Positions 1 through 64,000 of a stretch of 64,000 bases of DNA are shown piece after piece. A program made the translations under genes and the position numbers. This DNA comes from Microbacterium sp. zg-Y818 (GTDB taxonomy: Bacteria > Actinomycetota > Actinomycetes > Actinomycetales > Microbacteriaceae), in the NCBI RefSeq assembly GCF_030246905.1, contig NZ_CP126741.1, positions 3,162,001-3,226,000 on the forward strand, given 5' to 3'. The notes beneath the pieces were generated by a model. The model saw only the letters and a list, made by a program, of their open reading frames with translations. It was not told the origin of the DNA and ran no database searches. The number at the start of each line of letters is the position of its first letter. Within the stretch, counting starts at the first letter, position 1.

Positions 1-359
1 CGGGCGGCATCCAGCCCCTCCACCACCTCGCCGCCGCGCAAGAGCACACCGCCGGCGACCCCGTCGGGCGCGCAGACGACGTTCACGCACGAGTGGATGC
101 CGTGACTCAGGTAGACGTAGAGGTGACCGGGCTCCCCCCACATGGTGGCGTTGCGCGGCGTCGGCCCCATGCGCGCATGCGAACCAGGGTCGGGCACCTC
201 CCCCGTGCCGCGGCCGTGGTAGGCCTCGACCTCGGTGAGGCGCACGCCGACCGTCTCGCCGTCTGCGGTCACCCGCAGCACGCCGCCCAGCAGCCGCGGC
301 GCGACCTCGAGGGGAAGCCCCGCGAGCTCCTCGCGCGTCGCCGGACGCAGGTCGCTCAT
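1..359 (-). CDS. DNA-3-methyladenine glycosylase (AAG/MPG family), truncated by the window edge
   Basis: Only the first 119 codons are inside the window; the C-terminal part lies to the left. The translation starts MSDLRPATREELAG and contains the family blocks TEVEAYHG (its Glu is the expected catalytic base), a DPGSHARMGPTPRNATMWG stretch, and LYVYLSHGIHSCVNVVC. Together these define the single-domain monofunctional glycosylase that excises alkylated purines in base excision repair. The ATG overlaps the stop of the upstream propeller gene by 4 nt (ATGA), so it is probably translated by coupling at the end of that operon. The recognition is from family motifs and is firm; activity on a given lesion is inferred. 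Confidence 0.9.
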   Translation of the reverse strand, partial: MSDLRPATREELAGLPLEVAPRLLGGVLRVTADGETVGVRLTEVEAYHGRGTGEVPDPGSHARMGPTPRNATMWGEPGHLYVYLSHGIHSCVNVVCAPDGVAGGVLLRGGEVVEGLDAA

Positions 360-1768
360 TGCGGCGGCACCTGGCACCACGAGGAGTCGAACCCGGTGAG
401 CGCGACGACCGGCTCACCTTCGGCGAGGGTGACGATGTGGGTCTCGAGTCGCTCGGGCAGCGGCACGTCATAGAGGTCGTAGGCGTTCGCGACCGCGTCG
501 GGCGCCACCAGCACCGCGGCGTAGCGGCCGCTGGGCGACACGCAGGTCTGCAGCACGGCGTCGGTGCCTGGCACCTCGAAGACCGCTCGCGTTCCGCCCG
601 GCTCGACGACCTCGACCGAGGTGCCGAGCGGGTTGAGGCCGTCGAAGCGGGTGACGGTCTGCAGGGTCCCCTCGCCGCCGGGGAGGGGCAGCACGAGCTG
701 GGGCCGCACGTCGGCGACGGCGAGCGGCAGCGGCTCCTCGGTGCCGTCGCCGAGATCGACCAGCACCAGCCCGTCCACCCGCTCGACCGCGGCCAGCGGC
801 GTACCACGGGCGATGCCCTCGATCGCCATGGCAGTGCCGAGGTCGACCGAGTCGGCGCCCGACGACGCCGACAGCAGCAGCCGGCCGTCGAAGGTCAGCA
901 CCAGGAGCGCCTCGCTGTCGGGGACGAACCTCCAGTCGGTGACTCGCTGCTCGTCGCCCGCGATCGACACCGCGACCGGATCGGCATCCGGATCCTTGAG
1001 CGACGCGGTGTAGAGCACGCTCTCGGCGCCGCCGCCGAGCCCCACGTCGTCGGCGGTGTAGGTGTAGCCGATGAGCTCGCCGCGGTCGGCGCTCTGCAGG
1101 TTGGCGACGCGACCCTCCCCCGGCAGAGCGAGCTGGGTGGGGTTGCCGCCGTCGCGGTCCGTGACGATGAGCGCAGTGCGGTCGTCTTCGCGCACCGAGA
1201 TCACGAGCCGGCTCGAGGTGGCCCGGAAGTCCTCGATGTGGGGGTGCTCGAAGACGGGCACGCCCTCGCCGGCGAGGTCGGTGCGAAAGACGGTGTCGCC
1301 CCCTTCGGAGCGCCGCAGCAGGAACATCTCCAGGGGCGGGGTGCGCATCGTCTCGACCACATCCGAGGTCGGACCACCGCCGACGGCCTGGAGCCCCTCG
1401 ATGCGCACCGTGTACTCGGTGTCGTCGTACAGCGGCAGGGTGAAGCGCACGCCGACGCTGCGGCCGGAGGTGTCGACCGTGAAGGGGGTCTCCGGGGTGA
1501 CGGTGACCTGCGAGGGATCGACCTCCTGCAGCGATCGGCTGGTCGTCACGATGAACCGCGACCCGGATGCCGAGATCGCCGCCGCGGGATCGGACTGCAC
1601 CCCGGTGACGCGGGGACCCTGCAGAGCGGCGATTCCGGCGCCCACGAGCCCGACGAGCACGAGCAGGCCGACGACGACCGCGAACGCCACCGCGAACGAG
1701 CGCCGGCGCCGATCGCGGCGCAGGCCGCCCCGCGTGCGCTGCCGACGACCGACGGCGTCAGTACTCAT
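356..1768 (-). CDS. Membrane-anchored Ig-like/beta-propeller protein of unknown function
   Basis: A 470-aa protein with an Arg-rich cytoplasmic start (about residues 1-23), one hydrophobic segment (about 24-48), an Ig-like module up to about residue 145 (VTGVQSDP...TMRTPP) and then a long beta-strand-rich region resembling TolB/WD-type propeller repeats (for example VLLTFDGRLLLS, LQTVTRFDG). It should face outward, held by its N-terminal anchor. Its ATG lies inside the end of the ycgQ-like gene (11-nt overlap), placing it at the end of the zinc-locus gene string. That suggests, but does not prove, a link with metal transport. I cannot assign a function; the proposed domains are read from pattern only. 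Confidence 0.7.
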   Translation of the reverse strand: MSTDAVGRRQRTRGGLRRDRRRRSFAVAFAVVVGLLVLVGLVGAGIAALQGPRVTGVQSDPAAAISASGSRFIVTTSRSLQEVDPSQVTVTPETPFTVDTSGRSVGVRFTLPLYDDTEYTVRIEGLQAVGGGPTSDVVETMRTPPLEMFLLRRSEGGDTVFRTDLAGEGVPVFEHPHIEDFRATSSRLVISVREDDRTALIVTDRDGGNPTQLALPGEGRVANLQSADRGELIGYTYTADDVGLGGGAESVLYTASLKDPDADPVAVSIAGDEQRVTDWRFVPDSEALLVLTFDGRLLLSASSGADSVDLGTAMAIEGIARGTPLAAVERVDGLVLVDLGDGTEEPLPLAVADVRPQLVLPLPGGEGTLQTVTRFDGLNPLGTSVEVVEPGGTRAVFEVPGTDAVLQTCVSPSGRYAAVLVAPDAVANAYDLYDVPLPERLETHIVTLAEGEPVVALTGFDSSWCQVPPQ

Positions 1769-2612
1769 AAGGGTCGTCCGGCTCGTCGATGGGGGTCACC
1801 TCGGTCGCGGCGATCGTCAGCGCGCCGTCGGCGCCGACCTGCACGGTTCCGCTGACGGTCACCCAGGTGCCCGTCTCGGGCACGTCGCCGACGGCGACGG
1901 GAACGCTCGCCACCTGCGCGTCGATGACGCAGTGCGTGATGACCAGCCTCGTGAGGTCGAACCCGTCGTCGGCGGGAGTGACGAAGCCGGTGAGGGTCAC
2001 CGCGTCGCCGTCGAAGGCCTCGGGGTTGGTGGCGGTGGCGAAGACCGTCGCCCACTCCCCGACCCCGAACACCGTGGTGTCGCCGGTGGTGGCGAGGTCG
2101 AGCGCGTCGGCACCCTGGAAGAGCGGCGCCGATCCAGTGTCGCGGTCCATCGCAAGCTCGGCGGAGAGCGACGCCGGGGGCAGCACGAGGATCGCGCCGA
2201 CGATGCCGGTGGCCAGCACCCCTCCCGCCACGGTCGCCGCGGTCGCCGCGGTGCGGCCGAAGCCCGCGGCGGCGACGGCCTCGCGCCCGGCGTCGTGCTC
2301 CGCCTCGTGCTCGCCACCGTGGGCGTCGCCGGCGGCCGCGCGCGCGTCACTGTGATCATGGCCGTGCTCCGCCTCGGCGCCGAGTGGCAACGCGAAGCTC
2401 GCCACGGTCCCGACGAGCGCGACCACGGCGAACGCGACGGCGAACCACGACGTGTCGGGGTTGATGTACAGCCCGATGCGGCCCGTCGCCGCCAGCACGA
2501 TCGTGAACGCGGCCACGCCGGCGGCGAGCCCGACTCCCAGCCAGCGGTTGGTGAGCGCCTGACCGCGGGTGAGCACCCCGCTCTTCGACGAGAGCATCAC
2601 GACGTCAGACAA
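1758..2612 (-). CDS. YcgQ-like TIGR03943-family membrane protein, partner of the adjacent permease
   Basis: The 284-aa protein has two N-terminal membrane spans (GVGLAAGVAAFTIVLAATG; FAVAFAVVALVGTVASFALP), a His/Asp/Glu-rich loop (GHDHSDARAAAG... HGGEHEAEH) likely to bind metal, a third span, and a C-terminal extracytoplasmic domain with VTLTGFVTP and LTRLVITHCVIDAQ, the hallmark of the TIGR03943/DUF1980 family. These proteins are encoded with YcgR-type permeases, as here: the genes overlap by 8 nt. The start is TTG at 2612, behind a GGGGGTGA-like stretch; an in-frame ATG at 2597 is the alternative. A role in zinc homeostasis is inferred from the neighbouring zur and znu genes. Confidence 0.8.
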   Translation of the reverse strand: MSDVVMLSSKSGVLTRGQALTNRWLGVGLAAGVAAFTIVLAATGRIGLYINPDTSWFAVAFAVVALVGTVASFALPLGAEAEHGHDHSDARAAAGDAHGGEHEAEHDAGREAVAAAGFGRTAATAATVAGGVLATGIVGAILVLPPASLSAELAMDRDTGSAPLFQGADALDLATTGDTTVFGVGEWATVFATATNPEAFDGDAVTLTGFVTPADDGFDLTRLVITHCVIDAQVASVPVAVGDVPETGTWVTVSGTVQVGADGALTIAATEVTPIDEPDDPYEY

Positions 2613-3642
2613 GCAGGTTCACCCCCACGCCCATCGCGAAGGCGAACAGCACGACGACCACCGTCATCCCGACGAGCACGGGAGTGCGGTAGGTGGTGCG
2701 CAGCAGCGCCAGCATCTTGATGTCGACGATCGGGCCGACGATGAGGAACGCCACGATCGCGCCGGGCGTGAATGTCGACGCGAAGGAGAGCGCGAAGAAC
2801 GCGTCGACGTTGGAGCAGATCGAGACGATCATCGCCAGCGCGATCATCACGGCGATCGACAGGGCCGGGTTGGACCCGATGGCCACCAGCGCCTCGCGCG
2901 GCACCAGCACGTGCACGGCGCCGGCCAGACCCGATCCGATGACGAGCGCCGGCATGACCGCGCGCAGCTCGACGACGAACTGGGCGAGGCTGCGTCGGCC
3001 CCGACCGCCCGTGTCGGATGCCGCGAAGTCGCAGGTGTCGCGGAAGCGGTCGGTGATGAGGGCATCGGGGTCCGGGTGCAGGCTGTACAGCCAGCCGATG
3101 AGGTTCGCGACCAGGTAGCCGCCCACGAGCCGGGCGATGAGGATGCCGTCGTCGAACCCGAACGCCTGGTGCGTCGTGAGGATGACGATGGGGTTCACGA
3201 TCGGCGCCGCCACGAGGAAGGTGAGGGTCTCGGGCACCGAGAACCCGCGCATCATCAGACCCCGCGCGAAGGGCACATTCCCGCATTCGCATACCGGGAT
3301 GAACATGCCCAGCAACGACAGCACCGCCCGTCGCGCCCACGCGCGTCGCGGCATCCACCGCTCGATCGCCCCTGGGGGGAGCCACACCTGGATGACGATG
3401 GAGAGCAGCACGCCGAGCACCACGAAGGGCAGGGACTCGATGAGCACGCTGATGGCGAGGGTGAGGCCGTCCTGCGCCCGATCGGGGAGAGGAGTGGATG
3501 CCGGTGTGATCGCCGCAACCAACAGCAGTGCGGCGACGACGGCCGCCCCGAGGCCGAGCGAGACCAGCAGCCGCGTGCTGCGCGCCGGTTCGGGGCGCGC
3601 GATACGTGGCCGGCGCGCTCGGCGGGGCTGCACGCTCGTCAC
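2605..3642 (-). CDS. YcgR-type permease (DUF318/ArsP_2 family)
   Basis: A 345-aa integral membrane protein with about eight to nine hydrophobic segments. Family signatures are the FIPVCECGNVPFARGL motif (conserved Cys pair) and its second-half counterpart MIVSICSNVDAFFALSF, which show the internal duplication of this permease family. I chose the GTG at 3642, which forms a GTGA overlap with the zur stop and begins VTSVQPRRAR. A longer reading frame from 3834 would run entirely through zur and begins with an Arg-rich non-protein-like stretch. The gene is translationally coupled to zur upstream and to its TIGR03943 partner downstream. The transported substrate is unknown; zinc or another metal is inferred from context. 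Confidence 0.85.
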   Translation of the reverse strand: MTSVQPRRARRPRIARPEPARSTRLLVSLGLGAAVVAALLLVAAITPASTPLPDRAQDGLTLAISVLIESLPFVVLGVLLSIVIQVWLPPGAIERWMPRRAWARRAVLSLLGMFIPVCECGNVPFARGLMMRGFSVPETLTFLVAAPIVNPIVILTTHQAFGFDDGILIARLVGGYLVANLIGWLYSLHPDPDALITDRFRDTCDFAASDTGGRGRRSLAQFVVELRAVMPALVIGSGLAGAVHVLVPREALVAIGSNPALSIAVMIALAMIVSICSNVDAFFALSFASTFTPGAIVAFLIVGPIVDIKMLALLRTTYRTPVLVGMTVVVVLFAFAMGVGVNLLV

Positions 3643-4088
3643 GCGAGCGACTCCCGGGCGACCGCGGACTCGGCGGCCGCGGGCGACGCGGCGCCGGCGG
3701 CGGCGGCGGTGCAGGCGGCGCACACCCCGAAGATGTCCACGACGTGCTCGGCCTGCGTGAATCCGTGCTGGGCCGCCGTGCGGTGCGCCCACTGCTCGAC
3801 ATCGGTCGCGGCGATCTCTACGGCGTGTCCGCACCGGCGGCAGATGAGGTGGTGGTGGTGGCCCGAGGTGGTGCAGGCGCGGTAGAGCGCCTCACCGTCG
3901 GGGCTCTGCAGCTGGTCCGCGTCGCCGGCTGCGGCCAGGCCCGCGAGCGCGCGATAGACGGTGGCGAGACCTATGCCGGTGTTCTCTTCGCGCAGCGTCG
4001 CGTGCAGGGTCTGCGCGCTGACGAAACCCGGCGCGTCCGCGAGCGCGTCGCGCACGCGCTCTCGCTGCCAGGTGTTCCGCTGAGCCAT
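3639..4088 (-). CDS. zur: Fur-family zinc uptake regulator Zur
   Basis: A 149-aa Fur-family repressor. It has an N-terminal winged helix (QRERVRDALADAPGFVSAQ, GLATVYRALAGLAAAG), the His-rich hinge GHHHHLICRRCGHAVEI, and a C-terminal CAAC pair that with the CRRC pair forms the structural zinc site. It is assigned to Zur rather than Fur or PerR because it lies between znuACB and the permease genes and because a Zur-type palindrome sits in the znuA promoter. The gene starts 51 bp after znuB and has its own TAGAAT hexamer 7 nt before the ATG, so it can be made from a leaderless transcript as well as by readthrough. Confidence 0.9.
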   Translation of the reverse strand: MAQRNTWQRERVRDALADAPGFVSAQTLHATLREENTGIGLATVYRALAGLAAAGDADQLQSPDGEALYRACTTSGHHHHLICRRCGHAVEIAATDVEQWAHRTAAQHGFTQAEHVVDIFGVCAACTAAAAGAASPAAAESAVARESLA

Positions 4089-4095
4089 GGGTCCG

Positions 4096-4101
4096 ATTCT
4101 A
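4096..4101 (-). promoter_or_regulatory. Candidate -10 of zur (leaderless)
   Basis: TAGAAT (5 of 6 to TATAAT) on the minus strand, ending 7 nt before the zur ATG, within the 51-bp gap to znuB. No good -35 is visible at 16-18 nt. At this spacing transcription would begin at or next to the start codon. Confidence 0.5.
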
Positions 4102-4139
4102 GGCGGGCGCCCCGAAGAGGCGGCTGAGAGCGGGCGCGG

Positions 4140-5009
4140 TCATGCCGCCTCGTGCAGTCGCGTCACGCGCCCGCGGCGGCCTCCCGCCACACGGCAGACG
4201 AGGTAGATCACGAACGAGATGGTGGTGATGTACGGGCTCACCGGCAGGGTGCCCATGACGGCGAGGAGAATGCCGCCGACCGCGGACACCACCCCGAAGA
4301 GGGCCGCCAGCAGCGGCACCGACAGCGGCCCCGAGGCCACGCGCATGGCGGCCGCGGCGGGGGTCACCAGCAGCGCCATCACCAGCAGTGCCCCGATGAT
4401 GTGCACGGCCACCGCCACGATGAGACCCAGCAGCAGCATGAACGTCAGCGACACCGCGGTCGTCGGCACACCGCGCGCGGCGGCGGACTGCGGGTCGAGC
4501 GAGTCGAAGCGCAGCGGGCGCCAGATCAGCAGCAGGCCGAGCAGCACGAAGGCGCCGATGCCGATCAGCCAGCCGAGCTGCCCGGACTGCACCGACACGA
4601 TCTGGCCGGTCAGCAGGCTGAAGCGGTTGGCGCTGCGACCGTCGTAGAGCGAGAGGAAGAGGATGCCGAGGCCCAGGCCGAACGGCATGAGCACCCCGAT
4701 GATCGAGTTGCGGTCGCGTGCCCGGGCACCGAGCCCGCCGATGATCGCGGCGGCGATGAGCGAGCCGACGATCGACCCCGTGACGACGTCGACGCCGATG
4801 AGCAGGGCCGCCGCTGCGCCGGCGAACGACAGCTCGCTGATGCCGTGCACCGCGAACGCCATGTCGCGCTGCATCACGAAGACGCCGATGAGCCCGCCGA
4901 CGAGGCCGAGCACAGCGCCCGCCCACACCGAGTTCTGCACGAGCGCGAGGATCTCGCTGTAGTCGGCCAGTCCGCCGAAGAACGCGTCGCCGATGTCGTC
5001 CCAGTTCAT
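4140..5009 (-). CDS. znuB: Zinc/manganese ABC transporter permease ZnuB
   Basis: A 289-aa polytopic protein of the ABC-3 metal permease family, with about eight or nine membrane spans. Recognisable blocks are the N-terminal YSEILALVQNSVWAGAVLG, the HGISELSFAGAAAALLIG motif expected to contact the ATPase, and LGLIVAVAVHIIGALLVMAL. It forms the membrane channel for metal import with ZnuC and the lipoprotein ZnuA. Its ATG overlaps the znuC stop by 4 nt, so the three transport genes are translationally coupled in the order znuA-znuC-znuB. Zinc rather than manganese is inferred from the Zur box upstream of znuA. Confidence 0.9.
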   Translation of the reverse strand: MNWDDIGDAFFGGLADYSEILALVQNSVWAGAVLGLVGGLIGVFVMQRDMAFAVHGISELSFAGAAAALLIGVDVVTGSIVGSLIAAAIIGGLGARARDRNSIIGVLMPFGLGLGILFLSLYDGRSANRFSLLTGQIVSVQSGQLGWLIGIGAFVLLGLLLIWRPLRFDSLDPQSAAARGVPTTAVSLTFMLLLGLIVAVAVHIIGALLVMALLVTPAAAAMRVASGPLSVPLLAALFGVVSAVGGILLAVMGTLPVSPYITTISFVIYLVCRVAGGRRGRVTRLHEAA

Positions 5010-5836
5010 GCCGATGCCTCGTGGTGGTGGTGGTGCGACGAGGCCTCGGCGTCGGGGGCGCCGACGACGACGAGCCGCCCTCCCGCGCGCAGCACCTCGA
5101 CGGGGGCGCCATACAGGTCGCTGAGCACCCGGGAGGTGAGCACCTCGTCCGGAGTTCCCAGCGTGAACCGCCCGCCCGCGATGTACAGGATGCGGTCGAC
5201 GGCGCCGAGCACCGGGTTGATGTCGTGGGTCACGAGCAGCACGGCGGCATCGCTCCTGCGCCGGTGTGCGTCGATGAGCCCCACGACGGCCTGCTGGTTG
5301 GCGAGGTCGAGGCTCGTCAGCGGTTCGTCGCAGAGCAGCAGGCGGGGGTTGTCGGCGAGGGCCTGGCCGACGCGCAGGCGCTGCTGCTCGCCGCCCGAGA
5401 GCAGCCCCACCGGACGATCGGCGAAGGCGCGCGCGCCGACGGCGTCGACGAGCGCGTCCACGCGCTCACGCTCGCCGCGGCGCGGGAAGGGAAAGCCGAA
5501 TCGGTGACCGTTGATGCCGAGCGCGACGAGGTCGCGGCCGCGCAGCGGCGTCTCAGGGGGAAGCGGCCGCTGCTGCGGGATGTAGCCGATGTCGCGGTTG
5601 CCGCGCTGGCGCACGGGTCGTCCCAGCGCCTCGATGTGTCCGGCGCTGAGGGATTCCAGCCCCAGGATCGCCCGCAGAAGCGTCGTCTTGCCGGACCCGC
5701 TGGGGCCCAGCACCGCGAGCAGCTCACCGGGATGCACCTCGAGGTCGAGCCCCGCCCACAGCTCGCGATCGCCGCGGCGCAGCGCCGCGCCGGTGATGCG
5801 CAGCGGCACGCCGGGTGCGGAGGTGGTCGCGCTCAC
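5006..5836 (-). CDS. znuC: Zinc ABC transporter ATP-binding protein ZnuC
   Basis: A 276-aa ABC ATPase with Walker A GPSGSGKTT (about residues 42-50), the Q-loop region YIPQQRPLPPETP, the signature LLSGGEQQRLRVGQAL, Walker B LLLCDEPLTSLD and the H-switch VTHDINPV. It energises zinc import through ZnuB. The C-terminus carries a run of five histidines (SSHHHHHEASA), a plausible metal-sensing or metal-buffering tail. The GTG start overlaps the znuA stop by 4 nt. Confidence 0.92.
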   Translation of the reverse strand: MSATTSAPGVPLRITGAALRRGDRELWAGLDLEVHPGELLAVLGPSGSGKTTLLRAILGLESLSAGHIEALGRPVRQRGNRDIGYIPQQRPLPPETPLRGRDLVALGINGHRFGFPFPRRGERERVDALVDAVGARAFADRPVGLLSGGEQQRLRVGQALADNPRLLLCDEPLTSLDLANQQAVVGLIDAHRRRSDAAVLLVTHDINPVLGAVDRILYIAGGRFTLGTPDEVLTSRVLSDLYGAPVEVLRAGGRLVVVGAPDAEASSHHHHHEASA

Positions 5837-6801
5837 GCGTCCAGCGCCGCGGCGAGGGCTGCGATGTTGTTCTCCATCCAGCCAATGTACGTCTCGCCGT
5901 CGGGGAGCGTCTCGGTGAGCTCGACGACGGGCACCCCGGCGTTCTCTGCCGCATCGATCGCCTCTGCGGTCTCGGCGCCGGCGGTCTGCGCGTTGGTCAG
6001 CAGCACCGCGACGTCGCCCGAGGCGATGACGTCGAGGGCAGCGAGCAGGGTGGCGGGCGGCACGTCTTGCCCCTCTTCGACCGCCTCGCTGAATGCCGGC
6101 GGCGTGAGGTCGACCAGCCCGGCGGCGAGCGCGAGGTAGACCGGAGCCGGTTCTGTCACGAACGCCCCCTCGCCCTCGTGCACGGCGGCGAGGTCGGAGA
6201 GCTCGAACTGGAGCCGGGCGATCTGCCCGGAGAAGTCGGCCAGGTTCTCTTCGAACATCGCCGCGTCATCCGGACGCAGCTCGGTGAGCGCGGCGGCGAT
6301 GTCCTCGGCGACGTGCTCCATGGTGTGAGGGTCGTACCAGACGTGCTCGTTGAAGCCCTCGACGTGGTCGTGATCGCCGTGCTCTTGCGCGTCCGTGGCC
6401 TCGGCGTCGTGCCCGTCGCCGCCCGGCCATTCGGCTGAGTGCTGCACCGCGGTCACGACGGGGACGTCCACCCCGCTCGCCTCGATCAGCGCGTCGACGA
6501 AGGGGTCGTATCCGCCGCCGTTCTCGATGATGAGGTCGGCGCGCTGGATCGCCAGCTGATCCCGGGCGCTCGCCTCGTACGCGTGCGGGTCCTGCGACGC
6601 CGACGAGACGATCGAGGTGACCTCGACGGCATCCCCGCCGATCTCCTCGGCGATCTGCCCGTACACGCTCGTCGACGCGACCACCTGCAGCGCGCCGTCG
6701 TCCGTCGCCACATCATCCGGGGCGGTGCCTGAGCAGCCGGCGAGCAGGAGGACGGATGCCGCACCGAGCGCGGCTGCGGGAAGCGTCTTGCGGGTCGTCA
6801 T
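5833..6801 (-). CDS. znuA: Zinc-binding lipoprotein ZnuA
   Basis: A 322-aa cluster-9 solute-binding protein. The N-terminus MTTRKTLPAAALGAASVLLL ends in the lipobox LAGC, so it is a membrane-anchored lipoprotein outside the cell. Metal ligands expected for the family are in DPHAYEAS, EHVWYDPHT and VTEPAP. A His/Asp-rich loop (GGDGHDAEATDAQEHGDHDH) sits before the second ligand, typical of zinc-specific members. The ATG at 6801 is chosen because it gives a complete signal peptide; the frame continues open far upstream, but that part is a shadow of the E2 gene. It is the first gene of the znuACB operon, under a Zur operator. Confidence 0.93.
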   Translation of the reverse strand: MTTRKTLPAAALGAASVLLLAGCSGTAPDDVATDDGALQVVASTSVYGQIAEEIGGDAVEVTSIVSSASQDPHAYEASARDQLAIQRADLIIENGGGYDPFVDALIEASGVDVPVVTAVQHSAEWPGGDGHDAEATDAQEHGDHDHVEGFNEHVWYDPHTMEHVAEDIAAALTELRPDDAAMFEENLADFSGQIARLQFELSDLAAVHEGEGAFVTEPAPVYLALAAGLVDLTPPAFSEAVEEGQDVPPATLLAALDVIASGDVAVLLTNAQTAGAETAEAIDAAENAGVPVVELTETLPDGETYIGWMENNIAALAAALDA

Positions 6802-6807
6802 GGACCC

Positions 6808-6837
6808 AGTGTACGGGCTACTGATAATCGTTCTCAA
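6808..6837 (-). promoter_or_regulatory. znuA promoter, probably leaderless
   Basis: On the minus strand, TTGAGA (6832-6837, 5/6 to TTGACA), an 18-nt spacer and TACACT (6808-6813). The -10 ends 6 nt before the znuA ATG, so the transcript should start at or beside the start codon. The Zur box covers most of the -35 and the upstream half of the spacer, as expected for repression by promoter occlusion. Confidence 0.65.
6822..6836. promoter_or_regulatory. Zur operator
   Basis: TGATAATCGTTCTCA on the plus strand: an interrupted palindrome TGATAA-TCG-TTCTCA with one mismatched pair, closely matching actinobacterial Zur boxes of the TGATAATCATTATCA type. It is the only such site I found, lies in the 65-bp gap between the E2 stop and znuA, and overlaps the znuA promoter. 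Confidence 0.8.
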
Positions 6838-6866
6838 CATGGGTGCCGACGGGCGCCCGCCACGGT

Positions 6867-8204
6867 TCAGTCCAGCAGCAGTGCGGGCTCCTCGAGCACG
6901 GATGCCACGTCGGCGATGAACCGGCTCATGCCGTCGCCGTCGATCACGCGGTGGTCGAAGGACCCCGAGACCGTGGTCACCCAGCGCGGGCGCACCTCGC
7001 CGTCGACGACCCACGGCTTCTGGCGGATGGCACCCATCGCGACGATGCCCGACTCGCCGGGGTTGATCGTCGGGGTGCCGGCATCCATGCCGAAGACGCC
7101 GATGTTGGTGATCGTGATCGTGCCGCCCTGCTGGTCGGCAGGGGTGCTCTTGCCCTCGCGCGCGGTGAGCGTCAGGCGCTGCAGAGCGCGGGCGAGCTCG
7201 CGCATGCTGAGGTCCTGCGCGTCCTTGATGTTCGGCACGAGCAGGCCGCGCGGCGTGGCGGCGGCGATGCCGAGGTTGACGTAGTTGCGCACGCGGATCT
7301 CGGCTCCGCCGTCGGTGTCGACCCACGCGGCGTTGACCATGGGTGTGCGACGCACCGCCCAGACGACCGCCCGAGCCATGATCAGCAGCGGCGAGACCTT
7401 GACGTCGGCGAAATCGGGGGATGCCTTGAGGCGCTTGACCAGCTCCATCGTGCGGCTCGCGTCGACGTCGGTCCACACCGACACGTGCGGGGCCGACGAC
7501 GCCGAGCGCACCATCGCCGAGGCGGTCGCCTTGCGCACGCCCTTGACCGGAATGGTCTCCTCACGCCCGTCGTCGGACGGCGCCGGAGTGACGGGGATCG
7601 TCTGCTCTCGCACCTCGGGCAGGTCGGGGGTCTGGATGTTGCGGAACACGCTCGCCTGCGACGCCTGCGCCACCACGTCGTCGCGGGTGACCTGTCCGCC
7701 CGGGCCGGTGGGCGTCACCGCGGCGAGGTCCACACCGAGGTCCCGCGCCAGCTTGCGGATCGGGGGCTTGGCGATGACCCCGACCGACGCTCGCACCTGC
7801 TGCTGCGAGCTCGGCGTCCGCGTCGGGCGCCGTCGCGACGCCACCGCGCCGCCCGTGCCGTAGCCCACCAGCACCGCGCCCTCGCCGTCGCCGGATGCCG
7901 CCTGCTCGCCGTGCTCGGACTGGCCGACCACCACGGGAGTGGCGTCATCGGACGCTGCGGTCCGGCTCGACTCGATCGTGATGATCGCAGCGCCCACGGG
8001 CACCGTGTCACCCTCGGCCACCAGCAGCTCGCCGACTGTGCCGGCGAACGGCGACGGCAGCTCGACGAGCGACTTGGCGGTCTCGATCTCGACGATCACG
8101 TCGTTGACGGCGACCTCGTCCCCCGGCGCGACGCGCCACTGCACCACCTCGGCCTCGGTCAGTCCCTCACCGACATCGGGCAGGACGAACGTCTGCGTGC
8201 TCAT
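6867..8204 (-). CDS. 2-oxoacid dehydrogenase E2, dihydrolipoyl acyltransferase
   Basis: A 445-aa protein with the three classical parts: a lipoyl domain (about residues 1-80, lipoyl-lysine motif in [16 protein letters not shown]), a peripheral E1/E3-binding domain (about 150-190, [19 protein letters not shown]) and a C-terminal catalytic domain with the HxxxDG motif in DHRVIDGDG. It transfers the acyl group made by E1 to CoA. The ATG at 8204 is preceded by GAAAGGACC. It closes an operon with E1 beta and E1 alpha; no E3 gene is in the window, so E3 must be encoded elsewhere. Branched-chain 2-oxoacids are the likeliest substrate for this separate-E1-subunit layout, but pyruvate cannot be excluded. 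Confidence 0.92.
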
Positions 8205-8233
8205 GATGGTCCTTTCGCGGCGGCCCTGCGGCC

Positions 8234-9256
8234 TCAGTGGGCGAGTACGCGGTCGACGGCCTCGAGGATGCGGTCGGCATCGGGGAGGTACACGCCCTCG
8301 AGCTTCGCGGGCGGGAACGGCACATCGAATCCCGACACCCGCAGCACCGGGGCTTCGAGGGCGTAGAAGGCGCGCTCCATGACGGTCGCGGCGACTTCCG
8401 ACCCCACGGAGGTGAAGCCGGGCGCCTCCTGGGCGTAGACCATGCGTCCGGTGCGTCGCACCGAGTCGAGGATGGGGCCGTAGTCGATGGGCGACAGCGA
8501 GCGCAGGTCGACCACCTCGCACGAGGTGCCTTCGCCCTCGGCGAGCGCCGCGGCCTGCAGCAGAGTCGTCACCATCGCGCCGTGGCCGACGAGCGTGACG
8601 TCGGTGCCGCGGCGGACGACCCGTGAGGCGTGCAGCGGCACGGCGCGGGATGCGGTGTCGACCTCGCCCTTGGCCCAGTACTTCGCCTTCGGCTCGAGGA
8701 AGACCACCGGGTCCGGTGAGGCGATGGCATCCTGGATCATCCAGTACGCGTCGTTCGCCGTCGACGGCGACACCACCCGCAGTCCCGCGGTGTGGGTGAA
8801 GTAGGCCTCGGGGCTCTCCTGGTGGTGCTCGACCGCGCCGATGTGGCCGCCGTAGGGGATGCGGATGACCACCGGCATCTGCAGCCGGCCCTCGGAGCGG
8901 TTGGTGAGCTTCGCGAGCTGCGTGGTGATCTGGTCGAAGCCGGGAAAGACGAAGCCGTCGAACTGGATCTCGACGACGGGGCGGAAACCGGCCATCGCCA
9001 GGCCGATCGCGGTGCCGATGATGCCGGACTCCGCCAGCGGGGTGTCGAGCACGCGCTGTTCGCCGAACTCGGCCTGCAGCCCTTCGGTCACGCGGAAGAC
9101 GCCGCCCAGGCGGCCGATGTCCTCGCCCATCAGCAGCACGTGGTCATCTGCGGCGAGCGCGGCGCGCATGCCCGCGTTGAGGGCGCGCCCGAGCGGCATG
9201 GTCGTCAGCGTGCCGGTGACCTCTGCCGGACGGGTGGTCGTTGCAGCCTCGGTCAT
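8234..9256 (-). CDS. 2-oxoacid dehydrogenase E1 component, beta subunit
   Basis: A 340-aa transketolase-like subunit containing [53 protein letters not shown] and the C-terminal [18 protein letters not shown]. It pairs with the alpha subunit to form the thiamine-diphosphate-dependent decarboxylase that passes the acyl group to lipoyl-E2. The ATG overlaps the E1 alpha stop by 4 nt, so the two subunits are translated in a coupled and presumably stoichiometric way. A longer open frame upstream is a shadow of the alpha gene. Placed as branched-chain or pyruvate type by context only. Confidence 0.92.
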
Positions 9257-10380
9257 GACGCGCCCTCCTCGAAGGATGCCTCGTAGTCGGCGAGCCAGGC
9301 CCGCTGCTCGGCCACGAGCGGGTGGGGGTCGCTGTAGACGTGCGCGAACATCGACTCGGCCGGAATGGTACCCAGGGCGTTCGTGCGGGTTCGCACGTCG
9401 TCGGCGAGGGCCTGCGCCTCGGCGTCGACGTCGGCGAAGAAGGCGTCGCTGGCTCCCCGCGCCTGCAGGAACGCGCGCATGCGCACCAGCGGGTCGCGGA
9501 GCGTCCAGGACTGCTCCTCGTCGGAGGTGCGGTACTTGGTCGGGTCGTCGCTGGTCGTGTGCGCGCCCATCCGGTAGGTCATCGCCTCGATCGCGCGCGG
9601 ACCGTCGCCTGCGCGCGCCTCGTCCAGCGCCCGCTTGGTGACGGCGTAACTGGCCAGCACGTCGTTGCCGTCGACGAGGATCGACGGCATGTAGCCGGCC
9701 GCCCGCAGGTGCAGCGGTGTGCGGGACTGGGTCGCCACCGGGACCGAGATCGCCCACTGGTTGTTCTGCAGGAAGAAGACCTGCGGAACGCGGTAGCTCG
9801 CGGCGAACACCATCGCCTCGTGCACGTCGCCCTGGCTCGACGCCCCGTCGCCGTAGTAGACGATCACGGCTTCGTCGCGCTCGGGCTCACCGGTCGCGGT
9901 GCGCCCGTCGAACACCAGACCCATGCCGTACCCGGTCGCGTGCAGGGTGTGCGCACCGAGCACGAGCGTGTACGGACGGGTGTTGCCGTTCTTCGGGTCG
10001 GCCGCGTCCCACCCGCTGTGCGTGAGCCCCCGCATGAGGCGGATGATGTCGACCGGGTCGACCCCGCGGATCGTGCAGACGACGTGCTCGCGGTACGAGG
10101 GGAAGATGTGGTCCTGCGTGCGGGTGGCACGGGCCGACCCGACCTGGGCGGCCTCCTGGCCGAACGACGGCGGCCACAGGGCGAGCTGGCCCTGGCGCTG
10201 CAGGTGCGTGGCCTGCCTGTCGAACGCGCGGCTGTTGGCCATGTCGCGGTAGAACTGCTCGAGATCGGCGTCGGGCAGGGCGTCGACGATCTCGAGGTAG
10301 GGCTCTGCGGCGGGCGTCGGCGCGTACGACCCGTCGGCCGCGAGGATGCGCACGAGAGCGGGATCGTCGGGCGGGATCAT
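9253..10380 (-). CDS. 2-oxoacid dehydrogenase E1 component, alpha subunit
   Basis: A 375-aa subunit with the thiamine-diphosphate motif running from GDGASSQGDVHEAM to QNNQWAIS, and the phosphorylation-loop-like YRMGAHTTSDDPTKYR. It decarboxylates the 2-oxoacid together with the beta subunit. It is the first gene of the E1alpha-E1beta-E2 operon. A TAGCGT hexamer ends 6 nt before the ATG, suggesting a leaderless transcript, although the purine-rich AGGGGG just before the ATG could also act as a weak ribosome site. Confidence 0.92.
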   Translation of the reverse strand: MIPPDDPALVRILAADGSYAPTPAAEPYLEIVDALPDADLEQFYRDMANSRAFDRQATHLQRQGQLALWPPSFGQEAAQVGSARATRTQDHIFPSYREHVVCTIRGVDPVDIIRLMRGLTHSGWDAADPKNGNTRPYTLVLGAHTLHATGYGMGLVFDGRTATGEPERDEAVIVYYGDGASSQGDVHEAMVFAASYRVPQVFFLQNNQWAISVPVATQSRTPLHLRAAGYMPSILVDGNDVLASYAVTKRALDEARAGDGPRAIEAMTYRMGAHTTSDDPTKYRTSDEEQSWTLRDPLVRMRAFLQARGASDAFFADVDAEAQALADDVRTRTNALGTIPAESMFAHVYSDPHPLVAEQRAWLADYEASFEEGAS

Positions 10381-10386
10381 CCCCCT

Positions 10387-10392
10387 ACGCTA
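10387..10392 (-). promoter_or_regulatory. Candidate -10 of the E1alpha-E1beta-E2 operon (leaderless)
   Basis: TAGCGT on the minus strand ends 6 nt before the E1 alpha ATG, in the 78-bp gap after hisC. The fixed 6-nt spacing is shared with several other genes here; no convincing -35 was found. Confidence 0.45.
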
Positions 10393-10458
10393 ACGTGCGG
10401 CGCAAGGCCCGCCCTGCTGGACATCCCACAACGGATCGCCGGATCCGCAGTACGCGAC

Positions 10459-11583
10459 CTACAGACCCTGCGCGTGCGCCGCGCGCGCGGGGTGCCCCTC
10501 GGGCAGCAGCGACAGGGCGGATGCCGCGGCCTCGTGAATGGCCGCCATCGACTCCTCCTCGCCCACCGAGATGCGCACGCCGTCACCCGCGAACGGACGC
10601 ACGATGAGGCCCGCGTCGTCGAAGCGGGGCGCCACGTCGAGCGTGTACTCACCCGTCGGCAGCCACACGAAGTTCCCCTGCGCGTCGGGGACGTTCCACC
10701 CGTCCGCCCGCAGCGCGCTCGCGAGGCGATCGCGACGGTCGGTGATCACGGCGACCCTGGCGATGAGCTCGTCTTCGGCGTCGAGGCTGGCCAGCGCCGC
10801 CTCCTCGGCCTGCGCGGTGACCGACAGCGGAATGCCGGTGCTGCGGGCGGCGTCGAGGATGCGGGGGTGACCAACGCCGTAGCCGATGCGCAGGCCCGCG
10901 AGACCGTACGCCTTCGAGAAGGTGCGCAGCACCACGACGTTCTGGTGTCCGGTCGCCAGCACGCGCGCACCATCGACGGCCGCAGGGTCCGTGACGAATT
11001 CGGCGTAGGCCTCGTCGAGCACCACGAGCACGTCTGCCGGCACGCGGGCGAGGAAGGCCTCGAATTCGTCCTGTCGGACAATGGGCCCGGTGGGGTTGTT
11101 GGGACTGCAGACGAGGATCATCCGAGTGCGATCTGTGACGCGCCGGGCCATTTCCTCGAGGTCATGGGTGCCGTCTGCGGCCAGCGGCACCGCCACCGCG
11201 GTCGCGCCGGCGACGGCGGCCAGACCCGGGTAGGCCTCGAACGAGCGCCAGGCGTACATCAGCTCGTCGCCGGCGCCTGCCGTCGCGAGGGCCAGCTGCT
11301 GCAGGATCGACACGCTGCCGGCCGCCACGTGCACCGCGTCGCTGCTGACTCCGAACCGCGCCGCCAGCCGGGCGCGCAGCCGCGACGCCGACGCGTCGGG
11401 ATAGCGGTTGACGGCGATCGCCGAACGCAGGGCCTCGACGACACTCGGCAACGGCTCGAAGGGGTTCTCGTTGCTGGAGAGCTTGAATGCATCGGCGCCG
11501 GCCTGCTTCCCCTGCCGGTAGGGCGGGAGGGCGGCGATCTCGGGACGGATCCGCACGGGCGCGGGCGAGGGGGCCTCAGTCAC
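10459..11583 (-). CDS. hisC: Histidinol-phosphate aminotransferase
   Basis: A 374-aa fold-type I PLP aminotransferase. Blocks seen are [49 protein letters not shown] and the PLP-lysine segment [16 protein letters not shown]. It converts imidazole acetol phosphate and glutamate to histidinol phosphate in histidine synthesis; some actinobacterial paralogs instead act on aromatic 2-oxoacids, and the absence of other his genes nearby leaves that open. The GTG start has a TAGGCT hexamer 6 nt upstream. The next gene to the right is divergent. Confidence 0.85.
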
Positions 11584-11589
11584 ATTCCG

Positions 11590-11595
11590 AGCCTA
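11590..11595 (-). promoter_or_regulatory. Candidate -10 of hisC (leaderless)
   Basis: TAGGCT on the minus strand, 6 nt before the GTG start, with no Shine-Dalgarno between. A TTGGGG at a short 15-nt spacing is the only -35-like sequence. Confidence 0.45.
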
Positions 11596-11695
11596 CAAGC
11601 GCGGCGCCGCCCCCAAAGCACGGCCGAGAACCCGCGCGCGGGCGGCACCGGCAATTCGCGACGGCGTCGCGCCGCGGCATGGGACACTGCTGGGC

Positions 11696-12094
11696 ATGCG
11701 CTTCATCATCCGCGTCGTCGTCAACGCCTTCGCGATCTGGGTCGTGACCCTCATCCCCGCGCTGCAGGTCACGGTGATCGCCTTCCCACCCGGCGAGACC
11801 CTGCAGCTCGTGCTGACCCTGCTCGCAGTCGCCGCGATCTTCGCGCTGGTCAACACGATCATCGGCACGGTCATCAAGATCGTCGCGCTCCCCCTGTACA
11901 TCCTCACCCTGGGGCTGATCTCGTTCATCATCAACGGGTTCCTGCTGTGGCTCACGGCGTGGATCACGGGGTTCTGGCACTGGGGACTGCGCCTGGACGA
12001 CTTCTGGTGGGGCGTGGTCGCCGCGATCGTGATCTCGCTCATCAACTGGTTCTTCGGCATCATCCTGCGCCCGCAGCGCCGTCGCCGCGACTGA
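11696..12094 (+). CDS. Phage holin family 4 membrane protein (PF04020-like)
   Basis: A 132-aa protein made of about four membrane spans (FIIRVVVNAFAIWVVTLIPAL; LVLTLLAVAAIFALVNTIIG; IVALPLYILTLGLISFIIN; VVAAIVISLINWFFGIIL) with a basic tail. The layout and the NTIIGTVIKIVALPLYILTLG stretch match the family named phage holin 4_2, a chromosomal protein of unknown role in most bacteria. There is no phage context here, so a lysis role should not be assumed. Its 3' end overlaps the convergent lipase-domain gene by 35 bp. Confidence 0.8.
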   Translation: MRFIIRVVVNAFAIWVVTLIPALQVTVIAFPPGETLQLVLTLLAVAAIFALVNTIIGTVIKIVALPLYILTLGLISFIINGFLLWLTAWITGFWHWGLRLDDFWWGVVAAIVISLINWFFGIILRPQRRRRD

Positions 12095-13400
12095 GCCGCT
12101 CGTCACGGCGCGCCGCTGCCCAGACCGTCGTCTCGACGGATGCCGCGGCGCCCAGTTCCCCGAGCACATCGCGCAGCGGCTGCACGCGGGGATCGGTGCT
12201 CGCATCGAGCATCGCCGACGTCTCGGCGTAAGCGGTCATGTGGTGGCTGGGCAGCGTGAGGTCGCCGACGTGCGCCCGCGGGTGCGCGACGCGTTCGGCG
12301 ACGAAGCTCCCCGGCGCACCGACGACGGCCGGAAGGCCCCCGTCGGCCAGCGCCGCGACGGGGTCGTCGGCGTGCCGCACGCTCACGCTCAGGGTGCCCG
12401 CGCCCACATCCGCCGCCACCGGCGACCCGAAGGTCACGACCGTGCGGGTGTCGAAGCCGCCCTCGGTCGCCAGCCGCGAGGCGATCATGCCGCCCTGTGA
12501 ATGGCCGAAGGCGTGCACGGCGTCGCCTTCGCCTGCGCCGGCCGCGCGCAGCGCATCGACCACGACGGCGTACGACGCCGCGGTCTCCCCTCCATAGAGC
12601 TCCAGGTTGGACTGCATGTCGAAGGGGTCCTCACCGCCCGAAGCCGCCGTCTGCGTCCCGGCTATGTAGACCGCGAACTGCCGGGTGCCATCCGGCATGG
12701 TGTACTTCTCCACCCGCACGCGCGCGTCGCCCTCGCCCGGCATGCGGGCCGCTGCCTCGGCGAGCGAGGCGGGGGCCGCTCCCCGCGCCGATTGCCGCAG
12801 CGGCACGGCGGCCACCGGCGGCGGGTGTCCCGTCAGCCGCTCCCCGACGTCGACGGTGCCGCCACCGTGGGCGCGCACCGCCTGCCGGAACACCGGCAGG
12901 CCGACCGAGAGCGCGCCCAGCGTGAGCGGCCCCGCTTGCATCCCCAGCGCCAGCAGCTGGCCCCCGAACGCCGTCCCCATGTCTGCTCGCCACGCGCGCA
13001 GCGCCAGATCCGCCGCCCGCGCCGCCTCGGGGTCGGTGGCGCGCGCCAGCAGCAGCGCGACCCGCACGCGCATGATCTGCGCGCCGTCGCCCCCCGCTTC
13101 GGCCGCCACCAGCTGGGCCCGCAGCTCGACGATTTCGTACACCGCCGAGGCGTGACGCAGCCGCGCCGCGAGGGCCCGTGCCTCATCGGCCGATGCCGCC
13201 ACCTCCCGGCTGAGGGCGCGGGCGTCGCCGGTCTCCGGCTCCGCGAAGACCACGCCGGACAGGTCGGTCGCCACGGCCGCGAGCGCGTCGGCGTCATCGT
13301 CGAGTGCGGCGGCGACCAGTTCGAAGCCGCCGGCGGCGGCATCCAAAGACGCGGTGTCCACCGCGATCGGCCCCGAGCCGCGGATCTCGAGGTCGCTCAC
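12060..13400 (-). CDS. WXG100-like N-terminal helical protein with C-terminal alpha/beta hydrolase (lipase-like) domain
   Basis: A 446-aa protein. The first roughly 200 residues are Ala-rich helix (LDAAAGGFELVAAALDDDAD..., EARALAARLRHASAVYEIVE) resembling ESX/WXG-type N-terminal domains. The C-terminal half has the nucleophile elbow FGHSQGGMIASRLA with VVTFGSPVAA just after, the pattern of class-3-like lipases and DUF-type hydrolases. A signal peptide is absent. Its ATG overlaps the stop of a 90-aa WXG100-like gene by 4 nt, a toxin/effector-like arrangement. No EccC, EccD or other type VII secretion gene is in the window. Hydrolase activity is inferred from the Ser motif; substrate unknown. 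Confidence 0.7.
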   Translation of the reverse strand: MSDLEIRGSGPIAVDTASLDAAAGGFELVAAALDDDADALAAVATDLSGVVFAEPETGDARALSREVAASADEARALAARLRHASAVYEIVELRAQLVAAEAGGDGAQIMRVRVALLLARATDPEAARAADLALRAWRADMGTAFGGQLLALGMQAGPLTLGALSVGLPVFRQAVRAHGGGTVDVGERLTGHPPPVAAVPLRQSARGAAPASLAEAAARMPGEGDARVRVEKYTMPDGTRQFAVYIAGTQTAASGGEDPFDMQSNLELYGGETAASYAVVVDALRAAGAGEGDAVHAFGHSQGGMIASRLATEGGFDTRTVVTFGSPVAADVGAGTLSVSVRHADDPVAALADGGLPAVVGAPGSFVAERVAHPRAHVGDLTLPSHHMTAYAETSAMLDASTDPRVQPLRDVLGELGAAASVETTVWAAARRDERLSRGDGAAGAG

Positions 13401-13669
13401 GGCTCCGGAGTCCAGCTGCTCTCGAGGCGGTCGCGGGTCTGCACGAGGCGCTCCCGCAGCTGCACCATCGGCCGGTCGATGCGCGCCACACCCTCGACCC
13501 AGGCGTCCACCGCGTCGCGGAACGCCCGCGCCGCGCTGGACTGCCAGTCCGTCTCGCGCGCCATCCCCATCGCACGCGCCCGCACGTCGTCCAGACCCGC
13601 CTGGATCGCCGTGAGCCTGTGCAGGGCGGCATCGACGCCGGCGATGTCGTCGCGCAGATCCAGGGTCAT
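13397..13669 (-). CDS. Small WXG100-like helical protein
   Basis: A 90-aa, almost entirely helical protein: LRDDIAGVDAALHRLTAIQAGLDDVR, then a central TDWQSSAARAFRDAVDAW that matches the W-x-G/S turn plus following A-x-x-F pattern of the ESAT-6/WXG100 superfamily, then a second long helix. The Gly of WXG is replaced by Ser (WQS). The start ATG at 13669 is used because much longer open frame upstream merely runs antisense through purB. It is the first gene of a two-gene operon with the lipase-domain protein and probably binds its helical N-terminus. Confidence 0.65.
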   Translation of the reverse strand: MTLDLRDDIAGVDAALHRLTAIQAGLDDVRARAMGMARETDWQSSAARAFRDAVDAWVEGVARIDRPMVQLRERLVQTRDRLESSWTPEP

Positions 13670-13783
13670 GGGTTCGACTCTCGCCCCTGCCCGTGCCCCG
13701 GCGGCGCCTTCACGGCCGCGCCGGGGACAGCCGGCGGAAAACCGGCTCTGTGCAGAGCGCGTCGATATCGCCATGATGGGGGG

Positions 13784-14290
13784 ATGAGTGTCGCCGTGGA
13801 CCCATTCCGCGTCGTCTTCGTCTGTACCGGAAACATCTGCCGCTCCCCCATGGCCGACATCGTGTTCCGCTCGTTGACCCGACGGGCAGGACTCGACCAC
13901 CGCGTCTCGTCGTGGAGCGCAGGCACCGGTGACTGGCACGTGGGCGAGCGCGCCGATGCGCGCACCCTCGGCGCGCTCGCCCGCCAGGGCTATGACGGCG
14001 AGCTCCACCGGGCCCGCCAGTTCACCCAGGAGGACTTCGACCGCTCCGACCTCGTCGTGGCGCTGGACCGCAGCCACGAGCGCATCCTGCTGGAGTGGGC
14101 CCCGAGCACCGCGGACGCCGACAAGGTGTCGCTGCTGCGAACGTTCGACTCCAGCGCGGGCGACCACCTCGACGTGCCCGACCCCTACTACGGCGGGCCG
14201 GAGATGTTCGATGAGGTGCTCGGTATGATCGAGAGCGCGTGCCGGGCCCTCTTCCGGCAACTCGAACCCGCGGTCCGTCAGCCCCGCTGA
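13784..14290 (+). CDS. Low-molecular-weight protein tyrosine phosphatase
   Basis: A 168-aa phosphatase with the N-terminal P-loop VFVCTGNICRSPMAD (C-x5-R-S) and the general-acid loop VPDPYYGG near residue 130, both complete. It dephosphorylates phosphotyrosine in the cytoplasm. The ATG at 13784 follows a G-rich run; a CATGAT sequence six nt earlier may be a weak -10. It is divergent from the WXG100-like operon and only 36 bp upstream of purB. Confidence 0.9.
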   Translation: MSVAVDPFRVVFVCTGNICRSPMADIVFRSLTRRAGLDHRVSSWSAGTGDWHVGERADARTLGALARQGYDGELHRARQFTQEDFDRSDLVVALDRSHERILLEWAPSTADADKVSLLRTFDSSAGDHLDVPDPYYGGPEMFDEVLGMIESACRALFRQLEPAVRQPR

Positions 14291-14326
14291 GCGATCTGTT
14301 CCACCGCGCCGGCGATCGGAGTCCCC

Positions 14327-15718
14327 GTGCCCACGTCCCTGCCCCCCCAGCCGCTGAGCCCCCTCGACGGGCGCTACCGCGCCGCGGTGGCCGGCCTTGC
14401 CGACTACCTCTCCGAGGCAGGCCTCAACCGCGCCCGGGTCGAGGTCGAGGTCGAGTGGATCATCGCGCTGACCGACCGCTCGCTCTTCGGCACCACTCCC
14501 CTGCAGCCGGGCGACAAAGACGCCCTCCGTGCCCTGTACCGCGACTTCGGCCAGGCCGAGATCGACTGGCTGGCAGACAAAGAGGCCGTGACCCGGCACG
14601 ATGTGAAAGCCGTCGAGTACCTCGTGCGCGACCGCCTGTCGACACTGGGCCTCGATGCCATCGCCGAGCTGGCGCACTTCGCCTGCACCAGCGAGGACAT
14701 CAACTCCGCCTCGTACGCGCTCACCGTGCAGCGCGCCGTGGAGCGCGTGTGGCTGCCCAAGCTCCGCTCGGTCATCGACAAGCTCCGGGCGCTGGCGGTG
14801 GAGCACAAGGATGCCGCCATGCTCTCGCGCACCCACGGGCAGCCGGCGACTCCCTCCACGATGGGCAAAGAACTCGCCGTCTTCGTCTGGCGGCTGGAGC
14901 GGGTCGCCGCGCAGATCGCCGGCGGCGAGTACCTCGCCAAGTTCTCGGGAGCCACCGGCACCTGGTCGGCCCACCTCGCCGCCGACCCCGACGTCGACTG
15001 GCCCGAGCTGTCGCGCACCTTCATCGAAGGGCTCGGCATCGGGTTCAACCCCATGACCACGCAGATCGAGTCGCATGACTGGCAGGTCGAGCTCTACGAC
15101 CGCACCCGGCACGCCGGCGGCATCCTGCACAACCTCGCCACCGACGTGTGGACCTACATCTCGATGGGCTTCTTCGCCCAGATCCCCGTGGCCGGCGCCA
15201 CCGGATCGTCGACGATGCCGCACAAGATCAACCCGATCCGGTTCGAGAACGCCGAGGCCAACCTCGAGATCGCCGGCGGCCTCTTCGGCACGCTCGCCCA
15301 GACCCTCGTGACCTCGCGCCAGCAGCGCGACCTCACCGACTCGACGACGCAGCGCAACATCGGGGTCGCCTTCGGCCACTCGCTGTTGGCGCTGGACAAC
15401 CTCGAGCGGGGCCTGGGCGAGATCTCGCTGTCGCGCGATGTGCTGCTGGGCGACCTCGACGCCAACTGGGAGGTGCTCGCCGAGGCGATCCAGACCGTCG
15501 TGCGCGCCGAGATCGCTGCGGGCCGCTCGCAGATCACCGACCCGTACGCGCTGCTGAAGGACCTCACGCGCGGTCGCCGGGTGGGCGCGGCGGAGCTCGC
15601 CGAGTTCGTCGACGGCCTCGACATCGGCGACGCCGCCAAGGAGCGCCTGCGGGCGCTGACCCCGGCCGACTACACCGGGCTCGCCGAGCAGCTGGTCGAT
15701 ACCCTCATCGCCGAGTGA
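14327..15718 (+). CDS. purB: Adenylosuccinate lyase
   Basis: A 463-aa fumarase/aspartase superfamily enzyme. It has LSPLDGRYRAAVAGLADYL at the start, ARTHGQ-type SRTHGQPATPSTMGKELAVF in the middle and the superfamily signature GSSTMPHKINPIRFENAE with the catalytic Ser loop. It cleaves SAICAR and adenylosuccinate in purine synthesis, releasing fumarate. Length is normal for the E. coli-like class. GTG start behind a GGAG. The stop codon lies inside a 20-bp tandem duplication. Confidence 0.95.
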   Translation: MPTSLPPQPLSPLDGRYRAAVAGLADYLSEAGLNRARVEVEVEWIIALTDRSLFGTTPLQPGDKDALRALYRDFGQAEIDWLADKEAVTRHDVKAVEYLVRDRLSTLGLDAIAELAHFACTSEDINSASYALTVQRAVERVWLPKLRSVIDKLRALAVEHKDAAMLSRTHGQPATPSTMGKELAVFVWRLERVAAQIAGGEYLAKFSGATGTWSAHLAADPDVDWPELSRTFIEGLGIGFNPMTTQIESHDWQVELYDRTRHAGGILHNLATDVWTYISMGFFAQIPVAGATGSSTMPHKINPIRFENAEANLEIAGGLFGTLAQTLVTSRQQRDLTDSTTQRNIGVAFGHSLLALDNLERGLGEISLSRDVLLGDLDANWEVLAEAIQTVVRAEIAAGRSQITDPYALLKDLTRGRRVGAAELAEFVDGLDIGDAAKERLRALTPADYTGLAEQLVDTLIAE

Positions 15719-15757
15719 GTATTCGCGGCGCCGAGTGAGTACTCGCGGCGCCGAGCG
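15709..15757. repeat. 20-bp tandem repeat spanning the purB stop codon
   Basis: Two copies of a 20-mer, CGCCGAGTGAGTATTCGCGG (15709-15728) and the same with one change (15729-15748), followed by a partial third copy. The first copy contains the last codons and TGA of purB, so the next unit is a non-coding copy of the gene end. Confidence 0.8.
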
Positions 15758-15766
15758 GGCGCGGTG

Positions 15767-16102
15767 TCAGCGCTTGTCGTCGGCCTCGGGCGCCGTCCCG
15801 GCGTCATCGCGATCGCTGCGGTCGGTGCGCATGACCGGTCCGTCGATCGGCTTGGCCACCTGCGCCGGGTCGACCACGAGGATCAGCAGCGCCAGCCCCA
15901 CCAGGGTGACGATGAACGAGATGCCCGCGACGATCAGCGCCACGACGACGGCGCGCTGGGTGTCCTCCGGCGGTCCGGCCTGCAGCGCGCCCATCGACAG
16001 CAGCGTCACGATGCCGGCGAAAGCGGCGGCAGCGAAGGCGAGGCCCAGCAGCTGTACGGGCTTGAGCAGCTCGCGACGGGTGGGACGGGTGGGTTCGGTC
16101 AC
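15767..16102 (-). CDS. Small two-span membrane protein, unknown function
   Basis: A 111-aa protein with two hydrophobic segments (VQLLGLAFAAAAFAGIVTLLSMGAL and AVVVALIVAGISFIVTLVGLALLILVV) and a charged C-terminal tail ending EADDKR. GTG start at 16102 forming a GTGA overlap with the upstream membrane-protein gene, so the two are co-translated. The longer open frame is antisense-type noise rich in Arg. No family recognised. Confidence 0.75.
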   Translation of the reverse strand: MTEPTRPTRRELLKPVQLLGLAFAAAAFAGIVTLLSMGALQAGPPEDTQRAVVVALIVAGISFIVTLVGLALLILVVDPAQVAKPIDGPVMRTDRSDRDDAGTAPEADDKR

Positions 16103-16755
16103 GACATGCCTCCGGAGTGGGTGACGACCGGGGGTGCGGTATCGGTCTCGGTGCGCCGCGGCGAGAAGCCGGCGATGCCGAGGTACACCCCGATCACCGC
16201 CGCGTACGCGCCGAAGATGCCGACGCCGATGACGATGCCGGTGAGGGTGAACCATTGACCGGCTTCGTCGACGAAGTAGTCCAGCTGGTAGCCGGCGGGC
16301 ACGACCAGCATGCCCAGCCCCAGAAGCAGCGTGACGGCGCCGACGACGATGGCGTCGCGGGCGTCCGAAGCCGCCGGCGACAGCGCGGCGGCGCGGCGGC
16401 GGGCGGCGATGCCCGCGGCGAGCTCGGCGGCCCCGGTGGCCAGCGCCCAGACGATGACGAGCACGAAGAACACCGTGGTGGTGCGCAGCCCCGGCGCGCC
16501 GCCGATCATGCCGGCGACGAGGGTGAGGATGCCGAGCAGCACCGAGGGCCAGCGCTGGCCGGACGGAAAGACCAGCCATACCGACAGCAGCAGCACGAGG
16601 GCGGTCGCGACCGCGAACCCGCTGAAGACCGCCATCCCGACGACCGCGGAGTGGTCGGGCGAGAAGGTGATCATGATGCCCGCGGTCAGCGCGAACAGCG
16701 CGCGCGCCAACTGAAGGTGGCGCACGTCGAACGTGCGGGGGGTGGTGTCAGACAC
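16099..16755 (-). CDS. HdeD/DUF308-like membrane protein
   Basis: A 218-aa protein with six hydrophobic segments in three pairs (for example RALFALTAGIMITFSPD, AVFSGFAVATALVLLLSVWLVF, VLIVWALATGAAELAAGIAARRRA, LLGLGMLVVPAG). This pairwise layout, with an ELAAGI motif, resembles HdeD/DUF308 proteins. Function unknown. GTG start at 16755; TAGACT at 16792-16797 may be its -10. First gene of a two-gene membrane operon. Confidence 0.65.
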   Translation of the reverse strand: MSDTTPRTFDVRHLQLARALFALTAGIMITFSPDHSAVVGMAVFSGFAVATALVLLLSVWLVFPSGQRWPSVLLGILTLVAGMIGGAPGLRTTTVFFVLVIVWALATGAAELAAGIAARRRAAALSPAASDARDAIVVGAVTLLLGLGMLVVPAGYQLDYFVDEAGQWFTLTGIVIGVGIFGAYAAVIGVYLGIAGFSPRRTETDTAPPVVTHSGGMS

Positions 16756-16888
16756 GGCGGAACTCGTCAGCTCAAGAGATGGGATGCCTCCAGTCTAGGT
16801 CGTCGTCGGCTGGGAGACCCTCGGACGCAAGCCTGTCGCGCCGCGTCGTGGCGCGGGTAACCTGGCCTCCCGTCCTTGCAGAGGTCCC

Positions 16889-18019
16889 GTGAACATCACC
16901 GCCCGGAGGTCCCGACGCGCCGCGCTGGCCGTGCTCGCCGCGCTGGCCGTGCTCGCCGCCGCGGGGCTCGTGACCGCATGCGGTGCCGAACGCACGACGG
17001 TGCCGTCGGCAGCACCCGTTCAGACGCCCACCCCCTCGGCGTCGGCGACGGCGGCGCCGAGCCCGCCGTTCGACGTGGCGACCGGCCTCGACGCGCCGTG
17101 GTCGCTGGCTCCCGTGGGCTCGTCGGTGCTGGTCAGCGAGCGCGACACCGCCCGCGTGTTCGAGTGGACCGCCGCCGGCGAGCTGCGGGAGCTGGCGGTG
17201 ATCGACGACGTGGCCCACGGTGGCGAAGGCGGGCTGCTGGGGCTGGCGGCCGCGGACGGCGCGCTCTACGTCTACGCCACGACGGCGGCGGGAAACCGCG
17301 TGCAGGCGTTCACCCTGTCGGGAGAGCCCGGCGCGCTCACGCTCGGCTCCCCCCGCACGGTCATCGAGGGCCTCCCGGCGTCGGGCACGCACAACGCCGG
17401 GCGCATCGCGTTCGGTCCCGACGGCATGCTGTACGTCCCCGTCGGCGATGCCGGTGACTCGCAGGCCGCGCAGGACGCGACCGCGCTGAACGGCAAGATC
17501 CTGCGGCTCACCCCCGACGGCGGCATCCCGCCCGACAACCCCACGCCGGAGTCGCCGGTGTACAGCCTCGGCCACCGCAACGTGCAGGGCCTGGCCTGGG
17601 CAGAGGACGGGCGCCTGTTCGCCAGCGAGTTCGGGCAGAACACGTGGGATGAGCTCAACGTCATCGAGCCCGGCGCCAACTACGGCTGGCCGGTCGTGGA
17701 AGGCGCGGCATCCGAGCCGGGTTTCGTCGACCCGGTGGCGCAGTGGCCGACGGCGCAGGCGAGCCCCAGCGGCATCGCGATCGTCGACGGCACGGTGCTC
17801 ATCGCCAACCTGCGCGGAGAGACCCTGCGCGCCGTGCCGACCGATGACCCCGCGGCATCGGTCGATCACTTCGCCGGTGCGTACGGGCGCCTGCGCGACG
17901 TGCTGCTCGCTCCCGACGGACGCATCTGGATCGTCACCAACAACACCGACGGGCGCGGCGTCGAACGTGCCGGCGACGATCGCATCGTGTCGGTGGATGC
18001 CGGCGACGTCGTCCCCTGA
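16889..18019 (+). CDS. PQQ-dependent sugar dehydrogenase family lipoprotein
   Basis: A 376-aa secreted lipoprotein: signal peptide with basic start and lipobox LVTAC, then a Thr/Pro/Ala linker, then a six-bladed propeller of the soluble glucose dehydrogenase/YliI type. Family motifs are GLDAPWSLAPVGSSVLVSER, GGEGGLLGLA, HNAGRIAFGPDGMLYVPVGD, GHRNVQGLAW and ASEFGQNTWDELNVI. The expected role is periplasm-like oxidation of aldose sugars with PQQ bound from outside; many actinobacterial members have no proven cofactor. The GTG start gives a complete signal peptide. A TAACCT at 16858-16863 could be its -10. Confidence 0.88.
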   Translation: MNITARRSRRAALAVLAALAVLAAAGLVTACGAERTTVPSAAPVQTPTPSASATAAPSPPFDVATGLDAPWSLAPVGSSVLVSERDTARVFEWTAAGELRELAVIDDVAHGGEGGLLGLAAADGALYVYATTAAGNRVQAFTLSGEPGALTLGSPRTVIEGLPASGTHNAGRIAFGPDGMLYVPVGDAGDSQAAQDATALNGKILRLTPDGGIPPDNPTPESPVYSLGHRNVQGLAWAEDGRLFASEFGQNTWDELNVIEPGANYGWPVVEGAASEPGFVDPVAQWPTAQASPSGIAIVDGTVLIANLRGETLRAVPTDDPAASVDHFAGAYGRLRDVLLAPDGRIWIVTNNTDGRGVERAGDDRIVSVDAGDVVP

Positions 18020-18023
18020 TGGC

Positions 18024-18926
18024 TCAGAAGTCGGCGATCACCAGCTTGTGCATGTCGAGCATGCGGGCGTAGGCGCCCGGCCGCCGCATCAGCTCTCCCA
18101 TGTTCTCGGGCACGATCTGCCAGCTCAGACCGAAACGGTCGGCGAGCCACCCGCACTGCTCGGCCTCGGGCACCGCCGACAGCGCGCTCCAGAGCCTGTC
18201 GATCTCGGCCTGGTCGGGGCAGCTCACCTCGAGCGAGACGCCGCACGTGAAGGAGGAGTCCTGCGGCACGGCGGAGTCCATCGCCGTGAACCACTGCCCC
18301 TCCAGCTGGAAGTCGCAGAACATGATCGCCCCGGCGGGGGCGGGGCCGGCCTGCTCGGGGTACTCCGCGATCGTGCCGATGCGCGATCCCTCGAACAGCG
18401 ACGTGTAGTACTCCACCGCTTCGCGGGCGCGATTCTGGGCGTCTCCGCCGAACATCAGGCTGGGCATGAGGAAGGGCCGGGGCTCGTCTCCGTCTTCGTC
18501 GAGGATGAGCTGCCAGCTGACGCCGTAGCGGTCCTGGACCCACCCGTAGCGAGGGCTGTACGGGTACGCGGCCAGCTCCATCATCACCTCGCCCCCGTCG
18601 ACGAGGCGCTCCCACAGCGCGTCGAGCCGCTCACGCGCGACATTCGCGTCGCCGCCGAAGAGCATGCGGTCGAAGTTGAGCATGAACGACACCGAGGGGT
18701 TCGGCCGAAACTCCGGCCCCGCGTTGATGAAGCTCAGCCGGTACCCGTCGATCTCGACGTCGACGGTCAGCTCCGCTCCGGCGAAGTCGCTCTGAAAGCC
18801 CGGCAGCCCCTCGTTCGGGTAGCGCGCGGTGACGGTCGACGTCGCGCCGGGGAACGCCGACGTGTAGAACTCCGCGGCCTCCGCGGCGTTGTGGTCGAAC
18901 CAAAGATTCGGGACGATTCTCTGCAC
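18024..18926 (-). CDS. Two-domain VOC (PhnB/3-demethylubiquinone methyltransferase-like) protein
   Basis: A 300-aa protein formed by two tandem PhnB-type glyoxalase-fold domains. The first begins VQRIVPNLWFDHNAAEAAEF, the second repeats the same plan after about residue 150 (LMPSLMFGGDAQNRAREAVE). Each has the Phe/Tyr-rich strands and a WGYR-like GYRLSF or YGVSWQ motif. Enzymatic role unknown. I place the start at the GTG at 18926 because AGGAGG lies exactly 6 nt upstream; a GTG nine codons earlier lacks any ribosome site. It follows the AraC/VOC/DUF1801 genes on the same strand. Confidence 0.8.
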   Translation of the reverse strand: MQRIVPNLWFDHNAAEAAEFYTSAFPGATSTVTARYPNEGLPGFQSDFAGAELTVDVEIDGYRLSFINAGPEFRPNPSVSFMLNFDRMLFGGDANVARERLDALWERLVDGGEVMMELAAYPYSPRYGWVQDRYGVSWQLILDEDGDEPRPFLMPSLMFGGDAQNRAREAVEYYTSLFEGSRIGTIAEYPEQAGPAPAGAIMFCDFQLEGQWFTAMDSAVPQDSSFTCGVSLEVSCPDQAEIDRLWSALSAVPEAEQCGWLADRFGLSWQIVPENMGELMRRPGAYARMLDMHKLVIADF

Positions 18927-18995
18927 GGAAGACCTCCTCGTCGGGTGCGTCACCGCCCAGCATCCACGCGAGGCCGTGCGCGCGCAAGAAGCCCT

Positions 18996-19445
18996 TCAGC
19001 CGGCCGCGTTCTTCAGCAGCGCGCGCATCTTCTCGTCCACCGCGTCGGTGTAGTCGAGCACGGCGAACGACGTGGCCCAGAACTCCCCGTCGTCGAGCGC
19101 GGCGTCCTCGTTGAACCCGATCGTGGCGTACCGGGTGTCGAACTTCGAAGCCGGTTGCAGGAACGTCACCACCTTGCCGTCCTTGGCGTACGAGGGGAAG
19201 CCGTACCAGGTCTTCGGATCCAGGTGCGGCGCGGTCTCGGTGACGGCGGTGTGGAATCGCTCGGCGATGGTGCGGTCGGGCTCGGGGAGCGCGGCGATGG
19301 CGTCGAGGCAGGCCTGCGCCTCTCTCTGCTTCTTCGCGCTGCCCTTGCCGTTCTTGGCCTGGGTCTTGAGTTCGGCGGCGCGCTGCTTCATCGCGGCGCG
19401 CTCGGCCGCGCTGAAGCCGGATTCACCGGTGCGGGTGTCGGTCAT
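18996..19445 (-). CDS. DUF1801 family protein
   Basis: A 149-aa soluble protein. The C-terminal part has ETAPHLDPKTWYGFPSYAKDGKVVTF and IGFNEDAALDDGEFWATSFA, characteristic of DUF1801/YdhG-like proteins, preceded by a Lys/Ala-rich helix. Function unknown; the family is often encoded beside VOC and AraC genes as here. It starts 2 nt after the upstream VOC gene stops, so the genes form one unit. Confidence 0.75.
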   Translation of the reverse strand: MTDTRTGESGFSAAERAAMKQRAAELKTQAKNGKGSAKKQREAQACLDAIAALPEPDRTIAERFHTAVTETAPHLDPKTWYGFPSYAKDGKVVTFLQPASKFDTRYATIGFNEDAALDDGEFWATSFAVLDYTDAVDEKMRALLKNAAG

Positions 19446-19447
19446 GA

Positions 19448-19864
19448 TCAGCCTTTCTGGTTCTGCTGAATGCGGATGAGATTGCCGGCCGGATCGCGGA
19501 AGGCGGCGTCGCGCACGCCGTAGTCCTGGTCGACGGGTTCCTGCACGACGTCGGCGCCGGCCGCGGCGACCGCGGCGAAGGCGGTGTCGAGGTCGTCGGT
19601 GGCGAGGTTCACGCCGAAGTAGCTGCCCTTGGCGATGATCTCGAGCAGCACCTCGCGTTCGTCATCGGTCAGGTCGCTCCCCACGCCGGGCGGATGCAGC
19701 ACGATCGCGGTGTCGGGCTGGCCCACCGGGCCGACCGTGATCCACCGCATGTCCTCATACCCCACGTCGAGCCGCACCTCGAACCCGAGCACGTCGCGGT
19801 AGAACGCGACGGATGCCTCGGCGTCGGTGTGCGGCAGGAAGCTCGATTGAATCGTGATGTCCAT
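19448..19864 (-). CDS. VOC family protein (glyoxalase/bleomycin-resistance fold)
   Basis: A 138-aa single-domain VOC protein: ITIQSSFLPHTDAEASVAFYRDVLGFEVRLDVG at the start, the second beta-alpha unit with FGVNLATDDLDTAFAAV and the C-terminal metal-side strand DAAFRDPAGNLIRIQQ. It probably binds or modifies a small molecule; some relatives confer drug resistance. The ATG at 19864 gives the family's usual N-terminus MDITIQ; a GTG at 19873 that overlaps the AraC stop by 4 nt is an alternative. The regulator gene directly upstream is the usual partner of this subfamily. Confidence 0.85.
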   Translation of the reverse strand: MDITIQSSFLPHTDAEASVAFYRDVLGFEVRLDVGYEDMRWITVGPVGQPDTAIVLHPPGVGSDLTDDEREVLLEIIAKGSYFGVNLATDDLDTAFAAVAAAGADVVQEPVDQDYGVRDAAFRDPAGNLIRIQQNQKG

Positions 19865-19869
19865 GACCG

Positions 19870-20313
19870 TCACGGTACGAGTGCGGAGGCGTCCTGCGCT
19901 TCTTGATTCCTGACCGGTCTGGTGAGGCGCTTGGCGATGCACGGCAGCATGCCGGCGCGAAACGGTGCCCCCTGCTCTCGGTAGACGCTGGGCGGCACTC
20001 CGACCAGCTCGGTGAACCGGGTGCTGAACGTGCCCAGCGAAGATGAGCCGACGGCGAAGCACACCTCGGTGACGCTGAGGTCGCCTCGGCGCAGCAGGGT
20101 CATGGCCCGCTCGATGCGCCGGGTCATGAGGTAGGCGTACGGCGACTCCCCGTAGGCGAGCTTGAACTGCCGGCTCAGATGGCCGGCCGACATATGCACG
20201 TCGCGGGCGAGGGATGCCACATCCAGCGGCTGCGCGTACTCGCGGTCCATGCGGTCACGCACGCGGCGCAGCAGCACAAGCGTCTGCAGATCCTGGGGCG
20301 TGCGTTCGGCCAC
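19870..20313 (-). CDS. AraC-family transcriptional regulator, DNA-binding-domain only
   Basis: A 147-aa regulator consisting of the two-HTH AraC domain: LDVASLARDVHMSAGHLSRQFK, the linker YLMTRRIERAMTLLRRGDLS and the second helix pair VTEVCFAVGSSSLGTFSTRFTELVG with PPSVYRE. There is no N-terminal effector domain. It begins the regulator-VOC-DUF1801 gene group and probably controls it. GTG start. Confidence 0.88.
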   Translation of the reverse strand: MAERTPQDLQTLVLLRRVRDRMDREYAQPLDVASLARDVHMSAGHLSRQFKLAYGESPYAYLMTRRIERAMTLLRRGDLSVTEVCFAVGSSSLGTFSTRFTELVGVPPSVYREQGAPFRAGMLPCIAKRLTRPVRNQEAQDASALVP

Positions 20314-20370
20314 GGTGAGATGGTCGCACAGCCGGCTGCGTCGTCGCCAGGGTCGCGAGCCGTGGTCGGC

Positions 20371-21885
20371 TCAGCTCGCGCGGTCGCGCCGGCGTCTCGG
20401 GCGCTGGGTCACGCGCCGACGCAGCCGCTGCGCGCGGGTGGCCGGCGCCACCACCGGCACCGGCTGGGTCACGACGGCGTCAACGGCCATCGATCCGTCG
20501 ACGGGGCCGATCACGGCGATCGGCGTCGTGGGGGTCACCGTGTCGGGCAGCACCGGCATGCCGGCCAGGCGCCGGTGCTCGCGGATGTAGGCCGGCACGA
20601 GCAGCACGACCGCCCCGAACCAGGCCAGCGGGTTGCTCCAGGCGACGCCGGCGAAGCCGATGAGCCCGCCCAGCACGACGGCGGCGACGACGCGCATCAC
20701 CAGCTCGATCACGCCGGTGACGGTGGGGATGAGGGCGTGCCCGAGGCCCTGCAGGGCGCCGCGGACGACGAAGAGCACGCCCAGCAGGCTGTAGCTGACG
20801 CCATTGATGACGAGCATGAGGGCGGCAAGGCCCACGACGGCATCCGCGCCTTCCCCGACGAACAGGCGCACCACGCCGCTGCCGAACACGACGAGCAGCG
20901 CACCGACGACGACCGAGGCCGCGATCGACATCCACACCGCCTGCACGACGCCGCGGCGGATGCGGTCGGGGCGCCGCGCGCCGAAGTTCTGCGCGACGTA
21001 CATCGAGACCGCGAGCCCCAGCGACTGCAGCAGCGCCACGGCGAGGGAGTCCACGCGCGACGCGGTGGTGTACGCCGCGACCGCGTCGGCGCCGAGCTCG
21101 TTCAGGCGCACCTGCACCGCAAGGGCGCCGATGGCGATGATCGATGCCTGGAATCCCATGGGAAGGCCCAGCCGCAGGTGATCGGCGATGTCCTCCCACG
21201 ACACGCGCCAGTCGCTGCGCCGCATCTGCAGGGCGGGGACGCGGCCGCGCACGAACTCCACGCACAGCACCACCGACAGGCCCTGGGCGACAACCGTCGC
21301 GAGCGCCGCACCGCCGACTCCCCAGGCGAGGGGTCCGACCATCAGCACGACGAGGCCGACGTTGAGCACGCAGGCGATGGTGAGGAAGATCAGCGGCGTG
21401 CGCGAGTCGCCGATGGCGCGGATGATCGCCGAGAGGTAGTTGAAGAAGAGCATGGCGCCGGATCCGAGGAAGCTCACCTGGGCGAAGACGGTCGCCTGCG
21501 GCATGAGCTCGGCCGGCGTGCGCAGCAGCAGCAGCATCGGCTCCGACAGCAGCGGACCGGCGATCGTCAGCAGCACGGTCGCGATGCCGGTGAGCATGGT
21601 GCCGGCCGCGACGGAACGGCGCACGCCCGCCGCGTCGCGCGCCCCGAACGCCTGAGCGGTGGGAATGGCGAAACCGGTGGTGAGACCCCACACGAACCCG
21701 AGGAGGAAGAAGAAGAGGCTTCCGGTCGCCCCTACGGCGGCGAGCGCCTCGACCCCCAGCCACCGGCCGACGACCACGGCGTCGGCGAACTGGTACATCT
21801 GCTGCACGATGTTGCCGAGCAGCAACGGCACGGAGAAGAGGAGGATGACGCGCCAAGGGCTGCCGGTGGTCAGGGACGTGGACAT
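20371..21885 (-). CDS. MATE family efflux transporter
   Basis: A 504-aa multidrug/toxin extrusion protein with about twelve membrane spans arranged as two halves. The family opening LLFSVPLLLGNIVQQMYQFADAVVVGRWLG, an internal AQAFGARDAA motif and its second-half match AQNFGARRPDRIRR are clear. It likely expels cationic drugs or metabolites with Na+ or H+. The ATG at 21885 is the natural start; the upstream extension to 22368 is shadow sequence through the divergent alcohol dehydrogenase gene. It has a strong TATGAT -10 overlapped upstream by a 20-bp palindrome. Confidence 0.92.
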   Translation of the reverse strand: MSTSLTTGSPWRVILLFSVPLLLGNIVQQMYQFADAVVVGRWLGVEALAAVGATGSLFFFLLGFVWGLTTGFAIPTAQAFGARDAAGVRRSVAAGTMLTGIATVLLTIAGPLLSEPMLLLLRTPAELMPQATVFAQVSFLGSGAMLFFNYLSAIIRAIGDSRTPLIFLTIACVLNVGLVVLMVGPLAWGVGGAALATVVAQGLSVVLCVEFVRGRVPALQMRRSDWRVSWEDIADHLRLGLPMGFQASIIAIGALAVQVRLNELGADAVAAYTTASRVDSLAVALLQSLGLAVSMYVAQNFGARRPDRIRRGVVQAVWMSIAASVVVGALLVVFGSGVVRLFVGEGADAVVGLAALMLVINGVSYSLLGVLFVVRGALQGLGHALIPTVTGVIELVMRVVAAVVLGGLIGFAGVAWSNPLAWFGAVVLLVPAYIREHRRLAGMPVLPDTVTPTTPIAVIGPVDGSMAVDAVVTQPVPVVAPATRAQRLRRRVTQRPRRRRDRAS

Positions 21886-21943
21886 GCAGGACTTCCGGGG
21901 AATCGGGGGGCGGTGACGCCGGAGCGGGGGAAAGCAACGGGCC

Positions 21944-21975
21944 ATCATATCGCCGGATTCGAATCGATTCGAATC
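21944..21975 (-). promoter_or_regulatory. MATE promoter -10 with overlapping 20-bp palindromic operator
   Basis: TATGAT on the minus strand (21944-21949) is the best -10 in the gap. The stretch 21956-21975 reads GATTCGAATCGATTCGAATC, a perfect palindrome that is also a tandem of two identical 10-bp palindromes. It covers the -35 position and most of the spacer, as expected for a repressor site. The repressor is not evident in the window. Confidence 0.6.
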
Positions 21976-22099
21976 GCGGTCGGCGCGGCATCCCCTCGCC
22001 GCCATCCGTGCCACACCCCAGCCCCGGGGTCTATCGTGAGCGGCGCCGAGCACACAGCCCGGGCGACACCAAAGAACGAACGCAACGAAGGAGACGCGC

Positions 22100-23119
22100 A
22101 TGCGCGCAGTGATCATGCAGGCCGCAGGAGACGTGCGCGTCGAGGACCGGGATGACCCCGTGATCGTCGAGCCCACGGACGCCATCATCAAGCTCGCGGC
22201 CAGCTGCATCTGCGGCTCGGACCTCTGGCCGTACCGCGGGGCCGACAAGGTGAACCACACCCCCATGGGCCACGAGTACGTCGGCGTCGTGACCGAGATC
22301 GGCGACGACGTGCGCACCGTGAAAGTCGGCGACTTCGTCGTCGGATCGTTCTTCGCCTCGGACAACACCTGCGAGATCTGCCGTGCCGGCTATCAGTCGC
22401 GCTGCGTGCACGCCGTGCCGATGGGCCGCATCGGCACGCAGGCCCAATACGCGCGCATCCCGCTGGCCGACGGCACTCTCGTCGCGACTCCCGGCCAGCC
22501 CGATGCCGACCTGATCCCCTCGCTGCTGGCGGCATCCGATGTGCTCGGCACCGGCTGGTTCGCCGCCGTCGCGGCAGAAGCCAGTCCTGGAAAGACGGTG
22601 GCGGTCGTGGGCGACGGCGCCGTAGGGCTCATGGGGATCCTGGCCGCGCGCGAGCTCGGCGCCGAGCGCATCATCGCGATGAGCCGCCACGCCGACCGCC
22701 AGGCGCTCGCACGGGAGTTCGGCGCGACCGACATCGTCGAGGAACGCGGCGACGCGGGCGTCGCCCGCATCAAGGAGCTCACCGACGGGCTGGGAGCGCA
22801 CTCGGTGATCGAGGCGGTCGGCACCCACGAGTCCATGCTGCAGGCGCTGCGCTCCACGCGACCCGGCGGCCACATCGGGTTCGTCGGGGTATCGCACGAC
22901 GTGGAGCTTCCCGGCCGGGAGCTCTTCTTCTCCCTTGTGCACCTGCACGGCGGACCGGCGCCGGTGCGGCGCTTCCTGCCCGAGCTGATCCAGCGCATCT
23001 GGGACCGCGAGATCGATCCGGGCAAGGTCTTCGACCTGGCGCTCCCCCTCGAGGATGCCGCAGCGGGCTACCGCGCCATGGACGAGCGCCGGGCCATCAA
23101 GGTGATGCTCACGGTGTGA
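22100..23119 (+). CDS. Zinc-dependent alcohol dehydrogenase (medium-chain)
   Basis: A 339-aa MDR enzyme. Catalytic zinc ligands are in CICGSDLWPYRG and MGHEYVG; the NAD(P)-binding motif is VAVVGDGAVGLMGILAA. The structural-zinc loop reads DNTCEICRAGYQSRC: only three of the usual four Cys remain (Asp stands at the first position), a variation seen in some subfamilies of this group. It oxidises an unknown alcohol or reduces an aldehyde. AAGGAG lies 8 nt before the ATG. Divergent from the MATE gene. Confidence 0.88.
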   Translation: MRAVIMQAAGDVRVEDRDDPVIVEPTDAIIKLAASCICGSDLWPYRGADKVNHTPMGHEYVGVVTEIGDDVRTVKVGDFVVGSFFASDNTCEICRAGYQSRCVHAVPMGRIGTQAQYARIPLADGTLVATPGQPDADLIPSLLAASDVLGTGWFAAVAAEASPGKTVAVVGDGAVGLMGILAARELGAERIIAMSRHADRQALAREFGATDIVEERGDAGVARIKELTDGLGAHSVIEAVGTHESMLQALRSTRPGGHIGFVGVSHDVELPGRELFFSLVHLHGGPAPVRRFLPELIQRIWDREIDPGKVFDLALPLEDAAAGYRAMDERRAIKVMLTV

Positions 23120-23122
23120 CCG

Positions 23123-23923
23123 TCAGCTGATCTTCCGGCGGTAGATGCGCAGCGCCAGCACGACCGCCGCCAGCAGAATGCCGAGACACCACGCCAGCGC
23201 GATCCAGATCTCGGTGCCCACCGGCTGCCCCTGCAAGAGCGCACGCACGGTGTTCACGATCGAGGTGACCGGCTGGTTGTCCGCGAACCATCGGACCGGT
23301 GCGGGCATGGTGTCGGTGGGCACGAAGGCCGAGCTGATGAACGGCAGGAAGATCAGCGGATACGAGAACGCGCTGGCTCCGTCCACGGTCTTCGCCGTCA
23401 GCCCGGCGATGACCGCGAGCCACGTCAGCGCCAGTGTGAACAACACGAGGATGCCGGCGACGGCCAGCCAGGCGAGCGCACTTGCGCTGCTGCGGAACCC
23501 GATGACCAGCGCGACCGCGATGACGATCGCCACCGCGGCCAGGTTGGCGACGAGCGACGTCAGCACGTGCGCCCACAGCACGCCCGAGCGGGCGATGAGC
23601 ATCGACTGGAATCTCTCGAAGACGCCGCTCTGCATGTCGAGGAACAGCCGGTAGGCCGTGTACGCGACGCCCGAGGCGACCGTGATCAGCAGGATCCCGG
23701 GCAGCATGTAGTCCACGTATGCCGCCGACCCGGTGTCGATCGCGCCGCCCAGCACGAACACGAAGAGCAGCATCAGCGCGATGGGCGTGACCGCTGTCGT
23801 GACGATGGTGTCGGGGCTGCGCAGGATGTGGCGCAGGGAGCGGCCCAGCAGCACGCCGGTGTCGCGGAAGAAGTGGGCGCCCGCGCCGGCTGTGCCGGCG
23901 GGGACGCGTGCGGTGATGGTCAC
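23123..23923 (-). CDS. ABC-2 type transporter permease (drug-efflux type)
   Basis: A 266-aa permease with six membrane spans (for example TIVTTAVTPIALMLLFVFVLGGAI, FSYPLIFLPFISSAFVP, IALAWCLGILLAAVVLALRIYRRK). The layout and the GGAIDTGSAAYVDYMLPGIL stretch match DrrB-like export permeases. It forms an exporter with the ATPase encoded just upstream; the start overlaps the ATPase stop by 4 nt. The substrate is unknown; antimicrobials are likely for PadR-controlled systems of this kind. Confidence 0.9.
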   Translation of the reverse strand: MTITARVPAGTAGAGAHFFRDTGVLLGRSLRHILRSPDTIVTTAVTPIALMLLFVFVLGGAIDTGSAAYVDYMLPGILLITVASGVAYTAYRLFLDMQSGVFERFQSMLIARSGVLWAHVLTSLVANLAAVAIVIAVALVIGFRSSASALAWLAVAGILVLFTLALTWLAVIAGLTAKTVDGASAFSYPLIFLPFISSAFVPTDTMPAPVRWFADNQPVTSIVNTVRALLQGQPVGTEIWIALAWCLGILLAAVVLALRIYRRKIS

Positions 23924-24723
23924 GACGGCTTCTCCTCAGTGGACGGGGCGGTTCCGCCCCGGTCCGACGGGTCGCCGATGACGGCGAGGAAGATCTCCTC
24001 GAGGCTCGGCTGCTTCTCGATGTACTCGGCCTTCGCCGGCGGCAGCAGACGCTTGAGCTCAGCCAACGTCCCTGCGGCGATGATGCGCCCCTCGTGCAGG
24101 ATCGCGATGCGATCGGCGAGGTGCTCGGCCTCTTCGAGGTACTGCGTGGTCAGCAGCACCGTGGTGCCGGCGGCGGCGAGTTCCCGCACGGCATCCCAGA
24201 CGGCCAGACGCGCCTGCGGGTCCAGGCCCGTGGTGGGCTCATCGAGGAAGATCACCGACGGCTGGCCGATGAGGCTCATCGCGATGTCGAGGCGACGGCG
24301 CATGCCTCCCGAATACGTGGCCACTCGCCGATCGGCGGCTTCGGCGAGACCGAATCGGTGCAGCAGATCATCGGCGATCTCACCGGGGAGGTGCTGGTGA
24401 CGCAGACGCGCCACCAGCACGAGATTCTCCCGCCCGGTGAGCACCTCGTCGACGGCGGCGAACTGGCCGGTGAGGCTGATCGACTCGCGGACACGGGCGG
24501 GCGCGGCGGCGACGTCGAAGCCGTTCACCGTGACGCTGCCGGCATCCGCCCGCAGGAGCGTCGACAGGATGCGCACCGCCGTGGTCTTTCCGGCGCCATT
24601 GGCTCCGAGAAGGGCGAAGATGCTGCCGCGGTCGACGGCGAAGTCGACCCCGCGCAGCACGGGGAGGTCCCGGTAGGACTTCTCCAGACCGACCACCTCG
24701 ATGGCCGGCGCAGATGTGATCAT
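23920..24723 (-). CDS. ABC exporter ATP-binding protein (DrrA-like)
   Basis: A 267-aa ATPase with Walker A LLGANGAGKTT, signature YSGGMRRRLDIAMSL and Walker B VIFLDEPTTGLDP, followed by VLLTTQYLEEAEHLADRIAI typical of DrrA-type drug exporters. Its ATG overlaps the DUF1048 stop by one base (TGATG). It powers the adjacent ABC-2 permease. Confidence 0.93.
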   Translation of the reverse strand: MITSAPAIEVVGLEKSYRDLPVLRGVDFAVDRGSIFALLGANGAGKTTAVRILSTLLRADAGSVTVNGFDVAAAPARVRESISLTGQFAAVDEVLTGRENLVLVARLRHQHLPGEIADDLLHRFGLAEAADRRVATYSGGMRRRLDIAMSLIGQPSVIFLDEPTTGLDPQARLAVWDAVRELAAAGTTVLLTTQYLEEAEHLADRIAILHEGRIIAAGTLAELKRLLPPAKAEYIEKQPSLEEIFLAVIGDPSDRGGTAPSTEEKPS

Positions 24724-25103
24724 CAGCCCGCCTCGTTCCCGTCCTGTCGACGCGCGGCATCGTCGATCGCCTGCGTGAGGCGAGCGCGTTCCTTGTCGAC
24801 CCATCGCTCCCCGCCATAGGCCTGCACGAAGGTGTCGGCGAAGTCGACCGGGTCATCCCCGACGATCCCGCGCACGGAGGTGCCATCGGCGACCGCCTGC
24901 TCCCAGAGGTCGGCGAGGTCGGCGAACATCCTCACCATCGTGTCGCCGTCGGTGATCCCCCCGCACGCCAAGAGGTACCGGTGCACGGCCTGCGCAGCGG
25001 TGGCATAGGGCTCGGGAAGAGCTTTGGTGCGCGCCACGTCCTGGCGATACTGCTTCTTCTGCTCGAGCGGCCCCGTGAGGTACTCGATCCACTTGTGTGC
25101 CAC
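24723..25103 (-). CDS. DUF1048 family protein
   Basis: A 126-aa protein of the DUF1048 family: WIEYLTGPLEQKKQYRQDVARTKALP, YATAAQAVHRYLLACGG and a C-terminal helix with WVDKERARLTQAI. Proteins of this family are regularly encoded between a PadR repressor and an ABC exporter, as here, but their role is unknown. GTG at 25103 chosen because it is preceded by AGGAGAGGA; the open frame extends further but only as a shadow of padR. Confidence 0.85.
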   Translation of the reverse strand: MAHKWIEYLTGPLEQKKQYRQDVARTKALPEPYATAAQAVHRYLLACGGITDGDTMVRMFADLADLWEQAVADGTSVRGIVGDDPVDFADTFVQAYGGERWVDKERARLTQAIDDAARRQDGNEAG

Positions 25104-25104
25104 G

Positions 25105-25452
25105 TCAATCCTCTCCTCGGTCCTGCTCAGGGGTGGGGCGAAGCTGGTCCAGTCGACTCGACAGAAAGCTCCAGGTCCGCCAGAACTCCGCGAGGTACTC
25201 GCGGCCTCGCGCGTTGAGCGTGTAGACCTTGCGCGGCGGACCCTTCTCGGAGGGCACCTTCGCCACGTCGACCAGCCCGCGCTGCTCGATGCGCACCAGC
25301 AGGGCGTACACCGTGCCCTCGGCGATGTCGCTGAACCCGCGATCACGCAGCGACGCGGTGATCTCGTATCCATAGGCGGGGCGCTCAGCCAGGATCGCCA
25401 GCACGATGCCCTCCAGGATGCCTTTGAGCATCTCGGTCGCCTGCTTGCCCAT
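25105..25452 (-). CDS. PadR family transcriptional repressor
   Basis: A 115-aa PadR winged-helix protein: MLKGILEGIVLAILAERPAYGYEI, then SDIAEGTVYALLVRIEQRGLV (recognition helix) and GPPRKVYTLNARGREYL (wing), followed by a short dimerisation helix. It should repress the padR-DUF1048-ABC exporter operon and respond to its substrate. ATG at 25452 is chosen because GAGGAG lies 4 nt upstream; ATG at 25464 or GTG at 25467 would place that ribosome site inside the gene. Confidence 0.9.
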   Translation of the reverse strand: MGKQATEMLKGILEGIVLAILAERPAYGYEITASLRDRGFSDIAEGTVYALLVRIEQRGLVDVAKVPSEKGPPRKVYTLNARGREYLAEFWRTWSFLSSRLDQLRPTPEQDRGED

Positions 25453-25493
25453 CGGACTCCTCATCACTACTCAATATTGCTGACTACCGGTAC

Positions 25494-25521
25494 ATAGTAA
25501 CGCTTGGTACTGACGGCGCAA
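25494..25521 (-). promoter_or_regulatory. Candidate promoter of the padR-exporter operon
   Basis: Minus strand TTGCGC (25516-25521), 16-nt spacer, TACTAT (25494-25499, 5/6 to TATAAT). The following AT-rich leader contains CAATATTG, a short palindrome that could be part of a PadR operator for autoregulation. Confidence 0.55.
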
Positions 25522-25558
25522 CCCCTGGCATCCAAGAAACCCGGAGACCCCTTGTTTA

Positions 25559-25569
25559 TGGTCAGACCA
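25559..25569. promoter_or_regulatory. FadR/GntR-type operator-like palindrome
   Basis: TGGTCAGACCA, a perfect inverted repeat TGGTC-A-GACCA. It resembles the TGGTnnGACCA-type core bound by FadR-subfamily GntR regulators. It lies in an AT-richer region 45 bp before the dehydrogenase start, beside TTGTTT, so it could regulate that gene. No GntR regulator gene is in the window. Confidence 0.4.
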
Positions 25570-25613
25570 CATGGAATGATTGTCATAGGAAATCCCAAGG
25601 AAGGGCACAGACC

Positions 25614-26393
25614 ATGGAACGCACAGCCGTCATCACCGGTTCCGCCAGCGGAATCGGACGGGCCGCCGCCGAACTCCTCGCTGAGCGCGGCTACCGCGTG
25701 ATCGGCGTGGACATCGCCGGGGCGGACATCAACGTCGACCTCACGACCCCCGAGGGTCGGGAGACTCTCGTGACCGAGGTCACCGAGCGCTCCGGCGGCA
25801 CCGTCGACGTCGTCATCGCCAACGCCGGACTGTCGTCGCCGACCGTTGCCACCGCAGCGGTGAACTTCTTCGGCGCCGTGGCGACCCTCGCCGGGCTCCG
25901 GCCGCTGCTGGCAGCCTCGCCCGCCCCGCGCGCGGTCGCGACCACCTCGATGGCGGCGCTGTTCCCGCCGGACGAGACGCTGCTGCAGGCGTTCCTCGCC
26001 GAGGACGAGCCGGCCGCCCTCGCGCGTGCCGCCGAGCTCGCCGATGACCCCGCCCAGGCCAACCTCATCTACGGCACCTCGAAGCAGGCGCTCGCCCGCT
26101 GGCTGCGGCGCGTCGCGCCCACTCCCGAATGGGCGGGCGCAGGCATCGCCCTCAACGCGGTGGCCCCCGGCGTCGTCGCGACACCGATGACGTTCGACCT
26201 GACCGGTACCGAAGAGGCCAAGGCGGCGCTGCTGCAGCGCGTGCCGATGCCCCTCAACGGCATCTTCGATCCGGGCGACGTCGCCGCCCTCATGGCCTGG
26301 CTCGTCAGCGAGGAGAACGCGCACCTGTGCGGTCAGGTGATCTACATCGACGGCGGGTCGGATGCCGTGATCCGAGGCGACTCCACCTGGTGA
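25614..26393 (+). CDS. Short-chain dehydrogenase/reductase (3-alpha-hydroxysteroid dehydrogenase-like)
   Basis: A 259-aa SDR with the cofactor motif ITGSASGIGRAAA, VIANAG, catalytic YGTSK and the C-terminal QVIYIDGGSDAV. The short Asp-containing stretch after beta-2 (GVDIAGADINVDL) suggests NAD(H). An atypical insert of about 30 residues precedes the catalytic Tyr, as in 3-alpha-hydroxysteroid dehydrogenase-like members. AAGGAAGGG precedes the ATG. Substrate unknown. Confidence 0.88.
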   Translation: MERTAVITGSASGIGRAAAELLAERGYRVIGVDIAGADINVDLTTPEGRETLVTEVTERSGGTVDVVIANAGLSSPTVATAAVNFFGAVATLAGLRPLLAASPAPRAVATTSMAALFPPDETLLQAFLAEDEPAALARAAELADDPAQANLIYGTSKQALARWLRRVAPTPEWAGAGIALNAVAPGVVATPMTFDLTGTEEAKAALLQRVPMPLNGIFDPGDVAALMAWLVSEENAHLCGQVIYIDGGSDAVIRGDSTW

Positions 26394-26450
26394 CCTGAGC
26401 GCCCATGCGGGGCCCGGATACGCTGTCGGAAGACGACAGAAGGGTCCCGC

Positions 26451-27302
26451 ATGACCGCTCCTTCCGACCCCACCGACCCTGTCCGCGGCGCGACCGTGCT
26501 GATCACGGGCGGGGCCCGCGGCATGGGCGAGCTCTTCGCGCGGCGCGCCGTCGCCGGAGGAGCGCGCGCCGTCGCCCTCTGGGACGTCGATGAAGAGGCG
26601 GCGAGCGCTCTGGCCGTGCGCCTGCGCACCTCGGGCGTCGACGTGCGCGCCTACCGCGTGGATGTCTCCCAGCAGGAAGAGATCGTCGCGGGCCTCGCCC
26701 GCACGCGCGAAGAGCTCGGCGAGCCCGACATCCTCGTGAACAATGCCGGCATCGTGCGCGCCGGGGTGTTCTGGGACAACGACCCCCACCGCGACATCGA
26801 GCTCACCATGCGGGTGAACACCCACGCGGCGATGTGGCTGACCCGCGAGGTGCTGCCGGCGATGATCGGCGACACCGGCCGCCCCAAGCGCATCCTCAAC
26901 ATCGCCTCGGCCGCGGGCACCCTCTCGAACCCCAACATGGCCGTATACGCGGCATCCAAGTGGGCGATGATCGGCTGGAGCGACTCGGTGCGCCTCGAGC
27001 TGCGCGCGCGAGGCCACCGCCACATCGGCGTGACGACCTTTTGCCCCAGCTACATCTCCACCGGCATGTTCGCCGGCGCACGCGGCCCCCTGCTGACGCC
27101 GATCATGACACCGCAGCAGGCCACCCGCGCCGCGTGGCGCGGCATGGTGCGCGGCACCCCGATGGTGCTGCGCCCGTGGACGGTCAAGCTCGCCATGGCG
27201 CTGCGCGGCGTGCTTCCGACCCCCGTCTGGGACGTCGTGGCCGACAAGGTCTTCAAGGTGTACTCCTCGATGGACCACTTCACCGGCCGCACCGACTCGT
27301 AG
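26451..27302 (+). CDS. Short-chain dehydrogenase/reductase
   Basis: A 283-aa SDR: cofactor motif LITGGARGMGELFA, ILVNNAGIV, catalytic YAASK, and a C-terminal extension with basic and hydrophobic stretches (VLRPWTVKLAMALRGVLP) suggesting membrane association, common in retinol/sterol-type SDRs. It is 57 bp after the first SDR; the two may be cotranscribed, although TACGCT near 26418 could give it its own start. Substrate unknown. Confidence 0.87.
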   Translation: MTAPSDPTDPVRGATVLITGGARGMGELFARRAVAGGARAVALWDVDEEAASALAVRLRTSGVDVRAYRVDVSQQEEIVAGLARTREELGEPDILVNNAGIVRAGVFWDNDPHRDIELTMRVNTHAAMWLTREVLPAMIGDTGRPKRILNIASAAGTLSNPNMAVYAASKWAMIGWSDSVRLELRARGHRHIGVTTFCPSYISTGMFAGARGPLLTPIMTPQQATRAAWRGMVRGTPMVLRPWTVKLAMALRGVLPTPVWDVVADKVFKVYSSMDHFTGRTDS

Positions 27303-27324
27303 CAGCACCCCTCCAGGAGCAGCC

Positions 27325-27939
27325 GTGAAAGCCGACCTGAAGAAGCAGATCGAGACCTACACCGCGCCTGCAGGCAGGTTCGAGGTGGTCACCGTGCCGC
27401 CGCTGCAGTACCTCATGCTCGACGGGCACGGCGATCCGAACACGTCTCAGGCCTACGCCGACGCGCTGGCGACGCTGTATCCCGCCGCCTACAAGCTCAA
27501 GTTCTTCAGCAAGTCCACCCTCGACATGGACTACGTCGTCATGCCGCTGGAGGCGCTGTGGTGGGCGCAGGACATGGCGACGTTCACGAGCGCCCGGGAC
27601 AAATCCCAGTGGGACTGGACCGTGATGAACCTCGTGCCGCACTGGATCACCGACGATCACGTTGCGGACGTCATCGCGATGCTCGAGCAGAAGGGCGATG
27701 CTCCGGCACTGGACCGCCTGCGGCTCGAGACCCTCGACGAGGGCCTGGCGGTGCAGACCCTGCACGTCGGCTCGTACGACGACGAGGCCCCGGTGCTCGC
27801 GCGCCTGCACGAGGAGTACCTGCCGGCGAACGGCCTGGTGCGCACCGGGAAGCACCACGAGATCTACCTCAACGACCCGCGGCGCACCGAGGCGGCGGCA
27901 CTGCGGACGATTCTGCGTCAGCCTGTCGCGCGGGTGTGA
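27325..27939 (+). CDS. GyrI-like small-molecule-binding domain protein
   Basis: A 204-aa protein of the GyrI-like/SOUL-related type: KKQIETYTAPAGRFEVVTVPPLQYLMLDGHGDP, YPAAYKLKFFSK, DYVVMPLEALWW, and the second strand set ALDRLRLETLDEGLAVQTLHVGSYDDE with a C-terminal HHEIYLNDPRR. Such stand-alone domains bind small molecules; the exact role is unknown. GTG start 22 nt after the SDR, behind CCAGGAGC, so the three genes probably form an operon. Confidence 0.78.
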   Translation: MKADLKKQIETYTAPAGRFEVVTVPPLQYLMLDGHGDPNTSQAYADALATLYPAAYKLKFFSKSTLDMDYVVMPLEALWWAQDMATFTSARDKSQWDWTVMNLVPHWITDDHVADVIAMLEQKGDAPALDRLRLETLDEGLAVQTLHVGSYDDEAPVLARLHEEYLPANGLVRTGKHHEIYLNDPRRTEAAALRTILRQPVARV

Positions 27940-27995
27940 GCGGAGGAGGCACACGGCGCCGAGCGCAGTGAGCACCCGCAACGGGCCGGCGCCCG

Positions 27996-28961
27996 CTACA
28001 ACGCCCCGTGCTCGAGCAGCCGCGCCAGGATCGAGCCGTCGGGGACCGCGGCGGGGTCGTACTTGTAGCTGAGCTTCTGCACGATCGACAGGCGCGCCAT
28101 GATGTCGGCGACGCCGGGGAACCAGGGCTCCATCATGCTCAGCTGCAGCAGGTGACTGGCGGTGCTCGAGAGGGAGGGCACCCGCGACCACTGCCCGCGA
28201 AATTCCGGGATCAGGGAGTGGAGCGTCTCGAAGATGCGGTGATAGAGGAAGTAATCCGGCACGTCGTCACGGGCCTCCCACCACATCTCGAGCGCGACGC
28301 GCTGCAGCGTGATCACGAGAGAGCCCGGCACGGCGGCGATGAACCAGTTGCCGATCTCGCGATGCGTCCAGCGGGGGTAGACGACCCCAGCGTCGAGGTA
28401 GGCGAGGATCGCATCGTCCAGCGGGCCGGGGAGCCAGCAGGTGGCATCCACCCAGATCCCGCCGTACTTCTCCAGCAGCGCCACCCGCACGTAGTCGGCG
28501 AACTGCGCCGGATGGTCCTCGGCCAGCACCGAGGTGACGCGATCAGGGATGGCGATGAGTTCGCGGATGCCGGTGGCGTCGAGCACACGGGCATCGGGAT
28601 GCACCTCGCGCACCCTGTCGATGCAGGCACGCACGAGCGCGGGCGCCTGATCGACGCCCGCGTCCCAGTAGCAGTAGACGGGCATGTCGTCGGTGCCGAC
28701 GCGTCCGCCGTCGCGGGCGGCCAGGCGCTTGCCGTGGGCCACGCGCCCTCGCCCTGCGGGAAGCCCTGCGGCGGCGCGCAGCTCCGGCACGCGCGGGGTG
28801 AAGAACTCCGTCACGATGCGCCCGCCCCGACGGGCGGCAGCGGGGTCCACGGCGTCTTTGAACCTCTCCATCCGCGAGAACTGCGATTCCAGACCTGCCA
28901 GAAACGCAGCCACGGGGGCCGCGACGGCCGACGCGGGGCGCGAGGCGCTCTCGTCGCTCAT
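27996..28961 (-). CDS. Capsular polysaccharide synthesis glycosyltransferase (Caps_synth/Gly_transf_sug type)
   Basis: A 321-aa GT-A-like transferase. The N-terminal half carries YCYWDAGVDQAPALVRACIDRV, the middle has ADYVRVALLEKYGGIWVDATCWL (the conserved region around the metal-binding acidic residue), and FIAAVPGSLVITLQRVALEMWW follows. These match capsular polysaccharide synthesis proteins that transfer a sugar from a nucleotide donor. There are no other cell-surface sugar genes beside it, so its acceptor is unknown. It runs opposite to the flanking genes. Confidence 0.8.
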   Translation of the reverse strand: MSDESASRPASAVAAPVAAFLAGLESQFSRMERFKDAVDPAAARRGGRIVTEFFTPRVPELRAAAGLPAGRGRVAHGKRLAARDGGRVGTDDMPVYCYWDAGVDQAPALVRACIDRVREVHPDARVLDATGIRELIAIPDRVTSVLAEDHPAQFADYVRVALLEKYGGIWVDATCWLPGPLDDAILAYLDAGVVYPRWTHREIGNWFIAAVPGSLVITLQRVALEMWWEARDDVPDYFLYHRIFETLHSLIPEFRGQWSRVPSLSSTASHLLQLSMMEPWFPGVADIMARLSIVQKLSYKYDPAAVPDGSILARLLEHGAL

Positions 28962-29125
28962 CGGGCCGATCCGCTGTCGCGACCACGGGCGCCTGGCATC
29001 ATGGGCCCATCATGGCGCGCCGACCGTCCGGCAACCACCCCTCCCCGCGCTGTCGACCTCGAGCGATAGCCTCGGCGCTGAAAGCACCGGCGCCTCCAGG
29101 TCGGTGCGCACACGAGCGGAGACGC

Positions 29126-30097
29126 ATGCGGGTAGTCATCATCGGAGGCAGCGGCCACATCGGAAGCCATCTCGTGCCGCGTCTGGTCAGGGCAGGTCAC
29201 GACGTGGTGAGCATCAGCCGCGGAACGCAGACGCCGTACGTCGACGTTCCCGAGTGGGACGACGTGCAGCGCGTCACCCTCGATCGCGAGCGGGCCGACG
29301 CGGACGGCTCCCTCGGTGACGCGGTGCTGGCACACCGGCCAGACGCGGTCGTCGACATGGTGTGCTTCACTCCCGCGTCGGCGACGGCGCTCGTGGATGC
29401 CCTGCGCGGCCGCGTCGCGCACCTGGTGCACTGCGGGTCCATCTGGCGCTACGGGCCGTCGCGCAAGGTGCCCATCCGCGAGGAGGAGGGGAGCCCCGCC
29501 GAGGGCGAGTACGGCATCGGCAAGGCGGCCATCGCGCGGCTCCTGCAGCAGGAGACCGCGGCGGGCGGCCTCGTGACCACCTCGGTCGACCCTGGACACA
29601 TCGTCGGGCCCGGGTGGAAGCCGATCGGCGCGCTGGGCAACCTCGACCCCGACGTGTGGCATCGCCTCTCCGCCGGCGCGCCTCTCGCCGTCCCCGACGG
29701 CGGCACCCAGCTGATGCACCACGTACACGCCGACGACGTCGCCCAGGTGTTCGAGCGCGCGCTGGAGCGACGGGATGCCGCAGCCGGCGAGGCCTTCTCC
29801 GCGGTCGCCCCGTCGGCCCTGAGCGCCCGCGGGCTCGCGCAGATCGCGGCAGGCTGGTTCGGAAAGGAGGCGTCGCTTCGCCCGGTCAGCTGGGAGGAGT
29901 TCCGCGCACTGACCCCGGCCGACCACGCCGACGCGAGCTGGGAGCATCTGCACCGCAACCATTGCTTCAGCATCGACAAAGCGCGGCGAGTCCTCGGTTA
30001 TGAGCCGCGCTACGAACCGGAGGAGGCGGTTCTCGAGTCGGTTCGTCGACTCATCAGCGACGGCGACCTCGCGGTCGCGACACCGCTTCAGGTCTGA
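29126..30097 (+). CDS. NAD-dependent epimerase/dehydratase family protein
   Basis: A 323-aa extended-SDR-like protein: MRVVIIGGSGHIGSHLVPRL cofactor motif, VVDMVCFTPAS, HLVHCGSIWRYGPS and a YGIGKAAI catalytic Tyr/Lys pair, then VDPGHIVGPGW and HVHADDVAQVFERAL. It resembles NAD-dependent epimerases/reductases acting on sugar nucleotides or related compounds, but no substrate can be named. The ATG at 29126 follows GCGGAGACGC; an upstream extension to 29012 has no protein-like character. Confidence 0.85.
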   Translation: MRVVIIGGSGHIGSHLVPRLVRAGHDVVSISRGTQTPYVDVPEWDDVQRVTLDRERADADGSLGDAVLAHRPDAVVDMVCFTPASATALVDALRGRVAHLVHCGSIWRYGPSRKVPIREEEGSPAEGEYGIGKAAIARLLQQETAAGGLVTTSVDPGHIVGPGWKPIGALGNLDPDVWHRLSAGAPLAVPDGGTQLMHHVHADDVAQVFERALERRDAAAGEAFSAVAPSALSARGLAQIAAGWFGKEASLRPVSWEEFRALTPADHADASWEHLHRNHCFSIDKARRVLGYEPRYEPEEAVLESVRRLISDGDLAVATPLQV

Positions 30098-30116
30098 ATT
30101 CCGCAGCACGGCGCCG

Positions 30117-30122
30117 TAATCT
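30117..30122 (+). promoter_or_regulatory. Candidate -10 of the acyl-CoA ligase gene (leaderless)
   Basis: TAATCT (4/6 to TATAAT), ending exactly 6 nt before the GTG start. Only 31 bp separate this gene from the epimerase stop. An ATG two codons in is an alternative start. Confidence 0.45.
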
Positions 30123-30128
30123 GGTCCA

Positions 30129-31850
30129 GTGCTTATGAACGAAACCCGGGCCTGGAACCGCTTCTACGCGGAAGGGACGCCCGTCGACATCGAGCTGCCG
30201 ACGGGCTCGCTCGTCGACCTGCTCGACGAGCGGACCGCGCAGTACGCCGACCGCCCTGCCGTGACCTTCTTCGGCGCCTCGCAGACCTACCGCGAACTCG
30301 CCGACCGCGTCTCCCGCGTGGCGGGCGGCCTGGCCGCGCTCGGCGTCAAGCCCGGCGACCGGGTCGCGCTCGTGCTGCCCAACGCGCCACAGCACCTCGC
30401 CGCGTTCTACGCCGTGCTGCGCCTGGGCGCGATCGTCGTGGAGCACAACCCGCTCTACACCCGCGACGAGATCGAGGTGCAGTTCCGCGATCACGGGGCG
30501 ACCGTCGTCATCACCTGGGACAAGATGGCCCCGGTGATCCAGTCGCTGCCCGCCGATCTCGGCATCCGCACGATCGTCTCGGTCGACATCACCCGCGCGA
30601 TGCCGCTGACGACCCGCCTTGCGCTGCGCCTGCCGATCGCGAAGGCGAAGGCCTCGCGCAACAAGCTCACCGCCCCCGCGCCGGGCACCATCCCGTTCTC
30701 GCAGCTCGAGAAGTCCGCTCCGCTGCCGGCATCCACCCCCCGCCCGTCGGTCACCGACGTCGCGTGCCTGCAGTACACCTCGGGCACGACCGGCACCCCC
30801 AAGGGCGCGATCATCACGCACGGCAACCTGTGGGCCAACGCCCGCCAGGGTGCGGCCTGGATGCCGCGCTTCACGCACGGTGAGGGCAGCATCTACGGCC
30901 TGCTGCCGATGTTCCACTCGTTCGGCGTGCTGCTGTCGGTGATCTATGCCGTCGAGACGGGCTCGAACGCGGTGCTGTTCCCCACCTTCGACCCCGAGCT
31001 GGTGTCGCAGGCGGCGAAGAAGTACCCGCCGACGTTCATCCCTGCCGTGCCGCCGATGTTCGACCGGCTCGCCCGCGTCGCCCGCGAGGGCAAGCTCGAC
31101 CTCTCGGGCGTCGTCTACGCCATCTCCGGTGCGATGACCCTCACCCCCGCGATCGTGAAGCGCTGGGAGGAGCAGGCGGGCTCCATGCTCAACGAAGGCT
31201 ACGGCCTCACCGAGACGAGCCCCGTGGCCCTTGCGAACCCGTTCAACTCCTCGCGCAAGATCGGCGCCATCGGCATCCCGTTCCCCTCCACCGACATCCG
31301 CGTCGTCGACCCCAACGAGCCCACGCGCGAGGTCGAGCAGGGCGAGGTCGGCGAGTTGCTGATCAAGGGCCCGCAGGTCTTCCACGGCTACTGGAACCGC
31401 CCGGAGGAGACCGCGCAGGCGCTGCTCGAGGGCGGCTGGCTGCGCACCGGCGACCTCGTCGTCCAGGACGAGGACGGCTTCGTCACGGTCGTGGACCGCA
31501 AGAAGGAGATCATCATCACCGGCGGCTTCAACGTCGCCCCGAGTGAGGTCGAGAAGGTCCTCAACGCCCTGCCGGGTGTGGCGGGCTCGGCTGTGGTCGG
31601 CATCCCCCGCGGCGGCGGCGCCGAGGTCGTGACGGCGGTCGTGGTGCCCGAGCCGGGTGCGACGTTCGACGAGGATGCCGCGCGCGCGGCGGCCCGCGAA
31701 CAGCTCGCCGAGTACAAGCGCCCGAGCGCCTACCGCGTGTGGGAGGAGCTTCCCACCTCGCTCATCGGCAAGGTGCTTCGCCGGCGCGTGCGCGACACGC
31801 TCATCGCCGACCGCAACGCGGTGCGGGCCACCCCGGTCGACGAGGACTGA
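30129..31850 (+). CDS. Long-chain fatty-acid-CoA ligase (AMP-forming)
   Basis: A 573-aa ANL-superfamily enzyme with core motifs in order: YTSGTTGTPKGAIITHG, NEGYGLTETSPV, GWLRTGDLVVQDEDG, RKKEIIITGGFNV and the final catalytic Lys in TSLIGKVLRRRV. It activates fatty acids to acyl-CoA through an acyl-AMP intermediate for beta-oxidation or lipid synthesis. Length and motif set are those of FadD-type long-chain ligases. No Shine-Dalgarno is seen before the GTG, in line with a leaderless transcript. Confidence 0.9.
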   Translation: MLMNETRAWNRFYAEGTPVDIELPTGSLVDLLDERTAQYADRPAVTFFGASQTYRELADRVSRVAGGLAALGVKPGDRVALVLPNAPQHLAAFYAVLRLGAIVVEHNPLYTRDEIEVQFRDHGATVVITWDKMAPVIQSLPADLGIRTIVSVDITRAMPLTTRLALRLPIAKAKASRNKLTAPAPGTIPFSQLEKSAPLPASTPRPSVTDVACLQYTSGTTGTPKGAIITHGNLWANARQGAAWMPRFTHGEGSIYGLLPMFHSFGVLLSVIYAVETGSNAVLFPTFDPELVSQAAKKYPPTFIPAVPPMFDRLARVAREGKLDLSGVVYAISGAMTLTPAIVKRWEEQAGSMLNEGYGLTETSPVALANPFNSSRKIGAIGIPFPSTDIRVVDPNEPTREVEQGEVGELLIKGPQVFHGYWNRPEETAQALLEGGWLRTGDLVVQDEDGFVTVVDRKKEIIITGGFNVAPSEVEKVLNALPGVAGSAVVGIPRGGGAEVVTAVVVPEPGATFDEDAARAAAREQLAEYKRPSAYRVWEELPTSLIGKVLRRRVRDTLIADRNAVRATPVDED

Positions 31851-31925
31851 CCGCCCTCCGCCATCTCACCCGGTCCGCGGGGGTTCGATGCCCCTCGGGC
31901 CCCGGTGGTCGCCGCGGCGCCCGTC

Positions 31926-31988
31926 CCCCTCTCCCCGGATGTCGCCCGCCCCTCTCCCCGGATGTCGCCCGCCCCTCTCCCCGGATGC
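31926..31988. repeat. 23-bp tandem repeats (2.7 copies)
   Basis: Units start at 31926, 31949 and 31972; the core CCCCTCTCCCCGGATGTCG (19 nt) is identical in the first two copies, and the third is cut short as it merges into the inverted repeat that follows. It lies between two convergent genes and codes for nothing recognisable. Confidence 0.85.
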
Positions 31989-32056
31989 GGAGATCTGCCG
32001 GAATGCGGATGCCAGCGCGGGAAACGTCCGCATCCGGGCGGATCTCCGCATTCCGG
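31981..32056. repeat. Long imperfect inverted repeat between convergent genes
   Basis: Left arm 31981-32012 (CCGGATGCGGAGATCTGCC then GGAATGCGGATG) and right arm 32024-32056, whose complement reads CCGGAATGCGGAGATCCGCC then CGGATGCGGACG. The arms of about 32 nt agree except for a few substitutions and one-base indels, with a loop of about 11 nt. It could form a bidirectional terminator for the acyl-CoA ligase gene and the convergent DUF2255 gene, or be a dispersed palindromic element. There is no U-tract. Confidence 0.75.
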
Positions 32057-32124
32057 CGCACCCCGGACCAGCCCGGTAGCCCCGCCTCACCCGGATCCGG
32101 CCCGGCAGACCCGCCGCCGCGCGC

Positions 32125-32505
32125 TCAGCGCGGGTCGATGCGCAGCGTCGTCTCGTGGGATGCCGTTCCCGTGACGGTGCCGACGATCTGCGGCCCGTAG
32201 CGGTCGTACTTGGCGTGGTAGGCGGCATCCACCGCCTCCTGCGTCGCCGTGTCGGCGGCGTCAATCGCGGTGAACGTCACCGCACGGTCCGCGCCGCCGG
32301 CGCGCACGCGTCCCACCCCGGCGTGCCGGGCACGCCGGTACCAAGGGTTGTCGGGGCCGTACGCCGACCGGATGTAGAGAGCGTCGCCTGAGCGCACCGT
32401 CCAGATGGTGACGAAGGGGCGATCGGTGCCGTCGCGGCGGGTCGAGGAGACCTGCAACTCCTCGGCGCCGCCGATCCGGGCGAGGTCATCGGCATCCCAG
32501 CTCAT
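32125..32505 (-). CDS. DUF2255 family protein
   Basis: A 126-aa protein: WDADDLARIGGAEELQVSSTRRDG, RPFVTIWTVRSGDALYIRSAYG and NPWYRRARHAGVGRVRAGG, the typical split-barrel-like pattern of DUF2255 and nitroreductase-F420-related proteins. Function unknown. The ATG at 32505 is preceded by GGAGGGGGAG, so the long upstream frame is rejected. Confidence 0.8.
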   Translation of the reverse strand: MSWDADDLARIGGAEELQVSSTRRDGTDRPFVTIWTVRSGDALYIRSAYGPDNPWYRRARHAGVGRVRAGGADRAVTFTAIDAADTATQEAVDAAYHAKYDRYGPQIVGTVTGTASHETTLRIDPR

Positions 32506-32656
32506 CGGCTCCCCCTCCGCCTGCCCCGGCGCCGGAGGCCGGGCGGCTGGCTCCGACGGTACGGCGCCGCGGACGGCCGCACCAGGGTCCCCCTCGACGG
32601 CGGCGGCCCTGCGCTCTACGCTGACCGGCATCCGGACGACGCTGCGAGGTGATGAC

Positions 32657-32995
32657 ATGACCGTGATGGTGGATGCGGCGCGGCGCGATCTGCTCGACCG
32701 CGTGCTGCGGCGACTGCCGGCGGGGTTGGTGCGCGAAGTGCCGATGTTCGGCACGATCGCCGTCATGTTCGACGGATCGATGCTCGTCGCGGCCCGCAAG
32801 GACCTGGGGCTGCTCGTGCACGTCAGCGCCGACGAAGACGCCGATCTCGTGACGCGGCCCGAGGCCGTGCGCGCCGAGATGGGCCCCGGGCGTTCCATGG
32901 GCCCGGGGTGGATCCACATCCACCCCGATGCGGCGCAGGACGAGGGGACGCTGGACTTCTGGGTCGCACAGGCGCTGCGGCGTCAGGCCGGCTGA
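32657..32995 (+). CDS. TfoX N-terminal domain protein
   Basis: A 112-aa TfoX_N-type protein: DLLDRVLRRLPAGLVREVPMFGTIAVMFDGSMLVAARKD, then LGLLVHVSADEDADLVTRP and an MGPGWIHIH strand. Members are small soluble proteins of unclear role, only some linked to competence. ATG at 32657 follows GCGAGGTGATGAC. Divergent from the DUF2255 gene. Confidence 0.82.
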   Translation: MTVMVDAARRDLLDRVLRRLPAGLVREVPMFGTIAVMFDGSMLVAARKDLGLLVHVSADEDADLVTRPEAVRAEMGPGRSMGPGWIHIHPDAAQDEGTLDFWVAQALRRQAG

Positions 32996-33020
32996 TCCGC
33001 CGCGTCGCAGGCTGGATGCC

Positions 33021-33866
33021 GTGAACCCGGGGATCCTGCTGGCGCTGCTGTCGGCCGTCGCATACGGAACATCGGACTTCATCGGCGGCGTCGGGGCGCG
33101 TCGGTCCTCGCCCTTGCAGATCCTGCTCATCGGGCAGATCGCGGGGACACTCGCCGTGCTGACGGCGGCACTGATGCTCGGGGGCACGCCGACGACGACC
33201 GACGTCGCGTGGGGCGTGGCCGCGGGCGTCGGGTCCGCGGCCGGTGGACTGTTCCTGTACCGGGGACTGGCACGCGGTCGCATGGGTCTGGTCGCGCCCC
33301 TGTCGGCCGTCGGGGCGGCGGCGCTGCCGGTGCTCGTGGGGGTGGTGCTCGGCGAGCGTCCCGGCCTGCTGGTCTGGGCCGGCATCGTCATCGCCCTCCC
33401 GGGCATCTGGCTGGTTTCGCGCGAGGCCGGGCCCTCACGCCCGCAGCGATCGTGGGGCGCACTCACGGACGGCGCGCTGGCGGGAGTCGGCTTCGGCCTG
33501 CTGTTCATCTGCCTGGCGCAGATCGGTCCCGACGCCGGCCTGATGCCGCTCGCCGCCAACCAGGCCACCGGGGCGTTGCTGGCCGGCATCGTCGCGGTGG
33601 CCGCGCGACCGCGACCGCGCTGGCGCGGCCACCGCGCTGCGATCGGCTGGGGCGCCGCAGCGGGGCTGACCGGCGCGGTGGGCACCCTCGCCTTCCTGCT
33701 GTCCAGCGGCCAGACCACCCTCGCCGTGGCCGCCGTGCTCAGCTCGCTCTACCCCGCCGTCACCGTCCTGCTGGCGGCCGGCGTGCTGCGGGAGAGGCTC
33801 AGCGGGCCGCAGGGTGCCGGCATCGGCATCTGCACACTCGCCATCGTCGCGCTCTCGCTCGGCTGA
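33021..33866 (+). CDS. EamA/DMT family transporter
   Basis: A 281-aa integral membrane protein with ten spans in two EamA repeats. The start ILLALLSAVAYGTSDFIGGVGARR and the repeat boundary near residue 140 (GALTDGALAGVGFGLLFICLAQIG) define the fold; the last span carries ERLSGPQGAGIGICTLAIVAL. It exports an unknown metabolite. The GTG at 33021 puts the N-terminus directly before the first span, 25 nt after the TfoX-type gene. Confidence 0.88.
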   Translation: MNPGILLALLSAVAYGTSDFIGGVGARRSSPLQILLIGQIAGTLAVLTAALMLGGTPTTTDVAWGVAAGVGSAAGGLFLYRGLARGRMGLVAPLSAVGAAALPVLVGVVLGERPGLLVWAGIVIALPGIWLVSREAGPSRPQRSWGALTDGALAGVGFGLLFICLAQIGPDAGLMPLAANQATGALLAGIVAVAARPRPRWRGHRAAIGWGAAAGLTGAVGTLAFLLSSGQTTLAVAAVLSSLYPAVTVLLAAGVLRERLSGPQGAGIGICTLAIVALSLG

Positions 33867-33894
33867 GGACCCCGATCACCTGAAGGAGCTGTCG

Positions 33895-33957
33895 ATGGCC
33901 ATCATGACGACGCTGGGCGCGAGTCGCCCGCACGCCCCGGGGCGGCGATCATGCTGA
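33895..33957 (+). CDS. Possible 20-residue leader peptide
   Basis: ATG preceded by AAGGAG at 7-nt spacing, encoding MAIMTTLGASRPHAPGRRSC and ending in a TGA that overlaps the start codon of the next gene. The downstream gene itself has no good ribosome site, so coupling through this short frame would explain its translation. Composition is not protein-like enough to call a stable product. Confidence 0.35.
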   Translation: MAIMTTLGASRPHAPGRRSC

Positions 33958-34775
33958 CCCCCATCGCCGACGGGGTGTTCGTGCATCAGAGCGATCTGCT
34001 GCGCAACAACACCGTGGTCGTGAGCGGGGATGCCGGTGCGCTGCTGGTCGATCCCGGCATCACCGACGCCGAGATGAGCTGTCTGGCCGACGACCTGCGG
34101 GCGCTCGGGATGCCGGTCGTCGCGGGCTTCGCGACGCACCCCGACTGGGACCATGCGCTGTGGCATCCGGCGCTCGGGGACGCCCCGCGCTACGGCACCG
34201 CCGAGGCCACGGCATTCCTGCGCGACCTGCGGACGCAGCCGGACTGGCAGCAGCGCTTCGCCGATGCCCTACCCCCCGAGATCGTCACGGACGTGCCGAT
34301 CGACCTGTTCGGCCTCATCGAAGCGCTGCCGGACGGCGCGTCGCACCTGCCGTGGAAGGGCCCGGCGATCCGCGTGCTCGCGCATCCCGCCCATGCGACC
34401 GGGCACGCCGCGCTTGTGGTGGAGGGATGCCGCGTGCTCATCGCCGGGGACATGCTCTCGGACGTCTTCGTGCCCATGCCCGACCTCGAGGGCGTCGACG
34501 ATCCACTGGGCGACTACCTCGCCGGACTGGACGCGCTGGCGGCCGTCGCCGACCGAGTGGACGCGTTCGTACCCGGACACGGCTCGGTCGGCGATGCCGC
34601 GCAGCTGCGGCGGCTGCTGGAGCTGGACCGCCGCTACATCCACACGTTGCGCGACGGCGGGCCGTTCGACGACCCCCGAATCGATGCGCCGGAGCCCGGC
34701 TGGGAGTGGGTGGGCGACCTGCATGCCGGGCAGGTGGAGAGCGCCGCGCGGCGGGGCGGGGACAGCGCGCGGTGA
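33951..34775 (+). CDS. Metallo-beta-lactamase-fold hydrolase
   Basis: A 274-aa MBL-fold protein. The metal motif is THPDWDH, in which Asp replaces the second His of the usual HxHxDH, a variant found in some hydrolases of this fold. Further ligands are in HATGHAALVVEGCRVLIAGDML and FVPGHGSVGD. Substrate unknown. The ATG overlaps the end of a short AAGGAG-preceded frame. Confidence 0.85.
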   Translation: MLTPIADGVFVHQSDLLRNNTVVVSGDAGALLVDPGITDAEMSCLADDLRALGMPVVAGFATHPDWDHALWHPALGDAPRYGTAEATAFLRDLRTQPDWQQRFADALPPEIVTDVPIDLFGLIEALPDGASHLPWKGPAIRVLAHPAHATGHAALVVEGCRVLIAGDMLSDVFVPMPDLEGVDDPLGDYLAGLDALAAVADRVDAFVPGHGSVGDAAQLRRLLELDRRYIHTLRDGGPFDDPRIDAPEPGWEWVGDLHAGQVESAARRGGDSAR

Positions 34776-34817
34776 GGCGGCGAGCGCCAGGCCCCTCGCG
34801 CGTCGCACCCGACGGCG

Positions 34818-35690
34818 TCAGGCGAGCGGGGTGAACACCGGGTCGGCGCCGCGGGTGAAGACGCCGACCGTGGCGGTGGGGATCTCTTGCCAATGCCGGC
34901 GCGACCAGTGCAGCTCGAGCGGTTCCGAGACCACGAGCTGCGCCCCGTCGGGAAGGCGCTCGGTGCGCCCCTCGGCGATGTGGAGGGTCTCGCGTCCGAC
35001 ACTGTGGAAGAGCGACGGCGGGGGCAGTTCGCCGGCGTGCGGGCTCTGCCAGCGAGCCACGACCAGTCGCTCGCCGTCCGAGGCGCAGAACGTGCCGCGG
35101 AACGGCTCGGTGACGTCGTGCGCGGTGCGCGCGGCTTCGACGTGAGCGATCATCCGCCCCAGGGCACCCGCTGGATCGGTGGCGAGTCCGAACGTGAGCG
35201 CGAGGAAGAAGCACACCTCGCTGTCGGTCGTGCCACGGATGTGCGGGTACAGCTCGGGCGCGACGTCCATCGTCAGCTCGCGCTTGAGCGCGGCGAAGCC
35301 GCCGATCTCGCCGTTGTGCTGGAACATCCACCCGGCGTGCACGAAGGGGTGCGCGTTCTGCTCGGCGAGCGTGCCGCCGGGCGCCGCCCGCACGTGGGCG
35401 AGAAAACAGGGCGACTCGATCTGTGCCGCGAGGTGGCGCAGGTTGTCGCTGTCCCACGCCGGCGTGATCTGCCGGAATTGGCCCAGCGTGCCGCCGCGGC
35501 CCGACCACGCGAGGCCGAACCCGTCGCCGTTGGTGGGAAACGCGTGCTCCCGGAACTGCGAAGCCATCGTCGTGCCGGGCAGGTACAGCCGGCGGGCGAC
35601 CAGACTCTGGTCGATGAGCGAGTGGTCGGGACGCACCAGCACGTCTTCGACGGCAAGCGGGGAGCCGAGATAAGCGATCCACCGGCACAT
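34818..35690 (-). CDS. Class II glutamine amidotransferase (EgtC/YafJ-like)
   Basis: A 290-aa Ntn-type glutaminase. The sequence starts MCRWIAYLGSP, so Cys2 becomes the N-terminal nucleophile after Met removal. NGDGFGLAWSG, FLAHVRAAPGG, HPFVHAGWMFQHNGEIGG and TDSEVCFFL complete the active site and glutamine pocket. It hydrolyses glutamine or a gamma-glutamyl bond; EgtC-type ergothioneine synthesis is possible, but no egt genes are beside it. A GGGGGTGT precedes the ATG. Confidence 0.88.
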   Translation of the reverse strand: MCRWIAYLGSPLAVEDVLVRPDHSLIDQSLVARRLYLPGTTMASQFREHAFPTNGDGFGLAWSGRGGTLGQFRQITPAWDSDNLRHLAAQIESPCFLAHVRAAPGGTLAEQNAHPFVHAGWMFQHNGEIGGFAALKRELTMDVAPELYPHIRGTTDSEVCFFLALTFGLATDPAGALGRMIAHVEAARTAHDVTEPFRGTFCASDGERLVVARWQSPHAGELPPPSLFHSVGRETLHIAEGRTERLPDGAQLVVSEPLELHWSRRHWQEIPTATVGVFTRGADPVFTPLA

Positions 35691-35727
35691 CCCGACACCC
35701 CCTTGCGTCCCGCCCGAACCGAGACGG

Positions 35728-36678
35728 CTACTTCATCTCACCGAAGGTGCGATCGATGTCCTTCATCTCCATCGCGGCGGTCGCCTCGATGAGCTCCCGC
35801 AGGTCGGCGTCGGCGCCGGGGGAGAACTCTTCGGGGCGTTCGGGGGCGATCGTCATCGGCACGCCGGCCGGCGCCTGCTCGGTGGCATCCAGCTGGGTGC
35901 CGTCCTTCGAGGGCGACAGGCCCTGGAAGATCTTCCCCGCCTCGGACAGGTTGGTGAGGTCGAAGGAGTACTGCTTGCTCTGCAGTCCCATGTCGAGCAG
36001 CCGCGCGACCTCGGGGAACTTCTCCGCGTTGGTCTTCGGGATGGGCAGGGCGGTGCGCCAGTTGACGCCGAGGGTCTCCAGCGCCCGGGCGAACGCGTTC
36101 TCGTGCGCCTGGTCGCGGACGATCAGGTAAGAGATGGTGCTGCGGGCGGTCTTGTTGGAGGTCATCTCGTAGAGGCGGCACTTCTGCAGACGTCCGGTCG
36201 ACTCCAGCATGAGGTTGTAGAGCAGGTCGAGCACGAGGTTGCCCGAGTTGTAGACGTAGCTGCCCAGCCACGGGTTGCCTGCGGCATCCACGGGCATGGC
36301 ACCCTGCGCACCGACCAGGTAGTGGTGGATGTTGCTCTCGGACGTCGCGACCTGCAACGGGGTCGCGCCACCCGCACCGGGAGCGTCGACGGTGTCGGTG
36401 GGCTTGCCCTTGTACCCGGGCGATCCGTCGAGCAGGCGGGAGATGGTCGTGCCGATGAGCTCGACGTGGCTGATCTCCTCGGTGCCGATGCCCTGGATGA
36501 GGTCCTTGTAGGGCTTCGCCGACGGGCCGCGGAAGTTGATGCTCTGAAAGAGGTACTGCATCATCGTGCGCATCTCGCCGAACTGCCCGCCCAGGCCCTC
36601 CTGAAGCGCGTTCGCGGCGTCGGGATCGGGCTGATCCTGGTCGATCTCGTTGATCAGCTGCTGAACATGGAAGTACAT
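35728..36678 (-). CDS. Manganese catalase
   Basis: A 316-aa di-manganese catalase. The four-helix ferritin-like core carries the metal-ligand stretches FGEMRTMMQYLFQS, GTEEISHVELIG and VRDQAHENAFARALE. It disproportionates hydrogen peroxide in the cytoplasm. ATG at 36678 is chosen for its TTTGGAGGAAAC ribosome site; the frame beyond is not protein-like. The 168-bp gap upstream holds a GC palindrome, CCCTCGCGCGAGGG (36736-36749), that may be an operator. Confidence 0.93.
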   Translation of the reverse strand: MYFHVQQLINEIDQDQPDPDAANALQEGLGGQFGEMRTMMQYLFQSINFRGPSAKPYKDLIQGIGTEEISHVELIGTTISRLLDGSPGYKGKPTDTVDAPGAGGATPLQVATSESNIHHYLVGAQGAMPVDAAGNPWLGSYVYNSGNLVLDLLYNLMLESTGRLQKCRLYEMTSNKTARSTISYLIVRDQAHENAFARALETLGVNWRTALPIPKTNAEKFPEVARLLDMGLQSKQYSFDLTNLSEAGKIFQGLSPSKDGTQLDATEQAPAGVPMTIAPERPEEFSPGADADLRELIEATAAMEMKDIDRTFGEMK

Positions 36679-36846
36679 GTTTCCTCCAAAGGGTTGGTGG
36701 GCACAGCCTGGCCGTCCGCGCAGACGTGCGAACCCCCCTCGCGCGAGGGCCGTAGGTCGCGTACCCTCCCTCCCGCGAGCGCGCCCGCTCAGGGGCATTG
36801 CGCAATTGAGGTTTCCGCCGATCATCCGATGCTCGGGGCGGCTAGG

Positions 36847-37566
36847 TCACATTGCCCGCCCGGCCGGATCTGCCCTCCAGGTGACGATCGCGCGCTCCGT
36901 CTCTTCGTCGACCCCCGCATGGCGAAACCACTGGTCGACGTCGAGCTGTCGATACATCTCGCGGAACGCCGAATCCGCCGTATGCCCGAACCTCCCGAGC
37001 ACCGCGTGGCGCTCTTCGACGTCGAAGGAGCGGCCGTGGAGCGCACGCATCGCCTGCGCGTTCGCGAACGATGCGAGGTAGTCGGCGGCGGCGGCATCCT
37101 CCGTGACGTCCAATGCCTTCAGCAGGAAAGCAGCAACGAGTCCGGTTCGGTCCCAGCCGGCACCACAGTGAAAGAGGACTGCCCCCGCGGGCGCGGTCGC
37201 GATCGCCTGGAGCACTTCAGCAAGGCGGTGCGGCAGCTCGTGAAGATGAGCGGCGTAGTACAGCGGGGTCCCCCACCGCCCGTCTTGTTCGAACGGAGCC
37301 CAGAAATCCCGTTCATCACCGTCAAGATCGACCTGCACGGCGAGCATGTCGTCGGGCACCCGGCCCGTGACCTCATCCGGCCGGCGGAGGTCGATGACGG
37401 TGCGCACACCATGGCCGCGGAGGGCTTGCCACCCCGAAGAACCCACACGATCCAGCGCCTCGGCGCGCACGAACGCGCCGGTCGGTGTCAGGGATCCGTC
37501 CGTCCGCTCGAGCCCGCCCAGGTCGCGGGCGTTGGCGAGTCCGCTGAGGGCGAGAGCGACCGGCAT
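36847..37566 (-). CDS. Tyrosine-protein phosphatase (Y_phosphatase3 type)
   Basis: A 239-aa phosphatase starting ALSGLANARDLGGLERTDG, with the P-loop LFHCGAGWDRTGLVAAFLL (C-x5-R) and TVIDLRRPDEVTGR upstream. This is the bacterial MptpB/Y_phosphatase3 family, acting on phosphotyrosine or phosphoinositides. There is no signal peptide. It lies on the same strand as the large LuxR-type regulator, 66 bp downstream of it. Confidence 0.9.
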   Translation of the reverse strand: MPVALALSGLANARDLGGLERTDGSLTPTGAFVRAEALDRVGSSGWQALRGHGVRTVIDLRRPDEVTGRVPDDMLAVQVDLDGDERDFWAPFEQDGRWGTPLYYAAHLHELPHRLAEVLQAIATAPAGAVLFHCGAGWDRTGLVAAFLLKALDVTEDAAAADYLASFANAQAMRALHGRSFDVEERHAVLGRFGHTADSAFREMYRQLDVDQWFRHAGVDEETERAIVTWRADPAGRAM

Positions 37567-37632
37567 GCCGTCAGCTTCCCACGCAGGCGGCTCCTGCGAA
37601 CGGACATCCTGCCCCGCAGCCGAGCACCGTCG

Positions 37633-40365
37633 TCACAGGTGAAGCTCCTTGAGCTGGCGTCGGGAGGTGATGCCGAGCTTTCGGAAGATCGTGCGCAGGT
37701 GAGCCTCGATCGTTCGCGGGCTCAGGAAGAGCATCGCGGCGACCTCCCGCGAAGTGGCGCCGGTCGCGACGGCACGCGCGATCTGCAGTTCATGCTCGGT
37801 GAGCGCGGTGCTGGGCGGAGCGTTGCGGGCACGGGGGTGCTCGCCCGTCGCGCGCAGTTCCCTGGCGGCACGCTCCGCGAAACCCACCGCTCCCATGTCA
37901 GTCAGCATGTCGTGCGCCGTGCGGAGCTGTTCTCGCGCCTCGCGGCGACGCCCTTCGCGCCGGAGCCACTCGCCGTACAGCAGGTGAGCTCGCGCAAGAT
38001 GGCCGGTCACCCGGGAATCGGCCAGCCGCTCCATGGCCTCCCGGTAGTGGTTCTCGGCGGCATCCCCCGTGGTGATCAGAGCCTGCGAACGCGCCATCAG
38101 CCCGAGCGCCCACGGGGTTCCGCTCGCGTCGGCACGTGCGGCGAGCTGCGCATACGCTGCGCGGGCGGCCTGCGCGTGACCAGCGCGGGCGGCCGCTTCG
38201 ACCAGCTCGGGGAGGGCGACGCTCTGCACGGAGAAATCATCGGATGCCACGGCGCGCTGAGCCGCGGTCATGGCTGTGGCGAAGCTGCCTGTTGCGTTGT
38301 GGAGCACCGCGGACGCGTAGTGCGCCACAGCGGCTTGGGCACCGGCGCCGTTTTCCGCAGCCTGGACGCTGCGTCGATGAAGGTCAGGGGCCTCTGATTC
38401 CCCGCCTCGCCATGCTGCGAGGAACAGCTCTCCGTGCGGCAGTGGCACAGCCCTCGTCGCGCGGGCGATTGCCGTGCTCTCGGCCAGCAGCTCCGCGGCA
38501 CGACTCAACTCGCCGCGCAGCGCGTGTGCCGCCGAAAGAGCGATCAGCGCGACATACAAGGTCGCCACCGCCCCCGCCGTACGCGCGATGGTGACCTTGC
38601 GCGCCGCGAGGTCGTACATCAAGTCGTCCTCGAAGAGTGCGACGGCCGTGCGGCTGGCGAGCCAGAGCCAGCGGTCGCTGTCGGTGCCGCGGTAGACGTC
38701 TCGACTGCGCTCTTCATCACGTAACGAGGCGACCGCTCTTCGCAGCGTGTGCACGCCGGCGACGTATCCCTCCGTGTAGACCGTCACGAGCCCGTCGAGA
38801 AGGAGGTCCAGCGGCCGTGGCTGCTCGGGCGGTCGCGGCGCGGCCCGGGCTGCCTCGGCAACCCCTCGCACGTCGCCTCCCGCTATCACCGCGGTGTTGA
38901 GAGCGAGCAGAAAAGCCTCGCGAGACACCGCGGGATCAAGCGGCGCCAGCGCGTGCGCCGCATCCAAGAACATCACCGGAACGTCGTCGCTGTGGACGAG
39001 ATAGAAGGTGATGTGCGCCCTGTAGAGCGTGAGGCGCGCAGACTGCAGGGGACTCAGCGGCCCTTGCGCTGCGAGCGCGAGCAGCGTCAATGCCTCATCA
39101 GCAGCACCCGCCTCATGTTTCGCCTGCAGCGCGATCATTGCGCGCTGCGTGCGAAGAGCAGGGTCGGGAGTCAGTTGCGCCGCGCGCTGCAGCAGGGCAG
39201 CTGCGGCTGCCATGCCGCCGCGCGCGAGTGCTCGCTCCCCGACGCGTTCCAACTCGACGGCGACGTCTTCGTCTGGGCCCAGGACGGCCTGCCCCCGATG
39301 CCACGCCCGACGGTCTGGATCGATGCGCGGGTCGGTCGCCGCAGCCAGCGCTTCATGTGCCTGGCGACGTTCCGATGGGACTGCGGCACGGTAGATCGCC
39401 GAACGCACCAGGGGATGCCGAAACCGCACCTTCGAGTCGATGGTGAACAACCCCACGGACTCGGCCGGGGCGGCCGCGGAAGGCTCGATCCCGAGCTGGG
39501 ACAGTGCGCGCAACAGCAGTGGCACCTCGCCCGTCGGCTCGGCGGCTGCGAGGAGGAGAACACGTTGAGTCTCGGACGGCAGCGCTGTCGAGCGTTGCCG
39601 AAAGGCCTCTTCGAGGTGCTGCGGGACGTCGGGGCGGTCATGCACGCCGAACCCGCTTGCCAGAGTCGCCGGCCCCACGCTGCGCGGCAGCTCCAGCAGA
39701 GCCAGCGGGTTTCCGCGTGCTTCCGCGATGACGCGCTCGCGCACGGAGGCGTCGATCAGAGTAGGGGTCTCGGCATCGAGCAGCTCCCGCGCGTCGGCCT
39801 CACCGAGTGCGGGAACCGTGAGAACCGGCATCCCGGTGAAGGCGGCGGACGCGCTGTCGTCGGAATCGCGGCCCGCGACGACGAGCGCCAGACGTTCGGC
39901 AGACACTCGCCGAGCCGCAAAGGCGATGACCTCCGCCGAGGCCCGGTCCAACCACTGCGCGTCGTCGACGAGGCAGAGCAGAGGCTGTTCTTCGGCACCC
40001 TCAGCGAGCAGATTCAGCACGGCCAGGCCGACCAGGAATCGGTCCGGCGCGGGCCCCGTCTTCGCCCCGAAGGCGATGGCGAGTGCGTCGCGTTGGGGCG
40101 CGGCCAGCGCCGCGTCGTATTCCAGGAGCGGAGCGCACAGCTGATGCAGGGCGGCGTACGCGAACTGCGACTCCGATTCCATGCCGGTGGCGCTTTCCAC
40201 CCGGAACCCCAGCGCATCGGCGGCGATCCGCGCGTAGTCGAGCAGAGACGTCTTCCCGATCCCCGCCTCACCACGTGCGTACAGCGCCCTGCTCCGCCCG
40301 GCGTGCGCATCGGCGAGGGTGCGATCGAGAGCCTCGCATTCTGCGTGCCGGCCGAGCAGGTGCAC
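37633..40365 (-). CDS. Large ATP-binding LuxR-family regulator (LAL/MalT-like)
   Basis: A 910-aa regulator: N-terminal STAND-type ATPase with Walker A GEAGIGKTS (about residues 32-40) and Walker B LLCLVDDAQWLD; an Arg/Ala-rich TPR-like helical middle; and a C-terminal LuxR HTH, LTEHELQIARAVATGATSRE then FLSPRTIEAHLRTIFRKLGI. Such proteins switch on target operons after ATP and ligand binding. Likely targets are nearby, for example the phosphatase or hydrolase genes on the same strand, but this is not shown by the sequence. GTG start; a CGTGAC-N6-GTCACG inverted repeat lies at 40396-40413 upstream. Confidence 0.88.
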   Translation of the reverse strand: MHLLGRHAECEALDRTLADAHAGRSRALYARGEAGIGKTSLLDYARIAADALGFRVESATGMESESQFAYAALHQLCAPLLEYDAALAAPQRDALAIAFGAKTGPAPDRFLVGLAVLNLLAEGAEEQPLLCLVDDAQWLDRASAEVIAFAARRVSAERLALVVAGRDSDDSASAAFTGMPVLTVPALGEADARELLDAETPTLIDASVRERVIAEARGNPLALLELPRSVGPATLASGFGVHDRPDVPQHLEEAFRQRSTALPSETQRVLLLAAAEPTGEVPLLLRALSQLGIEPSAAAPAESVGLFTIDSKVRFRHPLVRSAIYRAAVPSERRQAHEALAAATDPRIDPDRRAWHRGQAVLGPDEDVAVELERVGERALARGGMAAAAALLQRAAQLTPDPALRTQRAMIALQAKHEAGAADEALTLLALAAQGPLSPLQSARLTLYRAHITFYLVHSDDVPVMFLDAAHALAPLDPAVSREAFLLALNTAVIAGGDVRGVAEAARAAPRPPEQPRPLDLLLDGLVTVYTEGYVAGVHTLRRAVASLRDEERSRDVYRGTDSDRWLWLASRTAVALFEDDLMYDLAARKVTIARTAGAVATLYVALIALSAAHALRGELSRAAELLAESTAIARATRAVPLPHGELFLAAWRGGESEAPDLHRRSVQAAENGAGAQAAVAHYASAVLHNATGSFATAMTAAQRAVASDDFSVQSVALPELVEAAARAGHAQAARAAYAQLAARADASGTPWALGLMARSQALITTGDAAENHYREAMERLADSRVTGHLARAHLLYGEWLRREGRRREAREQLRTAHDMLTDMGAVGFAERAARELRATGEHPRARNAPPSTALTEHELQIARAVATGATSREVAAMLFLSPRTIEAHLRTIFRKLGITSRRQLKELHL

Positions 40366-40543
40366 CCGCGTTCCCCCATCGACGTGACTCGAGTTCGTGA
40401 CGGCGTTGTCACGCCGGTAGGCGGGTCATCGCACCCTGTCCTTGCCACACAGTATCCAGGTCCGCTCCGCGGCGACCAGCGATGGACAGGCTCGTCGCTC
40501 GAAGAACTTTCAGGCCGGGTGAGCGCGTCAGCCGCCGGGCGAC

Positions 40544-41209
40544 TCAGCCTGCGGCGGCGGCCATCACCGCGTCCGCGACCATGGCTGGATCTTGCAGCAT
40601 CCCGAGGTGTCCTAGTTCGAGCGTGCGCACGGGCCAGCCTGCACTCGCGGCGACGCCGATCTCGTCGGCGTAGGTGGTTCCGAATGCCACGTAGCTGCAG
40701 GTGAGTTCAGCCGCCCAGTTCCTAGCCGCAGAGATGCGACACGACAGGTACGAGGCGGGAATTGAAGGTGTGCTGGCATCCACCCGCGCGAAGGTCGCGT
40801 CGTCCGGAAACAACGGGCGCACGCTCTCTTGTGGCCACCACCGCGTCCAAGGCGGCAGGATGCCGCGCCTCGCCGTTGCCAGCAGGGTGTCGCGCATACG
40901 CGCGGGCACGACGGGCCACGTGCCGCCGCTCAGTGGCGGCACGATCGCGTCGAGGAACACCACCCGCCTGACCGCGGAGCCCGCTGTGAGGACGGGAACG
41001 AAGTTGCCCGCGTTCGAGTGCGCGATCGCCGTCGTCGCTCCGAATCGGACCGCGGCCGTGGCGTATTCTTCGCCGGCCGCTTCCGCGGTCCCGACGGACG
41101 TTGGGGCGACCCACGTGGCCACCAGTCCTCGCTCACGCAACGCGGACACGAAGGGATCCATCACGAAACCCGGCAGGAAGACGCTCCCCAGGACGATCAC
41201 GCGGTCCAC
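40544..41209 (-). CDS. Alpha/beta hydrolase
   Basis: A 221-aa hydrolase beginning VDRVIVLGSVFLPGFVMDPF, nucleophile elbow AIAHSNAGNFVPVL, and VVFLDAIVPP before the acid, with the His near LGHLGMLQDP. The Ser lies in HSNAGN, a variant of GxSxG. Substrate unknown. GTG start with TAGGAT 6 nt upstream and TGGACA 16 nt before that. A decayed copy of its N-terminus persists about 3.6 kb to the right. Confidence 0.82.
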   Translation of the reverse strand: MDRVIVLGSVFLPGFVMDPFVSALRERGLVATWVAPTSVGTAEAAGEEYATAAVRFGATTAIAHSNAGNFVPVLTAGSAVRRVVFLDAIVPPLSGGTWPVVPARMRDTLLATARRGILPPWTRWWPQESVRPLFPDDATFARVDASTPSIPASYLSCRISAARNWAAELTCSYVAFGTTYADEIGVAASAGWPVRTLELGHLGMLQDPAMVADAVMAAAAG

Positions 41210-41215
41210 GGCGAC

Positions 41216-41243
41216 ATCCTAGAAATGTCCCGCAGAATGTCCA
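41216..41243 (-). promoter_or_regulatory. Hydrolase promoter (leaderless)
   Basis: Minus strand TGGACA (41238-41243, 5/6 to TTGACA), 16-nt spacer, TAGGAT (41216-41221), then 6 nt to the GTG. An inverted repeat GACAT-N7-ATGTC (41213-41229) overlaps the -10, and AATGTCC is repeated directly (41224-41230 and 41236-41242), suggesting an operator. Confidence 0.6.
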
Positions 41244-41303
41244 GTCCCACGCACGCGCGCGGCTGCGCTGGCAGTCTTGGAGAAGACGCGACGAGGAGAA
41301 GCA

Positions 41304-42194
41304 ATGAAGCAGCGCACTCTGGCAGGACGACAGGTTTCGGCGATCGGACTGGGCGCCATGCCGCTGTCGATGAACAACGACAAGCAGTACCCGTCGTTCG
41401 AGGATGCCGTGGCGACCGTGCACGCCGCGCTCGACGCGGGCGTGACGCTCATCGACACGGCGGATATCTACGCCCCTGATGGCGAAGAGATGGGGCACAA
41501 CGAGCGCATCGTCGCCGAGGCGCTCCGGACATGGGACGGGGATTCGTCGGACATCTTCGTCGCGACCAAGGGCGGCATCACGCTCGGGGAAGGGGGAGCC
41601 AAGGGCCGCGACGGGTCGGAGGCGTACCTGCGCTCGGCCGCGGAGAAGTCACTCGAGATCCTCGGCGTCGACCAGCTCGACCTCTACCAGTACCACCGTC
41701 CCGACCGCACACGTGTCTACGCCGACATCATGCGGGGACTGAAGTCGTTGCACGACGACGGCCTCGTCCGCGCGATCGGCATCTCGAACGCGAGTGTCGA
41801 AGAGATCCAGATCGCTCTCGACGTGCTCGGCGAAGGCAACCTCGCCAGCGTCCAGAACGAGTTCTCGCCGAAGCATCCGGGAAGCATCGACGAATTGCGC
41901 TTCTGCGCCGCTCACGACATCGCCTTCCTGCCGTGGAGTCCTCTCGGCGGTACCGGCGGCGGTGCCAGCAGCGTAGGCGACCGGTTCTCGGCCTTCCGCG
42001 AAGTCGGCGATGCACACGGCGTCAGCCCACAGCAGGTCGTGCTGGCGTGGGAGCTCGCTCTCGACCCGCACGTCATCCCGATCCCCGGTGCGCGGCGTGC
42101 GGCATCCATCACGGACTCCGCGAAAGCCGCCGACCTGGAACTCACCCCTGAGGAAGTGACTCGGCTGTCGGAATCGGTGGCGATTTTCGACTGA
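41304..42194 (+). CDS. Aldo/keto reductase
   Basis: A 296-aa AKR barrel. The tetrad is visible: Asp and Tyr in TLIDTADIYAPD, Lys in FVATKGGITLG, His in LYQYHRPDRTRVY. The C-terminal NADPH motif is VIPIPGARRAASI. It reduces an unknown carbonyl compound. ATG at 41304 follows GAGGAGAAGCA; the annotated-looking extension MEKTRRGE is rejected because the ribosome site would be internal. Divergent from the hydrolase gene. Confidence 0.9.
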   Translation: MKQRTLAGRQVSAIGLGAMPLSMNNDKQYPSFEDAVATVHAALDAGVTLIDTADIYAPDGEEMGHNERIVAEALRTWDGDSSDIFVATKGGITLGEGGAKGRDGSEAYLRSAAEKSLEILGVDQLDLYQYHRPDRTRVYADIMRGLKSLHDDGLVRAIGISNASVEEIQIALDVLGEGNLASVQNEFSPKHPGSIDELRFCAAHDIAFLPWSPLGGTGGGASSVGDRFSAFREVGDAHGVSPQQVVLAWELALDPHVIPIPGARRAASITDSAKAADLELTPEEVTRLSESVAIFD

Positions 42195-42314
42195 CGGGTC
42201 AGGAGCTCTGCAATCGGAAGGTCTCGATGCGCGTCGATCGTCGAACCTCGCTCGCGCGGCAATCTCGGTCGGCGTCGTGCAGACGGGCCTCGTCGATCCG
42301 GCAGGGGTGGCTCG

Positions 42315-43031
42315 TTACTGGGTGAGCTCGCGGTTCAGCCGGTCCAGCAGTGCCTCGAGTGAGACTTCGAATTCCTCGTCGCTGCGGTCCTCGCTGAGCA
42401 GGGTGCGGAGGCGTTTCACTTCGGGTGCGGCCTCCAGACTGACCTGTCCGTCGCCTTCGGGGATGGTGGCGTCACCCTCGTCGAGGGGTTCTTCGACCGG
42501 GCCGGTTTCCGCGCCGCGCACGGCTGATTCCAGCAGCAGGTGGCCGAGCAGGAAGCTGCTGAAGGAGCGGTAGGCATCCACCGCCTGCTGGTCGGTGAAG
42601 CCGTGCCCGATGAGGGTGCCGAGGAACGTGTCGACCACTTCGACGCTGCGTAGCGGGGGGCGCAGCCAGGGGGCTGCCGGGTGCCGGGTGGCGACCAGCG
42701 GAAACGCGAGCGGATGATCAATCGCGATCTGGCGGACGTGGTGGGCGACGGTTTGCAGGAACCCCTGCCAGTGTTCGGCGAGCTCATCGTCAAGATCCGA
42801 GGTCAGGTTCTCCATCAGCAGAGCCACCACCCCCTCCAGCAGATCCTCTCGCCCGTGTACGTACCGGTACAGCGACATCGCCTCTACACCGAGCTCCTGC
42901 CCCAAGGAGCGCATCGACAACCCCTGCGCGCCACGCCGGTCGATCTGCGCGAGCGCGGTCTCGATGATCAGGCCGCGGCTCAGACGACGAGACTGCGTAC
43001 CCGTCGGCTTCTTCGTCACCCGGACGCTCAT
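42315..43031 (-). CDS. TetR/AcrR family regulator with TetR_C-like ligand domain
   Basis: A 238-aa regulator: HTH in ALAQIDRRGAQGLSMRSLGQELGVEAMSLYRYV, then an effector domain of the TetR_C_1 type (FPLVATRHPAAPWLRPPLRSVEVVDTFLGTL) and a long acidic C-terminus. ATG at 43031 follows GGGAGGGAATG; a longer start at 43070 is not favoured. It is divergent from the membrane/PRC-barrel genes and a matching palindrome lies between them. Confidence 0.88.
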   Translation of the reverse strand: MSVRVTKKPTGTQSRRLSRGLIIETALAQIDRRGAQGLSMRSLGQELGVEAMSLYRYVHGREDLLEGVVALLMENLTSDLDDELAEHWQGFLQTVAHHVRQIAIDHPLAFPLVATRHPAAPWLRPPLRSVEVVDTFLGTLIGHGFTDQQAVDAYRSFSSFLLGHLLLESAVRGAETGPVEEPLDEGDATIPEGDGQVSLEAAPEVKRLRTLLSEDRSDEEFEVSLEALLDRLNRELTQ

Positions 43032-43103
43032 AGCACATTCCCTCCCATCACGCGCAAGCCCCCTCGCCAAGTCATTTCGGGCGCTGTACTGTCACGCTAG
43101 TCG

Positions 43104-43118
43104 GCTTACGGTGTAAGC
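43104..43118. promoter_or_regulatory. TetR-type operator
   Basis: GCTTACGGTGTAAGC, a perfect GCTTAC-GGT-GTAAGC inverted repeat. The TTAC-N3-GTAA core is typical of TetR-family sites in actinobacteria. It lies 73 bp upstream of the tetR start and 69 bp upstream of the divergent membrane gene, and so could repress both. Confidence 0.6.
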
Positions 43119-43186
43119 GGGCTGGTAGCCGGTCCGCACGTTTCGACTCCTGCGGCTCCGACGCCCCAACCCAAGGGATCGAGACA

Positions 43187-43876
43187 ATGGCAAACAATCG
43201 CACCGCCCACCCCGACAGCGCCGCAGCCCGCCCTGTCATCGCAGACCACGACGACGCCGCGAAGGAGTCGCTGATCGGCACCGCAAGGGGCGGCCGCACG
43301 GCGAACGTGTCGTGGGGGTCCATCATCGCCGGGGTGGTGACCTTTCTGGCTGTCACCATCCTGCTCTCGCTCGTCACCGCCGGCATCGGCCTGGGCGGCT
43401 CGGGCATCGGGGCGACCATCTGGAGCGTCATCGCCCTGGTGATCGCTCTTGCCGCGGCCGGTTTCGTCGCCGGCGCGCTGGCCGTGCGCAGCGGACTGCT
43501 GCACGGATTCTTGACCTGGGCGACGTCCCTGGTGGTTGCTCTCGCCCTGACTGTGTGGCTCAGCGCCAGCCTGCTCGGCGGCGTCGTCAGCTCCGCCACC
43601 CAGGCACTGTCCGGGACCGACGTCACCCAGGTCGTCGAGGACGTGCAGAGCAACGTCGACGAAGAAGAAGCGCAGGAGCAGACCGATGAGGCGTTGCAGG
43701 ACGCGCAGCAGACGGCGGAGGATGCCGCCGCGACTGCTCAAGCCGCCTCGTGGTGGGGCTTCGCCGGGCTGCTGCTCGGCGCGGTGATCGCGGCCCTCGG
43801 CGGGATGCTCGGCGTGCGGAGCGTCGTCAAGCGTGCCCCCGACACCACTGCCGTGCAGGTCACCACAACCCGGTGA
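43187..43876 (+). CDS. Membrane protein with coiled-coil loop, unknown function
   Basis: A 229-aa protein with three spans early on (SIIAGVVTFLAVTILLSLVTAG; IGATIWSVIALVIALAAAGFVAGAL; TWATSLVVALALTVWLSASLLGGV), an acidic Gln/Glu/Ala-rich helix likely to be a coiled coil (VEDVQSNVDEEEAQEQTDEAL), and a final span (FAGLLLGAVIAALGGMLG). Function unknown. It precedes the PRC-barrel gene on the same strand with a 70-bp gap and is probably under the TetR operator. Confidence 0.75.
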   Translation: MANNRTAHPDSAAARPVIADHDDAAKESLIGTARGGRTANVSWGSIIAGVVTFLAVTILLSLVTAGIGLGGSGIGATIWSVIALVIALAAAGFVAGALAVRSGLLHGFLTWATSLVVALALTVWLSASLLGGVVSSATQALSGTDVTQVVEDVQSNVDEEEAQEQTDEALQDAQQTAEDAAATAQAASWWGFAGLLLGAVIAALGGMLGVRSVVKRAPDTTAVQVTTTR

Positions 43877-43946
43877 CACGGCTCCCGGTCGCGGGCCCCC
43901 GCGCCGGTCTCAACACGTACGAACAAACGAACGATAGGAAGCAGTC

Positions 43947-44738
43947 ATGATCAGCACAGAAAACATCGGCGGTCTCATGGGAGCAGCGGTGATCGACTCC
44001 GACGGGGAGAAGATCGGCACGCTCGAGCAGATCTACCTCGACACCGACACCGGAGCGCCCACCTGGGCGGCGGTGCGCACCGGTTTCTTCGGCACCTCGG
44101 AGTCCTTCGTGCCCATCGACGACGCCAACCAGGACGGCGAGAACCTCCGGGTGGGCTACGCGAAAGAGTTCGTGAAGAACGCACCGCGCATCGACGCGGA
44201 CGGGGCGCTGGAGCACGCGCAGGAAGATGAACTGTACGTCTACTACGGCAACGGTTCCCGCACCACCAGCGCCGCTGAAGGCACCGGCACCGCCCGGGAT
44301 GACAGTGACGAGGCGGTGGACACGAGCACCGGGTATGACACGTCCGGTCCGACCACCGACGATGCGATGACCCGCTCGGAGGAGCGCCTCCGCGTCGGTA
44401 CCGAGAAGGTTCAAACCGGTCGCGCACGGCTGCGGAAGTACGTCGTCACGGAGGAGAAGACCGTCACCGTCCCCGTGAGCCATGAGGAAGTGCGCCTGGA
44501 ACGCGAACCCATCACCGACGCCAACGTCGCGGATGCCATGGACGGGCCGGCCATCAGCGAGGAAGAGCACGAGGTCGTCCTCACTGAGGAGCGGCCCGTC
44601 ATCGCCAAGGAGACCGTTCCGGTCGAGCGTGTCCGCCTGGGAACGGAAACCGTGACCGAGGAGGAGACGGTCACCGAGCAGGTCCGCAAGGAACAGATCG
44701 ACTACGACGACGGCACGGGCCGCGCCGACCGCGCCTGA
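43947..44738 (+). CDS. PRC-barrel and DUF2382 (YsnF/AvaK) stress protein
   Basis: A 263-aa protein. The N-terminal PRC-barrel is MGAAVIDSDGEKIGTLEQIYLDTDTGAPTWAAV; an acidic disordered linker follows; and the C-terminal DUF2382 domain has LRKYVVTEEKTVTVPVSHEEV and a second repeat VVLTEERPVIAKETVPVERV. Such proteins are general-stress associated but of unknown mechanism. A GATAGGAAGCAGTC ribosome site precedes the ATG. A strong hairpin follows. Confidence 0.9.
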   Translation: MISTENIGGLMGAAVIDSDGEKIGTLEQIYLDTDTGAPTWAAVRTGFFGTSESFVPIDDANQDGENLRVGYAKEFVKNAPRIDADGALEHAQEDELYVYYGNGSRTTSAAEGTGTARDDSDEAVDTSTGYDTSGPTTDDAMTRSEERLRVGTEKVQTGRARLRKYVVTEEKTVTVPVSHEEVRLEREPITDANVADAMDGPAISEEEHEVVLTEERPVIAKETVPVERVRLGTETVTEEETVTEQVRKEQIDYDDGTGRADRA

Positions 44739-44761
44739 CCCCTCAGTCGCGGGCCGCGCGC

Positions 44762-44808
44762 GCAGGGACCGGACCGTCCGGGTACGCCTCGGGTGGTCCG
44801 GTCCCTGC
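44762..44808 (+). terminator. Terminator hairpin after the PRC-barrel/DUF2382 gene
   Basis: GCAGGGACCGGACC (44762-44775) pairs perfectly with 44795-44808 across a 19-nt loop, giving a 14-bp GC-rich stem 24 nt after the stop. A short CTTTCC follows. It sits inside the tail of the degenerate gene that is read in the other direction. Confidence 0.7.
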
Positions 44809-44819
44809 CGCTTTCCGGC

Positions 44820-44871
44820 TCATCACGAACCACGGAAGGATCACGCTACCCATCACGATGACGCGGTCCAT
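44820..44871 (-). pseudogene. Remnant of the alpha/beta hydrolase N-terminus
   Basis: The minus strand encodes MDRVIVMGSVILPWFVM, which matches the first 17 residues of the intact hydrolase (VDRVIVLGSVFLPGFVM) with nucleotide agreement of about 80% by eye over some 50 nt. The match ends abruptly, replaced by unrelated sequence containing the terminator hairpin. It is a leftover of a duplicated copy. Confidence 0.75.
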
Positions 44872-44890
44872 GGCGCTCTTCCCGGGGCTA

Positions 44891-45096
44891 TCACCCGGCG
44901 CTTTCCGCGACCCTGACGACCACATCGTCCCCCGGTGCCCGAGGACGTGCTTCCACATCCGATGCCGTCCCTCGATGTATCGCCGAGAAGTGGTCCTCTG
45001 GCAGCAGATGTGCGTAGGCTCCCGCCACGTCGAGACGTGGAGATCGGCGATCTCCACGGCATCCGACGGCACCGGCATCCGGGTCGTGAAGCTCAT
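44891..45096 (-). pseudogene. Decayed GNAT acetyltransferase remnant
   Basis: Reading on and shifting frame three times restores a typical GNAT N-terminus: DAVEIADLHVSTWRE, then (after a 1-nt loss) AYAHLLPEDHFS, then (shift) YIEGRHRMWKHVL, then (shift) DDVVVRVAESAG followed by TGA. Acyl-CoA binding and all later parts are missing. An ORF can be drawn straight through (117 codons), but it joins these out-of-frame pieces to the hydrolase remnant and is not a gene. Confidence 0.82.
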
Positions 45097-45145
45097 TCGC
45101 TCATGGTGGCAGGGACATCACCGCCGGCGTGCGGTGGGGACAGAA

Positions 45146-45547
45146 TCAGATGCGCGCGCGCCTGTAGGTGTCGCTGGAGTAGCTGATGACGAAATATCCG
45201 ATCAGGGACAACAGCCAGAGGAGGAACACCGAGAAGACCGCGCCGTGCCCGAACGCGCGCCCGAGCCGCAGCGCCACGATGATGGCGAGGACGACGTTTG
45301 CGATGGGGACGAGATACAGCAGCGTCCACCATGCGGACAGTCCGGCGGCTCGCACGATGAAGAACGCCGCGACCACCGGGATCAGCGCCGTCCACCCGGG
45401 CTGACCTGCCTTGTTCAGGAAAGGCCACACCGCGGCGACGAACAGCACGTAGCCGACGAAACCCCCCACTCCACCGAAGACGACCCCGGACTCATCGCGG
45501 GATGAGATCTCAGCGACGACCGGAAGAAGCTGCGACAGGATGTGCAT
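45146..45547 (-). CDS. DUF5684 membrane protein
   Basis: A 133-aa protein with four hydrophobic segments: FGGVGGFVGYVLFVAAVWPFL, then LNKAGQPGWTALIPVVAAFFIV (the DUF5684 motif around GQPGW), ALIPV, AWWTLLYLVPIANVVLAIIVA and VFSVFLLWLLSLIGYFVI. Function unknown; common in actinobacteria. A TAGACT hexamer ends 6 nt before the ATG. Confidence 0.78.
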   Translation of the reverse strand: MHILSQLLPVVAEISSRDESGVVFGGVGGFVGYVLFVAAVWPFLNKAGQPGWTALIPVVAAFFIVRAAGLSAWWTLLYLVPIANVVLAIIVALRLGRAFGHGAVFSVFLLWLLSLIGYFVISYSSDTYRRARI

Positions 45548-45553
45548 GGCGTG

Positions 45554-45559
45554 AGTCTA
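45554..45559 (-). promoter_or_regulatory. Candidate -10 of the DUF5684 gene (leaderless)
   Basis: TAGACT on the minus strand, 6 nt before the ATG, no Shine-Dalgarno. Same geometry as at other leaderless candidates. Confidence 0.45.
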
Positions 45560-45622
45560 GGTTGCCGCCACACGGGATGCGGGCTCAATCTCCGTCGCAG
45601 CGCTTGGCCGCGGCTGTCCCGC

Positions 45623-46165
45623 TCAGAGACGCGGATGGTGCAATGCCGTCTGGATCACGCGGATGTGCGCGCCAAGGGCTCCAGACGCGAGGAGCCCTGA
45701 CCCGAGAGGCCCGGAGGGGTCCTCACCCAGTAACGGCAACGATCGGAGCGCAGCTCTGACCGGGTCACTCATCTGAGCGAGTTGCCAGGCGATCTCATCG
45801 GTGGCGGCAGTCGCGTTGCCCTGTTCCGCCAGCTGCCTGGCTTTCGCGGCGTACGCGGCCGCGCCGAGAGCGTGGGCGCCCATGTGTGCAACCCCCGCGG
45901 CCTGGCCGGCAGCCCAAGCCGCAGCCTTCGCGGCTGGTGAGGTCACGGCCTGTGACGCCCGACCTGCCACGAAGCGTCTGCGTATCTCGCCCCCGGCATC
46001 GAGCGTGCCTGCCGCGAACGCACGCGCTCGAGTGATGCCGTCGCGAGGACGGTCGTCGCCTGGCGCTTCTGACTCGAAGAGGGAAAGAACTCGCTCGGCA
46101 CAGTCTGCTGCCCACCCCGCGGTGACCCGGCGATCGGATACGCTCAACGACTGCGGAGAAGCCAT
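45623..46165 (-). CDS. Imm5-like putative immunity protein
   Basis: A 180-aa helical protein. LSVSDRRVTAGWAADCAERVLSLFE, then DDRPRDGITRARAFAAGTLD, and Ala-rich helices with AAGQAAGVAHMGAHALGAAAYAAKA match the Imm5-like immunity domain named from polymorphic toxin loci. No toxin gene is adjacent, so it is an orphan here, either guarding against neighbours' toxins or used for another purpose. ATG at 46165 follows AAAGG. It lies between the DUF5684 gene and dnaB, all on the minus strand. Confidence 0.65.
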   Translation of the reverse strand: MASPQSLSVSDRRVTAGWAADCAERVLSLFESEAPGDDRPRDGITRARAFAAGTLDAGGEIRRRFVAGRASQAVTSPAAKAAAWAAGQAAGVAHMGAHALGAAAYAAKARQLAEQGNATAATDEIAWQLAQMSDPVRAALRSLPLLGEDPSGPLGSGLLASGALGAHIRVIQTALHHPRL

Positions 46166-46257
46166 ACCGGTACCTTTGCACGATCTTGTCGCATACGGAG
46201 GGCTACGGCCGCACCGACGCAACGGACAACTCCGCGCGGAACCTGAAGCGGCCTCCG

Positions 46258-47619
46258 CTACACCGGCGCCATGTCGGTGAACCGCGAGAAATGACCCTGG
46301 AAAGCGATCTCGATGGTCGCGGTCGGGCCGTTACGGTGCTTCGCGACGATGAGGTCGGCCTCGCCGGGGCGGGTGTCCTTGTCGTACACCGAGTCGCGGT
46401 GCAGCAGCATGACCATGTCGGCATCCTGCTCGATCGAGCCGGACTCTCGCAGGTCGCTGACCTGCGGACGCTTGTCGGTGCGCTGCTCAGATCCACGGTT
46501 CAGCTGCGACAGTGCGATGACGGGCACCTGAAGCTCTTTCGCGAGCAGCTTCAGCGCACGCGAGAACTCGCTGACCTCCTGCTGACGCGACTCGACCTTC
46601 TTGCCGCTGGTCATCAGCTGCAAGTAGTCGATGATCACCATGCGCAGCCCCACCCGCTGCTTGAGTCGACGGCACTTGGCGCGGATCTCGACGAGCGTCA
46701 TGTTGGGGCTGTCGTCGATGTAGAGCGGGGCGTCGTTGATGCGGCCGCGTGTCGCGGCGATGGTGGTCCAGTCGCGCGAATCCAACGTGCCCTTGCGCAT
46801 GTTCTGCAGCGGCACCGCGCCCTCGGCGCTCATGAGGCGCATGGCGATCTCGCTGCGTCCCATTTCCAGTGAGAAGAAGATCGTCGGCATGTTGTGCTTG
46901 ATGGCCGCGGCGCGCGCGAAATCGAGCGCGAGCGTGGACTTTCCCATGGCGGGTCGGGCGGCCACGACGATCATCTGACCGCCGTGCAGGCCGTTGGTCA
47001 GCTCGTCGAGCTGGGCGAACCCGGTCGGGATGCCGGTCATCGAGCCGTCCCGACCGCGCGCTGCCTCGATCTCATCGATCGCGGAGGTGACGGCGATCTC
47101 GAGCGGAACGTAATCCTCCGCGGCCTCGGCACCGGTGACCGAGTAGATCTCGGCCTGCGCGTTGTTGACGAGTTCCACGGCCTCGCCCTGGCCGGAGTAC
47201 CCCATCTGCACGATGCGGGTGCCGGCCTGCACGAGGCGGCGCAGCAGCGCCCGCTCGGAGACGATCGTGGCGTAGTAGCCGGCGTTGGCTGCGGTCGGCA
47301 CGATCGAGGTGAGCGAGTGCAGGTAATCGGCACCGCCGGCGCGCTGCAGCTCGCCCGTCTTGATCAGCTCGTCGGTCACTGCAACGACGTCTGTCGGCTC
47401 GCCGTGCGAATACAGGCTGAGGATCGCCTCGAAGATCAGCTCGTGCTTGGGCACATAAAAGTCGGCCCCGCGCAGCGTCTCGATGACGTCGGCGACGGCG
47501 TCCTTCGACAACAGCATGCCGCCCAGCGCGCTCTGCTCCGCGAGGACGTCATGCGGCGGCGTGCGCTCGTGCTCACGGCGTCCGCCGAGCCGTTCGTCGG
47601 AGATGTCAGCGATGGACAC
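46258..47619 (-). CDS. dnaB: Replicative DNA helicase DnaB
   Basis: A 453-aa hexameric helicase: N-terminal domain PHDVLAEQSALGGMLLSKDA, RecA-like core with GLHGGQMIVVAARPAMGKSTLALDFA (Walker A), LRMVIIDYLQLM (Walker B) and DLRESGSIEQDADMV. It unwinds DNA ahead of the fork. The sequence is uninterrupted: no intein at the P-loop or elsewhere, unlike mycobacterial DnaB. GTG start 10 nt after GGAGGT. It is separated from rplI by a terminator and 439 bp holding DnaA-box-like sequences. Confidence 0.96.
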   Translation of the reverse strand: MSIADISDERLGGRREHERTPPHDVLAEQSALGGMLLSKDAVADVIETLRGADFYVPKHELIFEAILSLYSHGEPTDVVAVTDELIKTGELQRAGGADYLHSLTSIVPTAANAGYYATIVSERALLRRLVQAGTRIVQMGYSGQGEAVELVNNAQAEIYSVTGAEAAEDYVPLEIAVTSAIDEIEAARGRDGSMTGIPTGFAQLDELTNGLHGGQMIVVAARPAMGKSTLALDFARAAAIKHNMPTIFFSLEMGRSEIAMRLMSAEGAVPLQNMRKGTLDSRDWTTIAATRGRINDAPLYIDDSPNMTLVEIRAKCRRLKQRVGLRMVIIDYLQLMTSGKKVESRQQEVSEFSRALKLLAKELQVPVIALSQLNRGSEQRTDKRPQVSDLRESGSIEQDADMVMLLHRDSVYDKDTRPGEADLIVAKHRNGPTATIEIAFQGHFSRFTDMAPV

Positions 47620-47668
47620 GCAGCCGTACCTCCGTCATTTTCGGGTGTCGTCGGGGTGGGACACATTC

Positions 47669-47697
47669 ACGCTATGCACGGCCACCGACACTCGCAA
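47669..47697 (-). promoter_or_regulatory. Candidate dnaB promoter
   Basis: Minus strand TTGCGA (47692-47697), exact 17-nt spacer, TAGCGT (47669-47674). The perfect DnaA box at 47705-47713 starts only 8 bp upstream of the -35, a position suited to direct regulation. Confidence 0.55.
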
Positions 47698-47704
47698 CCA
47701 AGCC

Positions 47705-47943
47705 TGTGGATAACTATGTGGAAAGTCTGCGTGAAACGCCGCCAACCCTGTGTACAACCCCTGTGGAAAACGCCCGGGATACAGGAATCGAGCAAACGTG
47801 ATTTCTCGATTGACCTGGGATTTATTTGTTCACAACCTGTGGATGGGATTGTGGTTGAAGTACGCGTTGAAGGTTGGGGACGGCGTACCACGTTATACAC
47901 AGCCGCACACCCTCGGCCCGCATCGGATGCCGCCTGTGGAAAG
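47705..47943. promoter_or_regulatory. Cluster of eight DnaA-box-like sequences upstream of dnaB
   Basis: Consensus TTATCCACA. Complementary-strand boxes: 47705-47713 (TTATCCACA, perfect), 47717-47725 (CTTTCCACA), 47749-47757 (TTGTACACA), 47762-47770 (TTTTCCACA), 47838-47846 (CCATCCACA), 47935-47943 (CTTTCCACA). Plus-strand boxes: 47826-47834 (TTGTTCACA) and 47893-47901 (TTATACACA). An AT-rich stretch lies at about 47800-47835. Together with the dnaB promoter and the rplI terminator this accounts for the whole 47620-48058 intergenic region; I see no gene in it. Confidence 0.75.
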
Positions 47944-47980
47944 GCTCCCACGGGGGCGCGTCGGGCCCCCAGCGAGCCCG

Positions 47981-48025
47981 AAAACGACGGATGCCGTGAA
48001 CCCGGTGAGGGTCCACGGCATCCGT
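47981..48025 (-). terminator. Intrinsic terminator of the rpsF-ssb-rpsR-rplI operon
   Basis: On the minus strand CACGGCATCCGT's partner arms form a perfect 12-bp stem (47987-47998 with 48014-48025) and a 15-nt loop; in the direction of rplI transcription the stem is followed by CG then TTTT (47981-47984). It lies 34 nt beyond the rplI stop. Confidence 0.85.
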
Positions 48026-48058
48026 GTCGTTCTGTCGCCCCGAGGGACGACGCGCCGC

Positions 48059-48511
48059 TTACTTGGCGGCGACCACCTGCAGCGTGATCACGGCGGTGAG
48101 GTCGTCACGCAGGCGAACGGTCGCCTCGTGCTCGCCCACGGACTTGATCGCCGAGGTGATGTGGATCTTGCGCTTGTCGAGCTCGCCGAGCCCGGCAGCC
48201 TTGACCGCGTCAGCGACGTCACCGGTCTTGACCGAACCGAACAGACGACCCTCGTTGCCGGCCTTGACGGCCAGACGAACCTTGGTCGACTCGAGCGAGT
48301 TCTTCAGGGCCACGGCTTCTTCGTGGTCGTGGATCGCGCGCGACTCGCGGGCAGCGCGAATCGACGCCACCTGCTTCTCGCCACCGCGCGACCACAGCAC
48401 TGCGAAGCCCTGGGGGATGAGGTAGTTGCGGGCGAACCCGTTCTTGACCTCGATCACGTCGCCGGCGCTTCCGAGCCCGGCGACCTCATTCGTGAGAATC
48501 AGCTTTGCCAT
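48059..48511 (-). CDS. rplI: Ribosomal protein bL9
   Basis: A 150-aa L9: N-terminal domain [37 protein letters not shown], the long connecting helix and the C-terminal RNA-binding domain ending [13 protein letters not shown]. It binds 23S rRNA domain V and helps keep the reading frame. Last gene of the four-gene operon. Confidence 0.97.
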
Positions 48512-48522
48512 GTCCGGACCCC

Positions 48523-48777
48523 TTAACGGCCAGCGCCGGCGTAGGGCAGGAGCGCCATTTCGCGGGCGTTCTTGATCGCCTTGGCGATCAGACGCTGCTC
48601 CTGCACCGAGACACCGGTGATACGACGGGCGCGGATCTTTCCACGCTCCGAGATGAACTTACGAAGAGTGGCGACGTCCTTGTAATCAATGACGCCGACA
48701 CGGATCGCCTTCGCGGGAGCGGCGTTCTTCGCGCCCTTCCGCGGCTTGCGGCGGTCGCCGCTCGACTTTCCAGCCAT
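48523..48777 (-). CDS. rpsR: Ribosomal protein bS18
   Basis: An 84-aa S18 with [26 protein letters not shown] and the C-terminal [19 protein letters not shown]. It forms a heterodimer with S6 on the small subunit. No Cys ligands, so this is the zinc-free type. Positioned between ssb and rplI. Confidence 0.97.
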
Positions 48778-48814
48778 GGTTTTTCCTTAGAGAGAGTTGG
48801 TTTGATCCGAGGGA

Positions 48815-49336
48815 TCAGAACGGAGTGTCGTCGCCGTAGGCGCCGGGGGCGCTCCACGCGTCGGGAGCGGCCGAACCGGGAGTGGCCCACGGCTCGTCGG
48901 CGACCTGCGGGCGGGACTGCTGTCCGCCACCGCCGGCGCCGCCGGCGCCGTTTCCGCCGCCACCACCACTGCTGCTGGTACGCGTGACCTGTGCGGTTGC
49001 GTAACGCAGCGACGGGCCGATCTCATCGACCTCGAGCTCGATGGAGACGCGGTTCTGCCCCTCGCGGTCCTGGTAGGACCGCTGCTTCAGGCGACCACTG
49101 GCGATGACCCGCATGCCCTTGGTGAGCGAACCGGCCACGTGCTCGGCGAAGTCGCGCCACACGCTCGCGCGGAGGAACAGCGCTTCGCCGTCCTTCCACT
49201 CGTTCGCCTGACGGTCGAAACTGCGCGGCGTCGACGCGATCGTGAAGTTCGCGACGGGCAGTCCGCTCTGCGTGTAACGCAGCTCGGGGTCTGCCGTGAG
49301 GTTTCCCACAACGGTGATGACGGTCTCGCCAGCCAT
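48815..49336 (-). CDS. ssb: Single-stranded DNA-binding protein
   Basis: A 173-aa SSB: OB-fold with [47 protein letters not shown] and [16 protein letters not shown], then a Gly/Ser/Pro-rich flexible tail (from about residue 120) ending in the acidic protein-interaction tip DDTPF. It coats single-stranded DNA at the fork. Confidence 0.96.
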
Positions 49337-49341
49337 CGTCG

Positions 49342-49725
49342 TTACGCCTTCGCAGCCTTCGCGGGCGCGGCAGCCTTGCGGGCAGCCTTCGCCTCGGAAC
49401 GCTCCTTCTCGGCGGCGACCATGGCCATCGCCTCTTCAGCGCGGAGGATCTTGGTGCGCATGATCTGCTCGTTCAGCTTCAGCTGACGGTCGAGCTCCTG
49501 CGCAGACTCGCTGCTCGCGGTGAAGTTGACGACGGCGTAGACGCCCTCGGTCTTCTTCTGGATCTCGTATGCGAGACGGCGGCGACCCCAGATGTCGACG
49601 TTGTCGATCGTGCCACCATCATTGGTGATGACCTTGAGGAACTTCTCAAGGTTGGTGGCGACGAGGCGCTCGTCGATCTCGGGGTTGAGGATCACCATCA
49701 GTTCGTACTGGTGGATGTGCGTCAC
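49342..49725 (-). CDS. rpsF: Ribosomal protein bS6
   Basis: A 127-aa S6: [58 protein letters not shown], and an Ala/Lys-rich C-terminal tail ([16 protein letters not shown]). GTG start behind GGAGGTGG. First gene of the operon; the hairpins in its leader may bind the S6-S18 pair. Confidence 0.97.
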
Positions 49726-49755
49726 TTACCCACCTCCTTCGGACTAGAACGGCTC

Positions 49756-49826
49756 CCGGGCATTTCCCGGAAGCAGGAGGGTGTGTGCACTGCCCGTTCG
49801 CACGCGCCGAGTGGCGCGGTGAACGG
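49756..49826 (-). promoter_or_regulatory. rpsF leader hairpins, possible S6:S18 autoregulatory site
   Basis: The rpsF leader contains a two-part hairpin: 6-bp stem (49821-49826 with 49794-49799) and an inner 5-bp stem (49813-49817 with 49804-49808), separated by an internal loop that includes ACC, before a 4-nt loop. A second small stem CCGGG-N5-CCCGG lies at 49756-49770. Known S6:S18 leader motifs are hairpins with an unpaired CCG element. The fit here is only partial. Confidence 0.4.
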
Positions 49827-49837
49827 ACAACCTCGAC

Positions 49838-49843
49838 AGTCTA
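49838..49843 (-). promoter_or_regulatory. Candidate -10 of the rpsF operon
   Basis: TAGACT on the minus strand, giving a leader of roughly 105 nt that contains the hairpins. No good -35 was seen. Confidence 0.4.
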
Positions 49844-50010
49844 ACGGATGCCACCCCACGCGTGCGACCGCGCGATGCGTGGGTGCTCCGCGCGGCATCC
49901 TCCCCCGGCATTCGATAGCGTGAGCGCGTGCAGGGGGACCAGTCGATGTCGACGCGCGCCGTCCGTGCGTCGTTGGACACCCGGCCGCACCACCTGGGGG
50001 AGATACTGCG

Positions 50011-51222
50011 ATGACGACACCTGCGGCATCCGTTCCGTTCGACACGCGCGCGCTGACCGAGCCGGTCGATCGCGCCGCGATCAAGGCCCACAAGCAGCAT
50101 CTGGTGGCCTCGGGACGCGCACCGTACGACGTGGGACTGCCGATCACGGTGATCATCCTCATCGTGGTGGGCGTGATCATGATGACCGGGTTCGGGAGCC
50201 TCGGCGCGGTCTTCTTCAGCATCGCCTCCTCGACGGGAGGGGGGTTCGGGCTGCTCGCTCTGCTCCCGCTGCTGCTCGTGGGAACCGTCTTCACGATTGT
50301 GATCGTCGTCATCGTGCGGTCGTGGCGTGGAAGTGGGGAACGCCGGTATCGGCTCGACCGGTTCGCGGCATCCAACGGACTCACGTTCTACCCCGAAGCG
50401 AAGGACCCGCCGCTGCCAGGTCTGATCTTCCATCAGGGGTCCGCCCGCACCGCGTCCGAGATCTTGCGGGGCGGGCAGCCGCGGTGGGTCGAGTTCGCCA
50501 ACTACCGCTACACGACCGGGTCCGGCAAGAACAGAACCACGCACAAGTGGGGCTACATCGCGATCAGGCTGAACACACCGTTGCCGCACATCGTGCTGGA
50601 TGCCGTGGGCAACAACGGCCTGCTGGGCTCGAACCTGCCGGCGGCGTTCGACAAGGAGCAGCGACTCAGCCTCGAGGGCGACTTCGACCGCTACTTCACG
50701 CTCTACTGCCCCGCCGGCTACGAGCGGGACGCTCTATACCTGTTCACGCCCGACATCATGGCCCGCTTCATCGACAACGCCGCGGCCCTCGACGTCGAGA
50801 TCGTCGACGACTGGCTGTTCCTCTATGCCCGGCGCGACTTCTCCACCCTGGACCCGCGCATGTGGGCCTGGCTGTTCTCCGTGGTGGGGGCCATGCTCGA
50901 CAAGCTCGCGCAGTGGGAGCGGTGGCGCGACGAGCGGCTGGTCCAGCCCGAGCAGCACGCGCACGCGCTCGCGCCCGCTCAGGCGGGGCACGCGGCCGCT
51001 CAGGCGGAGCACGCTCTCGCCGGGGGCGCCCAGACGCTTCCGTTCACCCCACCGACCGAGTCGCTGCGCCCGCCGCTCGGCGTCGCGCAGCAGGGACAGC
51101 GCCTGCGGCGGCGCGTGCCGTGGGCGACCATCATCGCCGTCGGGCTGTTCGGCTTGCTGTGGCTCGGGATGCAGCTGTTCATGCAGACCGGGATGTTCGG
51201 CATGCTCGGCGGGATGCGGTGA
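50011..51222 (+). CDS. Membrane protein of unknown function, first of a tandem paralog pair
   Basis: A 403-aa protein: two N-terminal membrane spans (ITVIILIVVGVIMMTGFG; LLALLPLLLVGTVFTIVIVVIVRSW), a conserved soluble domain of about 230 residues (RRYRLDRFAASNGL, RWVEFANYRYTTGSGKNRT, LPHIVLDAVGNNG, RLSLEGDFDRYFTLYCP, ERDALYLFTPDIMARFIDNA), an Ala/His-rich linker with repeated HA pairs, and a C-terminal span. I do not recognise a family. GGGGGAGA precedes the ATG. It ends in a GTGA overlap with its paralog. Confidence 0.75.
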   Translation: MTTPAASVPFDTRALTEPVDRAAIKAHKQHLVASGRAPYDVGLPITVIILIVVGVIMMTGFGSLGAVFFSIASSTGGGFGLLALLPLLLVGTVFTIVIVVIVRSWRGSGERRYRLDRFAASNGLTFYPEAKDPPLPGLIFHQGSARTASEILRGGQPRWVEFANYRYTTGSGKNRTTHKWGYIAIRLNTPLPHIVLDAVGNNGLLGSNLPAAFDKEQRLSLEGDFDRYFTLYCPAGYERDALYLFTPDIMARFIDNAAALDVEIVDDWLFLYARRDFSTLDPRMWAWLFSVVGAMLDKLAQWERWRDERLVQPEQHAHALAPAQAGHAAAQAEHALAGGAQTLPFTPPTESLRPPLGVAQQGQRLRRRVPWATIIAVGLFGLLWLGMQLFMQTGMFGMLGGMR

Positions 51223-52355
51223 CGCACCCCACGACGGCGGCATCCGTGCCCTTGGACACCCGACCGCTGACGCAGCGCGTCGATCGCGCGGACGCCCGTG
51301 CCTTCACCAAGGAACTGCGTGCGTCGGGGCGCATCGAGAACGAGGTGATGGCGAGCATCATCGGGTACGGGGTGGCCCTGCTGTTCTTCGTGGGCCTCGT
51401 GCTGCTCGATGTGCTGACGTCACGGTCACCCTTCCGTGTCGCGCTCTCCGGAGCAACGCCCCTGATCGTCGTGCTGCTGGTGTGCGCCCTGGTGGCGGTC
51501 GCCGTCACCTTCTTCTCGCAGGGGCGCGTGTCGACCCGGCGGTATCGGCTCGACCGCTTCGCACGCGCCAACGGGATGCGTTACGTGCCGGAGAAGGGCA
51601 ATCCGTCATTTCCGGGCATGATCTTCGGCTCCGGGTCGTACCGCCGCAGCTTCGACGTGGTGCAGGGCAAGGGGCCACGCCGCGTCGAATTCGCGAACTA
51701 CGTCTACACCACCGGTTCCGGCAAGCATCGCCGTACCCACCGCTGGGGATACGTCGCGGTCAAGCTCGACATCCCGCTGCCGCACATCGTGCTGGATGCC
51801 ACCGGCAACAACAGCCTGTTCGGATCCAACCTGCCGACGCTGTACAAGAAGGAGCAGCGCCTCAGCCTCGAGGGCGACTTCGACCGCCACTTCGCGCTCT
51901 ACTGCCCTGAGGGGTACGAGCGCGACGCCCTGTACCTGTTCACCCCCGACGTCATGGCGAGGTTCATCGACAACGCGGCGGAACTCGACGTCGAGATCGT
52001 CGACGACTGGCTGCTCATGTACACCAAGCGCAACGCGAGCACGACTGACCCGGCCACCTGGGAGTGGCTGTTCGGAGCCGTGGCGGCCGTGCTCGACAAA
52101 CTCGACCAGTGGGAACGCTGGCGCGATGAGCGGCTGCTGCAGGCGGCATCCGGCGATTCCCGCGCGGCCCATGGGAGGGCGAGGGGTGGCACGCCGGCGG
52201 GGTCGCTGCCGTTCGCTGCGCCCGCCGGGCTGCTGCGCCCGCCCCCCGGCGTCGCGCCCCAGGGGCGCCGCCTGACCACGCGATTCCCCTGGCTGCTGAC
52301 CGGACTGTGCGTTGTCGCGGTGGTGGTGTACCTGCTGCTGGACCTTCCCGGGTAG
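51219..52355 (+). CDS. Membrane protein of unknown function, second of a tandem paralog pair
   Basis: A 378-aa paralog of the preceding protein with the same plan: two spans (VALLFFVGLVLLDVL; ATPLIVVLLVCALVAVAVTF), the same soluble domain (RVEFANYVYTTGSGKHRRTH, LPHIVLDATGNNS, RLSLEGDFDRHFALYCPEG, DALYLFTPDVMARFIDNAAE), a shorter linker and one C-terminal span (LLTGLCVVAVVVYLLLDLP). The GTG start overlaps the upstream stop by 4 nt, so both are made together and may form a heteromer. Confidence 0.75.
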   Translation: MTHPTTAASVPLDTRPLTQRVDRADARAFTKELRASGRIENEVMASIIGYGVALLFFVGLVLLDVLTSRSPFRVALSGATPLIVVLLVCALVAVAVTFFSQGRVSTRRYRLDRFARANGMRYVPEKGNPSFPGMIFGSGSYRRSFDVVQGKGPRRVEFANYVYTTGSGKHRRTHRWGYVAVKLDIPLPHIVLDATGNNSLFGSNLPTLYKKEQRLSLEGDFDRHFALYCPEGYERDALYLFTPDVMARFIDNAAELDVEIVDDWLLMYTKRNASTTDPATWEWLFGAVAAVLDKLDQWERWRDERLLQAASGDSRAAHGRARGGTPAGSLPFAAPAGLLRPPPGVAPQGRRLTTRFPWLLTGLCVVAVVVYLLLDLPG

Positions 52356-52415
52356 CCGGATGGGGTTCCGGCCCACCCCACCCCGTCGCTGAGGTCCGCG
52401 GGGGCGGGCGGGCGG

Positions 52416-52811
52416 CTACGGCGCCGCGGGTGCCAGGCCGAAGTGGGTCAGCTCACCCTCGGTGAGCATGCGGGAGCGCACGATGAATCGCAGACCGGTG
52501 GGGGATTCGACCGAGAAGCCGGCGCCGCGGCCGGGCACGACGTCGATGGTGAGGTGGGTGTACTTCCAGTAGTCGAACTGCGCCTCGGAGATGAACACCT
52601 CGATCGGGTCATCCAGCCCGACGCCGAGCGAGGCGAGGTGCACATCGCTCGGGCCGGTGAGGAACATCCCGACCGGAAAGCACATGGGCGCGCTGCCGTC
52701 GCAGCATCCGCCGGACTGATGGAACATCAGCGGCCCGTGCTGCGCCGTCAGATCGCGCAGCAGGGCGGCCGCGGCATCCGTCACGGCCACCCTGCTGAAC
52801 GTCGTCTCCAT
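52416..52811 (-). CDS. DUF779 family protein
   Basis: A 131-aa protein: AALLRDLTAQHGPLMFHQSGGCCDGSAPMCFPVGMF with the Cys-rich GGCCDGS...C motif, then YWKYTHLTIDVVPGRGAGFSVE. DUF779 proteins are encoded beside aldehyde dehydrogenases; here the gene starts 1 nt after the dehydrogenase stop. Their role (accessory or metal-binding) is not established. Confidence 0.9.
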   Translation of the reverse strand: METTFSRVAVTDAAAALLRDLTAQHGPLMFHQSGGCCDGSAPMCFPVGMFLTGPSDVHLASLGVGLDDPIEVFISEAQFDYWKYTHLTIDVVPGRGAGFSVESPTGLRFIVRSRMLTEGELTHFGLAPAAP

Positions 52812-52812
52812 G

Positions 52813-54363
<1,551 letters not shown>

Positions 54364-54430
54364 GTCTGTCTCCTTCGACTGTCCATGGATGGTGTGCTGC
54401 GCGGGTGCGGCGACCCCGCCGCTGCCGGGC

Positions 54431-54462
54431 ACGCTACGCCCCGCGAGGTTGCATCGGGTTGC
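54431..54462 (-). promoter_or_regulatory. Aldehyde dehydrogenase promoter with direct repeats
   Basis: TAGCGT on the minus strand (54431-54436) as -10. The plus strand shows GGTTGC twice (54447-54452 and 54457-54462, 10 nt apart), one helical turn, covering the -35 region. This is a candidate site for the adjacent GAF regulator acting as activator. Confidence 0.45.
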
Positions 54463-54468
54463 GCCGGC

Positions 54469-55782
54469 TCACGCCTCGAGTGCGGCCACGCGCGCGACGA
54501 GACCTGCGCGGCGGGGAGAGCGCGGCGGGAGCATCGCCAGGCACAGCCGCAGCACCTCGACGTCGTGCTCGCCGTCGGCGGTGTCGGCGTAGGCGAGCAG
54601 AACCTCGACGCCTGCCTCGCCCACCAGGGCCTCACGCAGAGTCGCGCGCACCGAGTCGCGCAGCACCTCGACCCCAGGGGCGACCGAGTCCGGGAGCACC
54701 GGGCCGGGGTACGCCGACAGGGCGACGCGGTGCGCCCCGCGGTCGAGCAGCGACACCACGTGCTGCACGTCGGTCTCGAGCGGGGCGGGCAGCCGGTACG
54801 GGCGGGATGCCGGTACGAGGTGGGGCGCGGCACGCTCGAGGACGCGGCGCAGCCGCACCATCTCGGGGCGCAGCGTCTCGGTCGCCGCCGTCCCGTAGAC
54901 CAACTCGCTGAGCCCCTCGGCGGTGAGACCCTCGCGGTGGCTGGCGAGCATGAGCAGGATCTCGGCGTGCCGGGCGCTCAGCTCGCGGACGGTCTGGGTG
55001 CCTTCGGCGCCCGCTTCCAGCAGCGCGCGGTCGCGACCCAGCACCCGCAAGGTGGCGTGCGTCGTCACCCGTGGCCGCGATGCCCGCCGCCGGGGCGCCT
55101 CGGCCCGTGCCCGCAGCCGGGTGACCATGAGCTCGCCCTCGATCGCGCGCGCGGTGGCATCCACGAGCAGCTGGGCCTGGGGGGTCGCCGCCTCGGCCCC
55201 GCCGGTGACATCGATCATGCCGAGGAGCCGCCGCGTCTCGGGGTCGTGCACGGGTGCCGCGGTGCACGACCAGGGCTGCACGAACCGGTTGAAGTGCTCG
55301 GCCTCACGGATCTGCACGTGCGCGTCGAGGGCGAGCGCCGTTCCCGGGGCCGAGGTGCCGACGGCATCCTCCGCCCAGTTCGCGCCCGCGATGAAGCCCA
55401 TGTCCCCGGTGAGGGTGCGCACGCGGCGGTCCCCTTCGACCCAGAGCAGGCGGCCGGCCGCGTCGCCGACGGCGACGACGACACCGGCCTCATCGGGCGA
55501 GCCGGGGAGCAGGAGCGCGCGCACCATCTGCATGACGGCGGCCAGCGGATGCCCGCGTCGGTATATGTCCAGGTCCGCCTCGGAGAGATCGAGGCGCGGC
55601 AGTTGCTCGGCGCCGACCGCCGAGGCCAGCGAGCGCCGCCACGACTCCCGCACCAGCGGCCGGACGTCGGCGAGGCGAGGGTCGGCGAGGTTGCCGGCGA
55701 GCAGCTCCTCGTGGGCTCGTTCGACGAGGAGGCGGGAGGTCGCGGGCGAGACCTCGCGGCGCATGGACCACGACGACGGCAT
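54469..55782 (-). CDS. GAF-domain transcriptional regulator of the aldehyde dehydrogenase operon
   Basis: A 437-aa protein. The N-terminal part resembles AcoR/GAF sensors: PLVRESWRRSLASAVGAEQLPRLDLSEADL, PDEAGVVVAVGDAAGRLLWVEGDR, GMIDVTGGAEAATPQAQLLV. The C-terminal half has a winged-helix-like segment (RELSARHAEILLMLASHREGL then EMVRLRRVLER). There is no sigma-54 AAA+ module. Its position next to aldehyde dehydrogenase and DUF779 is the usual one. ATG at 55782 or 55764 are both possible starts. Confidence 0.8.
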   Translation of the reverse strand: MPSSWSMRREVSPATSRLLVERAHEELLAGNLADPRLADVRPLVRESWRRSLASAVGAEQLPRLDLSEADLDIYRRGHPLAAVMQMVRALLLPGSPDEAGVVVAVGDAAGRLLWVEGDRRVRTLTGDMGFIAGANWAEDAVGTSAPGTALALDAHVQIREAEHFNRFVQPWSCTAAPVHDPETRRLLGMIDVTGGAEAATPQAQLLVDATARAIEGELMVTRLRARAEAPRRRASRPRVTTHATLRVLGRDRALLEAGAEGTQTVRELSARHAEILLMLASHREGLTAEGLSELVYGTAATETLRPEMVRLRRVLERAAPHLVPASRPYRLPAPLETDVQHVVSLLDRGAHRVALSAYPGPVLPDSVAPGVEVLRDSVRATLREALVGEAGVEVLLAYADTADGEHDVEVLRLCLAMLPPRSPRRAGLVARVAALEA

Positions 55783-55874
55783 GCGGCTCCGATCATCGGT
55801 GAGGGAGCTGGTGCCGATCAGTGTAGGGGCGGCGTGACGGCCGGTCGAGGGCCGTGCCCGTGGGCTGCCCACCC

Positions 55875-55943
55875 GTGAGACGAATGCTGACGGCCGAGAC
55901 CGTGGGAAACGACCAGTGTCTCGGCCGTCAGGTGTCGTCTCAC
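55875..55943. repeat. 69-nt near-perfect hairpin between pcnA and the GAF regulator
   Basis: Outer stem GTGAGACGA/TCGTCTCAC (9 bp), symmetric 3x3 internal loop, inner stem CTGACGGCCGAGAC/GTCTCGGCCGTCAG (14 bp, perfect), 17-nt loop. It follows the pcnA stop by about 57 nt and could serve as a terminator or mRNA 3' protector; there is no U-tract on either strand. Confidence 0.8.
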
Positions 55944-56000
55944 CGTGCGGACGCGGGCGCGGCGGGCGCGGCGGGCGACGCGACGCGCCCCGGAACGCGG

Positions 56001-57428
56001 TCAGCCGCGGGCGGCCCACCAGGCGCGCAGGCGCTGCTCGGCCTCGGCCTCGTCGACGACGCCCTCGTCCAGGCGCACGTCGAGGAGGAACCGGTACGCC
56101 TCTCCGACGACCGGCCCGGGCGGGATGCCGAGGATCTCCTGGATCCGGTTGCCGTCGAGGGCCGGGCGCATCGACTGCAGCTGCTCCTGCTCGGCGAGCT
56201 CCGCGATGCGCCGCTCGATGTCGTCATAGGCCGAGCGCAGCCGCGCGGCCTTGCGCTTGTTGCGGGTGGTCACGTCGGCGCGGGTGAGGATGTGCAGGCG
56301 CTCGAGCTCGTCGCCGGCATCCCGCACGTACCGACGCACGGCCGAGTCGCTCCACGCGCCCTCGGCGTAGCCGAAGAACCGCAGGTGCAGCTCGATCAGC
56401 TTGGTCACGCTGGCGATCGTGTCGGAGTCGAAGCGCAGGGCCTGCAGCCGCTTGCGGGCCAGCCGCGCGCCCTTGACGTCGTGGTGGTGGAAGGTCACCC
56501 CGCCGCCGTCTTCGAGCCGCCGGGTGGCAGGCTTGCCGATGTCGTGCAACAGGGCCGCGAGCCGCAGCCGCACGTCGGGGGCGGCATCCGGATTGCGCTC
56601 CCGTTCGAGCTCGATCGCCTGCCGCACCACCGTCAACGAGTGCTCGTAGACATCCTTGTGGTGGTGGTGCTCGTCGACCTCGAGGCGCAGCGCCGGCACC
56701 TCGGGCAGGAACTTCGCCATCAGACCGGTGTCGACGAGCAGGCGGATGCCGCGCGCCGGGTCATCGGCCTGCAGCAGCTTCACGAGCTCGCCCTGGATGC
56801 GCTCGGGGCTCACGATCGAGAGCGTCTCGGCGCGCTCGGCCATCGCGGCGACGGTCGCGGGATCGACGTCGAAACCCAACTGGGCGCTGAAGCGGGCGGC
56901 GCGCAGCATGCGCAGCGGGTCATCGCCGAAGCTGACCGCCGGGTCGACAGGGGTGCGGAGGATGCCGGCGACGAGGTCCTCGACGCCTCCGGTCGGGTCG
57001 ACCAGGGCGGGGCCGGGAAGGCGCAGCGCCATCGCGTTGACGGTGAAGTCGCGCCGCGCGAGGTCGCCCTCGAGGTCGTCGCCGAACGCGACGACCGGCT
57101 TGCGCGTGGCGCCGTCGTACTCGTCGGCGCGGTAGGTGGTGATCTCCACCTGCTCGCCGCGGACGCGGGCGCCGATGGTGCCGAAGTCGCGGCCGATGTC
57201 CCACTGCGCGGAGGAGATCGGCTTCACGATCCGCAGGATGTCGTCGGGCCGCGCGTTGGTCGTGAAATCCAGGTCGTTCGTCGGCCGGCCCAGCAGCGCG
57301 TCGCGCACCGGGCCGCCGACGAGTGCGAGCTCGAAGCCGGCGTCGGCGAACGCGCGCGCGAGGGCGTCGACGACCGGCGACGCGGCAAGCGCGCCGATGC
57401 GGGCGAGGCCCTCGGCCATGTTGAGCAT
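56001..57428 (-). CDS. pcnA: CCA tRNA nucleotidyltransferase
   Basis: A 475-aa class II nucleotidyltransferase: ALVGGPVRDALLGRPTNDLDF (GG-PVRD and DxD motifs), GARVRGEQVEITTYR, ARRDFTVNAMALRL, and a C-terminal HD domain with HHHKDVYEHSLTVV and ALLHDIGKPATR. It adds or repairs the 3' CCA of tRNA. The start is the ATG at 57428 (MLNMAEG); the upstream extension is Cys/Ser-rich noise. TAGGCT ends 7 nt before it. Confidence 0.93.
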   Translation of the reverse strand: MLNMAEGLARIGALAASPVVDALARAFADAGFELALVGGPVRDALLGRPTNDLDFTTNARPDDILRIVKPISSAQWDIGRDFGTIGARVRGEQVEITTYRADEYDGATRKPVVAFGDDLEGDLARRDFTVNAMALRLPGPALVDPTGGVEDLVAGILRTPVDPAVSFGDDPLRMLRAARFSAQLGFDVDPATVAAMAERAETLSIVSPERIQGELVKLLQADDPARGIRLLVDTGLMAKFLPEVPALRLEVDEHHHHKDVYEHSLTVVRQAIELERERNPDAAPDVRLRLAALLHDIGKPATRRLEDGGGVTFHHHDVKGARLARKRLQALRFDSDTIASVTKLIELHLRFFGYAEGAWSDSAVRRYVRDAGDELERLHILTRADVTTRNKRKAARLRSAYDDIERRIAELAEQEQLQSMRPALDGNRIQEILGIPPGPVVGEAYRFLLDVRLDEGVVDEAEAEQRLRAWWAARG

Positions 57429-57435
57429 GGGTTCG

Positions 57436-57441
57436 AGCCTA
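57436..57441 (-). promoter_or_regulatory. Candidate -10 of pcnA (leaderless)
   Basis: TAGGCT on the minus strand with 7 nt to the pcnA ATG, in the 43-bp gap after the methyltransferase gene. Confidence 0.45.
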
Positions 57442-57471
57442 CCGAGCGCTCCTGCGCTCCCCTGTCGGCGA

Positions 57472-58992
57472 CTACCCAGCGAACCGCAGGAACTGTGTGA
57501 ACAGCAACTCACGCACGCGAGGGAGAAGGTCCGCGCGCAACGCGGCGGCATCCACCTCGAGCAGCTGTGCGATCGCGTCGATCAGGACCCCGACCGGCAG
57601 GTCGCCGTCGCACGCCCCGACCAGGCCGGCCAGTGCGGGGTCGACCTCGAGCGTGCGCGCGAAGCCTCCGCCCTGACGCAGTTCGATGACGCTGGGGTCC
57701 TCGGCGCCGGGCAGGTGGTGCCGCGCCTCGGTGACGTCGGGAGCCACCTCCAGCACGCTCGCCGCGAGCGCAGCGTCGTCCATGTCGGCAAGCCGCTGGT
57801 GCGCAGCCAGCGACGCCGCCAGGTGCGGGCCCAGGGCCCCGCCGACGGGCTGCGTCACCCGCTCGTAGCGGGCGAGCGTGGGCGCCGACCCCCGCGAGCG
57901 GTGCAGCAGCACGTATCCGAACCCGATGCCGGTGACCCCGCGCTCGGCGAAGTCGTCGAGCCAGGCCGCCAGCAGTCGCGTGGACTCCGGCGAACCGGGC
58001 TCCGTGCCGCCGTCGCGGATCCACAGCTCGGCGTATGCGAGCGGGTCGAGAACCTCCCGCTCCACCACCCATGCGTCCAGAGGAATATCGGATGCCGCCA
58101 CCCACTGGCGCACCCGATCGAGCCCGTCCTCGCCGTCGCGGTACTCCCAGTTGCCCAACAGCTGCGCGACCCCGCCGGGGGCGAGGTGCACACCCACGCC
58201 GCTGACGACCTGCGCCACGAGCGCGTCGCCCACGAGCCCGCCGTCGCGGTACTCGTACGCCGGCACCCCCGCCGCGCGGGGTGTGATGACGAACGGTGGG
58301 TTCGACACGACCCGTTCGAACTGTTCGCCCGTGACCGGCTCGAACAGGCTCCCCCGCCGCACCTCGATGCCGTCGACGCCGTTCAGCAGGGCGTTGAGGC
58401 GGGTGAAGTGCAGGGCCCGCTCGGACACGTCCGTCGCGATCACGAGGTCGGCGTCGCGTCGCGCGCGCAGCGCCTGGATGCCACATCCGGTCCCGATGTC
58501 GAGCACGCGACCCACGCGGCCGGGCAGCTGCAGGCCGGCAAGCGTCAGCGATGCGCCGCCGACGCCCAGCACATGGTCTTCGGGCAGGGGCCCACCCAGC
58601 GCCGCCTCGTCGAGGTCGCTCGCGACCCACCACTGCACATCACCGGCGTCATCGGAGAACTCCTGCGGGCGGATGACCGCGCGCGGCACGATCGTGTCGC
58701 CCGAGGCCGTCGCCAGCTCCAGGGCGATCAGTCCCGCCGCACCGGTCAGCGGCAGGGCGGCGTCCACGACCGCTGCGGGCTGCCGCATGCCCAGCACGAG
58801 CAGCCGGGCCAGCACCGCGAGGGGGTCGGACCGGCCGGTCAGAGCTCGCTCGGCGGGCAGGCGCAGCCCCCGAGCGATCGCCCCGTCGGCCGCCTCGCCC
58901 CACGCGTCGCGCAGACCGTCGGCAGAAAAGGCGGCGGCCCGCAGGTCGTCCGCGAGGGCGCGGCAGAGAGCGGGATCGGGAGGTGTCGGCAT
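57472..58992 (-). CDS. Class I SAM-dependent methyltransferase (PrmC/RsmC-like)
   Basis: A 506-aa protein. The SAM motif I is VLDIGTGCGIQALRA and the catalytic motif IV is VVSNPPFVI, the NPPF/Y type used by methyltransferases of amide or exocyclic amino groups. An N-terminal helical domain of about 150 residues precedes it and an additional domain follows. The substrate may be rRNA or a protein glutamine; not decidable here. ATG at 58992 is used; a TTG four codons earlier is the alternative. Confidence 0.85.
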   Translation of the reverse strand: MPTPPDPALCRALADDLRAAAFSADGLRDAWGEAADGAIARGLRLPAERALTGRSDPLAVLARLLVLGMRQPAAVVDAALPLTGAAGLIALELATASGDTIVPRAVIRPQEFSDDAGDVQWWVASDLDEAALGGPLPEDHVLGVGGASLTLAGLQLPGRVGRVLDIGTGCGIQALRARRDADLVIATDVSERALHFTRLNALLNGVDGIEVRRGSLFEPVTGEQFERVVSNPPFVITPRAAGVPAYEYRDGGLVGDALVAQVVSGVGVHLAPGGVAQLLGNWEYRDGEDGLDRVRQWVAASDIPLDAWVVEREVLDPLAYAELWIRDGGTEPGSPESTRLLAAWLDDFAERGVTGIGFGYVLLHRSRGSAPTLARYERVTQPVGGALGPHLAASLAAHQRLADMDDAALAASVLEVAPDVTEARHHLPGAEDPSVIELRQGGGFARTLEVDPALAGLVGACDGDLPVGVLIDAIAQLLEVDAAALRADLLPRVRELLFTQFLRFAG

Positions 58993-59058
58993 CCTTCCAT
59001 TCAACCCCGCTTCGGGCGGATCGCCCCGCCGTTCGGGAAGCTCAAAGGCCGCCCGGCC

Positions 59059-59064
59059 TAGAAT
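59059..59064 (+). promoter_or_regulatory. Candidate -10 of the DUF6049-murJ operon
   Basis: TAGAAT (5/6 to TATAAT), about 45 nt before the DUF6049 start, leaving a short leader. No convincing -35. Confidence 0.4.
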
Positions 59065-59109
59065 CGGCTGATCGTGCGGTCATGAATCGCACCCGAGCCG
59101 AAACCCGCC

Positions 59110-61353
59110 ATGACCGACATCCCCGCCGCACCGCGCCGCCCCTGGCGCCTCGCGCTGCTGACCGCGCTGATGGTCGTGCTCATGCTCGCCCCGGCATGGT
59201 CCAGCGCCGCAGCCGCCGCAGCCGCAACCAGCGCCGCTGCAGCAGCCACGCCCGAAAGTGACGAGACCGACACCGACGCAGCGCTCGAGATGACCCTGTC
59301 GCCGGTGGGCAACGGAATCGTGCGGCCCGGAGACGCTCTCGCGGTGTCGGTGACACTGTCCAACGGCACGTCGCTGAACTCCCCCGCCGCCGAAGTGGTG
59401 CTGGAGCTGGGCGCGGCACCGCTGGGCGACCGCGCCGCGCTGAGCTCGTGGCTGGCAGGTGACGGCACCGCGGACGACCTCGCTGTGGTGGCCGTCGCCG
59501 TCGCCGACGCCGTGGATGCCGGCGAGCGTGGCGTGACCGGCCTGATGCTCCCCCCCGATGACCCGCAGCTGGCGGGCCGCGCGCCCGGGGTGTACCCGCT
59601 GCGCGCAACGGCCACGAACGCGTCGGGCACCCTCATGTCCACGAGCGTGATGACCGTGCCCGACGACGGCGCCGGCGGCGCCGGCGTGGGCGTCATCGTT
59701 CCCATCACCGCGCCGCCTGCGAGCGACGGCCTGCTCTCTTCGGATGAGCTCACCGCCCTCACCGCCCCGGACGGCGAGCTCACCGCGCAGCTCGCCGCCG
59801 TCGCCGGCACCACCGCGATCCTCGCCGTGGACCCCGCTGTCCTCGCGGCCGTCCGAGTGCTCGGCAGCGCCGCACCTCCTTCGGCCACCGCGTGGCTGGC
59901 GCAGCTGGAGGCTCTGCCCAACGACCGCTTCGCCCTGCAGTTCGGCGACGCCGACGTCGCAGCCCAGCTCGACGCGGGCCTGCCCGCGCCGCTGCCCCCC
60001 ACCTCCCTGCAGCCGTACCTGAATGCGGCGGACTTCGTGCCCGACCCGGCGGCGACCCCGGTCCCGACGCCCACTCCGACGACGACCCCCACGTCGACGC
60101 CGGCGCCTGCGACGGCGGACACCGACGAACCCGCACAACAGGTCAGCCCGACACCCACACCGACGCCCACCCCCACCACACCGCCGGGGCAACCGGTCTA
60201 CCCGACGCTGGACGAGCTGGTCTCGGTCGAAGCGACGCGCGGGGCGGTGTACTGGCCGTTCACCGGCACCGCGGGACCGGCGACGGTCGCCACCCTCGGC
60301 GGCTTGGGCAGCGGTGAGGATGCCGCGCTCACACTCATCCCCTCCGGCACGACCACCTCGGGCGCCGGCGACGCCACGGTCGCCGCCAGGGCCGTCGCGG
60401 GCGAGGCCTCGGTGCTCGTCTACGATTCGGCCGTCTCGGCGGCGCTCCGCGACGCCTCGGCGATCGACGAGAGCTCGCTGCGCGGCGCGCCACTGACCGA
60501 AGCCACGGCTCACCTCGCCTTCGCGGTGCGCGAGAGCGGCGGCCGCCCGATCGCGGTCACGGTCGACCGGCTCGACGGCCGTTCGAGCTTCGGCCTCACC
60601 ACGGCGCTGTCGGCAGTGGCCAATGCGCCGGGCGCCACTCCGGTCGGCCTTGATGCACTCGTCGCCGCGGAGCCCGTCGCCGTCACCGTCACCGAGAGCG
60701 AACCCGACGAAGCCCGCACGGCCGCGGTCACCGAGCTTCTGGAAGGCGAGGCTGCGCTCACCGACTTCGCCACCATCCTCGAGGACCCGACCCTCATCAC
60801 CGGCCCCGAGCGCGCGAGCATGCTGCAGCTGCTGGGCGGCGGGTGGCTTCCGGACCCCGAGACCTGGCAGACGGCCCTCGCCGAGCACCTGGAAGCGACC
60901 GCGGCGACTCTCAATGCGGTCAGCGTCCCGCAGCTCAGCGACATCAACCTGGTGGGCCAGAACGTGCCGCTGCGCATCTGGGTGCGCAACAACCTGCCCT
61001 GGCCGGTCGATGTGGTGCTCATCGCCCAGCCCAGCGCACCCCGGCTGCTGGTGCAGGAGCAGTCCACGGTGCGAGCCGAGCCCGACAGCAACACCCGGGT
61101 GGAGATCCCCGTCGAGGCGCACGTCGGCAACGGCGAGGTCGACATCCGGTTCGAGCTGCTCTCCCCCACCGGCATCCCCGTGGGCTCTCCCCAGGTCGCG
61201 ACCGTCATGGTGCGTGCCGACTGGGAGGTGATCGGGGTCGGAGCCCTCGTGACGGTCGTGGGCGGTCTTCTCGTCATCGGGCTTTTCCGCACGGTGCGCC
61301 GGCGCAGACGGGCCACCGCGGATGCCGCAGGCGCCGGGGACGGAGAGCGATGA
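59110..61353 (+). CDS. DUF6049 family protein (secreted, membrane-anchored; MurJ neighbour)
   Basis: A 747-aa protein: N-terminal signal/anchor (WRLALLTALMVVLMLAPAWSS), beta-rich ectodomain with PGDALAVSVTLSNGTSL, a Thr/Pro linker at about residues 315-360 (VPTPTPTTTPTSTPAPA) and a C-terminal span (VIGVGALVTVVGGLLVIGLF) with a basic tail. DUF6049 proteins are always next to murJ in actinobacteria, here with a 4-nt ATGA overlap, so a role with the lipid II flippase or cell-wall synthesis is likely but unproven. Confidence 0.85.
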   Translation: MTDIPAAPRRPWRLALLTALMVVLMLAPAWSSAAAAAAATSAAAAATPESDETDTDAALEMTLSPVGNGIVRPGDALAVSVTLSNGTSLNSPAAEVVLELGAAPLGDRAALSSWLAGDGTADDLAVVAVAVADAVDAGERGVTGLMLPPDDPQLAGRAPGVYPLRATATNASGTLMSTSVMTVPDDGAGGAGVGVIVPITAPPASDGLLSSDELTALTAPDGELTAQLAAVAGTTAILAVDPAVLAAVRVLGSAAPPSATAWLAQLEALPNDRFALQFGDADVAAQLDAGLPAPLPPTSLQPYLNAADFVPDPAATPVPTPTPTTTPTSTPAPATADTDEPAQQVSPTPTPTPTPTTPPGQPVYPTLDELVSVEATRGAVYWPFTGTAGPATVATLGGLGSGEDAALTLIPSGTTTSGAGDATVAARAVAGEASVLVYDSAVSAALRDASAIDESSLRGAPLTEATAHLAFAVRESGGRPIAVTVDRLDGRSSFGLTTALSAVANAPGATPVGLDALVAAEPVAVTVTESEPDEARTAAVTELLEGEAALTDFATILEDPTLITGPERASMLQLLGGGWLPDPETWQTALAEHLEATAATLNAVSVPQLSDINLVGQNVPLRIWVRNNLPWPVDVVLIAQPSAPRLLVQEQSTVRAEPDSNTRVEIPVEAHVGNGEVDIRFELLSPTGIPVGSPQVATVMVRADWEVIGVGALVTVVGGLLVIGLFRTVRRRRRATADAAGAGDGER

Positions 61354-62942
61354 GCATCGGCCGGGCAAGTGTCATGATCGGCGCGGGCACCCTCGTCTCG
61401 CGGCTGACAGGGCTGCTGCGGTCGATCGTGCTCGTCACGGCGATCGGCACGGCGATGGCGGGTGACGCATTCGTCGTGGCCAATCAGCTCCCCAACGCGA
61501 TCTTCCTCATCGTGTCGATGGGCATCCTCACCGGCGTCATCGTGCCGCAGATCGTCGCCGCCGGCCGCAGCGACGACGGCGGCGAGGCCTTCATCTCCAA
61601 GCTCATCACCCTGGGCGCGGTGGTGCTGCTGGCGATCACGGTCATCGCCGTCGCGTGCGCGCCGCTTCTGGTCTCGCTGTACGGTGGCGGGTTCTCCCCG
61701 CAGCAGCACGCCCTCGCGACCGTCTTCGCCTACTGGTGCCTGCCGCAGATCTTCTTCTACGGCCTCTACGCGCTGCTGGGCGAGACGCTCAACGCGCGCC
61801 GCGTGTTCGGCCCGTACACGTGGACCCCGGTGGTCAACAACGTCGTCTCGATCATCGGCTTCGGCGCCTTCATCGTGATCTACGGCACGCACTCCTCCAT
61901 CGAGGGCTGGGATGCCGGGATGGTCGCGCTGATCGCCGGCACCGCGACGCTCGGCATCGTGCTGCAGGCCGTGCTGCTGCTGGTCTTCTGGCGCCGCACG
62001 GGTCTGCACCTGCGCCCCGACTTCCACTGGCGCGGCATGGGGCTCGGCGTCATCGGACGCCTGGCGAGCTGGACGTTCCTCATGGTGCTCGTCGCCCAGC
62101 TGAGCGCGATCGTGCAGTCCAACGTGCTGTCGGATGCCTCGGATGCCGGGGCCGCGGCGAACATGGTCACCGGCAACGCGAACCTCATCTTCATGCTGCC
62201 GTACTCGATCATCGTGCTGTCGATAGGCATCCCCTACTTCACGCAGCTCAGCGAACACGCCGCCGACGGCCGCATCGACGATATGCGGCGCGACATCGAC
62301 ACCAGCATCCGCTCGATCGGCGTGCTGATCGTCGGGGCCACCGCTGCGATCGCCGCCGCCGCCGTGCCCGTCTCCCGCATCTTCACCAACGACGCACCCA
62401 CCGCCGTCGAGGGCGCGCTCGTGCTCGGCGGCTATCTGGTGGGGCTCATCCCCATCGCCGTGCTGTTCACCATCCAGCGCTCGTTCTACGCGCTCGGCGA
62501 CACCCGCACGCCCTTCGTGTTCTCGCTCGTGCAGGCCGTCATCGTCGCCGTCACGGCGCTGCTGGCATCCACACTTCCCGCGGGGCTCACGGCGGCGGGC
62601 GTCGCGCTCGGTCAGTCGATCGCTCTCACGGTCGCTCTCGTCATCGCGGCGGTCATGCTGCGGCGCAAGATCGGCCGGCTCGAAGCCGGCAGGTGGGTGC
62701 CCGCGCTCGGCCGGTTCATGCTGGCGGCCCTCCCCGCGGGAGCGGCCGGATGGCTGATCTTCTTCACCTTCGGCGCCCAGGACAGCTGGATGCTGGCCGA
62801 CAAGCTGCAGGGGGCTCTCGGCACCATGCTCATCGGCGCCGTCGTCGCCCTGGTCTACGTCGGAATGCTGGCGCTGCTGCGTGCCCCCGAGCTGCAGGTC
62901 GCCCTGGGCCTCGTGCGTCGCGTGCTGCCCGGCCGGCGCTGA
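61350..62942 (+). CDS. murJ: Lipid II flippase MurJ
   Basis: A 530-aa MOP-superfamily flippase with about 14 membrane spans: ASVMIGAGTLVSRLTGLLRSIVL, GDAFVVANQLPNAIF, YALLGETLNARRVFGPYTW and IQRSFYALGDTRTP. It moves lipid II across the membrane for peptidoglycan synthesis. It lacks the C-terminal pseudokinase and sugar-binding extension of mycobacterial MviN. The start overlaps DUF6049. Confidence 0.94.
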   Translation: MSIGRASVMIGAGTLVSRLTGLLRSIVLVTAIGTAMAGDAFVVANQLPNAIFLIVSMGILTGVIVPQIVAAGRSDDGGEAFISKLITLGAVVLLAITVIAVACAPLLVSLYGGGFSPQQHALATVFAYWCLPQIFFYGLYALLGETLNARRVFGPYTWTPVVNNVVSIIGFGAFIVIYGTHSSIEGWDAGMVALIAGTATLGIVLQAVLLLVFWRRTGLHLRPDFHWRGMGLGVIGRLASWTFLMVLVAQLSAIVQSNVLSDASDAGAAANMVTGNANLIFMLPYSIIVLSIGIPYFTQLSEHAADGRIDDMRRDIDTSIRSIGVLIVGATAAIAAAAVPVSRIFTNDAPTAVEGALVLGGYLVGLIPIAVLFTIQRSFYALGDTRTPFVFSLVQAVIVAVTALLASTLPAGLTAAGVALGQSIALTVALVIAAVMLRRKIGRLEAGRWVPALGRFMLAALPAGAAGWLIFFTFGAQDSWMLADKLQGALGTMLIGAVVALVYVGMLALLRAPELQVALGLVRRVLPGRR

Positions 62943-62988
62943 GTCGGCAGTGCGCGGTGCGCCGGGGGCGGCTGGAATGCCCCGCGGT

Positions 62989-62994
62989 TAGCAT
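62989..62994 (+). promoter_or_regulatory. Candidate -10 of trxB
   Basis: TAGCAT, 52 nt before the trxB GTG, in the 104-bp gap after murJ. No good -35. Confidence 0.35.
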
Positions 62995-63046
62995 GTGTTG
63001 AAGACATGAGCGGGTAATCCTCCCCGCCGTCGAAGGAGCAGCACAC

Positions 63047-64000
63047 GTGCGTCAGGTCATCATCATCGGATCGGGTCCCGCCGGCTACACCGCCGCCATC
63101 TACGCGGCCCGTGCCAACCTCGAGCCACTGGTCATCGCGAGCTCCGTCGAAGTCGGCGGCGAGCTCATGAACACCACCGAGGTCGAGAACTTCCCCGGCT
63201 TCCCCGAGGCCATCATGGGTCCCGACCTCATGACGAGGATGCAGGAGCAGGCCGAGCGCTTCGGCGCCGAGGTGCTCTATCAGGACGTCGTGTCACTCGA
63301 CCTCGACGGCGACGTCAAGACCGTGACACTCGGCAACGGCGAGGTGCACCAGGCGTACTCCGTGATCTACGCGACCGGGTCGGCGTACCGCAAGCTGGGC
63401 GTCCCCGGCGAGGAGCGCCTGTCGGGCCGCGGCGTGTCGTGGTGCGCCACATGCGACGGCTTCTTCTTCCGTGAGCGCACGATCGCCGTCGTCGGCGGCG
63501 GCGACTCGGCCATGGAAGAGGCGACGTTCCTCACGAAGTTCGCCTCCAAGGTGTACATCATCCACCGCAAGGACACCCTGCGCGCATCGAAGATCATGCA
63601 GGAGCGCGCCTTCGCGAACGAGAAGATCGAGTTCATCTGGAACAGCGAAGTCGCCGACATCCTCGGCGACGAGGCCGTCAACGGCGTCGTGCTGCGCTCC
63701 ACCACCGACGGCACCACCCGCGAGCTGCCGCTGGACGGCCTGTTCGTCGCCATCGGCAATGACCCGCGCACCCACCTCGTGCACGACAAGCTCGAGCTCA
63801 CCCCTGAGGGAACCATCTGGGTCGACGGTCGCACGTCGCGCACCTCGGTGCCGGGCGTGTTCGCCGCCGGCGACGTGATCGACCCCACCTACCGCCAGGC
63901 GGTCACCGCGGCCGCCAGCGGCACGGTCGCCGCCCTCGACGTCGAGCACTACCTCGCCGCGCGCGGCGAGGCGGCCCTGCCCGAGAGCGACGTCGCGCAG
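63047..64000 (+). CDS. trxB: Thioredoxin reductase, truncated by the window edge
   Basis: The first 318 codons; the stop lies beyond the window. FAD motif IIIGSGPAGYTAAIYAARA, redox CATC in VSWCATCDGFFF, NADPH motif VVGGGDSAMEEATFL and VFAAGDVIDPTYRQAVTAAA are all present. It reduces thioredoxin with NADPH. GTG start 8 nt after AAGGAG. In actinobacteria this gene is followed by trxA, parB and parA toward dnaA, an expectation only, as the sequence ends here. Confidence 0.95.
   Translation, partial: MRQVIIIGSGPAGYTAAIYAARANLEPLVIASSVEVGGELMNTTEVENFPGFPEAIMGPDLMTRMQEQAERFGAEVLYQDVVSLDLDGDVKTVTLGNGEVHQAYSVIYATGSAYRKLGVPGEERLSGRGVSWCATCDGFFFRERTIAVVGGGDSAMEEATFLTKFASKVYIIHRKDTLRASKIMQERAFANEKIEFIWNSEVADILGDEAVNGVVLRSTTDGTTRELPLDGLFVAIGNDPRTHLVHDKLELTPEGTIWVDGRTSRTSVPGVFAAGDVIDPTYRQAVTAAASGTVAALDVEHYLAARGEAALPESDVAQ

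What the first reader, a model, noticed from the sequence alone, without database searches (positions are those of the whole stretch)
47669..47943. Eight DnaA-box-like sequences between rplI and dnaB
A 240-bp stretch contains one perfect and seven near-consensus boxes in both orientations plus an AT-rich segment, starting 8 bp upstream of the dnaB -35. It may be a DnaA-controlled dnaB promoter, a DnaA-titrating site (datA-like), or a secondary or relic origin. The main oriC is expected beyond trxB, about 25 kb away, so this density is unexplained.
Basis: partly seen in the sequence, partly recalled or inferred. Interest (0 to 1): 0.7.

Follow-up and report, generated by a model that had tools for sequence, protein, structure and literature searches.

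The report
DnaA box cluster before dnaB
A run of binding sites for the replication starter protein DnaA sits directly in front of the gene for the replicative helicase DnaB, is kept in most of the related actinobacteria examined, and most likely lets DnaA set how much helicase is made; the arrangement is new in detail but of a kind already seen in mycobacteria.

Summary
The boxes are real: five sites within one mismatch of TTRTCCACA in 197 bp (one perfect) plus four at two mismatches; 0 of 2000 simulated gaps reach five. At least two boxes stand before dnaB in 36 of 36 genus, 34 of 34 other family, 26 of 39 order, 43 of 52 class and 64 of 80 named Mycobacteriaceae loci, but 2 of 13 deeper-phylum loci. 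In genus and family a TTG-N19..22-TANNNT promoter follows the proximal box (36 of 36, 27 of 34; about 0.1 in shuffles), not in order or class (0 of 28, 3 of 51). In three f15 genomes with rplI 4.6-9.3 kb from dnaB the boxes are at dnaB. DnaA binds upstream of dnaB in M. tuberculosis (in vitro) and M. smegmatis (ChIP-seq), and one DnaA variant binds there less and under-expresses dnaB (PMC7738170). Best reading: a DnaA-regulated, probably DnaA-activated dnaB promoter that also holds some DnaA. A mainly datA-like role is less likely, a second origin unlikely. A composite element with fixed 10-base spacing recurs from genus to class.

The parts
46258..47619 (-). dnaB, replicative DNA helicase (GTG start at 47619)
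   Evidence: NCBIfam TIGR00665 DnaB, 529 bits, above cut-off; ORF
47669..47674 (-). predicted dnaB -10 element TAGCGT (17-nt spacer to the -35)
   Evidence: Conserved in the genus alignment; TTG-N19..22-TANNNT behind the proximal box in 36 of 36 genus loci. The consensus scanner (TTGACA/TATAAT) did not call it
47692..47697 (-). predicted dnaB -35 element TTGCGA
   Evidence: not called by the scanner
47705..47713 (-). DnaA box, perfect (TTATCCACA), proximal, 7 nt between it and the -35
47717..47725 (-). DnaA-box-like CTTTCCACA (2 mismatches)
   Evidence: TCCACA is conserved at this place in the genus alignment
47728..47741 (-). conserved non-box element CGGCGTTTCNCGCA between box pairs
   Evidence: GCGTTTCNCG in 20 of 38 genus (2 duplicates included) and 20 of 34 family upstream regions, 0 of 39 order, 0 of 52 class
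47749..47757 (-). DnaA box TTGTACACA (1 mismatch)
47762..47770 (-). DnaA box TTTTCCACA (1 mismatch)
47811..47833 (-). composite element GTGAA-N10-CCAGGTCA (general form GTGRA-N10-SCAGRTCA); GTGAA is half of an inverted box pair; lies in the AT-rich segment
   Evidence: N10 spacing in 26 of 161 genus-to-class upstream regions (genus 9 of 36, family 1 of 34, order 6 of 39, class 10 of 52), 0 of 13 phylum; all other spacings from 2 to 20 together 3
47826..47834 (+). DnaA box TTGTTCACA (1 mismatch)
47838..47846 (-). DnaA-box-like CCATCCACA (2 mismatches), inverted partner of 47826
47850..47858 (-). DnaA-box-like TCAACCACA (2 mismatches)
47855..47875 (-). genus element AACCTTCAA-N6-CTTCAA
   Evidence: CCTTCAA in 33 of 38 genus upstream regions (2 duplicates included), 7 of 34 family, 0 of 39 order, 0 of 52 class; the full direct repeat in 15 of 38 genus; one copy in the window
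47893..47901 (+). DnaA box TTATACACA (1 mismatch)
47935..47943 (-). DnaA-box-like CTTTCCACA (2 mismatches), farthest from dnaB
48059..48511 (-). rplI, ribosomal protein L9, upstream neighbour on the same strand
   Evidence: NCBIfam TIGR00158 L9, 125 bits, above cut-off; ORF

Best explanation
The stretch is the control region of the dnaB gene. Shown here: a conserved array of DnaA boxes, the nearest at a near-fixed distance upstream of a conserved sigma-70-type promoter for dnaB (predicted start near 47662, box centre near -47). Inferred: DnaA binds the array co-operatively, holds a DnaA complex next to RNA polymerase and, because no site within two mismatches overlaps the predicted promoter, activates dnaB, so that helicase supply follows the level or nucleotide state of the initiator. 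Inferred: by holding several DnaA molecules about 25 kb from dnaA the array also removes some DnaA from the pool, as a side effect or secondary role.
For: Density far above chance. DnaA-box cores are among the top de novo 8-mers in genus, family, order and class upstream regions and not in the 13 deeper-phylum ones. In 40 further order and class regions the box has 99 matches against a mean of 3.7 and a maximum of 13 for 200 permuted motifs. Box-to-promoter geometry in 36 of 36 genus and 27 of 34 family loci, shuffled mean 0.09 and 0.14. In three f15 genomes rplI is 4.6-9.3 kb upstream of dnaB and dnaA 213-239 kb away, yet 5 boxes lie at dnaB, and the rplI loci hold only one lone site, inside rplI of G228. 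PMC7738170 (section 9 read in full, passages elsewhere): upstream of dnaB is one of five top DnaA-bound regions in M. tuberculosis IDAP-seq and, as homologue, in M. smegmatis ChIP-seq; DnaA variant I282T binds less there and uniquely under-expresses dnaB. 64 of 80 named Mycobacteriaceae loci carry >=2 boxes there, 4.4 per kb against 0.25 per kb on the coding side.
Against: No binding or expression data exist here for this organism. The promoter geometry is not seen in order (0 of 28) or class (3 of 51) loci that had a box on the dnaB strand, so the promoter link is shown only within the family. All 8 f12 genomes (0 boxes in 7, 1 in 1) and 3 f7 genomes (0, 0, 1) sampled have dnaB without a cluster, so it is dispensable. 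22 of 91 order and class loci and 16 of 80 Mycobacteriaceae loci have fewer than two boxes. The mycobacterial expression effect is one DnaA variant and could be indirect. Activation rather than repression is inferred from geometry.
Confidence: 0.72

Rival explanations
1. Mainly a DnaA-titrating or DnaA-inactivating site near oriC, comparable to E. coli datA or the oriC-proximal clusters of B. subtilis and Streptomyces; its place before dnaB is incidental.
For: About 25 kb from dnaA; nine sites at <=2 mismatches, and 5 at <=1 mm against 4 in dnaA-dnaN. PMC4585315 passage: clusters close to oriC in B. subtilis and S. coelicolor can repress untimely initiation. The boxes extend 240 bp, more than one promoter needs. 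In f12, where dnaB lies 267-349 kb from dnaA, the boxes are gone.
Against: Boxes lie at dnaB, not rplI, and are kept when dnaB is 213-239 kb from dnaA (f15), while two f7 genomes with dnaB 39 and 29 kb from dnaA have 0 and 1. The promoter geometry is unexplained. No IHF-type site was tested.
Confidence: 0.18
2. A secondary or relic replication origin.
For: Box cluster in both orientations plus an AT-rich segment of 62% AT in 40 bp, equal to that of dnaA-dnaN.
Against: dnaA-dnaN holds boxes in this genome and in 29 of 30 loci examined, own included. No turn in cumulative skew at the site, although the local skew is noisy and does not mark dnaA either. In most relatives the boxes point one way.
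Confidence: 0.03
3. The sites are bound mainly by another regulator, and the resemblance to DnaA boxes is misleading.
For: Further conserved elements that are not boxes (CGGCGTTTCNCGCA, AACCTTCAA-N6-CTTCAA, GTGRA-N10-SCAGRTCA) lie in the array, so a second protein probably binds.
Against: The commonest conserved words are exact DnaA-box cores, with the high-affinity forms TTATCCACA and TTGTCCACA (box forms in a PMC4285127 passage); DnaA binding is measured at the mycobacterial counterpart (PMC7738170).
Confidence: 0.05

Closest known systems
DnaA-bound region upstream of dnaB in M. tuberculosis (Rv0057) and M. smegmatis (PMC7738170)
   Same: Same gene, same side; f22 of this survey is Mycobacteriaceae (its L104 DnaB stretch is 100% identical to one from M. 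interjectum) and carries boxes there
   Different: Binding and an expression link were measured there, nothing here. Boxes in named Mycobacteriaceae are fewer (mean 2.45 at <=1 mm, 16 of 80 with fewer than 2); the promoter geometry is seen only in the present family. M. tuberculosis and M. smegmatis themselves are not among the 80 loci
DnaA-regulated dnaB of Caulobacter crescentus (PMC8203912 passage)
   Same: Predicted DnaA boxes upstream of dnaB, which was placed in the DnaA regulon
   Different: Distant phylum; no sequence relation tested
Streptomyces coelicolor oriC-proximal DnaA-box clusters (Smulczyk-Krawczyszyn 2006; cited in PMC4585315, paper itself not held)
   Same: Clusters of boxes near oriC that restrain initiation; one of them may be the dnaB-upstream cluster (recalled cosmid names, not verified)
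   Different: Which cluster is which gene region could not be checked; function there is on initiation frequency
E. coli datA (PMC5835720 passages)
   Same: Two consensus and four one-misfit boxes that titrate DnaA
   Different: datA also acts by DnaA-ATP hydrolysis (IHF dependence recalled); the cluster here is tied to a gene promoter; no IHF site tested

Membership tests
DnaA-regulated dnaB promoter | DnaA boxes upstream of dnaB above chance | tested here: met
DnaA-regulated dnaB promoter | Boxes placed at a regular distance from a dnaB promoter | tested here: met
   36 of 36 genus, 27 of 34 family loci; not in order (0 of 28) or class (3 of 51). Promoter itself is predicted, not mapped
DnaA-regulated dnaB promoter | DnaA binds the region | not testable with these tools
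   Published for mycobacteria (PMC7738170)
DnaA-regulated dnaB promoter | dnaB expression changes with DnaA | not testable with these tools
   One DnaA variant in M. tuberculosis (PMC7738170)
oriC-proximal titration cluster (datA-like, B. subtilis and Streptomyces clusters) | Many boxes close to oriC | tested here: met
   About 25 kb from dnaA
oriC-proximal titration cluster (datA-like, B. subtilis and Streptomyces clusters) | Kept near oriC independent of the neighbouring gene | tested here: not met
   At dnaB in f15 though 213-239 kb from dnaA; in f12 not left behind at rplI, which stays 25-29 kb from dnaA. Only 1.5 kb either side of rplI was looked at
oriC-proximal titration cluster (datA-like, B. 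subtilis and Streptomyces clusters) | Removal raises initiation frequency | not testable with these tools
   Needs a deletion strain
oriC-proximal titration cluster (datA-like, B. subtilis and Streptomyces clusters) | IHF or equivalent site (datA) | not tested
   No search for such a site was made
Replication origin | DnaA-box cluster | tested here: met
Replication origin | AT-rich unwinding element beside the boxes | tested here: inconclusive
   62% AT in the best 40 bp, the same as dnaA-dnaN; no runs of two or more TA[AG] in either region
Replication origin | At the GC-skew turning point | tested here: inconclusive
   No turn at 47.8 kb, but the local skew is noisy and does not mark dnaA either

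The most novel reading that the evidence does not exclude
Across the class Actinomycetes the space before dnaB carries an undescribed composite control module: an inverted DnaA-box pair and, ten bases further on, a fixed SCAGRTCA word (GTGRA-N10-SCAGRTCA), with a second, unknown protein bound beside DnaA at one helical turn. It would couple initiator activity to helicase supply, and together with a second conserved site at the crgA 3' end it would form a class-wide DnaA circuit outside oriC. For it: the ten-base spacing occurs in 26 upstream regions against 3 for all other spacings from 2 to 20. Against it: it is exact in only 26 of 161 genus-to-class regions and in 1 of 34 family regions, and the word is not confined to dnaB.
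Probability: 0.3. Interest if true: 0.65.

Novelty: new member of a known kind. Interest (0 to 1): 0.45.

Why it matters
Whether and how the initiator sets the supply of the helicase that it loads is, as far as the searches here show, little studied in actinobacteria. A conserved, compact array with a regular promoter gives an easily tested case in harmless laboratory strains, and families that have lost it (f12, f7) are natural controls. It also suggests that DnaA sites outside oriC that were mapped in mycobacteria have counterparts in another family.

Tried and rejected
Relic or secondary origin: judged unlikely for the reasons given under rivals. RNA element in the gap: Rfam gave one sub-threshold match (STnc310, 18.9 bits against 40). 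Consensus promoter scanner: no hit for TTGACA/TATAAT; the promoter call rests on conservation. GTGGA-N10-SCAGGTCA as a dnaB-specific word: the scan of 197 class genomes found it in 104, but the reversed control pattern also matches widely and many listed hits lie far from dnaB, so the word alone is not specific; the own-genome hit (C1:1751370) is also not at dnaB, because the window's copy reads GTGAA. Family f87 hits that looked like a cluster left near the origin: the one checked (G718) lies inside a 516-aa open reading frame and the other three fetched have the same coding-like flank; no box cluster stands around them; rejected. DnaA-trio-like runs: none in the gap or in dnaA-dnaN.

Rows dropped or uneven: the and 47 genus set of 38 holds two duplicates (L061 = L001, L064 = L007), removed; the 37-row alignment holds one (L064). 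The genus counts include the window's own genome. Order-level rows were partly chosen by me because dnaB had moved (8 f12 and 3 f15 of 39), so 26 of 39 is not an unbiased rate. Loci given by the searches are the best-scoring ones. Upstream positions run from the first aligned DnaB residue, up to about 17 residues inside the protein. In several of the 13 deeper-phylum loci rplI ends 67-151 bp before dnaB, so their 560 bp is partly rplI coding. Distances between dnaA and dnaB were read from listed rows; for f12 dnaA, dnaB and rplI were all listed for 5 of 8 genomes. In one search two dnaA-dnaN stretches were cut to about 100 bp by contig ends (L131, L133) and no dnaN was found in four. The list was capped, so perfect boxes were not counted genome-wide. 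Searches for papers on such a cluster; besides mycobacteria and Caulobacter none was found, but they cover open-licence papers only, and the key Streptomyces and B. subtilis papers are not held.

Full report
Setting. The window is G000:C1:3162001-3226000 of a single 3,234,984-bp contig.

The observation. In 47705-47943 there is one perfect TTATCCACA, four sites with one mismatch and four with two. The genome has 302 sites at one mismatch or less. Five in 197 bp has a Poisson probability of 1.7e-11; no simulated gap of the same dinucleotide make-up reached five (0 of 2000) or, at two mismatches, ten (0 of 500). dnaA-dnaN of the same genome holds four sites at one mismatch or less.

Conservation. 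With duplicates removed, 36 of 36 genus loci (own included) and 34 of 34 other family loci have at least two boxes within about 560 bp upstream of dnaB. For order-level loci it is 26 of 39, partly picked because dnaB had moved; for class-level loci 43 of 52; for deeper classes of the phylum 2 of 13, where the gap before dnaB is often short. De novo 8-mers give the same picture: DnaA-box cores are at or near the top in genus, family, order and class, and are not among the top words in the 13 deeper-phylum loci; in the family GAAACGCC ranks equally high. In 40 newly fetched order and class regions the box has 99 matches; 200 permuted motifs have a mean of 3.7 and a maximum of 13. In 80 named loci of Mycobacteriaceae and near kin 64 have at least two boxes; density is 4.4 per kb upstream and 0.25 per kb on the coding side. 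In the alignment of 37 genus rows (one duplicate) the boxes are conserved far better than most of the sequence between them.

Link to the promoter. The proximal box is followed by TTGCGA, 17 nt, TAGCGT. With 3-9 nt between box and TTG, TTG-N19..22-TANNNT occurs in 36 of 36 genus loci and 27 of 34 family loci, against 0.09 and 0.14 in shuffles; in order and class loci that have a box on the dnaB strand it is 0 of 28 and 3 of 51. In window coordinates the -35 is 47692-47697 and the -10 is 47669-47674. The box centre would lie near -47 from the predicted start. No site within two mismatches covers the promoter, which fits activation better than repression; this is inference.

Natural experiments. 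In three f15 genomes dnaB is 213-239 kb from dnaA and rplI is 4.6-9.3 kb from dnaB; five boxes lie at dnaB, and the rplI loci (1.5 kb either side) hold one lone one-mismatch site, inside rplI of G228. In five f12 genomes with all positions listed, rplI stays 25-29 kb from dnaA while dnaB lies 267-349 kb away; in all eight f12 genomes sampled the cluster is missing at dnaB (0 boxes in seven, 1 in one), and the rplI loci hold none in seven and one in the eighth. In three f7 genomes boxes number 0, 0 and 1, although in two of them (0 and 1) dnaB is 39 and 29 kb from dnaA by the listed rows. So the array goes with dnaB rather than rplI, does not need oriC nearby, and can be lost.

Published evidence. 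PMC7738170 (section 9 read in full, other passages seen): in vitro DNA affinity sequencing with M. tuberculosis DnaA gives five top regions, one being upstream of dnaB; ChIP-seq in M. smegmatis gives homologues of the same five; [quoted passage not shown] PMC8203912 (passages): in Caulobacter predicted boxes lie upstream of dnaB, which is in the DnaA regulon. PMC4585315 (passage): clusters near oriC in B. subtilis and S. coelicolor restrain initiation. The Streptomyces paper itself is not held; that one of its clusters may be the dnaB-upstream one is recalled from cosmid names and unverified.

Other elements in the array. Three conserved words are not DnaA boxes: AACCTTCAA-N6-CTTCAA in the genus, CGGCGTTTCNCGCA in genus and family, and SCAGRTCA ten bases behind an inverted box half. 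The last has a strict spacing: with duplicates removed, GTGRA-N10-SCAGRTCA occurs in 26 of 161 genus-to-class regions (9 of 36 genus, 1 of 34 family, 6 of 39 order, 10 of 52 class) and 0 of 13 phylum regions, while all other spacings from 2 to 20 together give 3. The shorter word CAGGTCA is in 28 of 52 class regions where about 8% is expected. By itself the word is not specific to dnaB. Its meaning is unknown; a second bound protein is the simplest guess.

Origin reading. The AT-rich segment is no richer than that of dnaA-dnaN (both 62% in 40 bp), cumulative skew does not turn at the site (local skew is noisy and does not single out dnaA either), and dnaA-dnaN holds boxes in 29 of 30 loci examined, own included. 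A second origin is therefore unlikely but not excluded by experiment.

Verdict. A conserved DnaA-box array that most likely is the DnaA-regulated control region of dnaB, with DnaA holding as a possible second effect. The kind is known from mycobacteria; the extent across the class, the promoter geometry in this family and the composite element were not found described in the searches listed under Tried and rejected.

Noticed in passing
L032:13558-13611 (G000 C1), next to crgA at L032:13642-13878 minus: A perfect DnaA box plus a palindromic pair of box-like sites sits just downstream of a crgA-like gene (NCBIfam CrgA, 74.9 bits, below its cut-off of 141). In 27 of 30 family loci (own included; the best 30 of 39 genomes with a match) at least one box (<=1 mm), and in 22 of 30 at least two, lie within 300 bp downstream of it, mean 2.27 against 0.23 upstream. 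PMC7738170 maps a mycobacterial DnaA site between Rv0010c and Rv0011c (that Rv0011c is crgA is recalled) and says it has no obvious correspondence in other species; this may be one.
   Followed up: partly
Families f12 and f7 (L169-L176, L180-L182): Sampled members of two families in the same order lack the dnaB boxes; in f12 dnaB lies hundreds of kb from rplI and dnaA.
   Followed up: partly
47855-47875 minus, and genus loci: AACCTTCAA-N6-CTTCAA, a conserved genus-level word inside the array that is not a DnaA box; no known regulator assigned.
   Followed up: partly
L243 (CAMCWJ010000145.1): A contig of a record titled Bifidobacterium breve MAG encodes a DnaB stretch 93% identical to the Mycobacterium query, so it is probably a contaminant contig.
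   Followed up: no
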